Source of the DNA: Methylococcales bacterium
GTDB taxonomy: Bacteria > Pseudomonadota > Gammaproteobacteria > Methylococcales > Methylomonadaceae
DNA length: 38,922 nt
Assembly: GCA_003584865.1 (NCBI GenBank)
Contig: QVQE01000154.1
Location: 1-38,922 of the forward strand
Direction of reading: 5' to 3'
The position numbers and the translations under genes were made by a program. The notes beneath the pieces are model-generated. The model had not been told where the DNA came from, ran no database searches, and saw nothing but the letters and a program-made list of their open reading frames with translations. Positions 1-38,922 of the stretch are shown here, piece after piece; position 1 is the stretch's first letter; every line of letters starts with the position of its first letter.

Positions 1-1
1 T

Positions 2-166
2 AATCTAGTGACCGCCAGACGTCAAAAGCATCATGGAATGAGTTGGTCTAAAAATGGCTCGTATGCATTGACCGCATTAAGCACTGTCACGCTTAACAAC
101 GCAACCGTCCAATGGTTAGAACATCGAACGCTTCCGCTTACCTGGGTGAAAAAGAAGGTTGCTTAG
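2..166 (+). pseudogene. Transposase C-terminal fragment (cut by window edge)
   Basis: An open frame runs from the window edge to TAG at 164-166 and gives 54 residues. It contains a 'HHGMSWSKNG' motif followed by a Leu/Thr-rich helix and the tail 'QWLEHRTLPLTW'. A GM-x-W-S-x-x-G motif close to the C-terminus recurs in transposases of several IS families, such as the ISKra4 and ISLre2 types. I cannot assign the family from 54 residues. Whether the gene is intact cannot be judged because its 5' part lies outside the window. No terminal inverted repeat was identified downstream, but a degenerate repeat array begins about 100 bases further on. Confidence 0.6.
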
Positions 167-265
167 GCTAATCGTACAGGTTGTTCTTTAAGTTGTTCTT
201 TAATCGGTTTAGCGTTTATATTTTTTATTAATGTCAGTATATTATGCAAGTGGTTGGCACAAATT

Positions 266-517
266 ACACCAATCCTATCCATGTTTACAGCAAACAAGAC
301 CTTGGATGCTCTGAAAGGATACTTGTTTGGGGTCAGGAGAGTATGCCGGAGGTGTTCTAGGTCTAGGACAAGGGCATTTGTAGTTATGTTTAGAGCAAAC
401 AAGGTCTTGTTTGTTCTAAACTAGACTCTTTCTATCGCAGAAGAGACCTTGTTTAGAGTAATCCAGGTCATTTTCAGAGCAAAAACGATCTGGATTGAAG
501 CAAACTAGATCAACAAT
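266..517. repeat. Degenerate 21-bp tandem repeat array (about 12 units)
   Basis: The best unit is at 392-412, with consensus close to AGAGCAAACAAGRTCTTGTTT trimmed to 20 bases as AGAGCAAACAAGRTCTTGTT. Recognisable units begin at 287, 371, 392, 413, 434, 455, 476 and 497. All starts are separated by exact multiples of 21, with more decayed units between and one beginning at 266. The AGAGCAAAC core or the CTTGTTT end is retained in most. Units 392 and 413 together also form a near-perfect inverted repeat (389-403 with 406-420, 14 of 15 paired). In the + frame the units read as heptapeptides of the form RANKVLF, but stop codons interrupt them, so no protein is supported. There are no unique spacers, so this is not CRISPR. 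Apart from this array I see no gene between 167 and 597. Confidence 0.7.
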
Positions 518-597
518 GGCTCAATGACAGGTTGAACCCTCATGTTTGTTCAGTTTTCTTCTATACAGGCAATTGTTGAGGTAATCATGAAGACGCT

Positions 598-909
598 CTA
601 TTCCTCAATAATTGTCTGAACCAGTATCCAAGGCTTAACAACCACTGCCCAAACATCAGCATCGACCTCTAACCACGCCAACGCTTGTTGATCAGAAACT
701 AAAGCCACTTGATTACTTTGTAACCATCGAGCAACCTGATCTTTATTATCAATAGAAAACTGGTAGGCCACGTCCACTAAGTCGAGTGTTGAATCAACAT
801 ATACTGCTGAGCCACTGGCAAAGAAGCGTTGTAACTCTTTCCAGGGAATGGTTGATGTTTCCAGGTTTACTTTTTCTTTTTCGATTGAATGGGCGTTTAG
901 TTTAGTCAT
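598..909 (-). CDS. DUF2288 family protein
   Basis: The 103-residue protein matches my memory of the DUF2288 family, small soluble gammaproteobacterial proteins of unknown function and about this length. Seen here: an amphipathic N-terminal helix with the 'PWKELQRFFASG' segment, then a central 'DLVDVAYQFSIDNKDQVARW' segment, then a C-terminal 'WAVVVKPWILVQ' strand region. There is no signal peptide, membrane span or recognisable catalytic motif. It is transcribed divergently from the TPR gene at 998, with 88 bases between the two starts containing a palindrome and a -10-like box. The function is unknown. Confidence 0.75.
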   Translation of the reverse strand: MTKLNAHSIEKEKVNLETSTIPWKELQRFFASGSAVYVDSTLDLVDVAYQFSIDNKDQVARWLQSNQVALVSDQQALAWLEVDADVWAVVVKPWILVQTIIEE

Positions 910-931
910 GGTTTCAATATTAAATAGTGTC

Positions 932-970
932 GTTACAAGTAGAGCTGTTATTCTATAATAATTAGAATAA
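932..970 (+). promoter_or_regulatory. Putative promoter and palindrome in the divergent spacer
   Basis: A perfect TATAAT lies at 954-959, with GTTACA (four of six matches to the -35 consensus) at 932-937, 16 bases apart. It points toward the TPR gene at 998. The -10 is embedded in an 8-bp inverted repeat, TTATTCTA at 948-955 and TAGAATAA at 963-970, which could be an operator shared with the divergent DUF2288 gene or simply AT-rich chance. Assignment is by consensus only. Confidence 0.4.
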
Positions 971-997
971 TAACTAGTCAGTCAGGAGTGAAATTTA

Positions 998-1744
998 ATG
1001 TCTTTAGTCTCATCGTTTACCAAAAAATCCAAGCTTAATGCCTCCATTAAGCAAACAGCTCAAGCCCGTAAAAGTGAAGGTCATACCGCAGACGGTTTAT
1101 TCAAGGCCGCCTATCTTGGCTATGCCGATGTATTAACCGATGATCCTTTACGTGCGGAAACGTTATATAGCTGGGGTTTTGCCTTATATCATCAGGCAAA
1201 GACCAAAACAGGTGACGAAGCGGCCAGTCTTTATCAGGATGCGATTGACCGTTTTGCCTTTTGTTTGTTGATTAACCCTAATTACTTAGGGGCGGCAATT
1301 AATAGCGGCGTGGCTTATATGGATTTTGCACGCTTAAAAGAAGTTGCTCCCGATAATGATTTATACGAAAAAGCTAAAAAACAATTTGAGAGAGCAAACT
1401 CTATTCAAGCAGGTACAGCGTCTTATAACCTGGCGTGTATCTATGGTTTGCGTGGTGATAAAGATGAGTGTCTAAAAGCCCTTGAGCTTTCAAGAGATAA
1501 AGTGACGTTACCTGAGCAAGCCGAAATTCTAGCTGATCCCGATATGGCAACAGTCGTCGAGCAAGACTGGTTTATCGCTTTTCTGGAAGACTTAAATAGA
1601 AGAAAAGAGGAGCCTGAAGTGAAAGAAGTTGTTTTTAATTCAACTGCCTCCAGATGGAAACTGGTTGAAAGAAAATTTAACGATGATGATGACGAAATTG
1701 CCGTTGGAGAAAACGCTGAGAAAAGTACTGAAGAGCCTTCTTAA
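998..1744 (+). CDS. TPR-repeat protein
   Basis: The 248-residue cytoplasmic protein is mostly helical. At about residues 52-165 it has TPR-like repeats: 'AETLYSWGFALYHQA', 'AIDRFAFCLLINPNYLGAAINSGVAY' and 'AKKQFERANSIQAGTASYNLACIYGLRGD'. TPRs mediate protein-protein contacts, but the partner is unknown. The C-terminal tail (about residues 225-248) is strongly acidic and probably disordered. A good Shine-Dalgarno sequence (CAGGAG) precedes the ATG by about 11 bases. No signal peptide is visible. The gene stands alone, divergent from DUF2288 and facing the convergent DUF1415 gene, with a hairpin pair between. Confidence 0.75.
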   Translation: MSLVSSFTKKSKLNASIKQTAQARKSEGHTADGLFKAAYLGYADVLTDDPLRAETLYSWGFALYHQAKTKTGDEAASLYQDAIDRFAFCLLINPNYLGAAINSGVAYMDFARLKEVAPDNDLYEKAKKQFERANSIQAGTASYNLACIYGLRGDKDECLKALELSRDKVTLPEQAEILADPDMATVVEQDWFIAFLEDLNRRKEEPEVKEVVFNSTASRWKLVERKFNDDDDEIAVGENAEKSTEEPS

Positions 1745-1746
1745 CA

Positions 1747-1789
1747 CGAGATAAATAACATCTCGGGAACGCCGAGCTTTAGCTCGGCG
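1747..1789. terminator. Two hairpins between convergent genes
   Basis: A short stem (CGAGAT 1747-1752 with ATCTCG 1760-1765) is followed by a perfect 9-bp stem, CGCCGAGCT at 1770-1778 and AGCTCGGCG at 1781-1789. It lies between the 3' ends of the TPR and DUF1415 genes. The position fits a bidirectional terminator, but there is no clear U-tract on either strand, so factor-dependent termination or RNA protection is equally possible. Confidence 0.5.
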
Positions 1790-1836
1790 TAATCATCCTA
1801 GCGTAATTGATCCAATAAATCCTGTCGTTAAATTGC

Positions 1837-2391
1837 TTAGACAAACGGATAACAAGACGCCAATAATGACTTTACTTTGCGCAGCCCTAACTTTTGCATG
1901 AGTTCAATATTCCGTTGTGGAATGCCTTCTGCATTGGGATGGTTTTCCACCGCCCATTCAATACTGGTTTCACGCAGTAAATGCAGCATAGGATAAGGTG
2001 AACGATTGGTATAATTAGCAGGGTCATCTGGACTGGCTCCTTCAAAACAGTAGTCGGGGTGGAAACTCGCCAGTTGGTAAGTACCTTCATAATTTTGATC
2101 AACCAGAATGGCTTCAGCCAGTTCAATAAAATCCAGGTACTCTTCAAAATCACTAAAAATCGACTCATAAATGACTAAGGTAGTCTCAATGCCGGGGTCG
2201 AGATTTAATCTTTCAAACTCGGTTAATAAGTTCAATACTGCGCTTTCAATATCGGTGCTATGATCTGTTTCAAAATGAATACTGCCTCGTTCCAATTCAT
2301 GTTTTGCAAACGGGCAGATGTTATAGTCAATAACAATGGTTTTTAGCCAATTTTGGGTAGCGGTTATTAATTGGTGTTTTTTGTTGTCCAT
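1837..2391 (-). CDS. DUF1415 family protein
   Basis: The 184-residue protein resembles DUF1415, a conserved proteobacterial family of unknown function. Family-like blocks seen are 'NICPFAKHEL' near residues 25-34, 'QLASFHPDYCFEG' around 106-118, and 'DPANYTNRSPYPMLHLLRE' in the middle, followed by an 'IPQRNIELMQKLG' helix. Conserved Cys, His, Asp and Tyr residues hint at metal or cofactor binding, but no activity is established. There is no signal peptide. The start ATG is at 2391. The gene is divergent from the DUF6164 gene, with an 80-base spacer containing a TATAAT at 2427-2432. Confidence 0.75.
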   Translation of the reverse strand: MDNKKHQLITATQNWLKTIVIDYNICPFAKHELERGSIHFETDHSTDIESAVLNLLTEFERLNLDPGIETTLVIYESIFSDFEEYLDFIELAEAILVDQNYEGTYQLASFHPDYCFEGASPDDPANYTNRSPYPMLHLLRETSIEWAVENHPNAEGIPQRNIELMQKLGLRKVKSLLASCYPFV

Positions 2392-2471
2392 GGCGTATTT
2401 GTCCGTAACTATCTAAGGGTTGCCGTTATAATAGCTTATTTTAGCAAGCAGCGTTTTCTGTAGATCACACG

Positions 2472-2837
2472 ATGGCAACTTTATTATTTTCTTTACGAGG
2501 CGTGCCTGAAGATGAGGCAGAAGAGGTGCGTGAATTATTGACAGAGCACAGTGTCGATTTTTATGAAACCAATGCCGGAAACTGGGGTGTCTCTATGCCG
2601 GCTTTATGGTTACGGAGTGAGGATGAGTTATTTAAGGCCAGGCAACTGCTGGATGTTTATCAAGTCCAGCGGGCGACTCAGGCACGTGAACACTATTTAC
2701 AACTTAAAGCCGAGGGTCAGCATCTAACCTTTTTTAAAATGCTGAAAGAAAGACCTCTGCAACTTTTAATTTATCTTTGTGGGATAGCCTTGACGATTTA
2801 TGTCTCCATTAGATTGTTGTTTGAGTTGGGATTATAG
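2472..2837 (+). CDS. DUF6164-like small inner-membrane protein
   Basis: This 121-residue protein has an N-terminal ferredoxin-like region ('LFSLRGVPEDEAEEVRELL', then 'DFYETNAGNWGVSMPALWL'), a basic helical middle, and one C-terminal hydrophobic span at about 97-117. The layout fits the DUF6164 family as I remember it, so it is likely a tail-anchored membrane protein with its main domain in the cytoplasm. Function is unknown. It lies 86 bases upstream of fhcB on the same strand and could be co-transcribed, though the spacing does not require it. Confidence 0.65.
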   Translation: MATLLFSLRGVPEDEAEEVRELLTEHSVDFYETNAGNWGVSMPALWLRSEDELFKARQLLDVYQVQRATQAREHYLQLKAEGQHLTFFKMLKERPLQLLIYLCGIALTIYVSIRLLFELGL

Positions 2838-2923
2838 CAGCGGGTAAAATGAGACAGGGTTTTCAATTAGGTTTAAAATAAAGCGATTAAACGCGTATTA
2901 ACTATGAACAACGGGACAACTGA

Positions 2924-4183
2924 ATGACTGAGATAACTGAAGTACCGAGTCCTTTTTGCGGTATTGGCACGGATGATCTGACCATCAGGGTTGATGGTGT
3001 ATTGCTGAAGGTAATTGAAAATGGTTGTGCGGTTAATACGCCGGCATTTGAACAACCGATGACTGATATCAGTGCGAGAGTCGCTGGGCAAGAAGTGAGT
3101 CTGGAAGTCGCGGTTGCCAAGGCTGCCGAATTATTAAAAGACACTAAACTACCTCTTATTGGGGGTTGTGCGACGGATGTTAACGGCATGCGTGGTTTAT
3201 TGGCTTTGGCTGACCGTTCCGGTGCAGTGGTTGATAATATGAACTTTACTGGGGCCCGTAATAACTTTTTGGCCTTGCAGGATTCTGGATGGATGAATAC
3301 GACCTTGGCTGAAGTTAAAAATCGCTGTGATTTGTTGTTAGTGGTAGGTACCGATTTAGAAGGGTTTGCACCCCGATTCTTCGAACGTTATCTGTGGAAT
3401 AAAGAATCCATGTTTATTGAAGATACCAGTGAGCGTGAGGTTATTTATTTAGGCAGAGCCCCATCAGGTGATGCGTCTACGAATCCAATGGGTAAGAAGG
3501 CTCAGGTTTTCCCGTGTGCTATAGAAGATCTTGCTGAAGTGGTTGCAGTGTTAAGAGCATTGGTTAAAAAACAACCCATACGAGCGACTTCTGTAGCGGG
3601 TATTGCGGTGGCTGATTTACAGTTAATTGCTGATAAGTTAAAAGCGGCGACTTATGGTGTGGTCACTTGGGCTGCCGGTGCCTTGGCTTACACTCAAGCA
3701 GAACTGACTGTGCAGACGCTGTCAGAAATGGTTAAAGACCTTAATAATCAAAATACCCGTTGCTCAGGTTTGCCTTTGGCGGGTAAAGAAGGCGATCAAA
3801 CAGCAAATCAGGTGTGCGGATGGACAACAGGCTATCCAGCAAGGACTCGATTTTCCAGTGGCTATCCAGAGTATGATCCATTTTTAAATGAAACCAAGAG
3901 CTTGCTGGCTAATGGTGAAGTGGATGCTTTGGTTTGGGTGCAAGCGTTTAATGTAAATGCTGTGCCGCCCGAAACCGATCTACCCACGATTGTGGTGGGA
4001 CGTTCCGGGATGACATTTACTAAAGAACCGGATGTTTTTATTCCTGTGGGCACACCGGGAATAGATCATGCGGGCCATGCTTATCGAATGGATAACGTGG
4101 TCGCTATCCGGTTAAAGAAATTAAGAGATTCAGGATTGCCCAGTACGGCGCAAGTGCTGAATGCCATTGAACAAGCCTTGTAG
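2924..4183 (+). CDS. fhcB: Formyltransferase/hydrolase complex subunit B
   Basis: The 419-residue protein is homologous to the molybdopterin-type subunit B (FwdB/FmdB) of archaeal formylmethanofuran dehydrogenase. In methylotrophs the Fhc complex hydrolyses formyl-methanofuran to formate in tetrahydromethanopterin-linked formaldehyde oxidation and does no redox chemistry. The sequence agrees with that role. Only one Cys (residue 12, PFCG) remains where archaeal FwdB has a [4Fe-4S]-binding Cys cluster. The segment at about 107-123, 'NFTGARNNFLALQDSGW', has no Cys where the metal-pterin ligand would be expected. Seen blocks: 'LIGGCATDVNGMRG' and 'VVGTDLEGFAPRF'. The stop is 9 bases from the fhcA start, so the two genes form an operon. 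It is an accessory subunit of the hydrolase complex and probably not catalytic. Confidence 0.92.
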   Translation: MTEITEVPSPFCGIGTDDLTIRVDGVLLKVIENGCAVNTPAFEQPMTDISARVAGQEVSLEVAVAKAAELLKDTKLPLIGGCATDVNGMRGLLALADRSGAVVDNMNFTGARNNFLALQDSGWMNTTLAEVKNRCDLLLVVGTDLEGFAPRFFERYLWNKESMFIEDTSEREVIYLGRAPSGDASTNPMGKKAQVFPCAIEDLAEVVAVLRALVKKQPIRATSVAGIAVADLQLIADKLKAATYGVVTWAAGALAYTQAELTVQTLSEMVKDLNNQNTRCSGLPLAGKEGDQTANQVCGWTTGYPARTRFSSGYPEYDPFLNETKSLLANGEVDALVWVQAFNVNAVPPETDLPTIVVGRSGMTFTKEPDVFIPVGTPGIDHAGHAYRMDNVVAIRLKKLRDSGLPSTAQVLNAIEQAL

Positions 4184-4192
4184 GAAAAGATA

Positions 4193-5848
4193 ATGTTGAT
4201 AAAATTAACAGGGGGTACTGTCTATGATCCTGCATGTGGGATTGATGGTCAGTTGCAAGATATCTATATTAAAGACGGTCGTATTGTTGCCAAGCCGACG
4301 GATGCCGTCGTTGAAAAGGAATATGATTTAAAAGGCAAGGTGGTCATGTCGGGCGCCATTGATATGCACACACATATCGGCGGTGGAAAAGGGAATATTG
4401 CCAGAACGCTATTACCTGAAGATCATAGACAAGATCCTGTACATCGGAGTGACATTACCCGTTCTGGTTGTGGTCATGCCATGCCCAGCACGTTTGTAAC
4501 CGGCTATCGTTATGCTGAAATGGGTTATACCGCTGGTTTCGAACCGGCTTTGTTGCCCATTAATGCCCGTCAAGCTCACATGGAAATGGCTGATATCCCT
4601 ATTCTGGATAAAGGCGGTTATGTGATGTTGGGCAGTGATGATTACTTACTGCGGATGTTGACGGCTAAAAAAGATCAAAAAGCCATTAATGATTATGTGG
4701 CCTGGACGATGCAATCGGCTAAAGCGATTGGGGTTAAGGTGGTTAATCCGGGTGGCATTAATGCGTTTAAATTCAATCAACGCAAATTGGATTTAGATGA
4801 ACAAAACTGTCATTACGGTGTGACTCCTCGTGATATTTTGCAAGTGTTGGCAACCGCTGTTAAAGAGATTGGTGTTTCTCATCCTTTGCACGTGCATGGC
4901 TGTAATTTAGGTGTTCCCGGTAATGTGCAAACGACCTTGGATACTATTCAAGGGATTGGTGGTTTGCCGATGCATTTAACACATATCCAGTTCCATAGTT
5001 ATGGCACAGAAGGGGACTTTAAATTCTCTTCGGGTGCAGCACAGATTGCGGAAGCAATTAATAGAAACAAGAATATAACTATTGATGTCGGTCAGATTCT
5101 GTTTGGTCAAACGGTTACCGCATCTGGCGATAGTATGCGTCAACATGCCAATCATAAACATGCCAGCCCTAATAAATGGGTGACGATGGATATTGAATGT
5201 GATGCCGGCTGTGGCGTGGTGCCTTTTAAATATAAAGATCAAAACTTTGTTAATGCCTTGCAATGGGCGATTGGTCTGGAAACCTTTTTGTTGGTGAATG
5301 ATCCCTGGCGCATCTTTTTAACAACCGATCATCCCAATGGAGCACCGTTTACCAGTTATCCCCATTTGATTCGCTTGTTAATGGACAGAAGTTTCCGTAA
5401 TGATGTGTTGTCAACCATTCATCCTGAAGCACAAAAAATGACCACACTGGCGTCTATTGAGCGGGAATACACCTTGCAAGAGATTGCAATCATGACCCGT
5501 GCAGGTGCGGCCAAATTGATCGGTCTAAAAGATCGGGGTGGTTTAAGTGCGGGCAACTGGGCTGATATTACCGTGTATACCGATAATACGGATAGACAAA
5601 AGATGTTTGAGAAACCCGATTATGTGTTTAAAGATGGCCAATTAGTCGTTGTTGATGGCAAAGTGGTTTCTACCAAATGGGGCACGACTCATGTTGTCAG
5701 ACCGGACTTTGATCCTTCAGTAGAGAAAGGTTTAAAAGACTATTTTGACCGTTATCTGACGATGAAGATGGGTAACTTTAAAATCAGCGATGATGAGATT
5801 ACCGAAGATGGACGAGGTAGTATTACGGTGCATCCGCTGAGCAGTTGA
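4193..5848 (+). CDS. fhcA: Formyltransferase/hydrolase complex subunit A (formyl-methanofuran hydrolase)
   Basis: The 551-residue amidohydrolase-superfamily protein is the hydrolytic subunit that releases formate from formyl-methanofuran at a binuclear zinc centre. Visible metal-site motifs are 'DMHTHIGGGKGN' (H59 and H61), 'NPGGINAFKFNQ' with the Lys expected to be carboxylated, 'HPLHVHGCNLGVPGN', 'HLTHIQFHSYG', and 'FLTTDHPNGAPFTSYP' with the catalytic Asp. Length matches the family. It follows fhcB by 9 bases with a 'GGAAAAG' ribosome site. The fhcD and fhcC genes often found next to fhcBA are not downstream. Instead, a 109-bp element with terminal inverted repeats starts 5 bases after the stop codon and the next genes are on the other strand. 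Confidence 0.95.
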   Translation: MLIKLTGGTVYDPACGIDGQLQDIYIKDGRIVAKPTDAVVEKEYDLKGKVVMSGAIDMHTHIGGGKGNIARTLLPEDHRQDPVHRSDITRSGCGHAMPSTFVTGYRYAEMGYTAGFEPALLPINARQAHMEMADIPILDKGGYVMLGSDDYLLRMLTAKKDQKAINDYVAWTMQSAKAIGVKVVNPGGINAFKFNQRKLDLDEQNCHYGVTPRDILQVLATAVKEIGVSHPLHVHGCNLGVPGNVQTTLDTIQGIGGLPMHLTHIQFHSYGTEGDFKFSSGAAQIAEAINRNKNITIDVGQILFGQTVTASGDSMRQHANHKHASPNKWVTMDIECDAGCGVVPFKYKDQNFVNALQWAIGLETFLLVNDPWRIFLTTDHPNGAPFTSYPHLIRLLMDRSFRNDVLSTIHPEAQKMTTLASIEREYTLQEIAIMTRAGAAKLIGLKDRGGLSAGNWADITVYTDNTDRQKMFEKPDYVFKDGQLVVVDGKVVSTKWGTTHVVRPDFDPSVEKGLKDYFDRYLTMKMGNFKISDDEITEDGRGSITVHPLSS

Positions 5849-5978
5849 AGGTATCTACTTTAAAAAGCCGGGTAAATTGAATATCTGTAATAATTAACCA
5901 TTAAATTTTAAAGTACTTTGTTTTTTACATACCAAGTTTTACCCGGGGATTTAAAGTAGATGCGTTGAGCAGTTGAAG
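5838..5978. mobile_element. MITE-like element at the fhcA 3' end with flanking duplication
   Basis: 24-bp imperfect terminal inverted repeats lie at 5853-5876 (starts ATCTACTTTAAA, ends CCGGGTAAA) and 5938-5961 (starts TTTACCCGG, ends TTTAAAGTAGAT), 21 of 24 matched. They bound a 109-bp AT-rich segment with no reading frame. Outside them, TGAGCAGTTGAAG occurs at both 5838-5850 and 5966-5978, and weaker similarity extends this to about 20 bp. The left copy contains the fhcA stop codon. This reads as a small non-autonomous element with a target-site duplication that has since diverged. Alternatively, the inverted repeat is a long-loop transcription terminator that was tandemly duplicated. Confidence 0.55.
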
Positions 5979-6002
5979 TTTATTTTGATATGACATTAAG
6001 GA

Positions 6003-7037
6003 CTATCTGATGAGTGTAACAACGTATTTTCCTTTATCCCTGGTTAACCAATAATGTGTCGCCAATTGATGGGCTGCTTCTTGCGTATCCGCTTTTCCCA
6101 GTAGTTTTAACGCAACAGCCGCTGTACCAATGATTGAGTTTTCGGCAAACTCATCTTCAACAAGGCCTTGCCACATTAAAGCCAACTGCTTTGGATCCAG
6201 TTCTTCTGTCTTAACATGACGGCGGCTAAAAAGGGCGGGCCAGTTTTCGTCAAATAACTCGCCTAAGTGTATGCTTTGAACCAGGCACTCCATATCGGGG
6301 TTGCGTTCAGTTTCTCCACCTTCACCTTTTAATACCGCTGCATGAGGCTGTTGCAATAAGGCCGCAGCTTGTTGATGGACAGGGCGATAGCCGGGATGGA
6401 ATATACCTTGAATGGTGTAAGCGGCATTAAATGGATTAATGAGTCGAACCAAAGTATGAACCGGTGAGCGTAAGCCCATCAGCGGTCGCAGTTCTATTAT
6501 CTCATGCAATTTTGGACAGAACTGTTCTAATGATAGATAACTGAAGTGTTGTTGTTTAAGTTGCTGAATTGTTTGTTCTACTGAGTTCGAGGGTTCTAGT
6601 CCCAGATATTTCAGCATATCTTGAGTATAAAGTCGGTCAGCCGTATGACCACTTGCGCCGTGCATAAAGACGTTAATACCGTTGTCTGCCAATAACAGAG
6701 CCGATAATAGAAACCACGGCAGATGACGGCGTTTTCCTGCATAAGATGACCAGTCTAAATCGACTAAGCCCGGGTTATTACCCAACTGGCACGATTCTCT
6801 AACCGCTGAAACAAAGCCCGCTAATTCTTCTGGCGTTTCTTCTTTAACACGCATTAACATTAAAAATGCACCTAATTGAACAGGTTGCACTTCATCGGCC
6901 AGAATCATCTTCATTGCCTGATAGGCTTCAGCTTGAGTTAAGGGTCTTGAACCCTTTTTACCTTTACCAATAATACGAATAAATTCAGCGAAAGGATGTT
7001 CTGGGCTGGGCGTGTGTTCGTGATGAGTGAAAGTCAT
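6003..7037 (-). CDS. ybiB: TrpD2/YbiB-like protein of the phosphoribosyltransferase family 3 fold
   Basis: The 344-residue protein belongs to the glycosyl transferase family 3 group related to anthranilate phosphoribosyltransferase. It has the N-terminal helical domain ('LTQAEAYQAMKMILADEVQPVQLGAFLMLMRVKEET' region, about 37-72) and the alpha/beta domain. At the phosphoribosyl-pyrophosphate loop, where TrpD has GTGGD, this protein has 'FMHGASGHTADRLYTQDMLKYLG', so the catalytic loop is altered as in YbiB/TrpD2. Those proteins are known to bind nucleic acids and are not thought to make tryptophan. Also seen: 'ELRPLMGLRSPVHTLVRLINPF' and 'LKGEGGETERNPD'. Its start overlaps the cyoE stop by 4 bases (ATGA), indicating translational coupling. 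It is not a biosynthetic trpD by context. Confidence 0.8.
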   Translation of the reverse strand: MTFTHHEHTPSPEHPFAEFIRIIGKGKKGSRPLTQAEAYQAMKMILADEVQPVQLGAFLMLMRVKEETPEELAGFVSAVRESCQLGNNPGLVDLDWSSYAGKRRHLPWFLLSALLLADNGINVFMHGASGHTADRLYTQDMLKYLGLEPSNSVEQTIQQLKQQHFSYLSLEQFCPKLHEIIELRPLMGLRSPVHTLVRLINPFNAAYTIQGIFHPGYRPVHQQAAALLQQPHAAVLKGEGGETERNPDMECLVQSIHLGELFDENWPALFSRRHVKTEELDPKQLALMWQGLVEDEFAENSIIGTAAVALKLLGKADTQEAAHQLATHYWLTRDKGKYVVTLIR

Positions 7038-7921
7038 ATTGTATATAAATAATAATGATCTATTAAAAGGGCTGCAAACAGTAGAGTGATGTAAACAATT
7101 GAATAAACAAATGTCTTCATCGCTGTTTTATTGTCTTTTTTACGCATCATAAGCACTGCGTAATAAATAAAACCGACATCCAGGAGGATGGCTGAGGCTA
7201 CATAAATTAAACCACTCATGCGCGTTAAATAAGGCAGTAAGGTCACACACAATAATAGAATGGTATAAAGCAGTATTTGTAAGCGGGTAAAGGCAGAGCC
7301 ATGCGTTACCGGCAACATGGGAATATTAACCTTGGCATATTCTTCGCGCCTTGCAATAGCCAGTGCCCAGAAGTGTGGGGGCGTCCAAACGTAAATAATT
7401 AAGGTGAGTAGTAAAGCGTGGGGGTGAACATCTCCGGTCATTGCGCACCAGCCCAGTAGTGGTGGGGTGGCTCCAAAAATACCACCGATCACAATGTTTT
7501 GTGGGGTTGCCCGCTTAAGATACAGCGTATAAACAATGGCATAGCCAAATAGTGACAGAAACGTTAACACCGCCGTTAAGATATTCACTAGTAGAACCAG
7601 GATCAGCATGGCGCTAATGCCCAACACTAATGCAAAGCTAATGACATTAGTGGTCGTCAGCTCTCCGGTAGGAAGCGGGCGTTTTTCAGTACGAGACATT
7701 TGTGCGTCGGCTTTACGATCAATAAACTGATTAATCGCAGCAGCCGAAGAAGCCGCAAGAGCGATGCCCAACGTGCCGTAAAAGAAAGGCTCTAGCGGTG
7801 GTATTCCGGGTACGGCTAACAACATACCGACTACTGCGGTAAAAATCATTTCCGCAACCACATTGGGTTTGCAGAGTGTTAAGTAGTTCTTCCAGGAAGG
7901 TATAGAGGATGGATTAGGCAT
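7034..7921 (-). CDS. cyoE: Protoheme IX farnesyltransferase
   Basis: The 295-residue UbiA-superfamily inner-membrane prenyltransferase converts protoheme to heme O for terminal oxidases. Seen are several hydrophobic spans and the two Asp-rich motifs that bind the farnesyl diphosphate-magnesium complex: 'NQFIDRKADAQMSRTEKRPL' near residues 64-83, with D68 and D72 in the DxxxD pattern, and the later 'YVWTPPHFWALAIARREEY' block. 'GATPPLLGW' is also typical of the heme O synthase subgroup. Length is normal. No oxidase subunit genes are adjacent. The ribosome site is weak. The downstream ybiB-like gene overlaps by 4 bases, so the pair is one transcription unit. Confidence 0.93.
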   Translation of the reverse strand: MPNPSSIPSWKNYLTLCKPNVVAEMIFTAVVGMLLAVPGIPPLEPFFYGTLGIALAASSAAAINQFIDRKADAQMSRTEKRPLPTGELTTTNVISFALVLGISAMLILVLLVNILTAVLTFLSLFGYAIVYTLYLKRATPQNIVIGGIFGATPPLLGWCAMTGDVHPHALLLTLIIYVWTPPHFWALAIARREEYAKVNIPMLPVTHGSAFTRLQILLYTILLLCVTLLPYLTRMSGLIYVASAILLDVGFIYYAVLMMRKKDNKTAMKTFVYSIVYITLLFAALLIDHYYLYTI

Positions 7922-8022
7922 TATTTAATTAAGTTCCAACTTTTGTATTAATGTATAGAATACCGTGAACTATTGATTATTGAAATAGTCCGAAGCGCTT
8001 ACCATCATTTAAAGAGGGAGTT

Positions 8023-9375
8023 ATGAATAATCGATTACTCTGCACAGTGTTAATGTGCTTACCTGTGTTGACTACACAGGCAGAAACAAAAGTATTTGAA
8101 CATACGTTAAAAAATGGTTTAAAGGTTCTGGTAAAGGAAGATCATCGGTCACCGATTGCTATTTCACAAGTATGGTACAAAGTGGGTTCCAGCTATGAGC
8201 CTGGTGGCATTACGGGTATTTCACACATGTTGGAACACATGATGTTTAAAGGAACTGATAAACATGCTGCTGGAGAATTCTCACGAATTATTGCTGAAAA
8301 TGGTGGCGAAGAAAATGCTTTTACTGGTCAGGATTATACGGCTTATTTTCAAACCATGGAAGCTTCTCGGCTAGCGGTTAGTTTTGAATTGGAAGCGGAC
8401 AGAATGCGGCATTTGCATTTATTAGCGGATGAGCTGAAAAAAGAACTGCAAGTAGTGACAGAAGAACGCAGAATGCGCACGGATGATAATCCTCAAGCTA
8501 AAATGAATGAGCAGTTCATGGCGGTGGTTTATTCTAATAGTCCTTATAAACATCCCGTGATTGGCTGGCCTGCTGATATCGCTAATTACACCGTAGAAGA
8601 TCTGCAAGCCTGGTATCAGCGTTGGTATGCGCCTAATAACGCGACGCTAGTAGTAGTAGGCGATGTACAGTCGAATGCAGTGTTTGATTTGGCAGAAAAA
8701 TATTTTGCCGAGCTTCAGCCCAGCGATATTAAACCCCTAAAACCACAAACAGAAATTGAGCAATTAGGTGTGCGTAAAATGACTGTTAAGGTGCCTGCAA
8801 AGTTACCTTCTGTAGTTTTGGGTTATAAAGTGCCTAGCCTTAAAACAGCAACTGACGAAAATGAAGCTTATGCTTTAGAAGTGTTAGCCGGTGTATTGGA
8901 TGGGGGAAGTGGCGCACGTTTATCAACTCATTTAGTGCGTGGTAAACAAATAGCAGTGTCTGCTGGAGCAGGTTATGGACTGACGTCTCGTTTGTCTAAT
9001 CTATTTGAGCTTGAAGCGACACCTGCCGAAGGTAAAACAGTAGCAGATCTGGAAGTCGCTTTAAAAGGTGAGATTAAAAAACTTCAAGAAGAGTTAGTCA
9101 GTAATGACGAATTACAGCGTATTAAAGCCCAGGTTTTAGCTACTGATATTTATCAAAAGGATTCTGGTTTTTATCAGGCTATGGAAATAGGGACATTAGA
9201 AACAGCAGGCCTTGGCTGGCAAAAAGCAGAGGAATATGTGTCTAAGGTCAATCAAGTGACCGCAGAACAAGTGCGTGAGGTAGCCAAAAAATATTTAGTG
9301 GATGATCACTTATCTATTGCTTATCTAGAACCGCAAGCGATTAATACAACGACTGAAAAGAAGGGAGCTAAGTAA
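8023..9375 (+). CDS. M16 family zinc metallopeptidase (catalytic partner)
   Basis: The 450-residue exported peptidase has a signal peptide of about 20 residues (cleavage near TQA-ET). The inverted zinc motif HxxEH is intact: H68, E71 and H72 in 'SHMLEHMMFKG'. The third zinc ligand is expected in 'VTEERRMRTDDNP' (E148, 76 residues after H72). The second half contains the usual 'LDGGSGARLSTHLVR' block. M16 proteins work as catalytic and non-catalytic pairs, and the next gene is the non-catalytic type. A strong ribosome site GAGGGAG precedes the ATG. Stop and next start overlap (TAATG). It probably degrades peptides in the periplasm; the substrate is unknown. Confidence 0.9.
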   Translation: MNNRLLCTVLMCLPVLTTQAETKVFEHTLKNGLKVLVKEDHRSPIAISQVWYKVGSSYEPGGITGISHMLEHMMFKGTDKHAAGEFSRIIAENGGEENAFTGQDYTAYFQTMEASRLAVSFELEADRMRHLHLLADELKKELQVVTEERRMRTDDNPQAKMNEQFMAVVYSNSPYKHPVIGWPADIANYTVEDLQAWYQRWYAPNNATLVVVGDVQSNAVFDLAEKYFAELQPSDIKPLKPQTEIEQLGVRKMTVKVPAKLPSVVLGYKVPSLKTATDENEAYALEVLAGVLDGGSGARLSTHLVRGKQIAVSAGAGYGLTSRLSNLFELEATPAEGKTVADLEVALKGEIKKLQEELVSNDELQRIKAQVLATDIYQKDSGFYQAMEIGTLETAGLGWQKAEEYVSKVNQVTAEQVREVAKKYLVDDHLSIAYLEPQAINTTTEKKGAK

Positions 9376-10712
9376 TGCGTATTTGTTTTTTCAAAAGGAC
9401 TGCTTTTTTAGGCTTAGGTTTTATCTTATTAGCCTTTGGGCAACTGTCCTATGCTGCTGCAAAAATTGAAAACTGGCAAACATCTCAAGGTAGTCGTGTT
9501 TACTACGTGCATACTGAAGGTCTGCCGATGGTGGATATTCAGGTGGTCTTTAACGCAGGTAGTGCAAATGATGGTCAACAGTTTGGTTTGGCGGCATTAA
9601 CAGCCGGTTTGCTGGATGCGGGTGCCGGTAAATGGAATGCCGATGAGCTTGCACAACGTTTTGAAAGTGTTGGGGCTCAATTTGGTATTAGTAGCTCAAT
9701 TGATTTGGCGACTTTATCGTTACGTACATTAACTGAAAAGCCGTTATTTGATAAAGCACTTGAAACCGCCCAAGTCATTTTGACACAACCGACTTTTAAA
9801 GACGCTGATTTTAAGAGAGAAAAAAATAGAACCTTAGCGGGTATCAAGCAGCAAGAAGAATCACCGGGTGCATTGGCGAGCATTGCTTTTTATAAGGCGC
9901 TTTATGCAAATCATCCTTATGCCCATTCAGAGTCAGGCGATGCCAAGACGGTCTCTGCTTTTAAAGTAGCTGATGTTAAGCGCTTTTACAAGCAGTATTA
10001 TGTCGCTGCAAATGCTATCGTTGTAATAGTCGGTGATGTGTCTAAAGAGCAGGCAGAGCAAACTGCAGAAAAATTATTGTCCGGTTTACCTGTAGGCAAG
10101 AAACCAGAAAGTTTACCCGATGTCACGATGCCGTTAGTCGGCGGACAACATCATATTGAGTTCCCTTCTTCACAAACGCATGTATTAGTCGGTTTGCCAG
10201 GCAGTTATCGTAAAGATCCTGATTATTTTAATTTATATGTGGGTAATCATATCTTGGGAGGCAGTGGTTTAGTTTCTAAGCTTTTTGACGAAGTTCGAGA
10301 AAAGCGGGGCTTGGCTTACAGTGCTTCGAGTAGTTTTATGCCCTTATCCAAGCAAGGCCCGTTTTTAATCAGCTTACAAACACGTAATGATCAAACGACT
10401 CAGGCATTGCAGGTACTCAATCAAACCTTGGCTGATTTTATTAGCAAAGGTCCCAGTGATGCTGAATTAATCGCTGCAAAGAAAAATATCACCGGTGGTT
10501 TTGCCTTGCGCTTTGATACCAATAAAAAATTGGCTAACTATGTGGCGATGATCGGTTTTTATGATATGCCACTGGATTACTTAGATACCTTTGAACAAAA
10601 AGTAGAAGCGGTAACGGTGGCTTCAATAACAGAGGCTTTTAAACGCCGTGTTAACCCACAATTGCTTCAAACGATTACAGTAGGCAAGTCAGCCGAGAAA
10701 AGTGTCCAATAA
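9375..10712 (+). CDS. M16 family peptidase, non-catalytic partner
   Basis: The 445-residue protein has an N-terminal hydrophobic signal ('AFLGLGFILLAFGQLSYAAA') and the M16 fold, but at the zinc motif it reads 'FGLAALTAGLLDAGAG', with no HxxEH. It keeps the C-terminal-domain block 'ILGGSGLVSKLFDEVREKRG' with the R/Y pair that helps position substrate in the partner. This is the arrangement of heterodimeric bacterial M16 peptidases. Its start overlaps the stop of the catalytic gene by one base, implying coupled synthesis. Its last 11 bases overlap the start of rsmD. Confidence 0.9.
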   Translation: MRICFFKRTAFLGLGFILLAFGQLSYAAAKIENWQTSQGSRVYYVHTEGLPMVDIQVVFNAGSANDGQQFGLAALTAGLLDAGAGKWNADELAQRFESVGAQFGISSSIDLATLSLRTLTEKPLFDKALETAQVILTQPTFKDADFKREKNRTLAGIKQQEESPGALASIAFYKALYANHPYAHSESGDAKTVSAFKVADVKRFYKQYYVAANAIVVIVGDVSKEQAEQTAEKLLSGLPVGKKPESLPDVTMPLVGGQHHIEFPSSQTHVLVGLPGSYRKDPDYFNLYVGNHILGGSGLVSKLFDEVREKRGLAYSASSSFMPLSKQGPFLISLQTRNDQTTQALQVLNQTLADFISKGPSDAELIAAKKNITGGFALRFDTNKKLANYVAMIGFYDMPLDYLDTFEQKVEAVTVASITEAFKRRVNPQLLQTITVGKSAEKSVQ

Positions 10713-11256
10713 GCTTAGAATTATCGGGGGCAACTGGCGCAGTCGCTCTATAACGTTTAATGACGCCCCCGGTTTAAGACCTACGCCTGCCAGAGTACGA
10801 GAAACAGCCTTTAACTGGTTGCGCAATGATATATTGGCGAGTCGCTGTCTGGATTTGTATGCCGGCAGTGGCGCGTTAAGTTTTGAAGCAGCTTCCAGAG
10901 GTGCTAAGTCAGTCGTTCAGGTTGAAAACAATCCCTTAGCTTGTCGAGCATTGAGAGACAATAGTGTGGCTTTGGGAGCAAATCAGATTAAGATTGTTCA
11001 GTCTGAGACCTTTCGTTATTTGGCGGGCGATGCTGAGGTGTTTGACGTGGTGTTTCTCGATCCTCCTTTTGGCCAGGGCTTAGCGGTTCAGACCTGTCAG
11101 TGGCTAGAAGATAAGGGATGGCTAAGTGCTCATGCAAAAATCTATGTTGAAGCTGAAAGCACTCTAAATCTGGAAGGGATACCCCAAAACTGGCGGTTAC
11201 TCAATAGTAAAGTCGCAGGAGAAGTGGGGTATCACTTGTTTGAACGGGTGAGTTAA
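10702..11256 (+). CDS. rsmD: 16S rRNA (guanine-966-N2)-methyltransferase
   Basis: The 184-residue SAM-dependent methyltransferase modifies G966 of 16S rRNA in the small subunit. Motifs seen: 'RIIGGNWRSRSI' at the N-terminus, 'GLRPTPARVRETAFNWL', SAM-binding motif I 'CLDLYAGSGALSFEAASRGA', and catalytic motif IV 'FLDPPFG' (DPPF, typical of N6-adenine/N2-guanine methyltransferases). Length is normal for RsmD. The chosen start is GTG at 10702, inside the end of the M16 gene. No ATG gives a better N-terminus and the first conserved residues follow immediately. In many proteobacteria rsmD lies near such M16 pairs. Confidence 0.92.
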   Translation: MSNKLRIIGGNWRSRSITFNDAPGLRPTPARVRETAFNWLRNDILASRCLDLYAGSGALSFEAASRGAKSVVQVENNPLACRALRDNSVALGANQIKIVQSETFRYLAGDAEVFDVVFLDPPFGQGLAVQTCQWLEDKGWLSAHAKIYVEAESTLNLEGIPQNWRLLNSKVAGEVGYHLFERVS

Positions 11257-11259
11257 AAT

Positions 11260-11454
11260 TTATAATCCACCGTCAGTGTGTCTAACGCCAGCCCAGAGAA
11301 TTTCTATATCCCATTCTCTCCATTTTCTTTTAACCATTTCAATGACTTTATCTACGCCTTCTAGTCTCACGCCTACCCAATCAAACTCCTCACTTCTTAC
11401 CACATTATGTCCTTCATTATCTCTACAGATAAAATTTACAGTATATCTATTCAT
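11260..11454 (-). CDS. Small hypothetical protein
   Basis: This 64-residue reading frame starts with ATG, preceded by AGGAG about 8 bases upstream. The protein is charged and amphipathic ('MNRYTVNFICRDNEGHNVV', then 'KVIEMVKRKWREWDIEILW'), with an alternating strand-helix pattern that looks like a real small domain. It is convergent with rsmD, and the stop codons are 3 bases apart. It lies just downstream of hypX on the same strand, separated by about 50 bases with a 6-bp hairpin. I recognise no family. The overlapping + frame at 11276-11476 has no ribosome site and is discounted. Confidence 0.5.
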   Translation of the reverse strand: MNRYTVNFICRDNEGHNVVRSEEFDWVGVRLEGVDKVIEMVKRKWREWDIEILWAGVRHTDGGL

Positions 11455-11480
11455 GTCTCTTCTCCTGGTTAAATAACAAA

Positions 11481-11498
11481 TCGTCTAGTGGCAGACGA
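11481..11498 (-). terminator. Hairpin after hypX
   Basis: TCGTCT at 11481-11486 pairs with AGACGA at 11493-11498 around a 6-base loop, 8 bases beyond the hypX stop. No U-run follows on the minus strand, so it is at best a weak or factor-assisted terminator. Confidence 0.3.
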
Positions 11499-11505
11499 GT
11501 TACAG

Positions 11506-13704
11506 TTACTTTGATGTTACAACTCTATTTAAATCATGTTCTTTCTGGTAAACAATATTGAAAGGTATGTCAGAATGAATAATATGCTTTGCCCATCGAT
11601 CCATAAAATTCTGAATATCTGATTTCTTCCAATCGTTATTAGCTATCTTTCGATCCATCTCGATCAGTTTTTCCACAATGACTTCATGCTCCCTTTTATG
11701 TCCTTGAAAATTTCGAAAATCATATTGCTTCATCAAGTCTTCTTCTGCGTCAAAATGCTCTTTGACATGGGAAAAGATTAACTGAATGTTTTTTTTCAAT
11801 TCTTCTTTATTGATCGAAGAAACCAATTGATTAGCTAATATAAAGATTTCTTGATGCTGTTTATCCATTAAATCATCACTCATTTGGTATAAATCCTGCC
11901 AAATAAAGTGATACATGCTGCCTGGCGATACGGAGCTGATCTTTTCTGCCTGTTGTCGGTGATGTGCAATGTTGTCAGGTGTGGTTTTGTTATTATTAGT
12001 TTTATAAACAAAATTGTGTCGCGCTTGATGGTATTGCTCATTACCATAAAAATTGGCGTACATCTGAGTAAGCTCGAATTTTCTATAGGTAGCCAAGGCC
12101 TTTAATGATTCGTCATAACAGCGGGTTTTAGATTTTTCATCCAAACATTTTTGTAGGGTTTCATTATTAGCCGCATACGTATTGGCTAAATGTTTAATCT
12201 GAGCGGTAAAAATCTTATGGTTTTTATCGAGGACTTTGTCACACAGACCGATACGCCAGGCCATTTTGGCACTAATAGGTAAGCGTTGCTCTGTCAATGA
12301 GGTTGCAATTTCTTGACCTACTCGTTTGGGTAATAAATAGGTCCAATATTCAGAGCCGTATAACTCTCCCATATTTTTATAATGCGGATTAAAAATTACA
12401 CCTTCCCGCACAATGATTTGGTCAGTTGCTATGGCCAGGATAGCACCTCCTGCGCCTGCGTTACCCGCAACCGCAGATATAGTCACTTTATCGAGGGTTG
12501 TTATAATCTGATGGATTAGATCATCCATTGCATTGATATTTAACCATGACTCATCTGCTGGGCTGTCTGCCACTTCGATGTGATTAAGATGGATACCATT
12601 AGACCAGTTGTCTTCGCCCCCCATGAGTACGATTACTTTTACCGGCAAAGATGCAATGTGCTGATAAACGCTGAGCAGCAGTCGACATTGCTCAGTACTC
12701 ATTCCTCCATTATGGAAAGCAAAATGTAAATAGGCGACCTCATTTTCTTGTTCGTACCATACTTCCTGGACAGGCAGTTTTCGTCCGGGTTTTGTGTAGT
12801 CTATTTCCAGCAATTTAGGATTGCTATTACTTAGCAGATGAGTTAGTCTGAAGCTCCTGACTTGGTCATTTAATAAAAGTTCTTTTAACACAAAAGAAGC
12901 AGGTAATTTGACCCCTTTTTCGCCAGCGTCTAATTTCGGTTTTAAATGTCCAATCCAGATAGCGCCATCGATTGTTGCTCGACAAATAGCATGATTGGCT
13001 ATAGCAATAATATCTCCTGCTTTGCCTGTCAGATGCTGTTCTTTATGCCCATTAAATAAAAAATACTGTTTGCCATAAAGTTCATCCAATACGCCAGGAC
13101 TGCCATCAGCTGCATTAATACGTCTTAGAATTTCGTCAGTTTTATGGCTTTTCCAGTTAATGGCTCGATCGGGTTGCTTCATCGAAGGAAGGGTTTTACC
13201 ATTATAATCAGATCGATTGTAATCCTGCGTTTCAGGCTTAAAATCAGCAGCATCAAAATAAGTTAAAGCCTCCCATAAGCAGTCGACGGCTGCTTGAGTT
13301 ACTTCACGATAAAAAATACTGCTTTTGGTTGCCTGACGCATTGGAAATGTTTTGTTGGCCCAAATAGGACCGGCGTCCATTTCTTCTGCCGCTTCCAATA
13401 ATGATACACCCCATTCGGGTTCATTATTCTGAATAGCCCAATCTAAAGAAGAAGGACCACGGTCTCCTTTAATGCCGGGATGCACAATCAGGCATTTATA
13501 TTGCAGATAAATATCTTTGGGTAAATGTCGGGTTAAAAAAGGACATAAGATCAAATCAGGTTTGAACAATGCTACACCCTCTACTAAGGTCTCTGTATTG
13601 CCAAGATGCAATTCAACAGATACTGTATAACCAGCATCCTCAAGCTCAGTGTAAAAACGTTGGGTTAAACCAGAAAATGCCGATGAGATTAATAAAATAC
13701 GCAT
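11506..13704 (-). CDS. hypX: HypX/HoxX CO-forming hydrogenase maturation protein fused to a hemerythrin domain
   Basis: 732 residues, about 150-180 longer than usual HypX. Residues 1-260 form the formyl-tetrahydrofolate-binding domain, with 'HPGIKGDRGPSSLDW' at 75-89. Residues about 310-568 form the enoyl-CoA-hydratase-like domain: 'NGIHLNHIEVA', 'GNAGAGGA', then Y442 and E452 in 'NPHYKNMGELYGSEYW'. Their 10-residue spacing fits the catalytic Tyr/Glu pair reported for Aquifex HypX, from memory. The HypX end motif 'YRKFELTQMYANFYG' is present. A polar linker (569-596) leads to a complete hemerythrin domain with H617, H650, E654, H669, H673, H707 and D712 in the di-iron ligand pattern. HypX makes CO from formyl-THF via formyl-CoA for aerobic NiFe-hydrogenase assembly. 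Hemerythrin binds O2. A GGAAAG ribosome site precedes the ATG. The AraC-type regulator gene lies 76 bases upstream. No hydrogenase gene is in the window. Confidence 0.92.
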   Translation of the reverse strand: MRILLISSAFSGLTQRFYTELEDAGYTVSVELHLGNTETLVEGVALFKPDLILCPFLTRHLPKDIYLQYKCLIVHPGIKGDRGPSSLDWAIQNNEPEWGVSLLEAAEEMDAGPIWANKTFPMRQATKSSIFYREVTQAAVDCLWEALTYFDAADFKPETQDYNRSDYNGKTLPSMKQPDRAINWKSHKTDEILRRINAADGSPGVLDELYGKQYFLFNGHKEQHLTGKAGDIIAIANHAICRATIDGAIWIGHLKPKLDAGEKGVKLPASFVLKELLLNDQVRSFRLTHLLSNSNPKLLEIDYTKPGRKLPVQEVWYEQENEVAYLHFAFHNGGMSTEQCRLLLSVYQHIASLPVKVIVLMGGEDNWSNGIHLNHIEVADSPADESWLNINAMDDLIHQIITTLDKVTISAVAGNAGAGGAILAIATDQIIVREGVIFNPHYKNMGELYGSEYWTYLLPKRVGQEIATSLTEQRLPISAKMAWRIGLCDKVLDKNHKIFTAQIKHLANTYAANNETLQKCLDEKSKTRCYDESLKALATYRKFELTQMYANFYGNEQYHQARHNFVYKTNNNKTTPDNIAHHRQQAEKISSVSPGSMYHFIWQDLYQMSDDLMDKQHQEIFILANQLVSSINKEELKKNIQLIFSHVKEHFDAEEDLMKQYDFRNFQGHKREHEVIVEKLIEMDRKIANNDWKKSDIQNFMDRWAKHIIHSDIPFNIVYQKEHDLNRVVTSK

Positions 13705-13780
13705 GAATCTTTCCTTAATTATAGTTTGCTCTTTACAAAATTCCGATATGAATACTCGTTGTTATTGGAACTGTTAAGAT

Positions 13781-14836
13781 TTAGGCTGCTTCGATTGAAT
13801 AAAGCTCACAAAGGCCGAAACGCTCTCGGTAACTTTGTGGGTTAATACTCAATTGACGAATAAAGGCACGGCGCATACGTTCGGCATCACCAAAACCTGA
13901 TTTAGCCGCAACTGTTTCAACCGATAGCTGTGTACTTCCCAGATAATGTCTAGCTGCATCGATACGAGCCATTTCTACAAACTTGGCGGGTGTCAAGCCT
14001 GTTTCAGTCGAGAAAAATCGTGCAAAATTTCGGGTACTCATCCGCATTCGTTCAGCAAGCGCTTCTACTCGCAAATCTTGGGTAAGGTTGAGCATAATCC
14101 ATGTTTGTAAATCTTTAATCTCCGGACGGGAGGCGTCACTGGTCAGATAAGCACTAAACTGCGATTGTCCACCGGGCCTTTTGAGAAAGACTACAAGATA
14201 ACGGGCTACTAACAATGCCAATTCGCTACCCCAATCTTCCTCTACCATCGATAATGCCAGATCAATACCAGAGGTTATACCTCCTGAAGTTGAAATACAG
14301 CCATCCCGGACAAAAATTCTATTCGGTTCAACATTGACTGCTGGATAATCACGCGCCAGCCTATCGCAATAATCCCAGTGACTGGTTGCTCGGCGGCCAT
14401 CTAAAAGTCCGGTTTCAGCAAGTAAAAAAGCGCCAGTACAGATAGAGGCAAGTCGTCTTACTTTTGGTGTAATGTTTCTAATCCAACTCTGTAAGGCAGA
14501 ATCACACAAAAGACAATTCACATCGGGAGAGCCGGCAATCAACAAGGTATCAATATCCTCATTAACTTCGATATAAGCTTTTTCGGCGATAATTTGAAGA
14601 CCGCAGGAAGACTTTAAAGGTCCTGGTTTTGCTGCTAACACCTCCATAGGATAAGCAAGTTTACTACAAACACCGGATTGTTGCAAGGCATTATTGGCAA
14701 AAGCAAATACTTCCATGGGTCCGGTAAGATCAATAATTTCAACTCCCGGGTAAGTAACTATTCTAACAGGCCGTATTTTATCAACACGCGCGGGGGAGTC
14801 GGTATCGTCTGATGGATTGTAGAAAAAAGTGCTCAT
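13781..14836 (-). CDS. GlxA-type AraC-family regulator with DJ-1/PfpI domain
   Basis: The 351-residue transcription regulator has an N-terminal class I glutamine amidotransferase-like (DJ-1/PfpI) domain (about 17-200: 'RIVTYPGVEIIDLTGPMEVF', 'LLIAGSPDV', and the nucleophile-elbow region 'ASICTGAFLLAETGLLDGRR'). A C-terminal AraC helix-turn-helix pair follows ('LRVEALAERMRMSTRNFARF' and 'SVETVAAKSGFGDAERMRRAF'). This architecture is that of GlxA/FtrA-like activators. I start it at ATG 14836 because an AGGAG lies 7 bases upstream. The frame is open to 14935, but that extension (33 residues) has no good ribosome site and is not family-like. It may control hypX, 76 bases downstream, but this is inferred from position only. 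The inducer is unknown. Confidence 0.88.
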   Translation of the reverse strand: MSTFFYNPSDDTDSPARVDKIRPVRIVTYPGVEIIDLTGPMEVFAFANNALQQSGVCSKLAYPMEVLAAKPGPLKSSCGLQIIAEKAYIEVNEDIDTLLIAGSPDVNCLLCDSALQSWIRNITPKVRRLASICTGAFLLAETGLLDGRRATSHWDYCDRLARDYPAVNVEPNRIFVRDGCISTSGGITSGIDLALSMVEEDWGSELALLVARYLVVFLKRPGGQSQFSAYLTSDASRPEIKDLQTWIMLNLTQDLRVEALAERMRMSTRNFARFFSTETGLTPAKFVEMARIDAARHYLGSTQLSVETVAAKSGFGDAERMRRAFIRQLSINPQSYRERFGLCELYSIEAA

Positions 14837-15079
14837 ATAAGCTCCTTGCATATTGTTTACTAAAACAATTGGTTTCTGCAGTGACGGTAAATCTACTCTC
14901 ATTATAATTTCTACACAATGACATATTACCCTCATTTACTGCCAAAATTTATGGCCACTCTATATATCTACGTTTATGCGGGAGTTTATTTAATAAAATC
15001 CTGTTTATACGCTATCATAACCTTACGATTTTCTAGGCGTGTTGCTCTCAAATAATTTAATAGTGTTGACAGTTTTATT

Positions 15080-16975
15080 ATGAAAAATTCTAGGCTTATT
15101 CTTTTCTTATTGATCGTTGTTGCTGTCAACGGTTTGTTTTCCTGGTTATGTAATTTACCGCAGAATGCCGGGCCAGATGTCCCAGATGGCAAAATTAGCA
15201 GTTTCTCTTATGCACCTTTTCGTGAAGGACAGAGTCCATTAAGCAGGAAATTTCCTAGAGTCGATCAGATCGATGAAGATTTACACTTGTTAGCGGGTGA
15301 AACCTATTCAATACGAACTTACTCCAGTATGGATGGTATGGAAGAAGTGCCTGGTATTGCTCGTAAGTATGGTCTTAAGGTCATTCAAGGTGCCTGGATT
15401 GGCGGAACCGCGAAAAATAACGAAGCGGAAGTTAAGCAATTAATTAGATTAGCTAATGAATATCCTGATGTTATTACCCGGGTCATTGTGGGTAATGAAG
15501 TTCTACTCCGTGGAGAGCAAAAGCCCAATCAATTGATACACTATATTCGACAAGTCAAGCAGGCCATTAAACAACCGGTTTCTTATGCGGATGTTTGGTC
15601 ATTTTATCTGCGCTATCCTGAAGTTGTACAGGAGCTGGATTATTACACGGTGCATATTTTGCCTTACTGGGAAGATGAGCCGCTTAAAATTGATGAAACA
15701 ACTGCACGTATTGAAGAGAACTATTCAAAAATACGTGATGCCTTTCCCGCGAAACCGATTTTGATTGGTGAGACGGGGTGGCCAAGTGCCGGACGTCAAC
15801 GCGGCGCTGCCTTGCCCAGTGTCGTAAATGAAGCCAAGTTTATTCGATCTTTGGTGCAATTGGCTAACAAAAATGGCTTTGACTACAATATCGTTGAAGC
15901 TTTCAACCAGCCCTGGAAAAGTAAACTTGAAGGAGTTGTGGGTGCCAATTGGGGAGTTTATTCGGCAGATCGTGAGCGGGTTTTTCCGTTAACAGGGGAT
16001 GTCGTAGATAATCCAAAATGGTCGAAAAGAGTGTTGTTCGCTAGTTTCCTTACCCTGCTTGTAGTCAGCGTGCGATTGAAATCACTTCAGCAATTGACAT
16101 CGCTGCATCAACTCGTATTTTTAGGATTTACACAGTTACTCAGCGCGTTACTGGTTAACCAGATGGATAATTATTGGTATACCAGTTACAGCCTGATCGA
16201 ACGTTTTCATGTGCTTTTTATCGGTGGTTTAAGTCTATTACTGGGCGCAGCAATTCTGCAGCGAACACTGGAGTTATTAAGTGATAAATTAACTCAGATA
16301 ACGGGATTATGGATTCGTTATTTAGTGCTTGCGTTCGTTGCGGTCGCACTTTACAAATCACAATCTCTGGCGATGAGTGGACGCTATCTTAGCTTTCCTT
16401 ACCCACTGACCTCTGTTCCTGTCATAGGTATTATTGGCTTTATGCTGATCCGTTTTTTTGAAAAAGGACAGGATATAGCCACTGCCTTAGAGTTTAATGA
16501 TCTATTCGGCGCACGAGTATTTTCCGTGGGACGCACTAAAGCGATCAGTGTGGCGTTAGCGATTTTTGGTGTGATCTTAATTGGCATCGAAACGGTTTTT
16601 GTATTACAAAGCGCTAACTATGAAATCGCCTATCCCAATTTTTTCGCAAGAATGTACGAAGTATTTTTGGTGACGATCAATTATAACCAGCTATTAGGTT
16701 GGGCAATGCTGATTGGGGCTTTAATTATTCGTATACCCCTTCGAATATCTGCCTTCGTATTGGCTTTCATGCTGGGAGAGATTATCTTGGGTGAAACTTA
16801 TGCTTTCGTAATTCTGGATGATTTTGTCGATAATTACCCAAGTCTGGCTCAAAGATTTAGGTGGGGGTTTTACTATACAATCACCAATACTCAATTGTTG
16901 TCCTGGGTTGCGAGCGTGTTAGTATTGGCCGTCACTTTATGGGACTATAAGGAGCAGCAGGTTCATACTCATTAG
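15080..16975 (+). CDS. Membrane-anchored glycoside hydrolase family 17 protein
   Basis: 631 residues. An N-terminal signal-anchor (about 5-24) leads to a GH17 catalytic domain (about 41-320) and then a C-terminal half with about seven hydrophobic spans. Catalytic residues are visible: acid/base E140 in 'RVIVGNEVLLRG' and nucleophile E231 in 'ILIGETGWPSAGRQRG'. GH17 enzymes cleave or transglycosylate beta-1,3-glucans. Bacterial members with membrane parts act on periplasmic or exported beta-glucans, often beside a GT2 synthase as in NdvB-like systems. No glucan synthase is adjacent here. The domain faces the periplasm. The gene is divergent from the AraC-type regulator. The ribosome site is weak. 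Confidence 0.88.
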   Translation: MKNSRLILFLLIVVAVNGLFSWLCNLPQNAGPDVPDGKISSFSYAPFREGQSPLSRKFPRVDQIDEDLHLLAGETYSIRTYSSMDGMEEVPGIARKYGLKVIQGAWIGGTAKNNEAEVKQLIRLANEYPDVITRVIVGNEVLLRGEQKPNQLIHYIRQVKQAIKQPVSYADVWSFYLRYPEVVQELDYYTVHILPYWEDEPLKIDETTARIEENYSKIRDAFPAKPILIGETGWPSAGRQRGAALPSVVNEAKFIRSLVQLANKNGFDYNIVEAFNQPWKSKLEGVVGANWGVYSADRERVFPLTGDVVDNPKWSKRVLFASFLTLLVVSVRLKSLQQLTSLHQLVFLGFTQLLSALLVNQMDNYWYTSYSLIERFHVLFIGGLSLLLGAAILQRTLELLSDKLTQITGLWIRYLVLAFVAVALYKSQSLAMSGRYLSFPYPLTSVPVIGIIGFMLIRFFEKGQDIATALEFNDLFGARVFSVGRTKAISVALAIFGVILIGIETVFVLQSANYEIAYPNFFARMYEVFLVTINYNQLLGWAMLIGALIIRIPLRISAFVLAFMLGEIILGETYAFVILDDFVDNYPSLAQRFRWGFYYTITNTQLLSWVASVLVLAVTLWDYKEQQVHTH

Positions 16976-17143
16976 CATTAAAATCGAGATTAACAGATAA
17001 GCTAAATAAGTTGCAAAAAACATCCTTATCTTTGTCTGGTTTTAGTTTTATGTGTGATAAAGCTGTCATATTTGCTGTGTTACAATGCAGAGCGTTAAGT
17101 TTGATAATGTTTAACTGCTTAAGTGAAGAATTAATAAAGTTAT

Positions 17144-18103
17144 ATGGATAGTTGTCAATACCCCTTTGATCCTAGTTATGGCTATTCGCTTGGGCAATTG
17201 CTTGAGGTAAAAGCGCAAAAAGAGCCTAAAGATTTTGATATGTTTTGGCAGTTGCGTTATCAGAATGCTTTAGAACTTGAGCCATTACCACAGACAAAAA
17301 TAATATCTGAAAATAAATTCGGTTGGCGGGTATTTGAAATCAACTATAATTCAGTGGGTGATTTTCCTATTCGAGGGTGGTTATTGTTGCCAAGTTCGGG
17401 TGAAGTGAAACGAGGGTTTATTGTTGGGCATGGTTATGGTGGGCGCGATGGCCCCGACTTTCATTTTCCATTTAAAGATGCCGCGTTGTTTTTTCCCTGT
17501 TTTCGAGGTCTGGGACAGAGTGCATCTCCTTTTATTTCTTCGGATCCTTATTGGCATGTATTACATAATATAGATGATAAAGATCGTTATATTATTGGAG
17601 GCTGTGTTGAAGATGCATGGTTAGCAGTGAGTGCCTTATTAGTGTTGTTTCCACACCTTGCAGGATGCCTGGGTTACATGGGAATCAGCTTTGGAGGGGG
17701 GATTGGCGCTTTAGCGCTGGCTTATGAAACTCGCATTAGTAAAGCCCATTTGAATGTGCCTACTTTTGGTTATCAGTCTTTGCGTTTAAAATTAGCGACT
17801 AATGGCAGTGCTAACAGTGTTCAAAAATACTATTTGACGCATAAAAAGCAAGTCCTGACGGTTTTGCGTTACTACGACGCCGCTTTTTCAGCAAAGCGGA
17901 TTAAGATACCGATGCACTGCGCCTGCGCAAAATTTGATCCCTGTGTTGCCCCTCCTGGACAGTTTGCAATATTTAATGCTTTGTCCTGCGAAAAATACTT
18001 GTTTGTCTTAGAGGCCGGGCATCACCAGTATTCTAATCAAGTTCAGCAAGACTGCGCGTTGATGCTCGAACTCGATGCTTTTTTTGCCTCATTAGGTAGT
18101 TAA
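17144..18103 (+). CDS. Acetyl xylan esterase/cephalosporin-C deacetylase family hydrolase
   Basis: The 319-residue alpha/beta hydrolase of the AXE1 family (carbohydrate esterase 7-like) removes acetyl groups from saccharides or related compounds. Seen: the N-terminal helix 'DFDMFWQLRYQNAL', 'PIRGWLLLPSSG', the oxyanion region 'IVGHGYGGRDG', 'PCFRGLGQSASPF', nucleophile S182 in 'GYMGISFGGGIGA', acid D265 in 'CAKFDPCVAP' and catalytic His at 293-294 in 'EAGHHQYSN'. No signal peptide is seen, so it is probably cytoplasmic. It is 60 bases upstream of a second esterase gene and likely co-transcribed with it. The natural substrate is unknown; with GH17 nearby, an acetylated polysaccharide is a reasonable guess only. 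Confidence 0.88.
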   Translation: MDSCQYPFDPSYGYSLGQLLEVKAQKEPKDFDMFWQLRYQNALELEPLPQTKIISENKFGWRVFEINYNSVGDFPIRGWLLLPSSGEVKRGFIVGHGYGGRDGPDFHFPFKDAALFFPCFRGLGQSASPFISSDPYWHVLHNIDDKDRYIIGGCVEDAWLAVSALLVLFPHLAGCLGYMGISFGGGIGALALAYETRISKAHLNVPTFGYQSLRLKLATNGSANSVQKYYLTHKKQVLTVLRYYDAAFSAKRIKIPMHCACAKFDPCVAPPGQFAIFNALSCEKYLFVLEAGHHQYSNQVQQDCALMLELDAFFASLGS

Positions 18104-18163
18104 CACGGTCAGATAGATGTTAATGTTTAGAATCATTTCAGTAAAAAGAAGATAGGAAACCCG

Positions 18164-18892
18164 ATGAATCGCGAGTATCACAAATGGTGGAGTCCTCGGT
18201 TGCAGCGCGATATGGAGTTATTGGTGTTCGGTCATGCGGGTGCCAAGGTGCTGGTTTTTCCATCACGTTTTGGGCGTTTCTATGAGTATGAAAAACTGGG
18301 GCTTGTCGGGTCTTTGAAAGACAAAATTCAGCAGGGTCATTTACAACTTTATTGTGTGGATAGCATTGATGCGGAAAGTCTTTATTGTCGATGGGCGCAC
18401 CCCACTGGGCGTATTTCTCGGCATATCCAGTTTGAAGGTTATATACTAAATGAGGTAATCCCCTTCATGCATGATAAAAATCCGCATGAGTGTGTTATTT
18501 CTCACGGCTTGAGTTTAGGCGCTTTTCATGCTGCGAATATCGCTTTTAGACATCCTGAGTTATTTAAAAAGTTAGTGGCATTTTCAGGACGTTATGATCT
18601 GACGCTAAGCGTAGAGTTTTTTGATGATCTTTTTGATGGCTTCTATAATGAAGATATTTATTTTCATACCCCCAGCCATTTTTTACCTAATCTTGATTGT
18701 TCCAAGCGTTTATGCAAATTAAGAGAAATGGATATTATTTTAGTTATTGGTCGAGAAGATCCTTTTTTACATAATAACCAGGAACTGAGCGCAATACTGC
18801 ATAAAAAAGATATCAATCATCAATTGTTAGTTTGGGATCACAGAGCTCACAGCGGCTACTATTGGCGGCGCATGGCGGCACTTTATGTTTGA
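18164..18892 (+). CDS. Esterase-D-like alpha/beta hydrolase
   Basis: 242 residues, putative esterase family. Seen: the N-terminal strand 'MELLVFGHAGAKVLVFPSRFGRFYEYE', the nucleophile elbow 'SHGLSLGAFHA' with S117, the late acid in 'VIGREDPFLHN' and the catalytic His in 'WDHRAHSGYYW'. The family resembles small cytoplasmic esterases annotated beside polysaccharide or peptide genes. The substrate is unknown. The ribosome site AGGAA lies 7 bases before the ATG. The stop codon lies in the first copy of an 11-bp tandem repeat, so changes in repeat number would not alter the protein beyond its last residues. Confidence 0.75.
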   Translation: MNREYHKWWSPRLQRDMELLVFGHAGAKVLVFPSRFGRFYEYEKLGLVGSLKDKIQQGHLQLYCVDSIDAESLYCRWAHPTGRISRHIQFEGYILNEVIPFMHDKNPHECVISHGLSLGAFHAANIAFRHPELFKKLVAFSGRYDLTLSVEFFDDLFDGFYNEDIYFHTPSHFLPNLDCSKRLCKLREMDIILVIGREDPFLHNNQELSAILHKKDINHQLLVWDHRAHSGYYWRRMAALYV

Positions 18893-18948
18893 ATTATGTT
18901 TGAATTATGTTTGAATTATGTTTGAATTATGTTTGAATTATGTTTGAA
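18883..18948. repeat. Six perfect copies of an 11-bp tandem repeat
   Basis: The unit TTATGTTTGAA repeats six times without a mismatch from 18883 to 18948. The first copy includes the last codons and stop of the esterase gene. The array ends about 95 bases before the rpsF promoter -10. With 11 bp per unit, close to one helical turn, the T-rich stretches fall on the same face of the DNA. Perfect identity implies recent slippage. Confidence 0.95.
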
Positions 18949-19017
18949 TAATAGTCGGAAGATAAGCCGTATTGATCAATGTTATTTAGTTATTAGTTCG
19001 CTTGTTATCAGATAGTG

Positions 19018-19046
19018 TTATGAAATATCAAAAAAATCTTTATAAT
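19018..19046 (+). promoter_or_regulatory. Probable sigma-70 promoter of the rpsF operon
   Basis: A perfect TATAAT lies at 19041-19046, with TTATGA at 19018-19023 as a weak -35, 17 bases apart. A start near 19053 would give a leader of about 80 nt. The GC-rich bases just after the -10 (CGCGG) resemble the discriminator of stringently controlled ribosomal promoters. Confidence 0.6.
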
Positions 19047-19071
19047 ACGCGGTTCAACGGAGCATCCCGCT

Positions 19072-19131
19072 CCTCCTTGCTTTACCTTCTTTTTAAGACA
19101 GAGAAGGGAGGCTTAACCGAAAGGAAAAATA
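19072..19131 (+). promoter_or_regulatory. Structured rpsF leader, possible S6:S18 autoregulatory site
   Basis: In the predicted 5' leader, CCTCC at 19072-19076 can pair with GGAGG at 19107-19111, enclosing an inner stem of CTTCT 19086-19090 with AGAAG 19102-19106. A CCG follows at 19117-19119 just before the ribosome site AAGGAA. Many bacteria have an rpsF leader RNA bound by the S6:S18 complex through a CCG in a bulge, which represses the operon. The pairing is visible, but the match to that motif is my inference and not verified. Confidence 0.35.
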
Positions 19132-19596
19132 ATGCGACATTATGAAATTGTCTTTTTAGTCCATCCGGATCAATCTGCGCAGGTTCCCTCAATGATTGAT
19201 CGTTACAAGTCAACTATTGAAGCCGCTTCAGGCAAAATTCACCGTTTGGAAGATTGGGGTCGTAGACACCTCGCTTATCCTATTAGAAAAGTTCACAAAG
19301 CACATTACGTGTTAATGAATGTAGAAGTTGATCAAGCAACATTAGAAGAATTGGAAAGTGGTTTCCGTTTTAATGACGCTATTTTACGTAGTCTGACTTT
19401 ATCGCTAAAAGTAGCCATTACTGAACCGTCTGTTATTGCAACATCGACCGCTGAAGAAAATAAAGCGGCTGAATCTCGTGCAAGAGATGCCGCTGCCAGA
19501 GAAGCTGTAATAGTTCCTGCTACAGGTGATGTTGATTTAGATGATGTTGATTTAGACGATGTCGATTTTGACGCTGACGATATCATCGTTGATTAA
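19132..19596 (+). CDS. rpsF: 30S ribosomal protein S6, with acidic repeat tail
   Basis: The 154-residue small-subunit protein S6 binds S18 in the platform of the 30S subunit. The family start '[15 protein letters not shown]' is followed by '[27 protein letters not shown]' and 'HYVLMNVEV'. The core ends near residue 100. A tail of about 50 residues follows: an Ala/Glu-rich part, then three tandem copies of a DVDLD-type pentapeptide (15-bp DNA repeat at 19528-19572) and more acid. In E. coli an acidic tail is added to S6 after translation by RimK as glutamates; here a similar charge is encoded. It is the first gene of rpsF-rpsR-DUF2232-rplI. A ribosome site AAGGAA precedes the ATG. Confidence 0.97.
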
Positions 19597-19628
19597 ACTT
19601 TTTAACTTATTGGATTACGGAAACTATT

Positions 19629-19856
19629 ATGGCACGTAACATTAGACGCAAAAAATTCTGCCGATTCAGTGCAGAGGGTGGTACAGAGATCGATTATAAA
19701 GATCTTGATTTATTAAGCGATTACATCACTGAGACCGGAAAAATTGTTCCTAGTCGCATCACTGGAACCAGTGCCAAGTATCAAAGACAATTATGTGTTG
19801 CTATTAAACGTGCGCGTTTTATTGCTTTGCTACCGTTCTGCGACGCACACAAATAA
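19629..19856 (+). CDS. rpsR: 30S ribosomal protein S18
   Basis: The 75-residue protein binds S6 and 16S rRNA in the platform of the 30S subunit. The N-terminal '[12 protein letters not shown]' region, '[21 protein letters not shown]' and the basic core '[20 protein letters not shown]' are family hallmarks, and length is normal. The gene lies 32 bases after rpsF. The primosomal priB gene found between rpsF and rpsR in enterobacteria is missing, as in many other gammaproteobacteria. Confidence 0.98.
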
Positions 19857-19883
19857 TAAAATAATAGTCTGACGGGAGAGGCG

Positions 19884-20786
19884 GTGAATTTTATAGCGAC
19901 TTATATAATGCGAGGTAGAATGCAAGCCATGATAGTGGCTTCATCACTTGCTTTATTGTCCCTAATAATGCCTCCCGTGAGTATCATAAGTTCTGCCACA
20001 GTGGCGCTTGTCACTTTAAGGCTGGGCGCATTCGAAGGGTTAATTATTTTAGGATGGTCTGCTTTAGCAGCCAGTCTATTAGTATTCTTTGCAACAGGTA
20101 ATTTTCAGTTCGCATTTCTATATGTGATGATTTTGTGGTTGCCTGTCTGGTTAATTTCAATCGTTTTAAGAGAGAGTCGACGTTTATCGCTGGCTATTGA
20201 AATTGCTGTATCGGTTGGCATACTCGGGGTTATAGGCTTTTATCTGTATAGTTCTGAACCTGCCGGGATGTGGAGTGCGGTGCTTGAACAGATGATTCCA
20301 GTCGATGTACCGATGGCTGAAATCCAGGATAAAATAAATATTCTTGTTCATTATATGACTGGAATAGTTGCAGCAGGCACTGTATTGGGTTTGTTGTTCG
20401 GACTATTTTTAGGTCGATGGTGGCAAGCGAATCTGTTTAATCCAGGGGGCTTTAAGCAAGAGTACTTATTAATATCTACTAAGACCTGGTTATCAATAGC
20501 AAGTGTCGCCATAGTCGGTGTTGCTTTAGTCTCCTCGGGTGAAGTGTCTGAAATAGCTTGGAATATTAGCATCTTGCTGTTTATATTGTATACAGTTACA
20601 GGAACGTCCGTATTACACACCTATTTTGCAACATTTAAGTTAGGGCGTTATATGGTGCCAATGCTTTATATAACCCTATTTTTGATGCCCCATTTGATGT
20701 TGCTTGTTGTCGTAGTGGGTGTGAGTGATCCGTGGCTGGACTTACGAAAAATAAAATCGAATCAACATACGCCTAATGGCGTATAA
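19884..20786 (+). CDS. DUF2232 family membrane protein
   Basis: The 300-residue multi-pass inner-membrane protein has about eight hydrophobic spans. It begins with GTG at 19884, preceded by GGGAGAG. Proteins of this type sit between rpsR and rplI in many gammaproteobacteria. Some (YybS-like) are described as S-component-like membrane proteins, but the substrate is unknown. No catalytic motif is seen. The position inside a ribosomal protein operon (27 bases after rpsR and 36 before rplI) is the main clue to identity. Confidence 0.75.
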   Translation: MNFIATYIMRGRMQAMIVASSLALLSLIMPPVSIISSATVALVTLRLGAFEGLIILGWSALAASLLVFFATGNFQFAFLYVMILWLPVWLISIVLRESRRLSLAIEIAVSVGILGVIGFYLYSSEPAGMWSAVLEQMIPVDVPMAEIQDKINILVHYMTGIVAAGTVLGLLFGLFLGRWWQANLFNPGGFKQEYLLISTKTWLSIASVAIVGVALVSSGEVSEIAWNISILLFILYTVTGTSVLHTYFATFKLGRYMVPMLYITLFLMPHLMLLVVVVGVSDPWLDLRKIKSNQHTPNGV

Positions 20787-20822
20787 ATAATCGGCTAATA
20801 ACCGAAAGGTGAGGATTAAAAG

Positions 20823-21272
20823 ATGGAAGTTATTCTTCTTGAAAAGATAGCAAATTTGGGTAACCTAGGTGATAAGGTCACTATTAAAAATGGTTACGGC
20901 AGAAACTATCTGGTACCACAAGGTAAAGCGGTTCCTGCAACCGTTATTAAAATAGCTGAATTTGAAGCGCGTCGTGTAGAACTTGAACAAGCTGCGCAAG
21001 ACAGATTGGCTGTGGCTCAAAAATTGGGTAATGAATTGGGCAAATTGCAAATCGTTATCGCTCATAAAGCAGGTGACGAAGGTAGACTGTTTGGTTCCAT
21101 CGGCACTCATAACATTGCTGAAGCGATTACTGCTGCGGGTATTGCCATCGAAAAACATCAAATTCGTTTGCCACACGGCACTATTCGTCACTTAGGTGAC
21201 TATGCTATTGACATCAATCTGCATTCTGATGTTATTGTAACTCTGACTATTAAAGTTACTGCAGAAGCATAA
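20823..21272 (+). CDS. rplI: 50S ribosomal protein L9
   Basis: The 149-residue large-subunit protein binds 23S rRNA near the L1 stalk with its N-domain. The hallmark 'VILLEKIANLGNLGDKVTIKNGYGRNYLVPQGKA' region occupies residues 3-37. A long connecting helix follows, then the C-terminal domain with 'GRLFGSIGTHNIAEAI'. Length is normal. A ribosome site (AAAGGTGAGG) precedes the ATG. It is the last gene of the rpsF operon, and a long inverted repeat follows it. Confidence 0.98.
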   Translation: MEVILLEKIANLGNLGDKVTIKNGYGRNYLVPQGKAVPATVIKIAEFEARRVELEQAAQDRLAVAQKLGNELGKLQIVIAHKAGDEGRLFGSIGTHNIAEAITAAGIAIEKHQIRLPHGTIRHLGDYAIDINLHSDVIVTLTIKVTAEA

Positions 21273-21278
21273 TTTATA

Positions 21279-21344
21279 AAACGCAAGGTTGTAAGGTGTA
21301 AGCGTTTAGCTTTTTAAATCTTATACCTTGAATCTTGCGGTTTT
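21279..21344 (+). terminator. Terminator-like stem after rplI
   Basis: An interrupted stem combines CGCAAG (21282-21287) with CTTGCG (21334-21339) and TAAGGTGTAAG (21292-21302) with a matching segment starting CTTATACCTT at 21320. GTTTT follows. It fits a terminator for the rpsF operon, just before waaA. Confidence 0.6.
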
Positions 21345-21349
21345 AAACC

Positions 21350-22615
21350 ATGCGATTTTTCTATACCAGTCTATTTTATCTTTTAGTTCCTTTCATACTG
21401 TTGCGCCTGCTTTGGCGTAGTATTAAAGCTCCTGTCTATCGAGAGCGATGGCGAGAACGGTTTGCTTTATATCATCAAAAATTTCCCTGTAACGTTATTT
21501 GGTTTCATGCGGTCTCAGTGGGTGAGTCTGAGGCTTTATTTCCGTTGCTTCGACAAATACAAAACCAATATCCCGACACTCGGCTTTTAGTAACAACCAC
21601 GACTCCAACAGGATCGGCGCGGGTAAAGGTAGTCATGCAAGATAGCGTGACCCATGTTTATCTTCCGTATGATATGCCGGATACTATCAATCGCTTCATC
21701 CGCTGTTTTAGGCCGAAGTTGGCGGTGATTATGGAAACCGAAATCTGGCCGAATCTGTTTGCTGGGTGTGCTGCCAATGCCATCCCTTTATATCTGATTA
21801 ATGCGCGTTTATCAGAAAAGTCCGCGCGTGGTTATCAAAAAATTTCCAGCCTGGTTCATCCTACCTTGAGCCATGTCAATATGATTGCCGCTCAAACCGA
21901 AGAAGATGCACAGCGCTTTATCAGCATTGGTGCAAAAGCTGAAAAAGTAAAAACTTTAGGCAATATAAAGTTTGATATCAATGTGTCTGCTGACATTATT
22001 GAAGACGGGACCCGGTTAAGACAGGCGTTATTTTCTAAGCGTTTCGTCTGGGTGATTGCAAGTACTCATAAAGATGAAGAAGCCTTGTTTTTGGATATTT
22101 ATAAGGATATTAAGGCGCGGATACCTGAATTATTAATGCTGGTAGTGCCTAGACACCCTGAACGTTTTACTGAGGTTAAGCGACTGTGTGAACAACAGGA
22201 ATTAAAGGTAGTGAGTCGCACAACGGGGATAGCGGTTTCTGATGAAGTCGATATTTATCTGGTTGATACCATGGGTGAGTTAAAGACTATGTATGCCGCC
22301 TCTGATGTGGCTTTTGTGGGTGGCAGTATGGTGCCTACCGGAGGGCATAACATATTAGAAGCTTCGGCTGTTGGAATCCCGGTGCTGTTTGGCCCGTACA
22401 TGAATAATTTCAAAGAGATTGCTAAAGGGGTATTAAAGCAGCAGGCAGCTATTCAATGCCAAGATAAAGCCGCAGTGGTTAAAGCTATTTTGACCTTACA
22501 TCAGCAACCGGCTGAGCGCTTGGTATTGGTAGAAAACGGTAAGCGATTTCTTAAGCAAAATCAGGGAGCTATCGCCAGAATTTTTGCAATGCTTGAGCCG
22601 ATCATTCGAGCATGA
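21350..22615 (+). CDS. waaA: 3-deoxy-D-manno-octulosonic acid (Kdo) transferase
   Basis: The 421-residue GT30 enzyme adds Kdo to lipid IVA in lipopolysaccharide inner-core synthesis at the cytoplasmic face of the inner membrane. The N-terminal anchor (about 4-20) is followed by family blocks: 'WFHAVSVGESEALFPLL', 'TTTTPTGSARV', 'VIMETEIWPNLF', 'NARLSEKSARGYQKI', and in the C-domain 'VPRHPERF', 'FVGGSMVPTGGHNILE' and 'GPYMNNFKEIA'. Length is normal. The ATG is directly behind the rplI terminator. Confidence 0.96.
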   Translation: MRFFYTSLFYLLVPFILLRLLWRSIKAPVYRERWRERFALYHQKFPCNVIWFHAVSVGESEALFPLLRQIQNQYPDTRLLVTTTTPTGSARVKVVMQDSVTHVYLPYDMPDTINRFIRCFRPKLAVIMETEIWPNLFAGCAANAIPLYLINARLSEKSARGYQKISSLVHPTLSHVNMIAAQTEEDAQRFISIGAKAEKVKTLGNIKFDINVSADIIEDGTRLRQALFSKRFVWVIASTHKDEEALFLDIYKDIKARIPELLMLVVPRHPERFTEVKRLCEQQELKVVSRTTGIAVSDEVDIYLVDTMGELKTMYAASDVAFVGGSMVPTGGHNILEASAVGIPVLFGPYMNNFKEIAKGVLKQQAAIQCQDKAAVVKAILTLHQQPAERLVLVENGKRFLKQNQGAIARIFAMLEPIIRA

Positions 22616-22697
22616 CATTGCAGCGTACCCTATCGGGGAGATTTTATTTTTTGAAAGTTACCTTACGGTATCCTCTATTTTTAAACACAAAGGTGTT

Positions 22698-23741
22698 ATG
22701 AGTAAACAAAGAAAAGCAGTCGCATTAATTTCGGGTGGGTTAGATTCGATGCTAGCAGCAAAAGTCATCATGGAACAGGGTGTTCATGTTGAAGGCATTA
22801 ACTTTTTCACTGGTTTTTGCGTCGAAGGGCATACTCACGCCATTCGTGAGCACAACAGCACGAAGCCTAATCGTAATAATGCCTTATGGGTTGCAGAACA
22901 ATTAGGCATAAAACTGCATATCGTCGATGTGATTGAAGAATATAAAAAGGTCTTGATTAATCCCAAACATGGCTATGGGACGCACATGAATCCTTGCTTA
23001 GACTGCAAGATTTTTATGGTGAATAAGGCCAAGCAATGGATTGTCGAAAACGGTTTTGACTTTATTATTACCGGTGAAGTGATTGGGCAACGACCGATGT
23101 CGCAAACAAAATCAAAAATGCCAATTGTGTCTAAACAATCCGGGGCTGATGATTTATTATTGCGTCCCATGTGTGCTAAAAATTTACCGGCAACCCTTCC
23201 GGAAATTGAAGGTTGGGTAGATAGAGAAAAGCTTTGTAGTATTACCGGACGGTCACGTAAACCTCAAATGGAGATGGCCAAGCACTTTGGCATTGAAGAT
23301 TATTCGCAACCTGCGGGTGGCTGCTGTTTTCTGACGGATAAGTTCTATTCTGCAAAACTGGTTGACCTATGGAAAGCACAAGGGTCTAAAGATTACGAAT
23401 TAGATGATATTATGCTCTTAAAAGTGGGGCGGCATATTAGACCTAAAGCCCATTTTAAATTGGTTATAGCCAGAGAAGAGGGTGAGGGACGCTTTTTACA
23501 AGGGTATAAAAAAGACTTTATAAGCCTGTATTGCTCCAGTCATCCTGGGCCTTTAGCCTTAATTGATGGTGAATTGTCTGCTGAAGATATTTATTTTTCA
23601 GCTAGAGTTGTAGCTCGTTATGGACAAGGCCGAGACGCAGAGCAAGTGGATATTACGGTCACTGAGAAAGACGGCTCAGAGAGAGTGATACAGGTTAAGC
23701 CTTTTACCAAAGACGAAGTGCCTAATGAATGGCATGTGTAA
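22698..23741 (+). CDS. PP-loop ATPase of the MnmA/ThiI-related tRNA thiolation type with C-terminal RNA-binding-like domain
   Basis: The 347-residue protein starts at ATG 22698 with AAGGTG just upstream. An in-frame ATG at 22584 lies inside waaA and is unlikely. The N-terminal PP-loop is 'ALISGGLDSMLAAKV', which activates a tRNA base by adenylation in MnmA/ThiI-like enzymes. Possible sulfur-handling or metal-binding Cys are in 'NPCLDCKIFM' and 'PAGGCCFLTDK'. The C-terminal part ('LLKVGRHIRPKAHFKLVIAR' through 'FSARVVARYGQG') resembles the NFACT-R-type RNA-binding domain found in this subgroup. Such proteins are often misnamed tRNA methyltransferases. The next gene is a TusA-like sulfur carrier 10 bases on, which supports a sulfur-transfer job. 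The modified base is unknown. Confidence 0.75.
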   Translation: MSKQRKAVALISGGLDSMLAAKVIMEQGVHVEGINFFTGFCVEGHTHAIREHNSTKPNRNNALWVAEQLGIKLHIVDVIEEYKKVLINPKHGYGTHMNPCLDCKIFMVNKAKQWIVENGFDFIITGEVIGQRPMSQTKSKMPIVSKQSGADDLLLRPMCAKNLPATLPEIEGWVDREKLCSITGRSRKPQMEMAKHFGIEDYSQPAGGCCFLTDKFYSAKLVDLWKAQGSKDYELDDIMLLKVGRHIRPKAHFKLVIAREEGEGRFLQGYKKDFISLYCSSHPGPLALIDGELSAEDIYFSARVVARYGQGRDAEQVDITVTEKDGSERVIQVKPFTKDEVPNEWHV

Positions 23742-23751
23742 ACAATAGACG

Positions 23752-23985
23752 ATGCAAGCACTCAAAGAAACTTTAAATGCTCGGCGCTTACTTTGTCCCT
23801 TGCCGGTTATTCGGACTCAGGATAAAGTAAAGCAACTTAATCCTGGGGATCTATTAGAAATTATCTGTACTGATCCTGGGGTTATGCATGATATTCCGGC
23901 TTGGTGTCGGATTAATGGTCATACCGTGCTTGAAACAAGCTCGGGTAATCACGAATATATTATCACGATAAGAGTAGGTGAGTAA
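23752..23985 (+). CDS. TusA-family sulfurtransferase
   Basis: The 77-residue soluble sulfur carrier has the family motif 'RRLLCPLPVIRTQDKV', whose Cys (residue 15) carries persulfide sulfur, followed by 'LNPGDLLEIICTDPGVMHDIPAW'. TusA proteins pass sulfur to tRNA-modifying or cofactor-making enzymes. Position directly after the PP-loop gene suggests it supplies sulfur to that enzyme. It may not be the main E. coli-type TusA, so no symbol is given. The last base of its stop overlaps the next start (TAATG). Confidence 0.85.
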   Translation: MQALKETLNARRLLCPLPVIRTQDKVKQLNPGDLLEIICTDPGVMHDIPAWCRINGHTVLETSSGNHEYIITIRVGE

Positions 23986-25139
23986 TGGCTGAAACCCTTG
24001 ATACAGCGACAGCGAATAAACTTAAAGCCAGAGCCAGTTATGTGGGAGCGGGTGTTAATATTTTTCAGACGCTGATCAAGATTGCTTTTGGTTTTTTGTT
24101 GCAGTCTGCGGCTTTAATTGCCGATGGTATTCATTCCTTATCGGATTTACTCAGTGATTTTCTGGTGATTGTCGCGGTTAGGCTGGGGAGTCGCGAGGCC
24201 GATTATGAGCATCCTTATGGTCACCGCCGTTTTGAGACCATTGCGACCGTTATTTTAGGAGGGAGTTTAGTACTTATTGGCGGTGGTATTACCTGGTCAG
24301 TGCTGGAGCGTATGGCTAATCCAGAACATTTACCCGTTCCTAATCCTTATGGCATGGGTATTGCAGGACTCTCGATCTTGGCTAATGAGTGGTTATATCA
24401 TTACACTAAACGTATCGCCAAGAAAACCCGTTCAAAATTATTATTAGCCAATGCCTGGCATCAGCGCAGTGATGCTATTTCTTCTATCGTGGTGTTGTTA
24501 GGTATCGGTGCAGTCATGTTAGGCTATCCTTTAGCGGATGCGATTGCTGCGATTGTGGTAGCATTGTTGGTCGCAAAGATTGGTTTAAATCTGATTTTTG
24601 ATAGCATTAAAGAGCTGGTTGATACCTCATTGCCGCCCAAGTTGGTTGCTGAAATTCGTAAGGCCATTATGACGATTGATGGGGTTGAAGGTATCCATTT
24701 GTTACGTACACGGCAAATGGGCGAGGATGCCTTAATTGACGCGCATATTGTCGTTGATCCACGGATTACGGTTTCTGAAGGCCACACCATCGGTGATACG
24801 GTTAGAGACGAGTTGATAAGTCGTTTTGATGACATCATGGATGTGTTGGTGCATGTTGACCCTGAAGATGATGAAGGATTATTTGAAAAGCAAACCCCCT
24901 TAAAGCGATGCGAAGTAAAGCGTTTATTAGATAAATATATGTCTGACTTTAAAGAGTTGCTTATCGATTTTAGAATTCATTATCTAAATGGCTTGATTGA
25001 ATTAGAGCTTATATTACCTTTTGCAATGACTACGCAACCGGAGCTTATGGTGAAGTTAAACAGACAATCCAGACGCATGGCACAACGGGTCAGGAAGATT
25101 AAAAACATTACATTATTTTTCAAACAAAATGAGGGTTAA
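23985..25139 (+). CDS. Cation diffusion facilitator family transporter
   Basis: The 384-residue CDF inner-membrane protein exports divalent metal ions in exchange for protons. It has about six spans and the two metal-site motifs: 'ALIADGIHSLSDLLSDF' in TM2 (HxxxD: H48, D52) and 'NAWHQRSDAISS' in TM5 (HxxxD). The C-terminal cytoplasmic ferredoxin-like domain ('IDGVEGIHLLRTRQMGEDALIDAH') is the usual dimerisation domain, and a longer tail follows. Metal preference cannot be read directly. It overlaps the tusA-like gene by one base and lies 3 bases before argJ, so all are probably co-transcribed. Confidence 0.9.
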   Translation: MAETLDTATANKLKARASYVGAGVNIFQTLIKIAFGFLLQSAALIADGIHSLSDLLSDFLVIVAVRLGSREADYEHPYGHRRFETIATVILGGSLVLIGGGITWSVLERMANPEHLPVPNPYGMGIAGLSILANEWLYHYTKRIAKKTRSKLLLANAWHQRSDAISSIVVLLGIGAVMLGYPLADAIAAIVVALLVAKIGLNLIFDSIKELVDTSLPPKLVAEIRKAIMTIDGVEGIHLLRTRQMGEDALIDAHIVVDPRITVSEGHTIGDTVRDELISRFDDIMDVLVHVDPEDDEGLFEKQTPLKRCEVKRLLDKYMSDFKELLIDFRIHYLNGLIELELILPFAMTTQPELMVKLNRQSRRMAQRVRKIKNITLFFKQNEG

Positions 25140-25142
25140 GCG

Positions 25143-26357
25143 ATGGCGGTAGGACAGTGCGATTTTCCAACCATGCATGACGTAGCTGGAATAACGCTAG
25201 GCACAGCCTGTGCGGGCATCAAGCAAACGGTTAAAGATGACATTCTAGTGATTCAAATGCCCGAACAGGCGACCTGTGCAGGAGTGTTTACTCAGAATGC
25301 TTTTTGTGCTGCTCCGGTGCATATCGCCAAGGCAAACTTAGCTCATCAACCGCGCTGGTTATTGATTAATTCAGGCAATGCCAATGCCGGAACCGGTGAA
25401 CAAGGCATGCAAGATGCACTATTGTCCTGTGCCGAACTTGCCAAGGTGACGGGTGGGCAAGAAAATCAGGTGTTACCCTTTTCTACCGGTGTTATTGGTC
25501 AACCCTTACCTGTTGCTAAAATAACAGCGGTTCTACCAGCAGCGATTAAAGATTTAGCGGTAGATCATTGGGGTAAAGCGGCTTACGCGATTATAACCAC
25601 GGATACTTTCCCTAAAGGCGTGTCTAAAGTCATTACTATAGGTGGTGAAACAATCACTATTAATGGCATCTCTAAAGGTGCGGGTATGATTCAACCCAAT
25701 ATGGCGACCATGCTGGGTTTTATGGCTACGGATGCTAAAATCAATCAAGCTCTTTTACAGGAGTGTTTAGCTTTGGCGGTTGAACAGTCGTTTAATCGTA
25801 TTACCGTTGATGGCGATACCTCAACTAATGATGCTTGTATCCTAATGGCGAGTGGCTGTTCTGCGGCTCCTGAAATTATTGCGGGCACTGAGAATTATAC
25901 GATTTTTGCTGATGCCGTAACGAGTGTTTGTAAACAACTGGCCGAAGCGATTGTTAGAGATGGCGAAGGTGCGACTAAATTAATGCGCATCAAAGTTGAA
26001 GAAGCCTTGCATGATGAAGAAGCGGTGCGGGTAGGTAAAACCATTGCTCATTCACCGTTAGTTAAAACGGCTTTTTTTGCGAGTGATCCCAACTGGGGAC
26101 GTATTCTTGCCGCAGTCGGGCGTTCCGGTGTCGAAAACATGGTGCTTGAGAATGTGCAGCTTTTTCTGGATGATGTGTGCATCGTCAGAAATGGCGGACG
26201 CGCTGATGATTATACGGAAGAAGCGGGGCAACAAGTCATGGACAGAGAAGAAATCACAGTCACTGTAAAGCTGGGGCGTGGCGTTGCCACTCAAGAAGTA
26301 CTGACCTGTGATTTATCGTATGACTATGTAAAAATTAATGCAGAATATAGAACTTAA
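25143..26357 (+). CDS. argJ: Bifunctional glutamate N-acetyltransferase/ornithine acetyltransferase
   Basis: The 404-residue enzyme transfers the acetyl group from N-acetylornithine to glutamate, and can also use acetyl-CoA, in cyclic arginine synthesis in the cytoplasm. The autocleavage and nucleophile site is plain: 'SKGAGMIQPNMATMLGFM' with T189 as the residue exposed by cleavage. Other hallmarks: 'LLINSGNANAGTGEQG', 'STGVIGQPLP', 'TVDGDTSTNDAC', and the C-terminal 'DPNWGRILAAVGRSG'. Length is normal. It starts 3 bases after the CDF stop. Confidence 0.97.
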   Translation: MAVGQCDFPTMHDVAGITLGTACAGIKQTVKDDILVIQMPEQATCAGVFTQNAFCAAPVHIAKANLAHQPRWLLINSGNANAGTGEQGMQDALLSCAELAKVTGGQENQVLPFSTGVIGQPLPVAKITAVLPAAIKDLAVDHWGKAAYAIITTDTFPKGVSKVITIGGETITINGISKGAGMIQPNMATMLGFMATDAKINQALLQECLALAVEQSFNRITVDGDTSTNDACILMASGCSAAPEIIAGTENYTIFADAVTSVCKQLAEAIVRDGEGATKLMRIKVEEALHDEEAVRVGKTIAHSPLVKTAFFASDPNWGRILAAVGRSGVENMVLENVQLFLDDVCIVRNGGRADDYTEEAGQQVMDREEITVTVKLGRGVATQEVLTCDLSYDYVKINAEYRT

Positions 26358-26403
26358 GTTATTTTATATTCGTTTAACAGTACTCTTTTAAGTAATCTCG
26401 TTT

Positions 26404-27363
26404 GTGACAGCTCAACCCAGACTTCAAGTAGCCGTTGGTGTCGTAAAAAACGCTCAAGGCGATATTTTAATTTCCCTGAGATATCAAACACTACACCAAG
26501 GGGGCTTGTGGGAGTTTCCGGGTGGTAAGGTCGAGCCTCAAGAAACGGTTGAGCAGGCCTTACAGCGTGAGCTTAAAGAAGAGTTGGGAATTACGGTTGT
26601 TTCGGAGACGCCTCTAATTACCATACAACATCAATATCCTGATTTGGCTGTAATGCTCAAAGTCTTTCTCGTAGAGGATTATTCTGGCGAGGTCATCAGC
26701 GGCTTGGGTCAGCCTTGTCGTTGGGTTAAACCCGCCGACTTAAATCACTATGCTTTCCCGGCGGCTAATCAGCCGATTATTACGGCGGCTCAATTGCCTG
26801 TTTATTACGCAATCCTGGATAATGCTGAAGCGGCGGTGTTAATGGTTAATTTACAAAAACTGTTAGCGCGTGGCTTAAAGTTAATCCAACTTCGTTTAAA
26901 AACAGTCCCAAAGCCGCTATTAGAACAGTTTATTGAACAGGCGAAGGTGCTCTGCAAACAGGCAGGGGCTTTATTGTTAATCAATTCGGCGGTTGATCAC
27001 GCTAAAGAGTTTGCCGTTAATGGTATTCATCTAACCAGTCGGGATTTAATGTTAGCCTCACAAAGACCCATGCTTGAACATGAACCATCTGATTCAAGGT
27101 ATTGGGTATCAGCGTCTTGTCACAACTTGCAAGAGTTACTCCATGCGCAGGCTATCGGGATAGATTTTGCCGTACTTGCTCCGGTCAATGTTACCCAAAC
27201 TCATCCTGATACAGAGCCATTGGGCTGGGACACGTTTTCAGAGTTAGTTTCTCAAGTTAACCTGCCTGTTTATGCGCTGGGGGGGCTTTCTAAAGAAGAT
27301 TTAGAAACAGCCAGAAACGCGGGAGGACAGGGAGTTTCTGCAATTAGATCATTTTTGCAATAA
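26404..27363 (+). CDS. Nudix hydrolase fused to a thiamine-phosphate-synthase-like domain
   Basis: 319 residues. Residues 1-130 are a MutT-like Nudix domain; the Nudix box starts at G40 ('GGKVEPQETVEQALQRELKE', continuing to the ELGI end), complete for the REXXEE core. MutT cleans 8-oxo-dGTP from the nucleotide pool. Residues 135-319 resemble ThiE/TenI ('LMVNLQKLLARGLKLIQLRL', 'LLINSAVDHAKEFAVNGIHL', 'VLAPVNVTQTHPDTEPLGWD', 'VYALGGLSKEDL'). This fusion is common in gammaproteobacteria, and the role of the second half is not settled. The start is GTG 26404, since the family N-terminus follows at once. It lies 46 bases after argJ. Confidence 0.9.
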   Translation: MTAQPRLQVAVGVVKNAQGDILISLRYQTLHQGGLWEFPGGKVEPQETVEQALQRELKEELGITVVSETPLITIQHQYPDLAVMLKVFLVEDYSGEVISGLGQPCRWVKPADLNHYAFPAANQPIITAAQLPVYYAILDNAEAAVLMVNLQKLLARGLKLIQLRLKTVPKPLLEQFIEQAKVLCKQAGALLLINSAVDHAKEFAVNGIHLTSRDLMLASQRPMLEHEPSDSRYWVSASCHNLQELLHAQAIGIDFAVLAPVNVTQTHPDTEPLGWDTFSELVSQVNLPVYALGGLSKEDLETARNAGGQGVSAIRSFLQ

Positions 27364-27505
27364 TTGATGTTAGGTTTTACTTTTTATGCCCTATCCAAAA
27401 TTTAAATTAGTTGTTTTGGCGCTGTTAGCGATTGATGTTTTTAAGCTTGAAGAGCATAAACAACCTTGATTAAGTGGTTGAACAGGATAGTAAGCCTACT
27501 GCAAG

Positions 27506-28426
27506 TTACAAATAAGTTTCACTCAGATGCCATTCATTAATAAAAGCTTGGTAGAAATCCAGGGTTTGTACGGTCGCACCTTGTTGGGTGACCGACGCAG
27601 AGGCAAAAGCCTGAGCACTCGCCATGGTTGTCGATAATGACCAGCCCAGATGTAGACCTAATAATAATACCGCAGAAAAGGCATCACCCGCACCAACGGT
27701 ATCGACGACTGATAACTGATCAGAAGGAAAGACTTCTATAAATTCACCGTCTTGGCTCAAGGCTTTAGCCCCTAAGTGACCACAAGTAATCACTAAAACT
27801 TCCAGCTTATGCTGTGTTAAGAAGAGTTGCATGGTTTCACGCAAGCTATTTTGAAGGCTATTTTGCACAGGGAATAAGGCCATTAATTCCTCATGATTAA
27901 GCTTTACCCAGTGAGCGGTACTTAACCATTTTTTAACCGCATCTTTCTGCCACCAAGGGGCGCGTAGATTAACGTCAATAAAGATCTTGCCGGTAGTCTG
28001 CGTGCTTAGGGTTTTAAGGGTCTGTTCAGAAACCGGGTGTCGTAACGCGAGAGTGCCGTGATAAATAATTGGATAAGCAGCGGTTAAATTCAGTGTTTCA
28101 GCGTTAATAAAGTCATAGGCCTGTTCGATTAAAATCTCATAACGAGGCTCCCCCTGCTCAAACGTGACTGCAACAGTACCTGTGGGATGGATGGGATCAA
28201 TTTGTAGCGCGTCCATCGACATGCCCCAAGTACTCATCGCATTTTGAATCAGTTGTCCAGTTTCATCGTTACCGATCCGGCTAATGAAGCAAGGGTTTTG
28301 ACCAAACGCCTGCAAATGCCAGGCGACATTAAATGGCGCTCCACCTAAAATTCGGTGACCATCAGGAAATTGATCTATCAGCACTTCCCCGAACAGGGCA
28401 ATAGGATGATTATTGTTCTTTGACAT
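27506..28426 (-). CDS. PfkB-family carbohydrate kinase, likely fructokinase
   Basis: The 306-residue ribokinase-fold sugar kinase begins 'ALFGEVLIDQFPDGHRILGGAPFNVAWHLQAFG' (about 10-42), the sugar-binding pattern of fructokinases. The catalytic motif is 'VDTVGAGDAFSAVLL', with D248 as base and the GAGD anion hole at 245-248. In methanotrophs a fructokinase commonly goes with sucrose synthesis or turnover, but no sucrose gene is adjacent here. It stands alone on the minus strand. About 70 bases upstream of its start lies the first copy of a palindromic repeat. Confidence 0.88.
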   Translation of the reverse strand: MSKNNNHPIALFGEVLIDQFPDGHRILGGAPFNVAWHLQAFGQNPCFISRIGNDETGQLIQNAMSTWGMSMDALQIDPIHPTGTVAVTFEQGEPRYEILIEQAYDFINAETLNLTAAYPIIYHGTLALRHPVSEQTLKTLSTQTTGKIFIDVNLRAPWWQKDAVKKWLSTAHWVKLNHEELMALFPVQNSLQNSLRETMQLFLTQHKLEVLVITCGHLGAKALSQDGEFIEVFPSDQLSVVDTVGAGDAFSAVLLLGLHLGWSLSTTMASAQAFASASVTQQGATVQTLDFYQAFINEWHLSETYL

Positions 28427-28492
28427 AGATTTTGATTAAAGCGGTGGTTGTGTAGCGCCGATGATCTTGATTTGTTCGGTATTACCGTATCT

Positions 28493-28547
28493 CCGTAGGG
28501 AGAGGTCGCGACCTATCCCTACATATGATATAACTTTGCTCCTAGTT
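28493..28547. repeat. Palindromic intergenic repeat, copy 1
   Basis: A core palindrome of TAGGGA, AGGTCGCGACCT and TCCCTA lies at 28496-28521 and is followed by a TATNATATAAC-TTGC-CCTAGTT tail. A second copy is at 31624-31683 in the same orientation. Identity is high across the first 48 bases, then one 5-6 base insertion distinguishes copy 2. Both lie between minus-strand genes. Confidence 0.8.
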
Positions 28548-28603
28548 ATTCTACGTATCAGAGCCGCTCGTCTGCAATGAAATGTTGGAATAAGGTTTAT
28601 TTA

Positions 28604-29671
28604 TCAGACTGCCCTTAAAAAAAACTTAGTGGGCGTTCTTTCTTTCCCACTCACAAATTGTGAATGCGGTTGTTTTGATCGGTTATCAGCAATTAACATT
28701 TCATCATCATTAAGTTTTTTTAGAACTAAATAAATATGGTCAAAACCATGACGAGCAGTATCTCCACATGTAGAACCAACGTCTCCCGCTTTGTGTTCAC
28801 CTATAGATATTACTTCCCATTTACGAATATTTTTTAAATATTCACCTAATTCGATTGCTTGATAAGTCAATGGCACATCAATACCAGCATCCCTAAGTAA
28901 AACCGAAAGAGTAATTGCACAACCATCTTGTGGATAGACTTCGCCATCGTAAGCTAATAAGTCTCTTGCCGCTCTAGCTTGTGCATCATCTAGCGTTGCG
29001 ACATTACTGGCAATTTCTAGTAACTTTGCAATATGATTTTTGTCACTGTCAACTGTTCCATTCGCAACAAATTGATTAGAAGTAGTATCGTGAGAAACAC
29101 CAATTTGTAAAAATGATTGGAATTCTGCCACAGCATCTCTGCGTACGTGAGCTATTACTTTTTTAGGGTCATTGATTGTTCCACACCATGTAGTGTTAAA
29201 TCTAAGTAATCTCGCACAGTATTCAACTGCAAGTACATGGTTTGATTTCATTTTATTAATAAATGTATCGACATCATGTCCACCTGCGAGTCTGTCCATA
29301 CATTTTTTTAAACTATTATCAAAAGGCATCGAATCCCACGAGACTTGAAAAGCACCTGTTTCTTCCCCTTCTTTATGGGTCGTTGAATTGCTATTTGTAA
29401 TATCAACGCCTTCGTTCCAATTCCAATCAGATTCAAATCCAGCTTGTACACGCAGAACTTCACACATAACAGCTTTTCGATGTAATAAACTACTATAGGG
29501 GCCAAGTGAACCTAACATTACACTGTAAATATCATGTCGATTATTCTTTTCAAATACTTCATCAGGTAATGAATTAATAACATCAATTAATTGATCGAGA
29601 AATGAATTAGGCGGATTATCGTGTTGTTCATTTACAGCTTGATGACAAGCTGAATAAGTACGTTTACTCAT
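28604..29671 (-). CDS. Predicted two-domain peptidoglycan hydrolase (lysozyme-like plus Cys-peptidase-like)
   Basis: 355 residues, not a family I can name. About residues 65-185 look like a lysozyme/lytic-transglycosylase fold: a helix ends in candidate catalytic E80 ('VQAGFESDWNWNEG'), followed by 'ETGAFQVSWDSM', which parallels the GxFQ(V/I)S motif of SLT-type enzymes. Residues 240-335 look like an NlpC/P60- or CHAP-type Cys peptidase: C251 ('PQDGCAITLSVLLRDAGI'), 'HKAGDVGS', H312 ('GFDHIYLVL') and N330 ('LIADNRS') as a possible Cys-His-Asn triad. There is no signal peptide or membrane span, so export would need a phage-like or contact-dependent route. A good ribosome site (TGAGG) precedes the ATG. 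It sits in an island beside an attC-like hairpin. Domain calls are by eye. Confidence 0.6.
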   Translation of the reverse strand: MSKRTYSACHQAVNEQHDNPPNSFLDQLIDVINSLPDEVFEKNNRHDIYSVMLGSLGPYSSLLHRKAVMCEVLRVQAGFESDWNWNEGVDITNSNSTTHKEGEETGAFQVSWDSMPFDNSLKKCMDRLAGGHDVDTFINKMKSNHVLAVEYCARLLRFNTTWCGTINDPKKVIAHVRRDAVAEFQSFLQIGVSHDTTSNQFVANGTVDSDKNHIAKLLEIASNVATLDDAQARAARDLLAYDGEVYPQDGCAITLSVLLRDAGIDVPLTYQAIELGEYLKNIRKWEVISIGEHKAGDVGSTCGDTARHGFDHIYLVLKKLNDDEMLIADNRSKQPHSQFVSGKERTPTKFFLRAV

Positions 29672-29701
29672 ATATAAACCTCAAAATATTATCTGTGATT
29701 T

Positions 29702-29769
29702 TTCCAACGCCAGCGTTGATCTGCGCGGGCGGTTTTATCGCCCGCGTCCGCTCGAGTGGCTTGTTAGGC
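29702..29769. repeat. attC-like hairpin
   Basis: On the minus strand the site begins GCCTAAC (29769-29763) and ends with a GTTGGAA-type box (29708-29702), matching the AAC and GTT cores of integron attC simple sites. Inside, GCCA pairs with TGGC next to the outer boxes. A central 8-bp stem, CGCGGGCG 29724-29731 with CGCCCGCG 29739-29746, forms the tip. The half reading GTCCGCTCGAGTGGCTTGTT is very like known attC right arms. The inner arms between are poorly complementary, so it may be degenerate. The peptidoglycan-hydrolase gene starts 30 bases beyond, as in a gene cassette. Confidence 0.4.
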
Positions 29770-29783
29770 AATGAATTAGCCCA

Positions 29784-29861
29784 CATAGGATGTACCGACG
29801 AAGGGAGGCGCATCAATCGAGTAATGTGAATGATGCGCTTCGTACCTCAGCACATCCTATG
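29784..29861. repeat. Large intergenic inverted repeat
   Basis: Outer arms CATAGGATGT (29784-29793) and ACATCCTATG (29852-29861) and inner arms GCGCATCA (29808-29815) and TGATGCGC (29831-29838) are all perfect, with partly paired sequence between. The segment holds no gene. It has the look of a dispersed palindromic repeat (REP or MITE type). Only one copy lies in this window. Confidence 0.75.
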
Positions 29862-29921
29862 GGTTGCGCATCTTATGGCCTTATCCCCACTTACGCTCGG
29901 GTTAAACGTAACGTCAATATT

Positions 29922-30122
29922 TTAAAGCAATTTGACTAGCGCGGCAACTATGCCAATGGCTAATGCTATAAGTGGGCCGAGCTTGATGATAAGCCGTTGT
30001 TCCATTTCGCGCATATCACGGCGTACGTCTTCAATGTCGCGGTGAAGTTCATTTTTAACCGACAATGAATCTTCTTTAGTAGCCAAGTCCTTAAAATTTA
30101 CTTCCAGTCCTGGTCGACGCAC
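29922..30122 (-). pseudogene. 5'-truncated coiled-coil/transmembrane protein (DUF1640-like)
   Basis: 66 codons from a GTG. The sequence 'LATKEDSLSVKNELHRDIED' followed by 'REMEQRLIIKLGPLIALAIG' and 'AALVKLL' at the end matches the C-terminal coiled coil and single membrane helix of a small family (DUF1640-like) widespread in gammaproteobacteria. Full-length members normally begin with a 'TFDTHxFVKxL'-type segment of about 40 residues. That segment is missing, and an in-frame stop lies close upstream of the GTG. The gene therefore seems to have lost its 5' end near 30115-30122, perhaps by insertion or recombination of the neighbouring antitoxin region. Confidence 0.55.
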
Positions 30123-30245
30123 AATTATCTATTGGTTTAGCTCGTATGTTGCAACAACACATGGACACGAATCTTTACACGTAGACGATTTAAATATGAT
30201 GCAAATTGTCCGTGCTAAGGCAAATTGTTATTTCGGAGTTCAAAT

Positions 30246-30544
30246 ATGAAAGATGAGTGTTTCAACGAATTAATCGCAAGTGTTAAGGAAGCGGAAAAAT
30301 AATGCGTGGAGAGTTAAATGCTTCTTGTGTCTATGAAATACCAGACCCTGATGTAAAGATTATTCGGGAAGGTATGGGGTTTTCCCAATCAAAGTTTGCC
30401 AACTTAATAGGCGTCAATATTAGAATACTTCAGAATTGGGAACAAGGTCACCGACATCCAACCGACCCAGCGAAAGTACTACTTAAGTTAGTACAAGCCG
30501 ACCCAAAATCAGTAGTAAAAAATCTACATGCCAATCAGGTGTGA
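30246..30544 (+). pseudogene. NadS-type helix-turn-helix antitoxin, split by a frameshift
   Basis: ATG 30246 opens 18 codons ('MKDECFNELIASVKEAEK') ending TAA at 30300-30302. A second frame starts in the overlapping ATG at 30302 and gives 80 residues with the HTH: 'IIREGMGFSQSKFANLIGVN' and 'RILQNWEQGHRHPTDPAKVL'. Together the halves match a NadS/HigA-like antitoxin of about 100 residues. One extra A in the A5 run at 30295-30299 joins them in frame (EAEK-IMRGE), with the spacing expected from the family as I remember it. It could be real decay, a sequencing error in a homopolymer, programmed frameshifting, or re-initiation through TAATG. The HTH half could still be made alone. The RelE-like toxin that normally precedes it is not seen. 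Confidence 0.7.
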
Positions 30545-31118
30545 TTTGGGTGAGTTATAAGGTCACATATCGTGTAATAACTGCTCACAGTTCTTATACG
30601 ACGTCTTTACTGTGCAACGGCAAAATGCGGACACTGCAACGGTGCAAGCCCCTAATATCGATGGTAAGGTGTAGGTATATCGTCCCTGCGAGCTATCCGG
30701 TTTATTGCCTGTCAAGCCACCGTGCAACCCCTACATGCCCTAACTTTATATAAGCATTGCCCCAATGTTACCGATGCAAAGCGGGGGATGCGTGAGTGAA
30801 AAGTTGGGCTGTGTATACAACAAGTGCTAATGATAACGGTACGTGATGGACTTTGCATTCCTAAGCTGCGAGCACGGTATATAAGGGTTTAGCAAAAAAA
30901 CCGCACAAAATATCATTTTATTTCCCACAAGTGATTAAAAGTAGACTATGCTTCTCATCAGGGCAACCGCCTTTTTAGGGTTCTGCGTGAATGTGTTATT
31001 TTGCCAGCACTCTTATCATTTGATGGAGAACAATATTAAATCCCATATCTGTCGTTATAAATAACTTTAGGCTATTCAATTTTAGTGTGCTTAAGCGAAG
31101 CCCCATTTTAACGTTGAG
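30545..31118. other. 574-base stretch with no supported gene
   Basis: A 70-codon + frame at 30541-30753 has a Cys/Thr/Pro-rich translation, no ribosome site and no family resemblance, so I do not call it. There is no clear tRNA, terminator or inverted repeat. The stretch lies between the split NadS gene and the hicB-like gene and may be remnant DNA from lost genes. Confidence 0.5.
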
Positions 31119-31337
31119 TCAGGCAGAAATTGGGATATCAACAAAAATACTTTTAGAAACTGGTGGAGGAACGGAATCACCAATAATTTTTAAGTCTTCA
31201 AGATGAAATTGAATGGCTTCTTCAATAAGAGTAATCACTTCTGATTCAGACTCTCCAACCGCAATACAACCGGGTAAATCTGGTACAAAAGCACCGTAGC
31301 TAGAGCTACCTTTTTCTATGACTACCATATAGCGCAT
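31119..31337 (-). CDS. HicB-family antitoxin-like protein
   Basis: The 72-residue protein has the partial RNase-H-like HicB fold: 'MRYMVVIEKGSSSYGAFVPDLPGCIAVGES' region, then 'EAIQFHLEDLKIIGDSVPPP'. HicB antitoxins neutralise the HicA mRNA-cleaving toxin. This short form lacks the C-terminal DNA-binding extension. No hicA-like gene (about 60-80 codons with a GSHxxF motif) is adjacent on either side, so it looks orphan, or it pairs with the small gene 21 bases upstream (31359-31586). Confidence 0.8.
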   Translation of the reverse strand: MRYMVVIEKGSSSYGAFVPDLPGCIAVGESESEVITLIEEAIQFHLEDLKIIGDSVPPPVSKSIFVDIPISA

Positions 31338-31358
31338 ATTTCTAGTCTTACTCTTGGG

Positions 31359-31586
31359 TTAGGCTATTTTTTGATGTTGCAAAATAACTTTTGATAAGGT
31401 TCTCAATGCTTCGTTGACTGATTTTGCATCAGGAAATATTTGCGCCACATCAGCTTCAAGCATAATTAGTTTTACCCCTTCATGATATTGCTTAGCATAT
31501 TTTCCACGAACGCCATTGCTCATTTGGGTAAAATCATACTCATCAAGAAGCTCGTCATTTAGTTCATCATTATTTTCTGGATTCAT
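31359..31586 (-). CDS. Small antitoxin-like protein ('DEYDF' type)
   Basis: 75 residues from ATG 31586. A TTG three codons earlier is a weaker alternative. The pattern 'LLDEYDFTQMSNGVRGKYAK' followed by a 'VKLIMLEADVAQIFPDAKSV' segment and an 'NEALRTLSKVI' helix recurs in cyanobacteria and gammaproteobacteria next to HicB-, RelE- or PIN-type genes. It is usually taken for an antitoxin or a toxin-antitoxin accessory protein. I know of no firm function. It lies directly upstream of the hicB-like gene on the same strand. Confidence 0.7.
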   Translation of the reverse strand: MNPENNDELNDELLDEYDFTQMSNGVRGKYAKQYHEGVKLIMLEADVAQIFPDAKSVNEALRTLSKVILQHQKIA

Positions 31587-31623
31587 AAAAATCAATTTCT
31601 TGTTTGGTTGCCCAGTTATTACC

Positions 31624-31683
31624 CCGTAGGGACAGGTCGCGACCTATCCCTAAGTATAATATAACGTTGCCCTAATCCTAGTT
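31624..31683. repeat. Palindromic intergenic repeat, copy 2
   Basis: Same element as at 28493-28547, in the same orientation, with palindrome core at 31627-31652. It differs by a few substitutions and one 5-6 base insertion near its end. The two copies bracket the peptidoglycan-hydrolase gene and the orphan antitoxins. Confidence 0.8.
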
Positions 31684-31703
31684 GCTCTTTTGTTTTAATC
31701 AAT

Positions 31704-31913
31704 TCATAAGTCGGAAAGACTTCTAGTTATTCTTATTTCAGACCCTTGTTGTAAGCGGGGGCTACCTACCAGATTAAATCCCAAGGCAAGACAATGTTCT
31801 TGGGCTGCTTGTGAGTAGGCAACTAAATCGTTATGGTATAGCTCTGCAAGTTGTTCGCGTGTATTGTGGATTTCATCAATAATTGAATCTTTGCAAGGTG
31901 GTATGATGTTCAT
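31704..31913 (-). CDS. Small partner protein of the PIN toxin (putative antitoxin)
   Basis: The 69-residue protein has a charged helical N-terminal half ('DSIIDEIHNTREQLAELYHN') typical of small proteins encoded beside PIN-domain genes. Members of this group often start with an 'EIHxxREQxAxxxxxD' pattern. The start ATG overlaps the PIN gene's stop codon by one base, so synthesis is coupled. The role as antitoxin is inferred from context. The order toxin then antitoxin is the reverse of classic vapBC. Confidence 0.65.
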   Translation of the reverse strand: MNIIPPCKDSIIDEIHNTREQLAELYHNDLVAYSQAAQEHCLALGFNLVGSPRLQQGSEIRITRSLSDL

Positions 31914-32389
31914 TATAAATTCTCCATTAGCTCAAAAGGGGTTACTAATTCAGGCAATTTATATCCTTTGGCAGCACATAAACCACGCATTACGGGTAAT
32001 TGCTTTGGATTAGCAATATGTGTGCAATTCCAAATCAAAAGCACATTCATCTCATGATAGACCACGCAAGCAATATGCAATGCATCTAATCTTGTTTTAG
32101 ACGGCAACCCGCCACCGAGCAGTAGAAACTCAGCCAATACAGGAATTTCTTCTGAGATAGGTAATACTGGAATAGTTTGTATTGCCTTAATGCGTTCTGA
32201 TGCGGCACCGGGGTCGCCAGCATTGGCTTCTTCAATCACATAGGGCGAAATAAAATGTGATGCCGCTAACCGTCCAGTATTCCACCATGATTGTGTAATT
32301 TGCTGGCAGGCTAACTTGACTAAATCTTTGCTAGGTCTTGCCGTAAGATAGCTAACTACAGAGGTTTCAATATAGATGTATGGCTTCAT
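31913..32389 (-). CDS. PIN-domain protein, VapC-like toxin
   Basis: The 158-residue PIN-fold ribonuclease has its first acidic metal ligand as Glu (E8 in 'PYIYIETSVVSYLTARPS'), as in a known PIN subgroup that starts IYIETSV. Other candidates are E53/E54 in 'PYVIEEANAGD' and D102 in 'KTRLDALHIACVVYHEMNVL', followed by 'IWNCTHIANP'. VapC-type toxins cut RNA, commonly tRNA or rRNA. It forms an operon with the small gene that overlaps its stop. The target is unknown. Confidence 0.85.
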   Translation of the reverse strand: MKPYIYIETSVVSYLTARPSKDLVKLACQQITQSWWNTGRLAASHFISPYVIEEANAGDPGAASERIKAIQTIPVLPISEEIPVLAEFLLLGGGLPSKTRLDALHIACVVYHEMNVLLIWNCTHIANPKQLPVMRGLCAAKGYKLPELVTPFELMENL

Positions 32390-32437
32390 TTGTATGCAAG
32401 AGCATTAGGTTAGGTGAATGTGTAGCACTGACTCCTG

Positions 32438-32788
32438 TTATTCATCGTCTAAATCTGCAGTCAGTACAATGTTCTTACCGTTCGTGGCAAGCAATACTCT
32501 ATCATTTTTCTTGAATCCTGCTATTTCAAGCACATGAGCCAGTTTTTTAGAAATACCATCTTGTGTCTTTATGTCTGGTGATATCCAAACATAAGCATTA
32601 TTTACAGTGGCGCGAAGGCCGGCATGGTAATGATCGCCGTTGATTTGCAGGTCTATTGGGATTCGATTTCCATTACTGTATGGCAAACCACAAGCACGGT
32701 CTATGGGAACCCAAATCTCCATTGGTTCGGTGCCATCGGCATAGCGCATCCCTAATCCATGAATTGTCCCTTTAACCACTTGAGTCAT
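32438..32788 (-). CDS. Hypothetical protein, beta-rich
   Basis: 116 residues, soluble, with many beta-prone stretches: 'VVKGTIHGLGMRYADGTEPM', 'EIWVPIDRACGLPYSNGNRI', 'INGDHYHAGLRATVNNAYVW' and 'KNDRVLLATNGKNIVLT'. The end pattern (AGFKKNDRVLLA) recalls DUF1905- or B3-like beta-barrels, but I cannot confirm a family. It is 48 bases upstream of the PIN gene on the same strand, so it may belong to that unit or be an independent island gene. It could be a DNA-binding or nucleotide-handling protein; this is a guess only. Confidence 0.55.
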   Translation of the reverse strand: MTQVVKGTIHGLGMRYADGTEPMEIWVPIDRACGLPYSNGNRIPIDLQINGDHYHAGLRATVNNAYVWISPDIKTQDGISKKLAHVLEIAGFKKNDRVLLATNGKNIVLTADLDDE

Positions 32789-33028
32789 CGTTTTATCCTG
32801 TACAAATAGTGAGCGTAATTCTTATCAATAATTAGAAGTTAATCGTTTCAGGTCGTTAATTTTCGCTGGCATCAATCGACATAGCACCATTTATTTTCGT
32901 TATAGTAATTTAAGAGTCATTGTCGTGTACCTTACGCAGCATATACGATACCAAATCACTTTAACCAATATCGCTTGAGTGCTGACAATACCATCTTTCA
33001 TAGATAAAACAATTTATTTCATTTTATA

Positions 33029-33853
33029 TCAAATCGGTGGTTGTTTATCCCCCGCAACCTTAACCAGCACGCTATCCCCCACGGCTAAAATACCACTCTG
33101 GTTATGTATTGCATTCTGTCCAAAATAAACTTTATTTTGCCATTTTCTAGTACGATTAAGTGTACTTAACGGCTCCTTACCGGTTTCTGCTGTTTCAGGA
33201 TCTATCGCAGGTACAGAGCAACGTGAACAAGGCTTGGGAAGTCTAAAGTCAATGCTGCCAATGGTTATTTCTCGCCAGTGATCTTCTGCATAACCCTCAC
33301 AACCACTAATCACCAAATTGGGTCTAAACCTCGCCATGGTTAAATTTAATTGCATGTCCTGATTTAACGTAGCCAGTGAGTTTTCTGAGACCACTAAAAA
33401 AGGAAAGCCATCAGAAAACGCTACGCTATCAGTCGCAATACTATAATCAGGATCGACGGGTCGAATAGCCTCCTCAGGCTGATAGACTAAATAACAGTCC
33501 GTGTTTAAAAATTGCTTCAGCCATTGATCCACTGTTTTTGAAACATGCAACGCATCATCCGTATTTTCCCATACTGTAGAGCGGATAATCTCACCGTCGG
33601 TTTGATGTAACGGGATCAGCAAATCTTCCATACCATCCGTTGACAATATCAGATACTCATCTGTTAACGCTGTTTTGATTAACGCCATCCTGGGTAACTT
33701 ACGCTGACTTAAGAACTGTCCTTCACCATCAACAAGCATCCATTTTCGATCATATAAAAGCCCTGTTTTAATAACAGGCCATTGAGAAACACTAATCCCT
33801 GCTAATGATTTGACAGGATAAAGTATTATTTCGCTTAAGGTGTTTTGTGTCAT
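33029..33853 (-). CDS. MOSC domain protein (YcbX-like)
   Basis: 274 residues. The N-terminal MOSC beta-barrel ('EIILYPVKSLAGISVSQWPV', 'GLLYDRKWMLVDGEGQFLSQ') is followed by the MOSC domain with the conserved Cys in 'PKPCSRCSVPAIDPETAE', the proposed molybdenum-cofactor ligand, and 'LAVGDSVLV' near the end. YcbX/mARC-like proteins reduce N-hydroxylated compounds and S- or N-oxides with a molybdopterin cofactor. The ferredoxin domain present in enterobacterial YcbX is missing, so an outside reductase would be needed. It marks the return to core genes. Confidence 0.88.
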   Translation of the reverse strand: MTQNTLSEIILYPVKSLAGISVSQWPVIKTGLLYDRKWMLVDGEGQFLSQRKLPRMALIKTALTDEYLILSTDGMEDLLIPLHQTDGEIIRSTVWENTDDALHVSKTVDQWLKQFLNTDCYLVYQPEEAIRPVDPDYSIATDSVAFSDGFPFLVVSENSLATLNQDMQLNLTMARFRPNLVISGCEGYAEDHWREITIGSIDFRLPKPCSRCSVPAIDPETAETGKEPLSTLNRTRKWQNKVYFGQNAIHNQSGILAVGDSVLVKVAGDKQPPI

Positions 33854-33987
33854 AGTTAATTGATCTTGTTTAAACTTATTTTAATTAAAGGTGTTTCATG
33901 TCACCTTAGGTATACTGCTTGAAAGCAATACAAACAGGTGTTAATCCGTTAAAATTAACGGCTACCGAACTTTATTGTTAACAAGTC

Positions 33988-35196
33988 ATGCGATTAGCTA
34001 CTGTGCCTTATTCGATACCTGCCATTATTTTATTATTGACTCAGTGTGTTAACCTGGGTTTTATTCAAGCCGCACCCAAACAGGCGATTACCCATACTTA
34101 TAATATTGCTTATTTAACGCAAGAACAGGTTATTCCTGCACCACTGTCTAATCTTGATCCCTTCGTTAAAGACAAAGGCGTGATAGGGGCAGAGCTTGGT
34201 ATTGATGATGATAATACTACGGGTGAATTTACGGGGCAGCAATTTAATTTAAAAAAGTTTATTGTCCCCTTGGACGGCAATGCCGTGGATACCTTTACCA
34301 AAGAGATCAGTCCGCACTTTCAGTTTGTGGTGGTGAATTTACCGGCGCAAGCACTGAATCAACTGGCTGATCTACCTGTCGCTAAGCCATTGCTATTGTT
34401 TGACGTTGGCACCCGTGATGATGCGTTGCGTAATGAAGAATGTCGCCGAAATGTGCTGCATATCTTGCCGAGTCGCGCGATGCGAGCGGATGCCTTAGCG
34501 CAATACATGATGAAAAAGCGCTGGACTCAATGGTTTCTTGTGGTGGGCCCCAATCCAGAAGATCGTTTGTATGCAGAAGCCATCAAACGCGCTGCTAAAC
34601 GTTTTGGTATGAAGATCGTTGCAGAAAAAGCCTGGGAACATACCTATGATGCACGGCGTACCGTGCAATCCGATGTGGCTGTATTTACCCAGACAGAAGA
34701 CCCTTATGATGTGTTGGTCGTTGCTGATGAACAAGGTCAGTTTGGTGAATATTTAGATTATCGTACCTGGATTCCACGTCCGGTGATGGGGACTCAAGGA
34801 CTGATTGCTACGCCTTGGCATAAAACCCATGAACAATGGGGGGCTGTGCAAATTCAACATCGCTTCTTAGAAAAAGCCGGGCGTTGGATGGAAGAAGAAG
34901 ATTATGGCGCTTATTTAGCGGTCAGGGCTGTCGGTGAAGCAGCGACCCGCACTCAAAGTCATGAGTCCAGGTCCCTCAAAGATTATCTGTTCAGTGATGC
35001 GTTTGCTTTAAACGGTTACACAGGTACCCCTTTATCTTTTCGGTCTTGGGATAACCAATTACGACAACCTGTTTTATTGGCGGCACCACGGTCATTAGTT
35101 GCTGTTGCGCCGATAGATGGATTTTTACATCCAAAAACTGAACTTGATACCCTCGGTTATGATCAACCTGAATCACACTGTCACTGGGATAAATAA
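33988..35196 (+). CDS. PQQ-dehydrogenase-associated ABC transporter substrate-binding protein
   Basis: The 402-residue periplasmic protein has a signal peptide (about 1-28, cleavage near QAA-PK). The fold is that of branched-chain-amino-acid-type binding proteins: 'FVVVNLPAQALNQLADLPVA', 'LLFDVGTRDDALRNEECRRN', 'FLVVGPNPEDRLYAEAIKRA' and 'TWIPRPVMGTQGLIATPWHK'. It matches the group found with PQQ-dependent alcohol dehydrogenase systems (I remember TIGR03863). It is the first gene of a four-gene set ending with an ABC ATPase and permease. The ligand is unknown. The next start is 2 bases after its stop. Confidence 0.88.
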   Translation: MRLATVPYSIPAIILLLTQCVNLGFIQAAPKQAITHTYNIAYLTQEQVIPAPLSNLDPFVKDKGVIGAELGIDDDNTTGEFTGQQFNLKKFIVPLDGNAVDTFTKEISPHFQFVVVNLPAQALNQLADLPVAKPLLLFDVGTRDDALRNEECRRNVLHILPSRAMRADALAQYMMKKRWTQWFLVVGPNPEDRLYAEAIKRAAKRFGMKIVAEKAWEHTYDARRTVQSDVAVFTQTEDPYDVLVVADEQGQFGEYLDYRTWIPRPVMGTQGLIATPWHKTHEQWGAVQIQHRFLEKAGRWMEEEDYGAYLAVRAVGEAATRTQSHESRSLKDYLFSDAFALNGYTGTPLSFRSWDNQLRQPVLLAAPRSLVAVAPIDGFLHPKTELDTLGYDQPESHCHWDK

Positions 35197-35198
35197 GA

Positions 35199-36161
35199 AT
35201 GAAACAGAAGGCTTTAAAATGTTTTTTAATGCTGGCACTAACAGCCAGCGCACAGGCTGAAACAGTATTTGTCACGTTAGAAAAAGATAATGCCTTGGCC
35301 GTGGTTGACCCCATTGCCGGTAAGCTCATTAAAACGGTGCCGATTGGTCAGCGTCCTCGTGGTATCTTTGTGAGTCCTGATAATAAGTTCTTGTACATCG
35401 CGACCAGTGACGAGAACACCATAAAAATAATTGATGCCAATACATTTAAAGAGTTGGGTAAATTGCCGTCAGGTAAAGATCCTGAGACTTTTGCTTTAAA
35501 TCCGGCTGGTGATCGGCTTTATGTCTCAAACGAAGATGATAGTCTGGTAACGGTGATTGATGTTGCCAAGAAGAAAGTACTTAAGCAAATTAAAGTGGGT
35601 GTAGAACCTGAAGGGATTACGGTTAGCCCTGATAATAAATGGCTGATTAGTGTGTCAGAGACCACTAATATGGTTCATTGGATTAATACCAAGACGAATG
35701 CCATTGAAGCCAATACTCTGGTTGATCCTCGACCTCGTGCAGCAAGCTTTACAGCCGATAGTCAACAACTGTGGGTGACTTCAGAAATGGCGGGTACGTT
35801 AATGATCTTAGATAGCCAAACGAAGCAAATTATTAAAACCATTGGCTTTGAAGTACAGGGCGTTACCCGTGACAAAATTCAGCCGGTGGGAGTTGTTATT
35901 GATAAAGAGCGACATAGAGCTTATGTTGCTTTAGGTCCTGCTAATCGCGTTGCCGTGGTTAATGCAAAAACATTCGAAGTAGAAAAGGTATTGTTAGTGG
36001 GTCAGCGGGTCTGGAACCTGGCCTTTTCTCCTGATCAAAAACGTCTTTACACTACGAATGGCACGAGTAACGATATTTCATTAATTGATCTTGAGTCTCA
36101 AACCGTGACTAAGTCGGTGGGAGTGGGCACTTATCCTTGGGGCGTTGCGGTCAAGCCATGA
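35199..36161 (+). CDS. PQQ-associated YVTN beta-propeller protein
   Basis: The 320-residue exported protein (signal peptide to about residue 20, SAQA-ET) is made almost wholly of YVTN-type propeller blades: 'LAVVDPIAGKLIKTVPIG', 'RPRGIFVSPDNKFLYIAT', 'IKIIDANTFKELGKLPSG', 'DSLVTVIDVAKKKVLKQI' and later 'NDISLIDLESQTVTKSVG'. Such proteins accompany PQQ-dependent dehydrogenase and ABC genes (TIGR03866 type, from memory). A scaffold or cofactor-handling role in the periplasm is likely but unproven. Its stop overlaps the ATPase start by 4 bases. Confidence 0.88.
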   Translation: MKQKALKCFLMLALTASAQAETVFVTLEKDNALAVVDPIAGKLIKTVPIGQRPRGIFVSPDNKFLYIATSDENTIKIIDANTFKELGKLPSGKDPETFALNPAGDRLYVSNEDDSLVTVIDVAKKKVLKQIKVGVEPEGITVSPDNKWLISVSETTNMVHWINTKTNAIEANTLVDPRPRAASFTADSQQLWVTSEMAGTLMILDSQTKQIIKTIGFEVQGVTRDKIQPVGVVIDKERHRAYVALGPANRVAVVNAKTFEVEKVLLVGQRVWNLAFSPDQKRLYTTNGTSNDISLIDLESQTVTKSVGVGTYPWGVAVKP

Positions 36162-36898
36162 GTTTACAAACTGCATTATCTATCGAAAAATTAAGTTTCT
36201 CTTATGGTGGTAAAAAGGCCTTGGATCAGCTTGGCTTTACCATTAACTCTGGTGAATGCACACTCTTATTAGGGCCCAATGGAGCCGGTAAAAGTACCTT
36301 ATTCTCTTTAATCACCCGTCTATATGACAGTCACGAAGGCCAAATTGAATTATGTGGCTTTAATGTTAAACAACAAACTCGCCAAGCGTTAGCCAAGTTG
36401 GGGGTGGTGTTTCAACAAACTACCCTGGACATGGACTTATCGGTCATGCAGAACCTACGTTATCACACGTCGTTACATGGACTGGGGCGTAAAGTGGCAT
36501 TGCAACGTATTCAACAGGAATTAGAACGCCTGAATATGTATGAGCGGCGCTTTGAGAAAATACGGCAATTAAATGGTGGACACAGGCGGCGAGTTGAGAT
36601 TGCTCGCGCGTTATTGCATAAGCCCGCTTTATTGTTACTCGATGAGCCGACCGTGGGTTTAGATGTGCCGAGTCGTTTAGCGATTGTTGAATATGTTCAT
36701 CAATTGGTCGCTGAAGAAAAGTTAGCGGTACTCTGGGCGAGTCATTTGATTGATGAAATCTATCCTGAGGATCATTTAATCGTCCTGCATAAAGGCCAAA
36801 TCAAAGCCAAAGGCACCGTGGATGAGGTCTTACTGAACACTGGGACTACATCGATAAAAGATGCATTTTACAGCTTAACACAAGGAGAGCAGGCATGA
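36158..36898 (+). CDS. PQQ-associated ABC transporter ATP-binding protein
   Basis: The 246-residue ABC ATPase has Walker A 'LLLGPNGAGKSTLFSLI', signature 'LNGGHRRRVEIARAL' (a degenerate LSGGQ seen in this subgroup), and Walker B 'LLLLDEPTVGLD', followed by the H-loop in 'LAVLWASHLIDEI'. I start it at ATG 36158 because it overlaps the preceding stop as ATGA. The frame is open 7 codons further to a TTG, which is less likely. With the following permease it would form an export-type (ABC-2) pump linked to PQQ-dependent alcohol oxidation. It overlaps the permease start by 4 bases. Confidence 0.92.
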   Translation: MSLQTALSIEKLSFSYGGKKALDQLGFTINSGECTLLLGPNGAGKSTLFSLITRLYDSHEGQIELCGFNVKQQTRQALAKLGVVFQQTTLDMDLSVMQNLRYHTSLHGLGRKVALQRIQQELERLNMYERRFEKIRQLNGGHRRRVEIARALLHKPALLLLDEPTVGLDVPSRLAIVEYVHQLVAEEKLAVLWASHLIDEIYPEDHLIVLHKGQIKAKGTVDEVLLNTGTTSIKDAFYSLTQGEQA

Positions 36899-37701
36899 GT
36901 TTTTTGCATTATTGGCGAGCGATGTGGGGTATTGTGGGTCGTGAGTTATGGCGTTTTGTGACTCAGCGGGAACGTTTTATCTCAGCCTTAGTCAGGCCAT
37001 TGGTTTGGTTGTTTGTGTTCGCAGCAGGCTTTAGAGCGGCCTTAGGACTAGCCATTACGCCGCCTTACGAAACCTATATTCTTTATGAAGTTTACATCAC
37101 GCCGGGTCTGATTGGCATGATCCAATTGTTCAATGGAATGCAGAGCTCTTTATCGATGGTCTATGATCGAGAAATGGGCAGTATGCGCATCTTGATGGTC
37201 TGTCCTTTGCCGCGCTGGTTCTTATTACTCAGTAAGTTGTTGGCAGGGACTGGGGTGTCTATTCTACAGGTCTATGTGTTTTTAGCCATTGCCTGGTTTT
37301 ATGATATTCATGCGCCTTGGCAAGGGTATCTTTGGATTATGCCAACCTTGTTACTGTCTGGCTTAATGCTGGGAGCTTTAGGTTTATTGCTGTCGTCCTT
37401 TATCAAGCAATTAGAAAACTTTGCGGGGGTGATGAACTTTGTTATCTTCCCGATGTTTTTTATGTCCACAGCACTGTATCCTTTGTGGAAAATGAGAGAA
37501 TCCAGTGTCTTTCTCAGTAAACTGGCAGAATATAATCCTTTTTCACAAGCCGTTGAGATGATTCGATTTGCTCTATATGGGCAGTTTGATCAACAGGCGT
37601 TTATTTATACCTTAGCGGCTTTCCTGATTTTTATGGCAGCGGCGATTATTGGTTATAATCCATCCAAGGGAATGATGGTAAAGAAGGGCGGAGCAGCATA
37701 A
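36895..37701 (+). CDS. PQQ-associated ABC-2 type permease
   Basis: The 268-residue membrane protein has about six spans and the ABC-2 pattern: 'FISALVRPLVWLFVFAAGFR', 'IQLFNGMQSSLSMVYDREMG', 'LMVCPLPRWFLLLSKLLAGT', then 'ALGLLLSSFIKQLENFAG' and 'FPMFFMSTALYPLW'. It resembles PedC-type permeases of alcohol-oxidation loci (TIGR03861, from memory). Start and previous stop overlap (ATGA). The four genes 33988-37701 form a tight operon. No PQQ dehydrogenase or pqq biosynthesis gene is within the window, so the partner enzyme must be elsewhere. Confidence 0.9.
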   Translation: MSFLHYWRAMWGIVGRELWRFVTQRERFISALVRPLVWLFVFAAGFRAALGLAITPPYETYILYEVYITPGLIGMIQLFNGMQSSLSMVYDREMGSMRILMVCPLPRWFLLLSKLLAGTGVSILQVYVFLAIAWFYDIHAPWQGYLWIMPTLLLSGLMLGALGLLLSSFIKQLENFAGVMNFVIFPMFFMSTALYPLWKMRESSVFLSKLAEYNPFSQAVEMIRFALYGQFDQQAFIYTLAAFLIFMAAAIIGYNPSKGMMVKKGGAA

Positions 37702-37914
37702 AAACGACTATAAAAATGTGTACTAAGCACTTGAAAAGTTTTGTGATTATGGTAAGTTTACCGTTCAACTAGGTATATGTGTAATAATTCACCTGCTTTT
37801 AAGTAAAAACAGACTGGGTTATAGGTTAATCTATTGCTTGACGGCCTATTTTTAATTAAGCAATGATCCATAAAATAATAATTAAGACTACAAGACTATG
37901 AGTGAGGATGAGAA

Positions 37915-38460
37915 ATGAGTACTGAAGATAACGTAAATCAAGCAGAAGCTGTACAAGCAGAAACGGCTGCCCCTGTTGAGCCTGCGGCCACTGTAGCAGC
38001 GGCAGCAGTTGCCGCACCGGAGGCAGGCAGTAACTTGGCGGGTTCATTTTTAAGTTTAAAAGAGACCAACCCCAAATTATTTTTCGGGGGTATTGGTGGT
38101 GTAGTGGTTCTTCTTCTTTTAGTGTTTGGACTGGGTGGTAGTGATGAAAAGCCCCCACTGAATGGCCCTGTTCTTAAAGATCTTGCAATTGGACAGACGT
38201 ATACATTAAAGAGCGCTAATGCTTATGATGCTTCTGCAACCGTGCGTTTAGTTTCAACACCAGGCGCTATAGCGGCTTATGATGATACTGAAGAAGCCGA
38301 TAGAAACGGTGCTTGTCAGCATTTAGCACAAGGTACGCCGGTTACTGTGCTTGAGTTTGCTGATGCTTATGGGAAACAAAAATCCTACTCTAAAGTTAGA
38401 ATTGAAGATGGTTCGTGTAAAGGCAATGAGGGTTGGGCATTATCAATTGATGTTCAATAA
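37915..38460 (+). CDS. Hypothetical membrane-anchored protein
   Basis: 181 residues. The first 45 are Ala/Glu/Val-rich and probably disordered ('AAPVEPAATVAAAAVAAPEA'). One membrane span (about 56-74, 'FFGGIGGVVVLLLLVFGLGG') follows, then a C-terminal domain of about 100 residues with beta-prone stretches ('LAIGQTYTLKSANAYDASAT', 'YSKVRIEDGSCKGNEGWALS') that recalls an SH3-like fold. Two Cys (about 135 and 170) could form a disulfide if the domain is periplasmic. A ribosome site AGGA lies about 8 bases before the ATG. I recognise no family. It stands alone between the ABC operon and tRNA-Gly. Confidence 0.7.
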   Translation: MSTEDNVNQAEAVQAETAAPVEPAATVAAAAVAAPEAGSNLAGSFLSLKETNPKLFFGGIGGVVVLLLLVFGLGGSDEKPPLNGPVLKDLAIGQTYTLKSANAYDASATVRLVSTPGAIAAYDDTEEADRNGACQHLAQGTPVTVLEFADAYGKQKSYSKVRIEDGSCKGNEGWALSIDVQ

Positions 38461-38469
38461 AAATAAAGT

Positions 38470-38497
38470 TTGACAGTATTTTAAAATTATATATAAT
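38470..38497 (+). promoter_or_regulatory. Consensus promoter of tRNA-Gly
   Basis: Perfect TTGACA at 38470-38475 and perfect TATAAT at 38492-38497, 16 bases apart, are followed 17 bases later by the tRNA-Gly 5' end. This is the strongest promoter match in the window. Transcription would start near 38504. Confidence 0.85.
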
Positions 38498-38514
38498 AGG
38501 CAAATAAATTCAGT

Positions 38515-38589
38515 GCGGGAATAGCTCAGTGGTAGAGCACAACCTTGCCAAGGTTGGGGTCGCGAGTTCGAATCTCGTTTCCCGCTCCA
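38515..38589 (+). tRNA. tRNA-Gly(GCC)
   Basis: The acceptor stem GCGGGAA pairs with TTCCCGC. The D arm is AGCTC-AGTGGTA-GAGC. The anticodon stem CAACC/GGTTG holds loop TTGCCAA with anticodon GCC at 38537-38539. The T arm contains GTTCGAATC. The discriminator is T38586 and CCA is encoded at 38587-38589. Confidence 0.97.
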
Positions 38590-38601
38590 ATTATTTAAAA
38601 T

Positions 38602-38629
38602 AAAAGCCGCGGACTATCGCGGCTTTTTT
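38602..38629 (+). terminator. Rho-independent terminator after tRNA-Gly
   Basis: GCCGCG (38606-38611) pairs with CGCGGC (38618-38623) around a 6-base loop and is followed by TTTTTT. A-residues precede it, so the stem can extend. This is a clear intrinsic terminator. Confidence 0.9.
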
Positions 38630-38642
38630 ATTTAACCGATAT

Positions 38643-38716
38643 GGCTGCGTAGCAAAACGGTTATGCAGTGGCCTGCAAAGCCATCTACGGCGGTTCGACT
38701 CCGCCCGCAGCCTCCA
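38643..38716 (+). tRNA. tRNA-Cys(GCA)
   Basis: The acceptor stem GGCTGCG pairs with CGCAGCC. The anticodon loop CTGCAAA holds GCA at 38675-38677 on stem TGGC/GCCA. The T arm is GGCGG-TTCGACT-CCGCC. The discriminator is T38713 and CCA is encoded at 38714-38716. The tRNA-Gly terminator lies between the two tRNA genes, so it needs its own promoter or readthrough. Confidence 0.95.
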
Positions 38717-38779
38717 CGGGTAGATTTAGCAAGAACCAACGAAGTACAAAAACCCGCAAGTCATAAGGCTTAGGAATGT

Positions 38780-38797
38780 GCCTAAATTAATTTAGGC
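38780..38797. repeat. Perfect 18-bp palindrome downstream of tRNA-Cys
   Basis: GCCTAAATT at 38780-38788 is followed by its exact reverse complement AATTTAGGC at 38789-38797. It could be a terminator stem (no U-tract) or a protein-binding site near a possible integration point at the tRNA 3' end. The rest of 38717-38922 shows no supported gene. Confidence 0.6.
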
Positions 38798-38922
38798 AAG
38801 TTCAGGCATCCTTCATAGCGGCCTAAAAGTAGTTGACACTTTTGATGTCAATAAAAAATTAACAACAAGCTACCGTAGCCATTAAAAAACGGCCAGTGAC
38901 TTTAAAGATAAACGGCTTAGCT

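Follow-up and report, generated by a model that had tools for sequence, protein, structure and literature searches.

Fusion of HypX with a hemerythrin domain in the Methylococcales

The window analysed here, a stretch of 38,922 nucleotides from a Methylococcales bacterium, encodes, in one uninterrupted frame with an ATG start, a HypX joined to a hemerythrin domain (Table 1). Four Pfam domains, each above its own gathering cut-off, follow one another in the protein: Formyl_trans_N (residues 38-146), Formyl_trans_C (175-256), ECH_1 (354-568) and Hemerythrin (610-708). HypX of Aquifex aeolicus (PDB 6J0P) aligns with residues 1-584 at an E-value of 4.6e-155, and the alignment ends at residue 584. 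The His/Asp/Asp triad of the formyl-THF transferase domain (H75, D81 and D110) and the Tyr/Glu pair of the crotonase-like decarbonylase domain (Y442 and E452) are all present; their equivalents are the residues proposed to act in HypX in the excerpted text of PMC6802093. H75, D110, Y442 and E452 occur in all 40 fused rows of our tree set and D81 in 39 of them, the remaining one having a glutamate, while Y442 and E452 show no variation across the whole set of 90 rows. Judged by sequence, both HypX half-reactions, the transfer of formyl from N10-formyl-THF to CoA and the conversion of formyl-CoA to CO, have their catalytic residues in the fusion. The earlier note on this DNA gave coordinates, motifs and di-iron ligands that our ORF, domain and residue checks found to be correct throughout, and the fusion it described is real: the HypX is complete, and its catalytic residues and the seven di-iron ligands are intact.

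Table 1. Features at the hypX-hemerythrin locus (positions in the window)
Feature	Position	Strand	Evidence
hypX-hemerythrin fusion gene, 732 aa + stop	11506..13704	(-)	ORF, Pfam, NCBIfam, 6J0P alignment
HypX part, residues 1-584	11953..13704	(-)	Pfam, 6J0P alignment, residue check; roles from PMC6802093 (excerpts)
C-terminal HypX tail stretch, ~residues 569-589	11938..12000	(-)	6J0P alignment, PMC6802093 (excerpts)
Hemerythrin domain, residues 600-715	11560..11907	(-)	Pfam, NCBIfam, ligands, conservation, model, Foldseek
64-aa ORF, ~50 bp downstream of the fusion	11260..11454	(-)	relatives in other loci
AraC-type regulator with DJ-1/PfpI domain, 351 aa	13781..14836	(-)	ORF, Pfam, NCBIfam, relatives
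Conserved operator TGGCAGTAAATGAGGGTAATATGTCATTGT, presumed AraC/DJ-1 regulator site	14915..14944	(-)	exact match

The hemerythrin part follows the H-HxxxE-HxxxH-HxxxxD pattern, with H617, H650/E654, H669/H673 and H707/D712 as the seven di-iron ligands. The earlier assignment of this region to hemerythrin is borne out by PF01814, which scores 33.0 against a cut-off of 25.3, and by NCBIfam TIGR02481, which scores 67.2 bits at residues 602-712 against a cut-off of 51.75. The bacteriohemerythrin subfamily model NF033749 gives 64.7, below its cut-off of 84. As a predicted protein, the fusion has the HypX sequence features tested and matches the general hemerythrin profiles, but falls short of the narrower bacteriohemerythrin cut-off. 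All seven ligands are invariant in the 37 fused rows that are complete at those columns, and all seven columns are among the 19 invariant ones of 116 (37 rows; hypergeometric p 1e-6, relatedness ignored). The other three of the 40 fused rows are incomplete in hemerythrin, with a frame break (L113), a contig end (L128) or a shorter ORF (L122). Of eight fused pairs compared, seven give a dN/dS of 0.04-0.15 for the hemerythrin and one is saturated.

A hemerythrin-only model built from 34 fused homologues consists of helices with a mean pLDDT of 82.8. In keeping with the earlier assignment, its top eight PDB matches in Foldseek are all hemerythrins, though the E-values are weak (best 4.7e-3), and the 4XPW/4XPX set leads them (1.8 A over 106 columns for 4xpx). 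We take 4XPX to be the bacteriohemerythrin of Methylococcus capsulatus Bath. The full-length AF2 model of the fusion has a mean pLDDT of 70.4 and matches HypX structures first (Foldseek TMt 0.81-0.86 to eight HypX chains); block by block, pLDDT runs at 78-91 for the hemerythrin helices (621-700) and at 34-48 for residues 531-610. Because residues 531-610 model poorly, this model offers no usable interface between hemerythrin and HypX, and we draw no contact between the two from it. The earlier note had also suggested that the di-iron site might hold or oxidise CO; hemerythrin is reported not to bind CO in the excerpts of PMC13358151, so that suggestion is unlikely as written and CO oxidation at this site was set aside.

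Between the two parts, residues from about 569 to 589 align with, or directly continue, the C-terminal tail of Aquifex HypX, and the hemerythrin comes next. T575, A580, H582 and R583 of this stretch are invariant across the 20 fused rows of alignment A1. According to excerpts of PMC6802093, the tail in Aquifex HypX borders the CO exit (termed window B), a shift of the tail is proposed to allow CoA to flip into another conformation and CO to escape, and HypX complexes with HypC and HypD.

In the family, 72 of 237 genomes have HypX at an E-value of 1e-60 or better. Assigned by query coverage, the fused form is present in 48 of the 237, isolates among them, and 16 of the 72 have unfused HypX only; the comparison of fused and unfused forms does not use the remaining eight (056, 037, 160, 080, 227, 244, 038 and 180), in which the gene is broken, split or partial. 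The 48 include a genome with a frame break in hemerythrin (G047), one with the gene split over two contigs (G174), one in which a contig end cuts the gene (G237) and one with a stop flag (G228). Since the same fusion recurs in so many family genomes, an assembly join is very unlikely, and we reject both the join and the missed stop that the earlier note had raised against its own finding. Among the carriers are Methylobacter psychrophilus Z-0021, Methylovulum miyakonense HT12, Crenothrix polyspora RSM_CP2, Methylomonas methanica, M. koyamae and M. fluvii. A scan of named genomes, taking the best 80 of 556 relatives, gave 38 loci whose fused ORF is 540 aa or longer, the hemerythrin being incomplete in three, and the fused loci belong to records named Methylococcales or to unclassified proteobacterial bins that fall among the Methylococcales. 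A draw of 398 genomes across the phylum found HypX in 21 besides the window's, none of them matching beyond query residue 602. Within the genomes sampled, the fusion looks confined to the Methylococcales. The earlier note knew of no such fusion, and we likewise found no described HypX-hemerythrin architecture in the open-licence PubMed Central literature, where no paper found had "HypX" and "hemerythrin" together.

On a quick HypX tree (90 rows, 40 fused; 568 columns without the hemerythrin) the fused state needs five changes, and with a midpoint root the simplest reading is one gain followed by about four losses, in Crenothrix polyspora RSM_CP1, P-RSF-IL-24, Methylomicrobium CROMO and a second Methylomonas-type copy. 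The tree mapping that the earlier note had proposed fits a single gain of the fusion. The rows come from 98 loci (the window, 80 from the named-genome scan and 17 others), with the fragments L136, L143 and L145 left off, as well as L152, L155, L157, L168 and L173, in which an overlapping frame had been called instead; the fused rows include the near-copies L098 and L099 beside the window.

The regulator gene in the window is separated from hypX by 76 bp. It encodes 351 residues if the in-frame ATG in keeping with the length in relatives is taken as the start; the mechanical ORF starts at 14935. An AraC/DJ-1 gene lies upstream of hypX on the same strand in 33 of the 36 fused loci that have 1.3 kb or more of upstream sequence, at a spacing of 17-177 bp in 31 loci and with an overlap through a mis-called start in two. 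Downstream, a BioD/AAA_26-like ATPase gene is found in 14 of the 36 fused loci that extend 1.2 kb or more on that side. The 64-aa ORF has no Pfam match, but relatives follow hypX-hemerythrin at five other loci, none of them a near-copy of the window (L102, L104, L117, L140 and L143).

Upstream of the regulator gene there is a conserved element, TGGCAGAAAAnGAGGGnnnnnTGTCATTGT, whose two half-sites are 21 bp apart, the spacing to be expected for an AraC protein. The operator is exact in the window and has zero occurrences in 100 shuffles. It is matched at 20 or more of 30 positions in 43 of 54 regulator upstream regions, 13 of which had supplied the alignment from which the consensus was first read; the 99.9th percentile of shuffled sequence is 19. 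We scanned 2.40 Mb of loci, mostly chosen around hypX and with duplicates included, which gives a partial view of the regulon. Sites precede nirK in L073 and L110, paired genes encoding an Hcr-like NADH oxidoreductase and a PPOX-globin protein in L164, L179 and L183, and small ORFs. In L059 a site precedes a fused hypX without araC, and a neighbouring gene there is nirK-like (275 bits, below the cut-off of 296). In the hydrogenase and hyp loci scanned, including L031-L035, L074-L076 and L093-L097 of this genome, no operator site exceeds 14 bits. We infer from the order of the genes and from the operator that production of the fusion is governed by a dedicated AraC/DJ-1 regulator and not jointly with the hydrogenase genes.

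The statement in the earlier note that no hydrogenase gene is in view holds for the window but not for the genome (74.8% complete), in which the search it had advised found both [NiFe]-hydrogenase and hyp genes on other contigs. One contig (C44) encodes a large subunit (PF00374, 753 bits) together with a small subunit and cytochrome b, a HycI-type protease, HupF/HypC-, HyaE- and HupH-like proteins, a HupK-like protein (named by eye), HypA and HypB; another (C40) has HoxF, U, Y and H including a HoxH-type large subunit (HoxF, U and Y read by eye). A further related large subunit, its type also read by eye, is on C34, and C19 has HypF and, at a contig edge, a HypD fragment. No second HypX was found in the host. 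As the host has [NiFe]-hydrogenases, the classical use of HypX is possible, and CO supply for their maturation is plausible. In a survey of 97 Methylobacter genomes, [NiFe]-hydrogenases were reported in all (PMC12810054, excerpts).

In the flanks examined (from less than 1 kb to about 8 kb per side, longer in the window), hyp or hydrogenase genes were found at none of 39 fused loci and none of 20 unfused methylotroph loci. Such genes flank HypX at 11 of 14 loci from non-methylotroph bacteria, and in L175 HypX directly follows HypD and HypE. Siting with hyp or hydrogenase genes is a usual feature of HypX, not a required one. A hemerythrin near hyp genes in G067 was dropped from consideration, unrelated genes lying in between.

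Among family genomes at least 90% complete and at most 5% contaminated, HypX is present in 48 of 147 with HypD and 8 of 26 without (Fisher p 1, relatedness ignored); across the family, HypX is independent of HypD. Under the same thresholds, HypD is found in 35 of 36 genomes with fused HypX versus 10 of 16 with unfused HypX only (p 0.002, phylogeny ignored), and over all 48 fused genomes 43 have HypD and two more a PF00374 match. The fused form mostly goes with hydrogenase machinery. Neither a PF00374 nor a HypD match was found in three fusion carriers, Crenothrix polyspora RSM_CP2 (G152, 88% complete), G218 (78%) and G237 (63%), nor in the HypX genomes G043 (Crenothrix polyspora RSM_CP1), G051, G089 (P-RSF-IL-24), G184 and G267. 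The other HypX genomes without a HypD match, 13 in all, are G023, G024 and G038, with PF00374 large-subunit matches, and G179 and G056, with one short PF00374 match each. HypF was absent from six of the seven HypD-less HypX genomes searched (G023, G024, G043, G051, G056 and G089) and present in G038. Absence calls leak in draft genomes, since G023, listed as 100% complete, and G024 have large subunits and no HypD or HypF match. The five catalytic positions of HypX are intact in G043 (copies on C48 and C13; a third copy is degraded), G051, G089, G179, G184, G267 and G152. A pairing of hemerythrin loss with hydrogenase loss as a rule is weakened by RSM_CP2, which keeps the fusion with no hydrogenase found, and by G065 and G087, which have HypD yet no hemerythrin on HypX.

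Five of five Methylobacterium genomes searched, M. mesophilicum NBRC 15688 among them, have HypX and no PF00374 or HypD match; the five genomes from outside the genus in the same searches have both. Two Methylobacterium pairs, which cover four of these five genomes, have HypX dN/dS values of 0.17 and 0.18; three control pairs (two Nitrosomonas, one gammaproteobacterial) have 0.08, 0.16 and 0.16, hyp genes being seen at the locus or in the genome for all control rows but L176. Methylotroph HypX looks decoupled from hydrogenase and seems to lead an existence apart from hydrogenase gene clusters. The earlier note had allowed for a function beyond hydrogenase maturation; this gains support at the level of the clade, but the host itself has hydrogenases.

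A sister arrangement occurs in 11 Methylococcales loci: behind another, unfused HypX come a response regulator and an MHYT-PAS-histidine kinase with its MH(Y/F) motifs kept. In L188 an AraC gene, HypX, the response regulator, the MHYT kinase and a BioD-like gene form a single run, which links the AraC-HypX and HypX-MHYT operon types. An MHYT match was obtained in 10 of 23 HypX genomes searched, the window genome included. Excerpts of PMC11347149 describe the MHYT domain of CoxC as sensing CO through copper and cite NO responses for other MHYT proteins.

Our preferred reading, held at about even odds, is an O2-responsive CO synthase that has its O2-binding module within the same chain. The hemerythrin would hang on the C-terminal tail that borders the CO exit in Aquifex HypX, and binding of O2 or oxidation of the di-iron site might change the mobility of the tail and so set CO output; O2 control over CO formation, like each link from O2 to CO, is what we infer here. 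Since hemerythrin binds O2 but reportedly not CO (PMC13358151, excerpts), it would be well suited as an O2 module next to a source of CO. In a host with at least two [NiFe]-hydrogenases, part of the CO would most likely become the Fe-CO ligand, and expression would be under the dedicated AraC/DJ-1 regulator, apart from the hydrogenase genes. A wider proposal, tentative and rather unlikely, is that HypX in methylotrophs has turned into an enzyme that makes CO under regulation, as a gas signal within the cell. The AraC/DJ-1 protein would turn it on together with nitrite/NO genes, O2 would set its output through hemerythrin in one branch, an MHYT kinase of the same operon would read the gas in another, and hydrogenase maturation would be an ancestral or parallel use.

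Other readings share much of this evidence. It is somewhat unlikely that the CO is a signal or effector in a low-O2/nitrite response independent of hydrogenases, with the hemerythrin as O2 gate of one branch, MHYT kinases reading the sister branch and hydrogenases as at most a second customer. The five Methylobacterium genomes with HypX and no PF00374 or HypD, set against five comparison genomes with both, argue for it, as do their HypX dN/dS of 0.17 and 0.18, near the 0.08-0.16 of hyp-bearing pairs. So do the catalytically intact HypX of G043, G051, G089, G184 and G267, with no PF00374 or HypD match, the independence of HypX from HypD (48/147 versus 8/26, p 1), the MHYT kinase row of 11 loci taken with the CO sensing by CoxC (PMC11347149, excerpts), and the union of both operon types in L188. 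Yet the MHYT operons hold unfused HypX rather than the fusion protein, other MHYT proteins are linked to NO in the same excerpts, and the MHYT match extends to only 10 of 23 HypX genomes. Moreover, the fused form is mostly found with hydrogenases, absence calls leak (G023 and G024 have PF00374 matches but no HypD or HypF), and recent hydrogenase loss may be an alternative. The link of the fused form to hydrogenase machinery speaks for a local shield, in which the hemerythrin only removes O2 where CO meets the O2-sensitive Fe site of HypCD and exerts no control over HypX. Excerpts of PMC12134894 suggest O2 sensitivity of either an early step in maturation or the Fe-CO group, and those of PMC6802093 place HypX in complexes with HypC and HypD and the CO exit next to the tail. 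We nevertheless regard a shield as rather unlikely: one di-iron site per enzyme would, we reason, be a small sink unless it turned over, the HypX of the 21 other phylum-draw genomes goes without a hemerythrin domain, and RSM_CP2 keeps the fusion with no hydrogenase found.

The positions of operator sites before nirK (L073, L110), before the Hcr-like reductase and PPOX-globin pair (L164, L179, L183), and in L059, with its nirK-like neighbour (275 bits, cut-off 296) and fused hypX without araC, would suit a di-iron domain that responds to NO instead of O2 and ties CO synthesis to nitrite/NO stress; this is quite improbable, nirK being nearby in only 2 of 40 fused loci and the scan covering loci mostly near hypX rather than whole genomes. 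Formyl-THF fluxes are large in methylotrophs, and hypX in L148 lies about 2.3 kb from metF, so the HypX part might instead make formyl-CoA or formate for C1 metabolism, with CO not the product; the invariance of the decarbonylase residues Y442 and E452 in 90 of 90 tree rows makes this very doubtful. That the hemerythrin is a neutral passenger is hardly credible: it has been lost about four times on the tree and is broken in at least one further genome (G047), but its seven ligands are kept in 37 of 37 complete rows and its dN/dS is low.

HypX has so far been described as a hydrogenase maturation factor. With HypX in methylotrophs in which no hydrogenase was found, with a regulator and operator of its own and with a fusion to an O2-binding domain, enzymatic CO production for purposes other than hydrogenase becomes testable. 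The fusion is a single-chain system in which to ask how O2 and CO synthesis are coupled, and it touches the open question of where the CO ligand comes from with and without air. What interests us most goes beyond the fusion itself: the apparent existence of HypX outside hydrogenase clusters in methylotrophs.

Compared with the HypX of Aquifex aeolicus (PDB 6J0P) and HypX/HoxX of Cupriavidus necator (Ralstonia eutropha), the protein is alike over residues 1-584, which align and have the same catalytic residues and fold. Unlike them it has a C-terminal hemerythrin, lies outside a hyp/hydrogenase cluster in the flanks examined, and is preceded by an AraC/DJ-1 regulator gene. Its hemerythrin has the fold and all seven ligands of a 4XPX-type bacteriohemerythrin, but is 24% identical to 4XPX in the Foldseek alignment and is fused to an enzyme rather than free. 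Attachment of a hemerythrin to an output domain is also seen in the sensors DcrH, Bhr-DGC and Bhr-HD-GYP (PMC9388753, excerpts). The outputs listed in those excerpts are chemotaxis, c-di-GMP and P-type ATPase functions, and the words "formyl", "enoyl" and "hydrogenase" are absent from the whole text; the output here is a predicted CO synthase. Finally, the operon of the sister HypX group has the same domain type as the CoxC/MHYT gas sensors described in excerpts of PMC11347149; unlike CoxC, a regulator of CO oxidation, the MHYT domain of the sister operon is part of a histidine kinase and stands beside an enzyme that makes CO.

The putative operator preceding the AraC/DJ-1 regulator gene, which itself lies upstream of the fused hypX, was found in 43 of the 54 regulator upstream regions in the loci examined, with its half-sites spaced by 21 bp. 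Further putative operator sites occur in these loci: some precede small ORFs, others nirK or a pair of globin and reductase genes. Near hypX lie genes for small proteins of about 46-86 aa, which fall into three families; for two of the three, some loci (L117, L073 and L182) have a putative operator site before the member gene.

Downstream of hypX, a gene for a BioD/phosphotransacetylase-N-like ATPase is present in 14 of 36 HypX-hemerythrin fusion loci that extend at least 1.2 kb downstream, and also in L130, L139 and L188. This BioD-like gene is followed by a multiheme cytochrome c gene in L057, L058, L048, L113, L130 and L188, and all of these except L188, where none was found, have an additional gene with a single CXXCH.

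Features at hypX loci (L, genomic locus; G, family genome; C, contig)
Feature	Location	Strand	Remark
Putative operator	window 14915-14944	-	strongly conserved
Small-protein gene	window 11260-11454	-	near hypX
Small-protein gene	L105:10332-10559	+	near hypX
Small-protein gene	L179:9384-9614	-	near hypX
BioD/phosphotransacetylase-N-like ATPase gene	L038:9578-10339	+	
hypX immediately before putative sdhC, D, A, B (succinate dehydrogenase)	L178:3702-7039	-	read by eye
hypX immediately before putative sdhC, D, A, B	L179:3655-6999	-	read by eye
Unfused HypX, response regulator, MHYT histidine kinase	L188:495-9030		consecutive genes
Third HypX copy	G043:C126:31797-33485 (L082)		degraded

No match to [NiFe]-hydrogenase or HypD was found in the Methylobacterium genomes of HypX loci L161, L148, L154, L162 and L171; in L148, metF is about 2.3 kb away from the HypX gene. 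The third copy in G043 has two catalytic residues replaced by K and N, and a stop flag is present. The row of unfused HypX, response regulator and MHYT kinase genes recurs in L083, L068, L158, L164, L187 and others.
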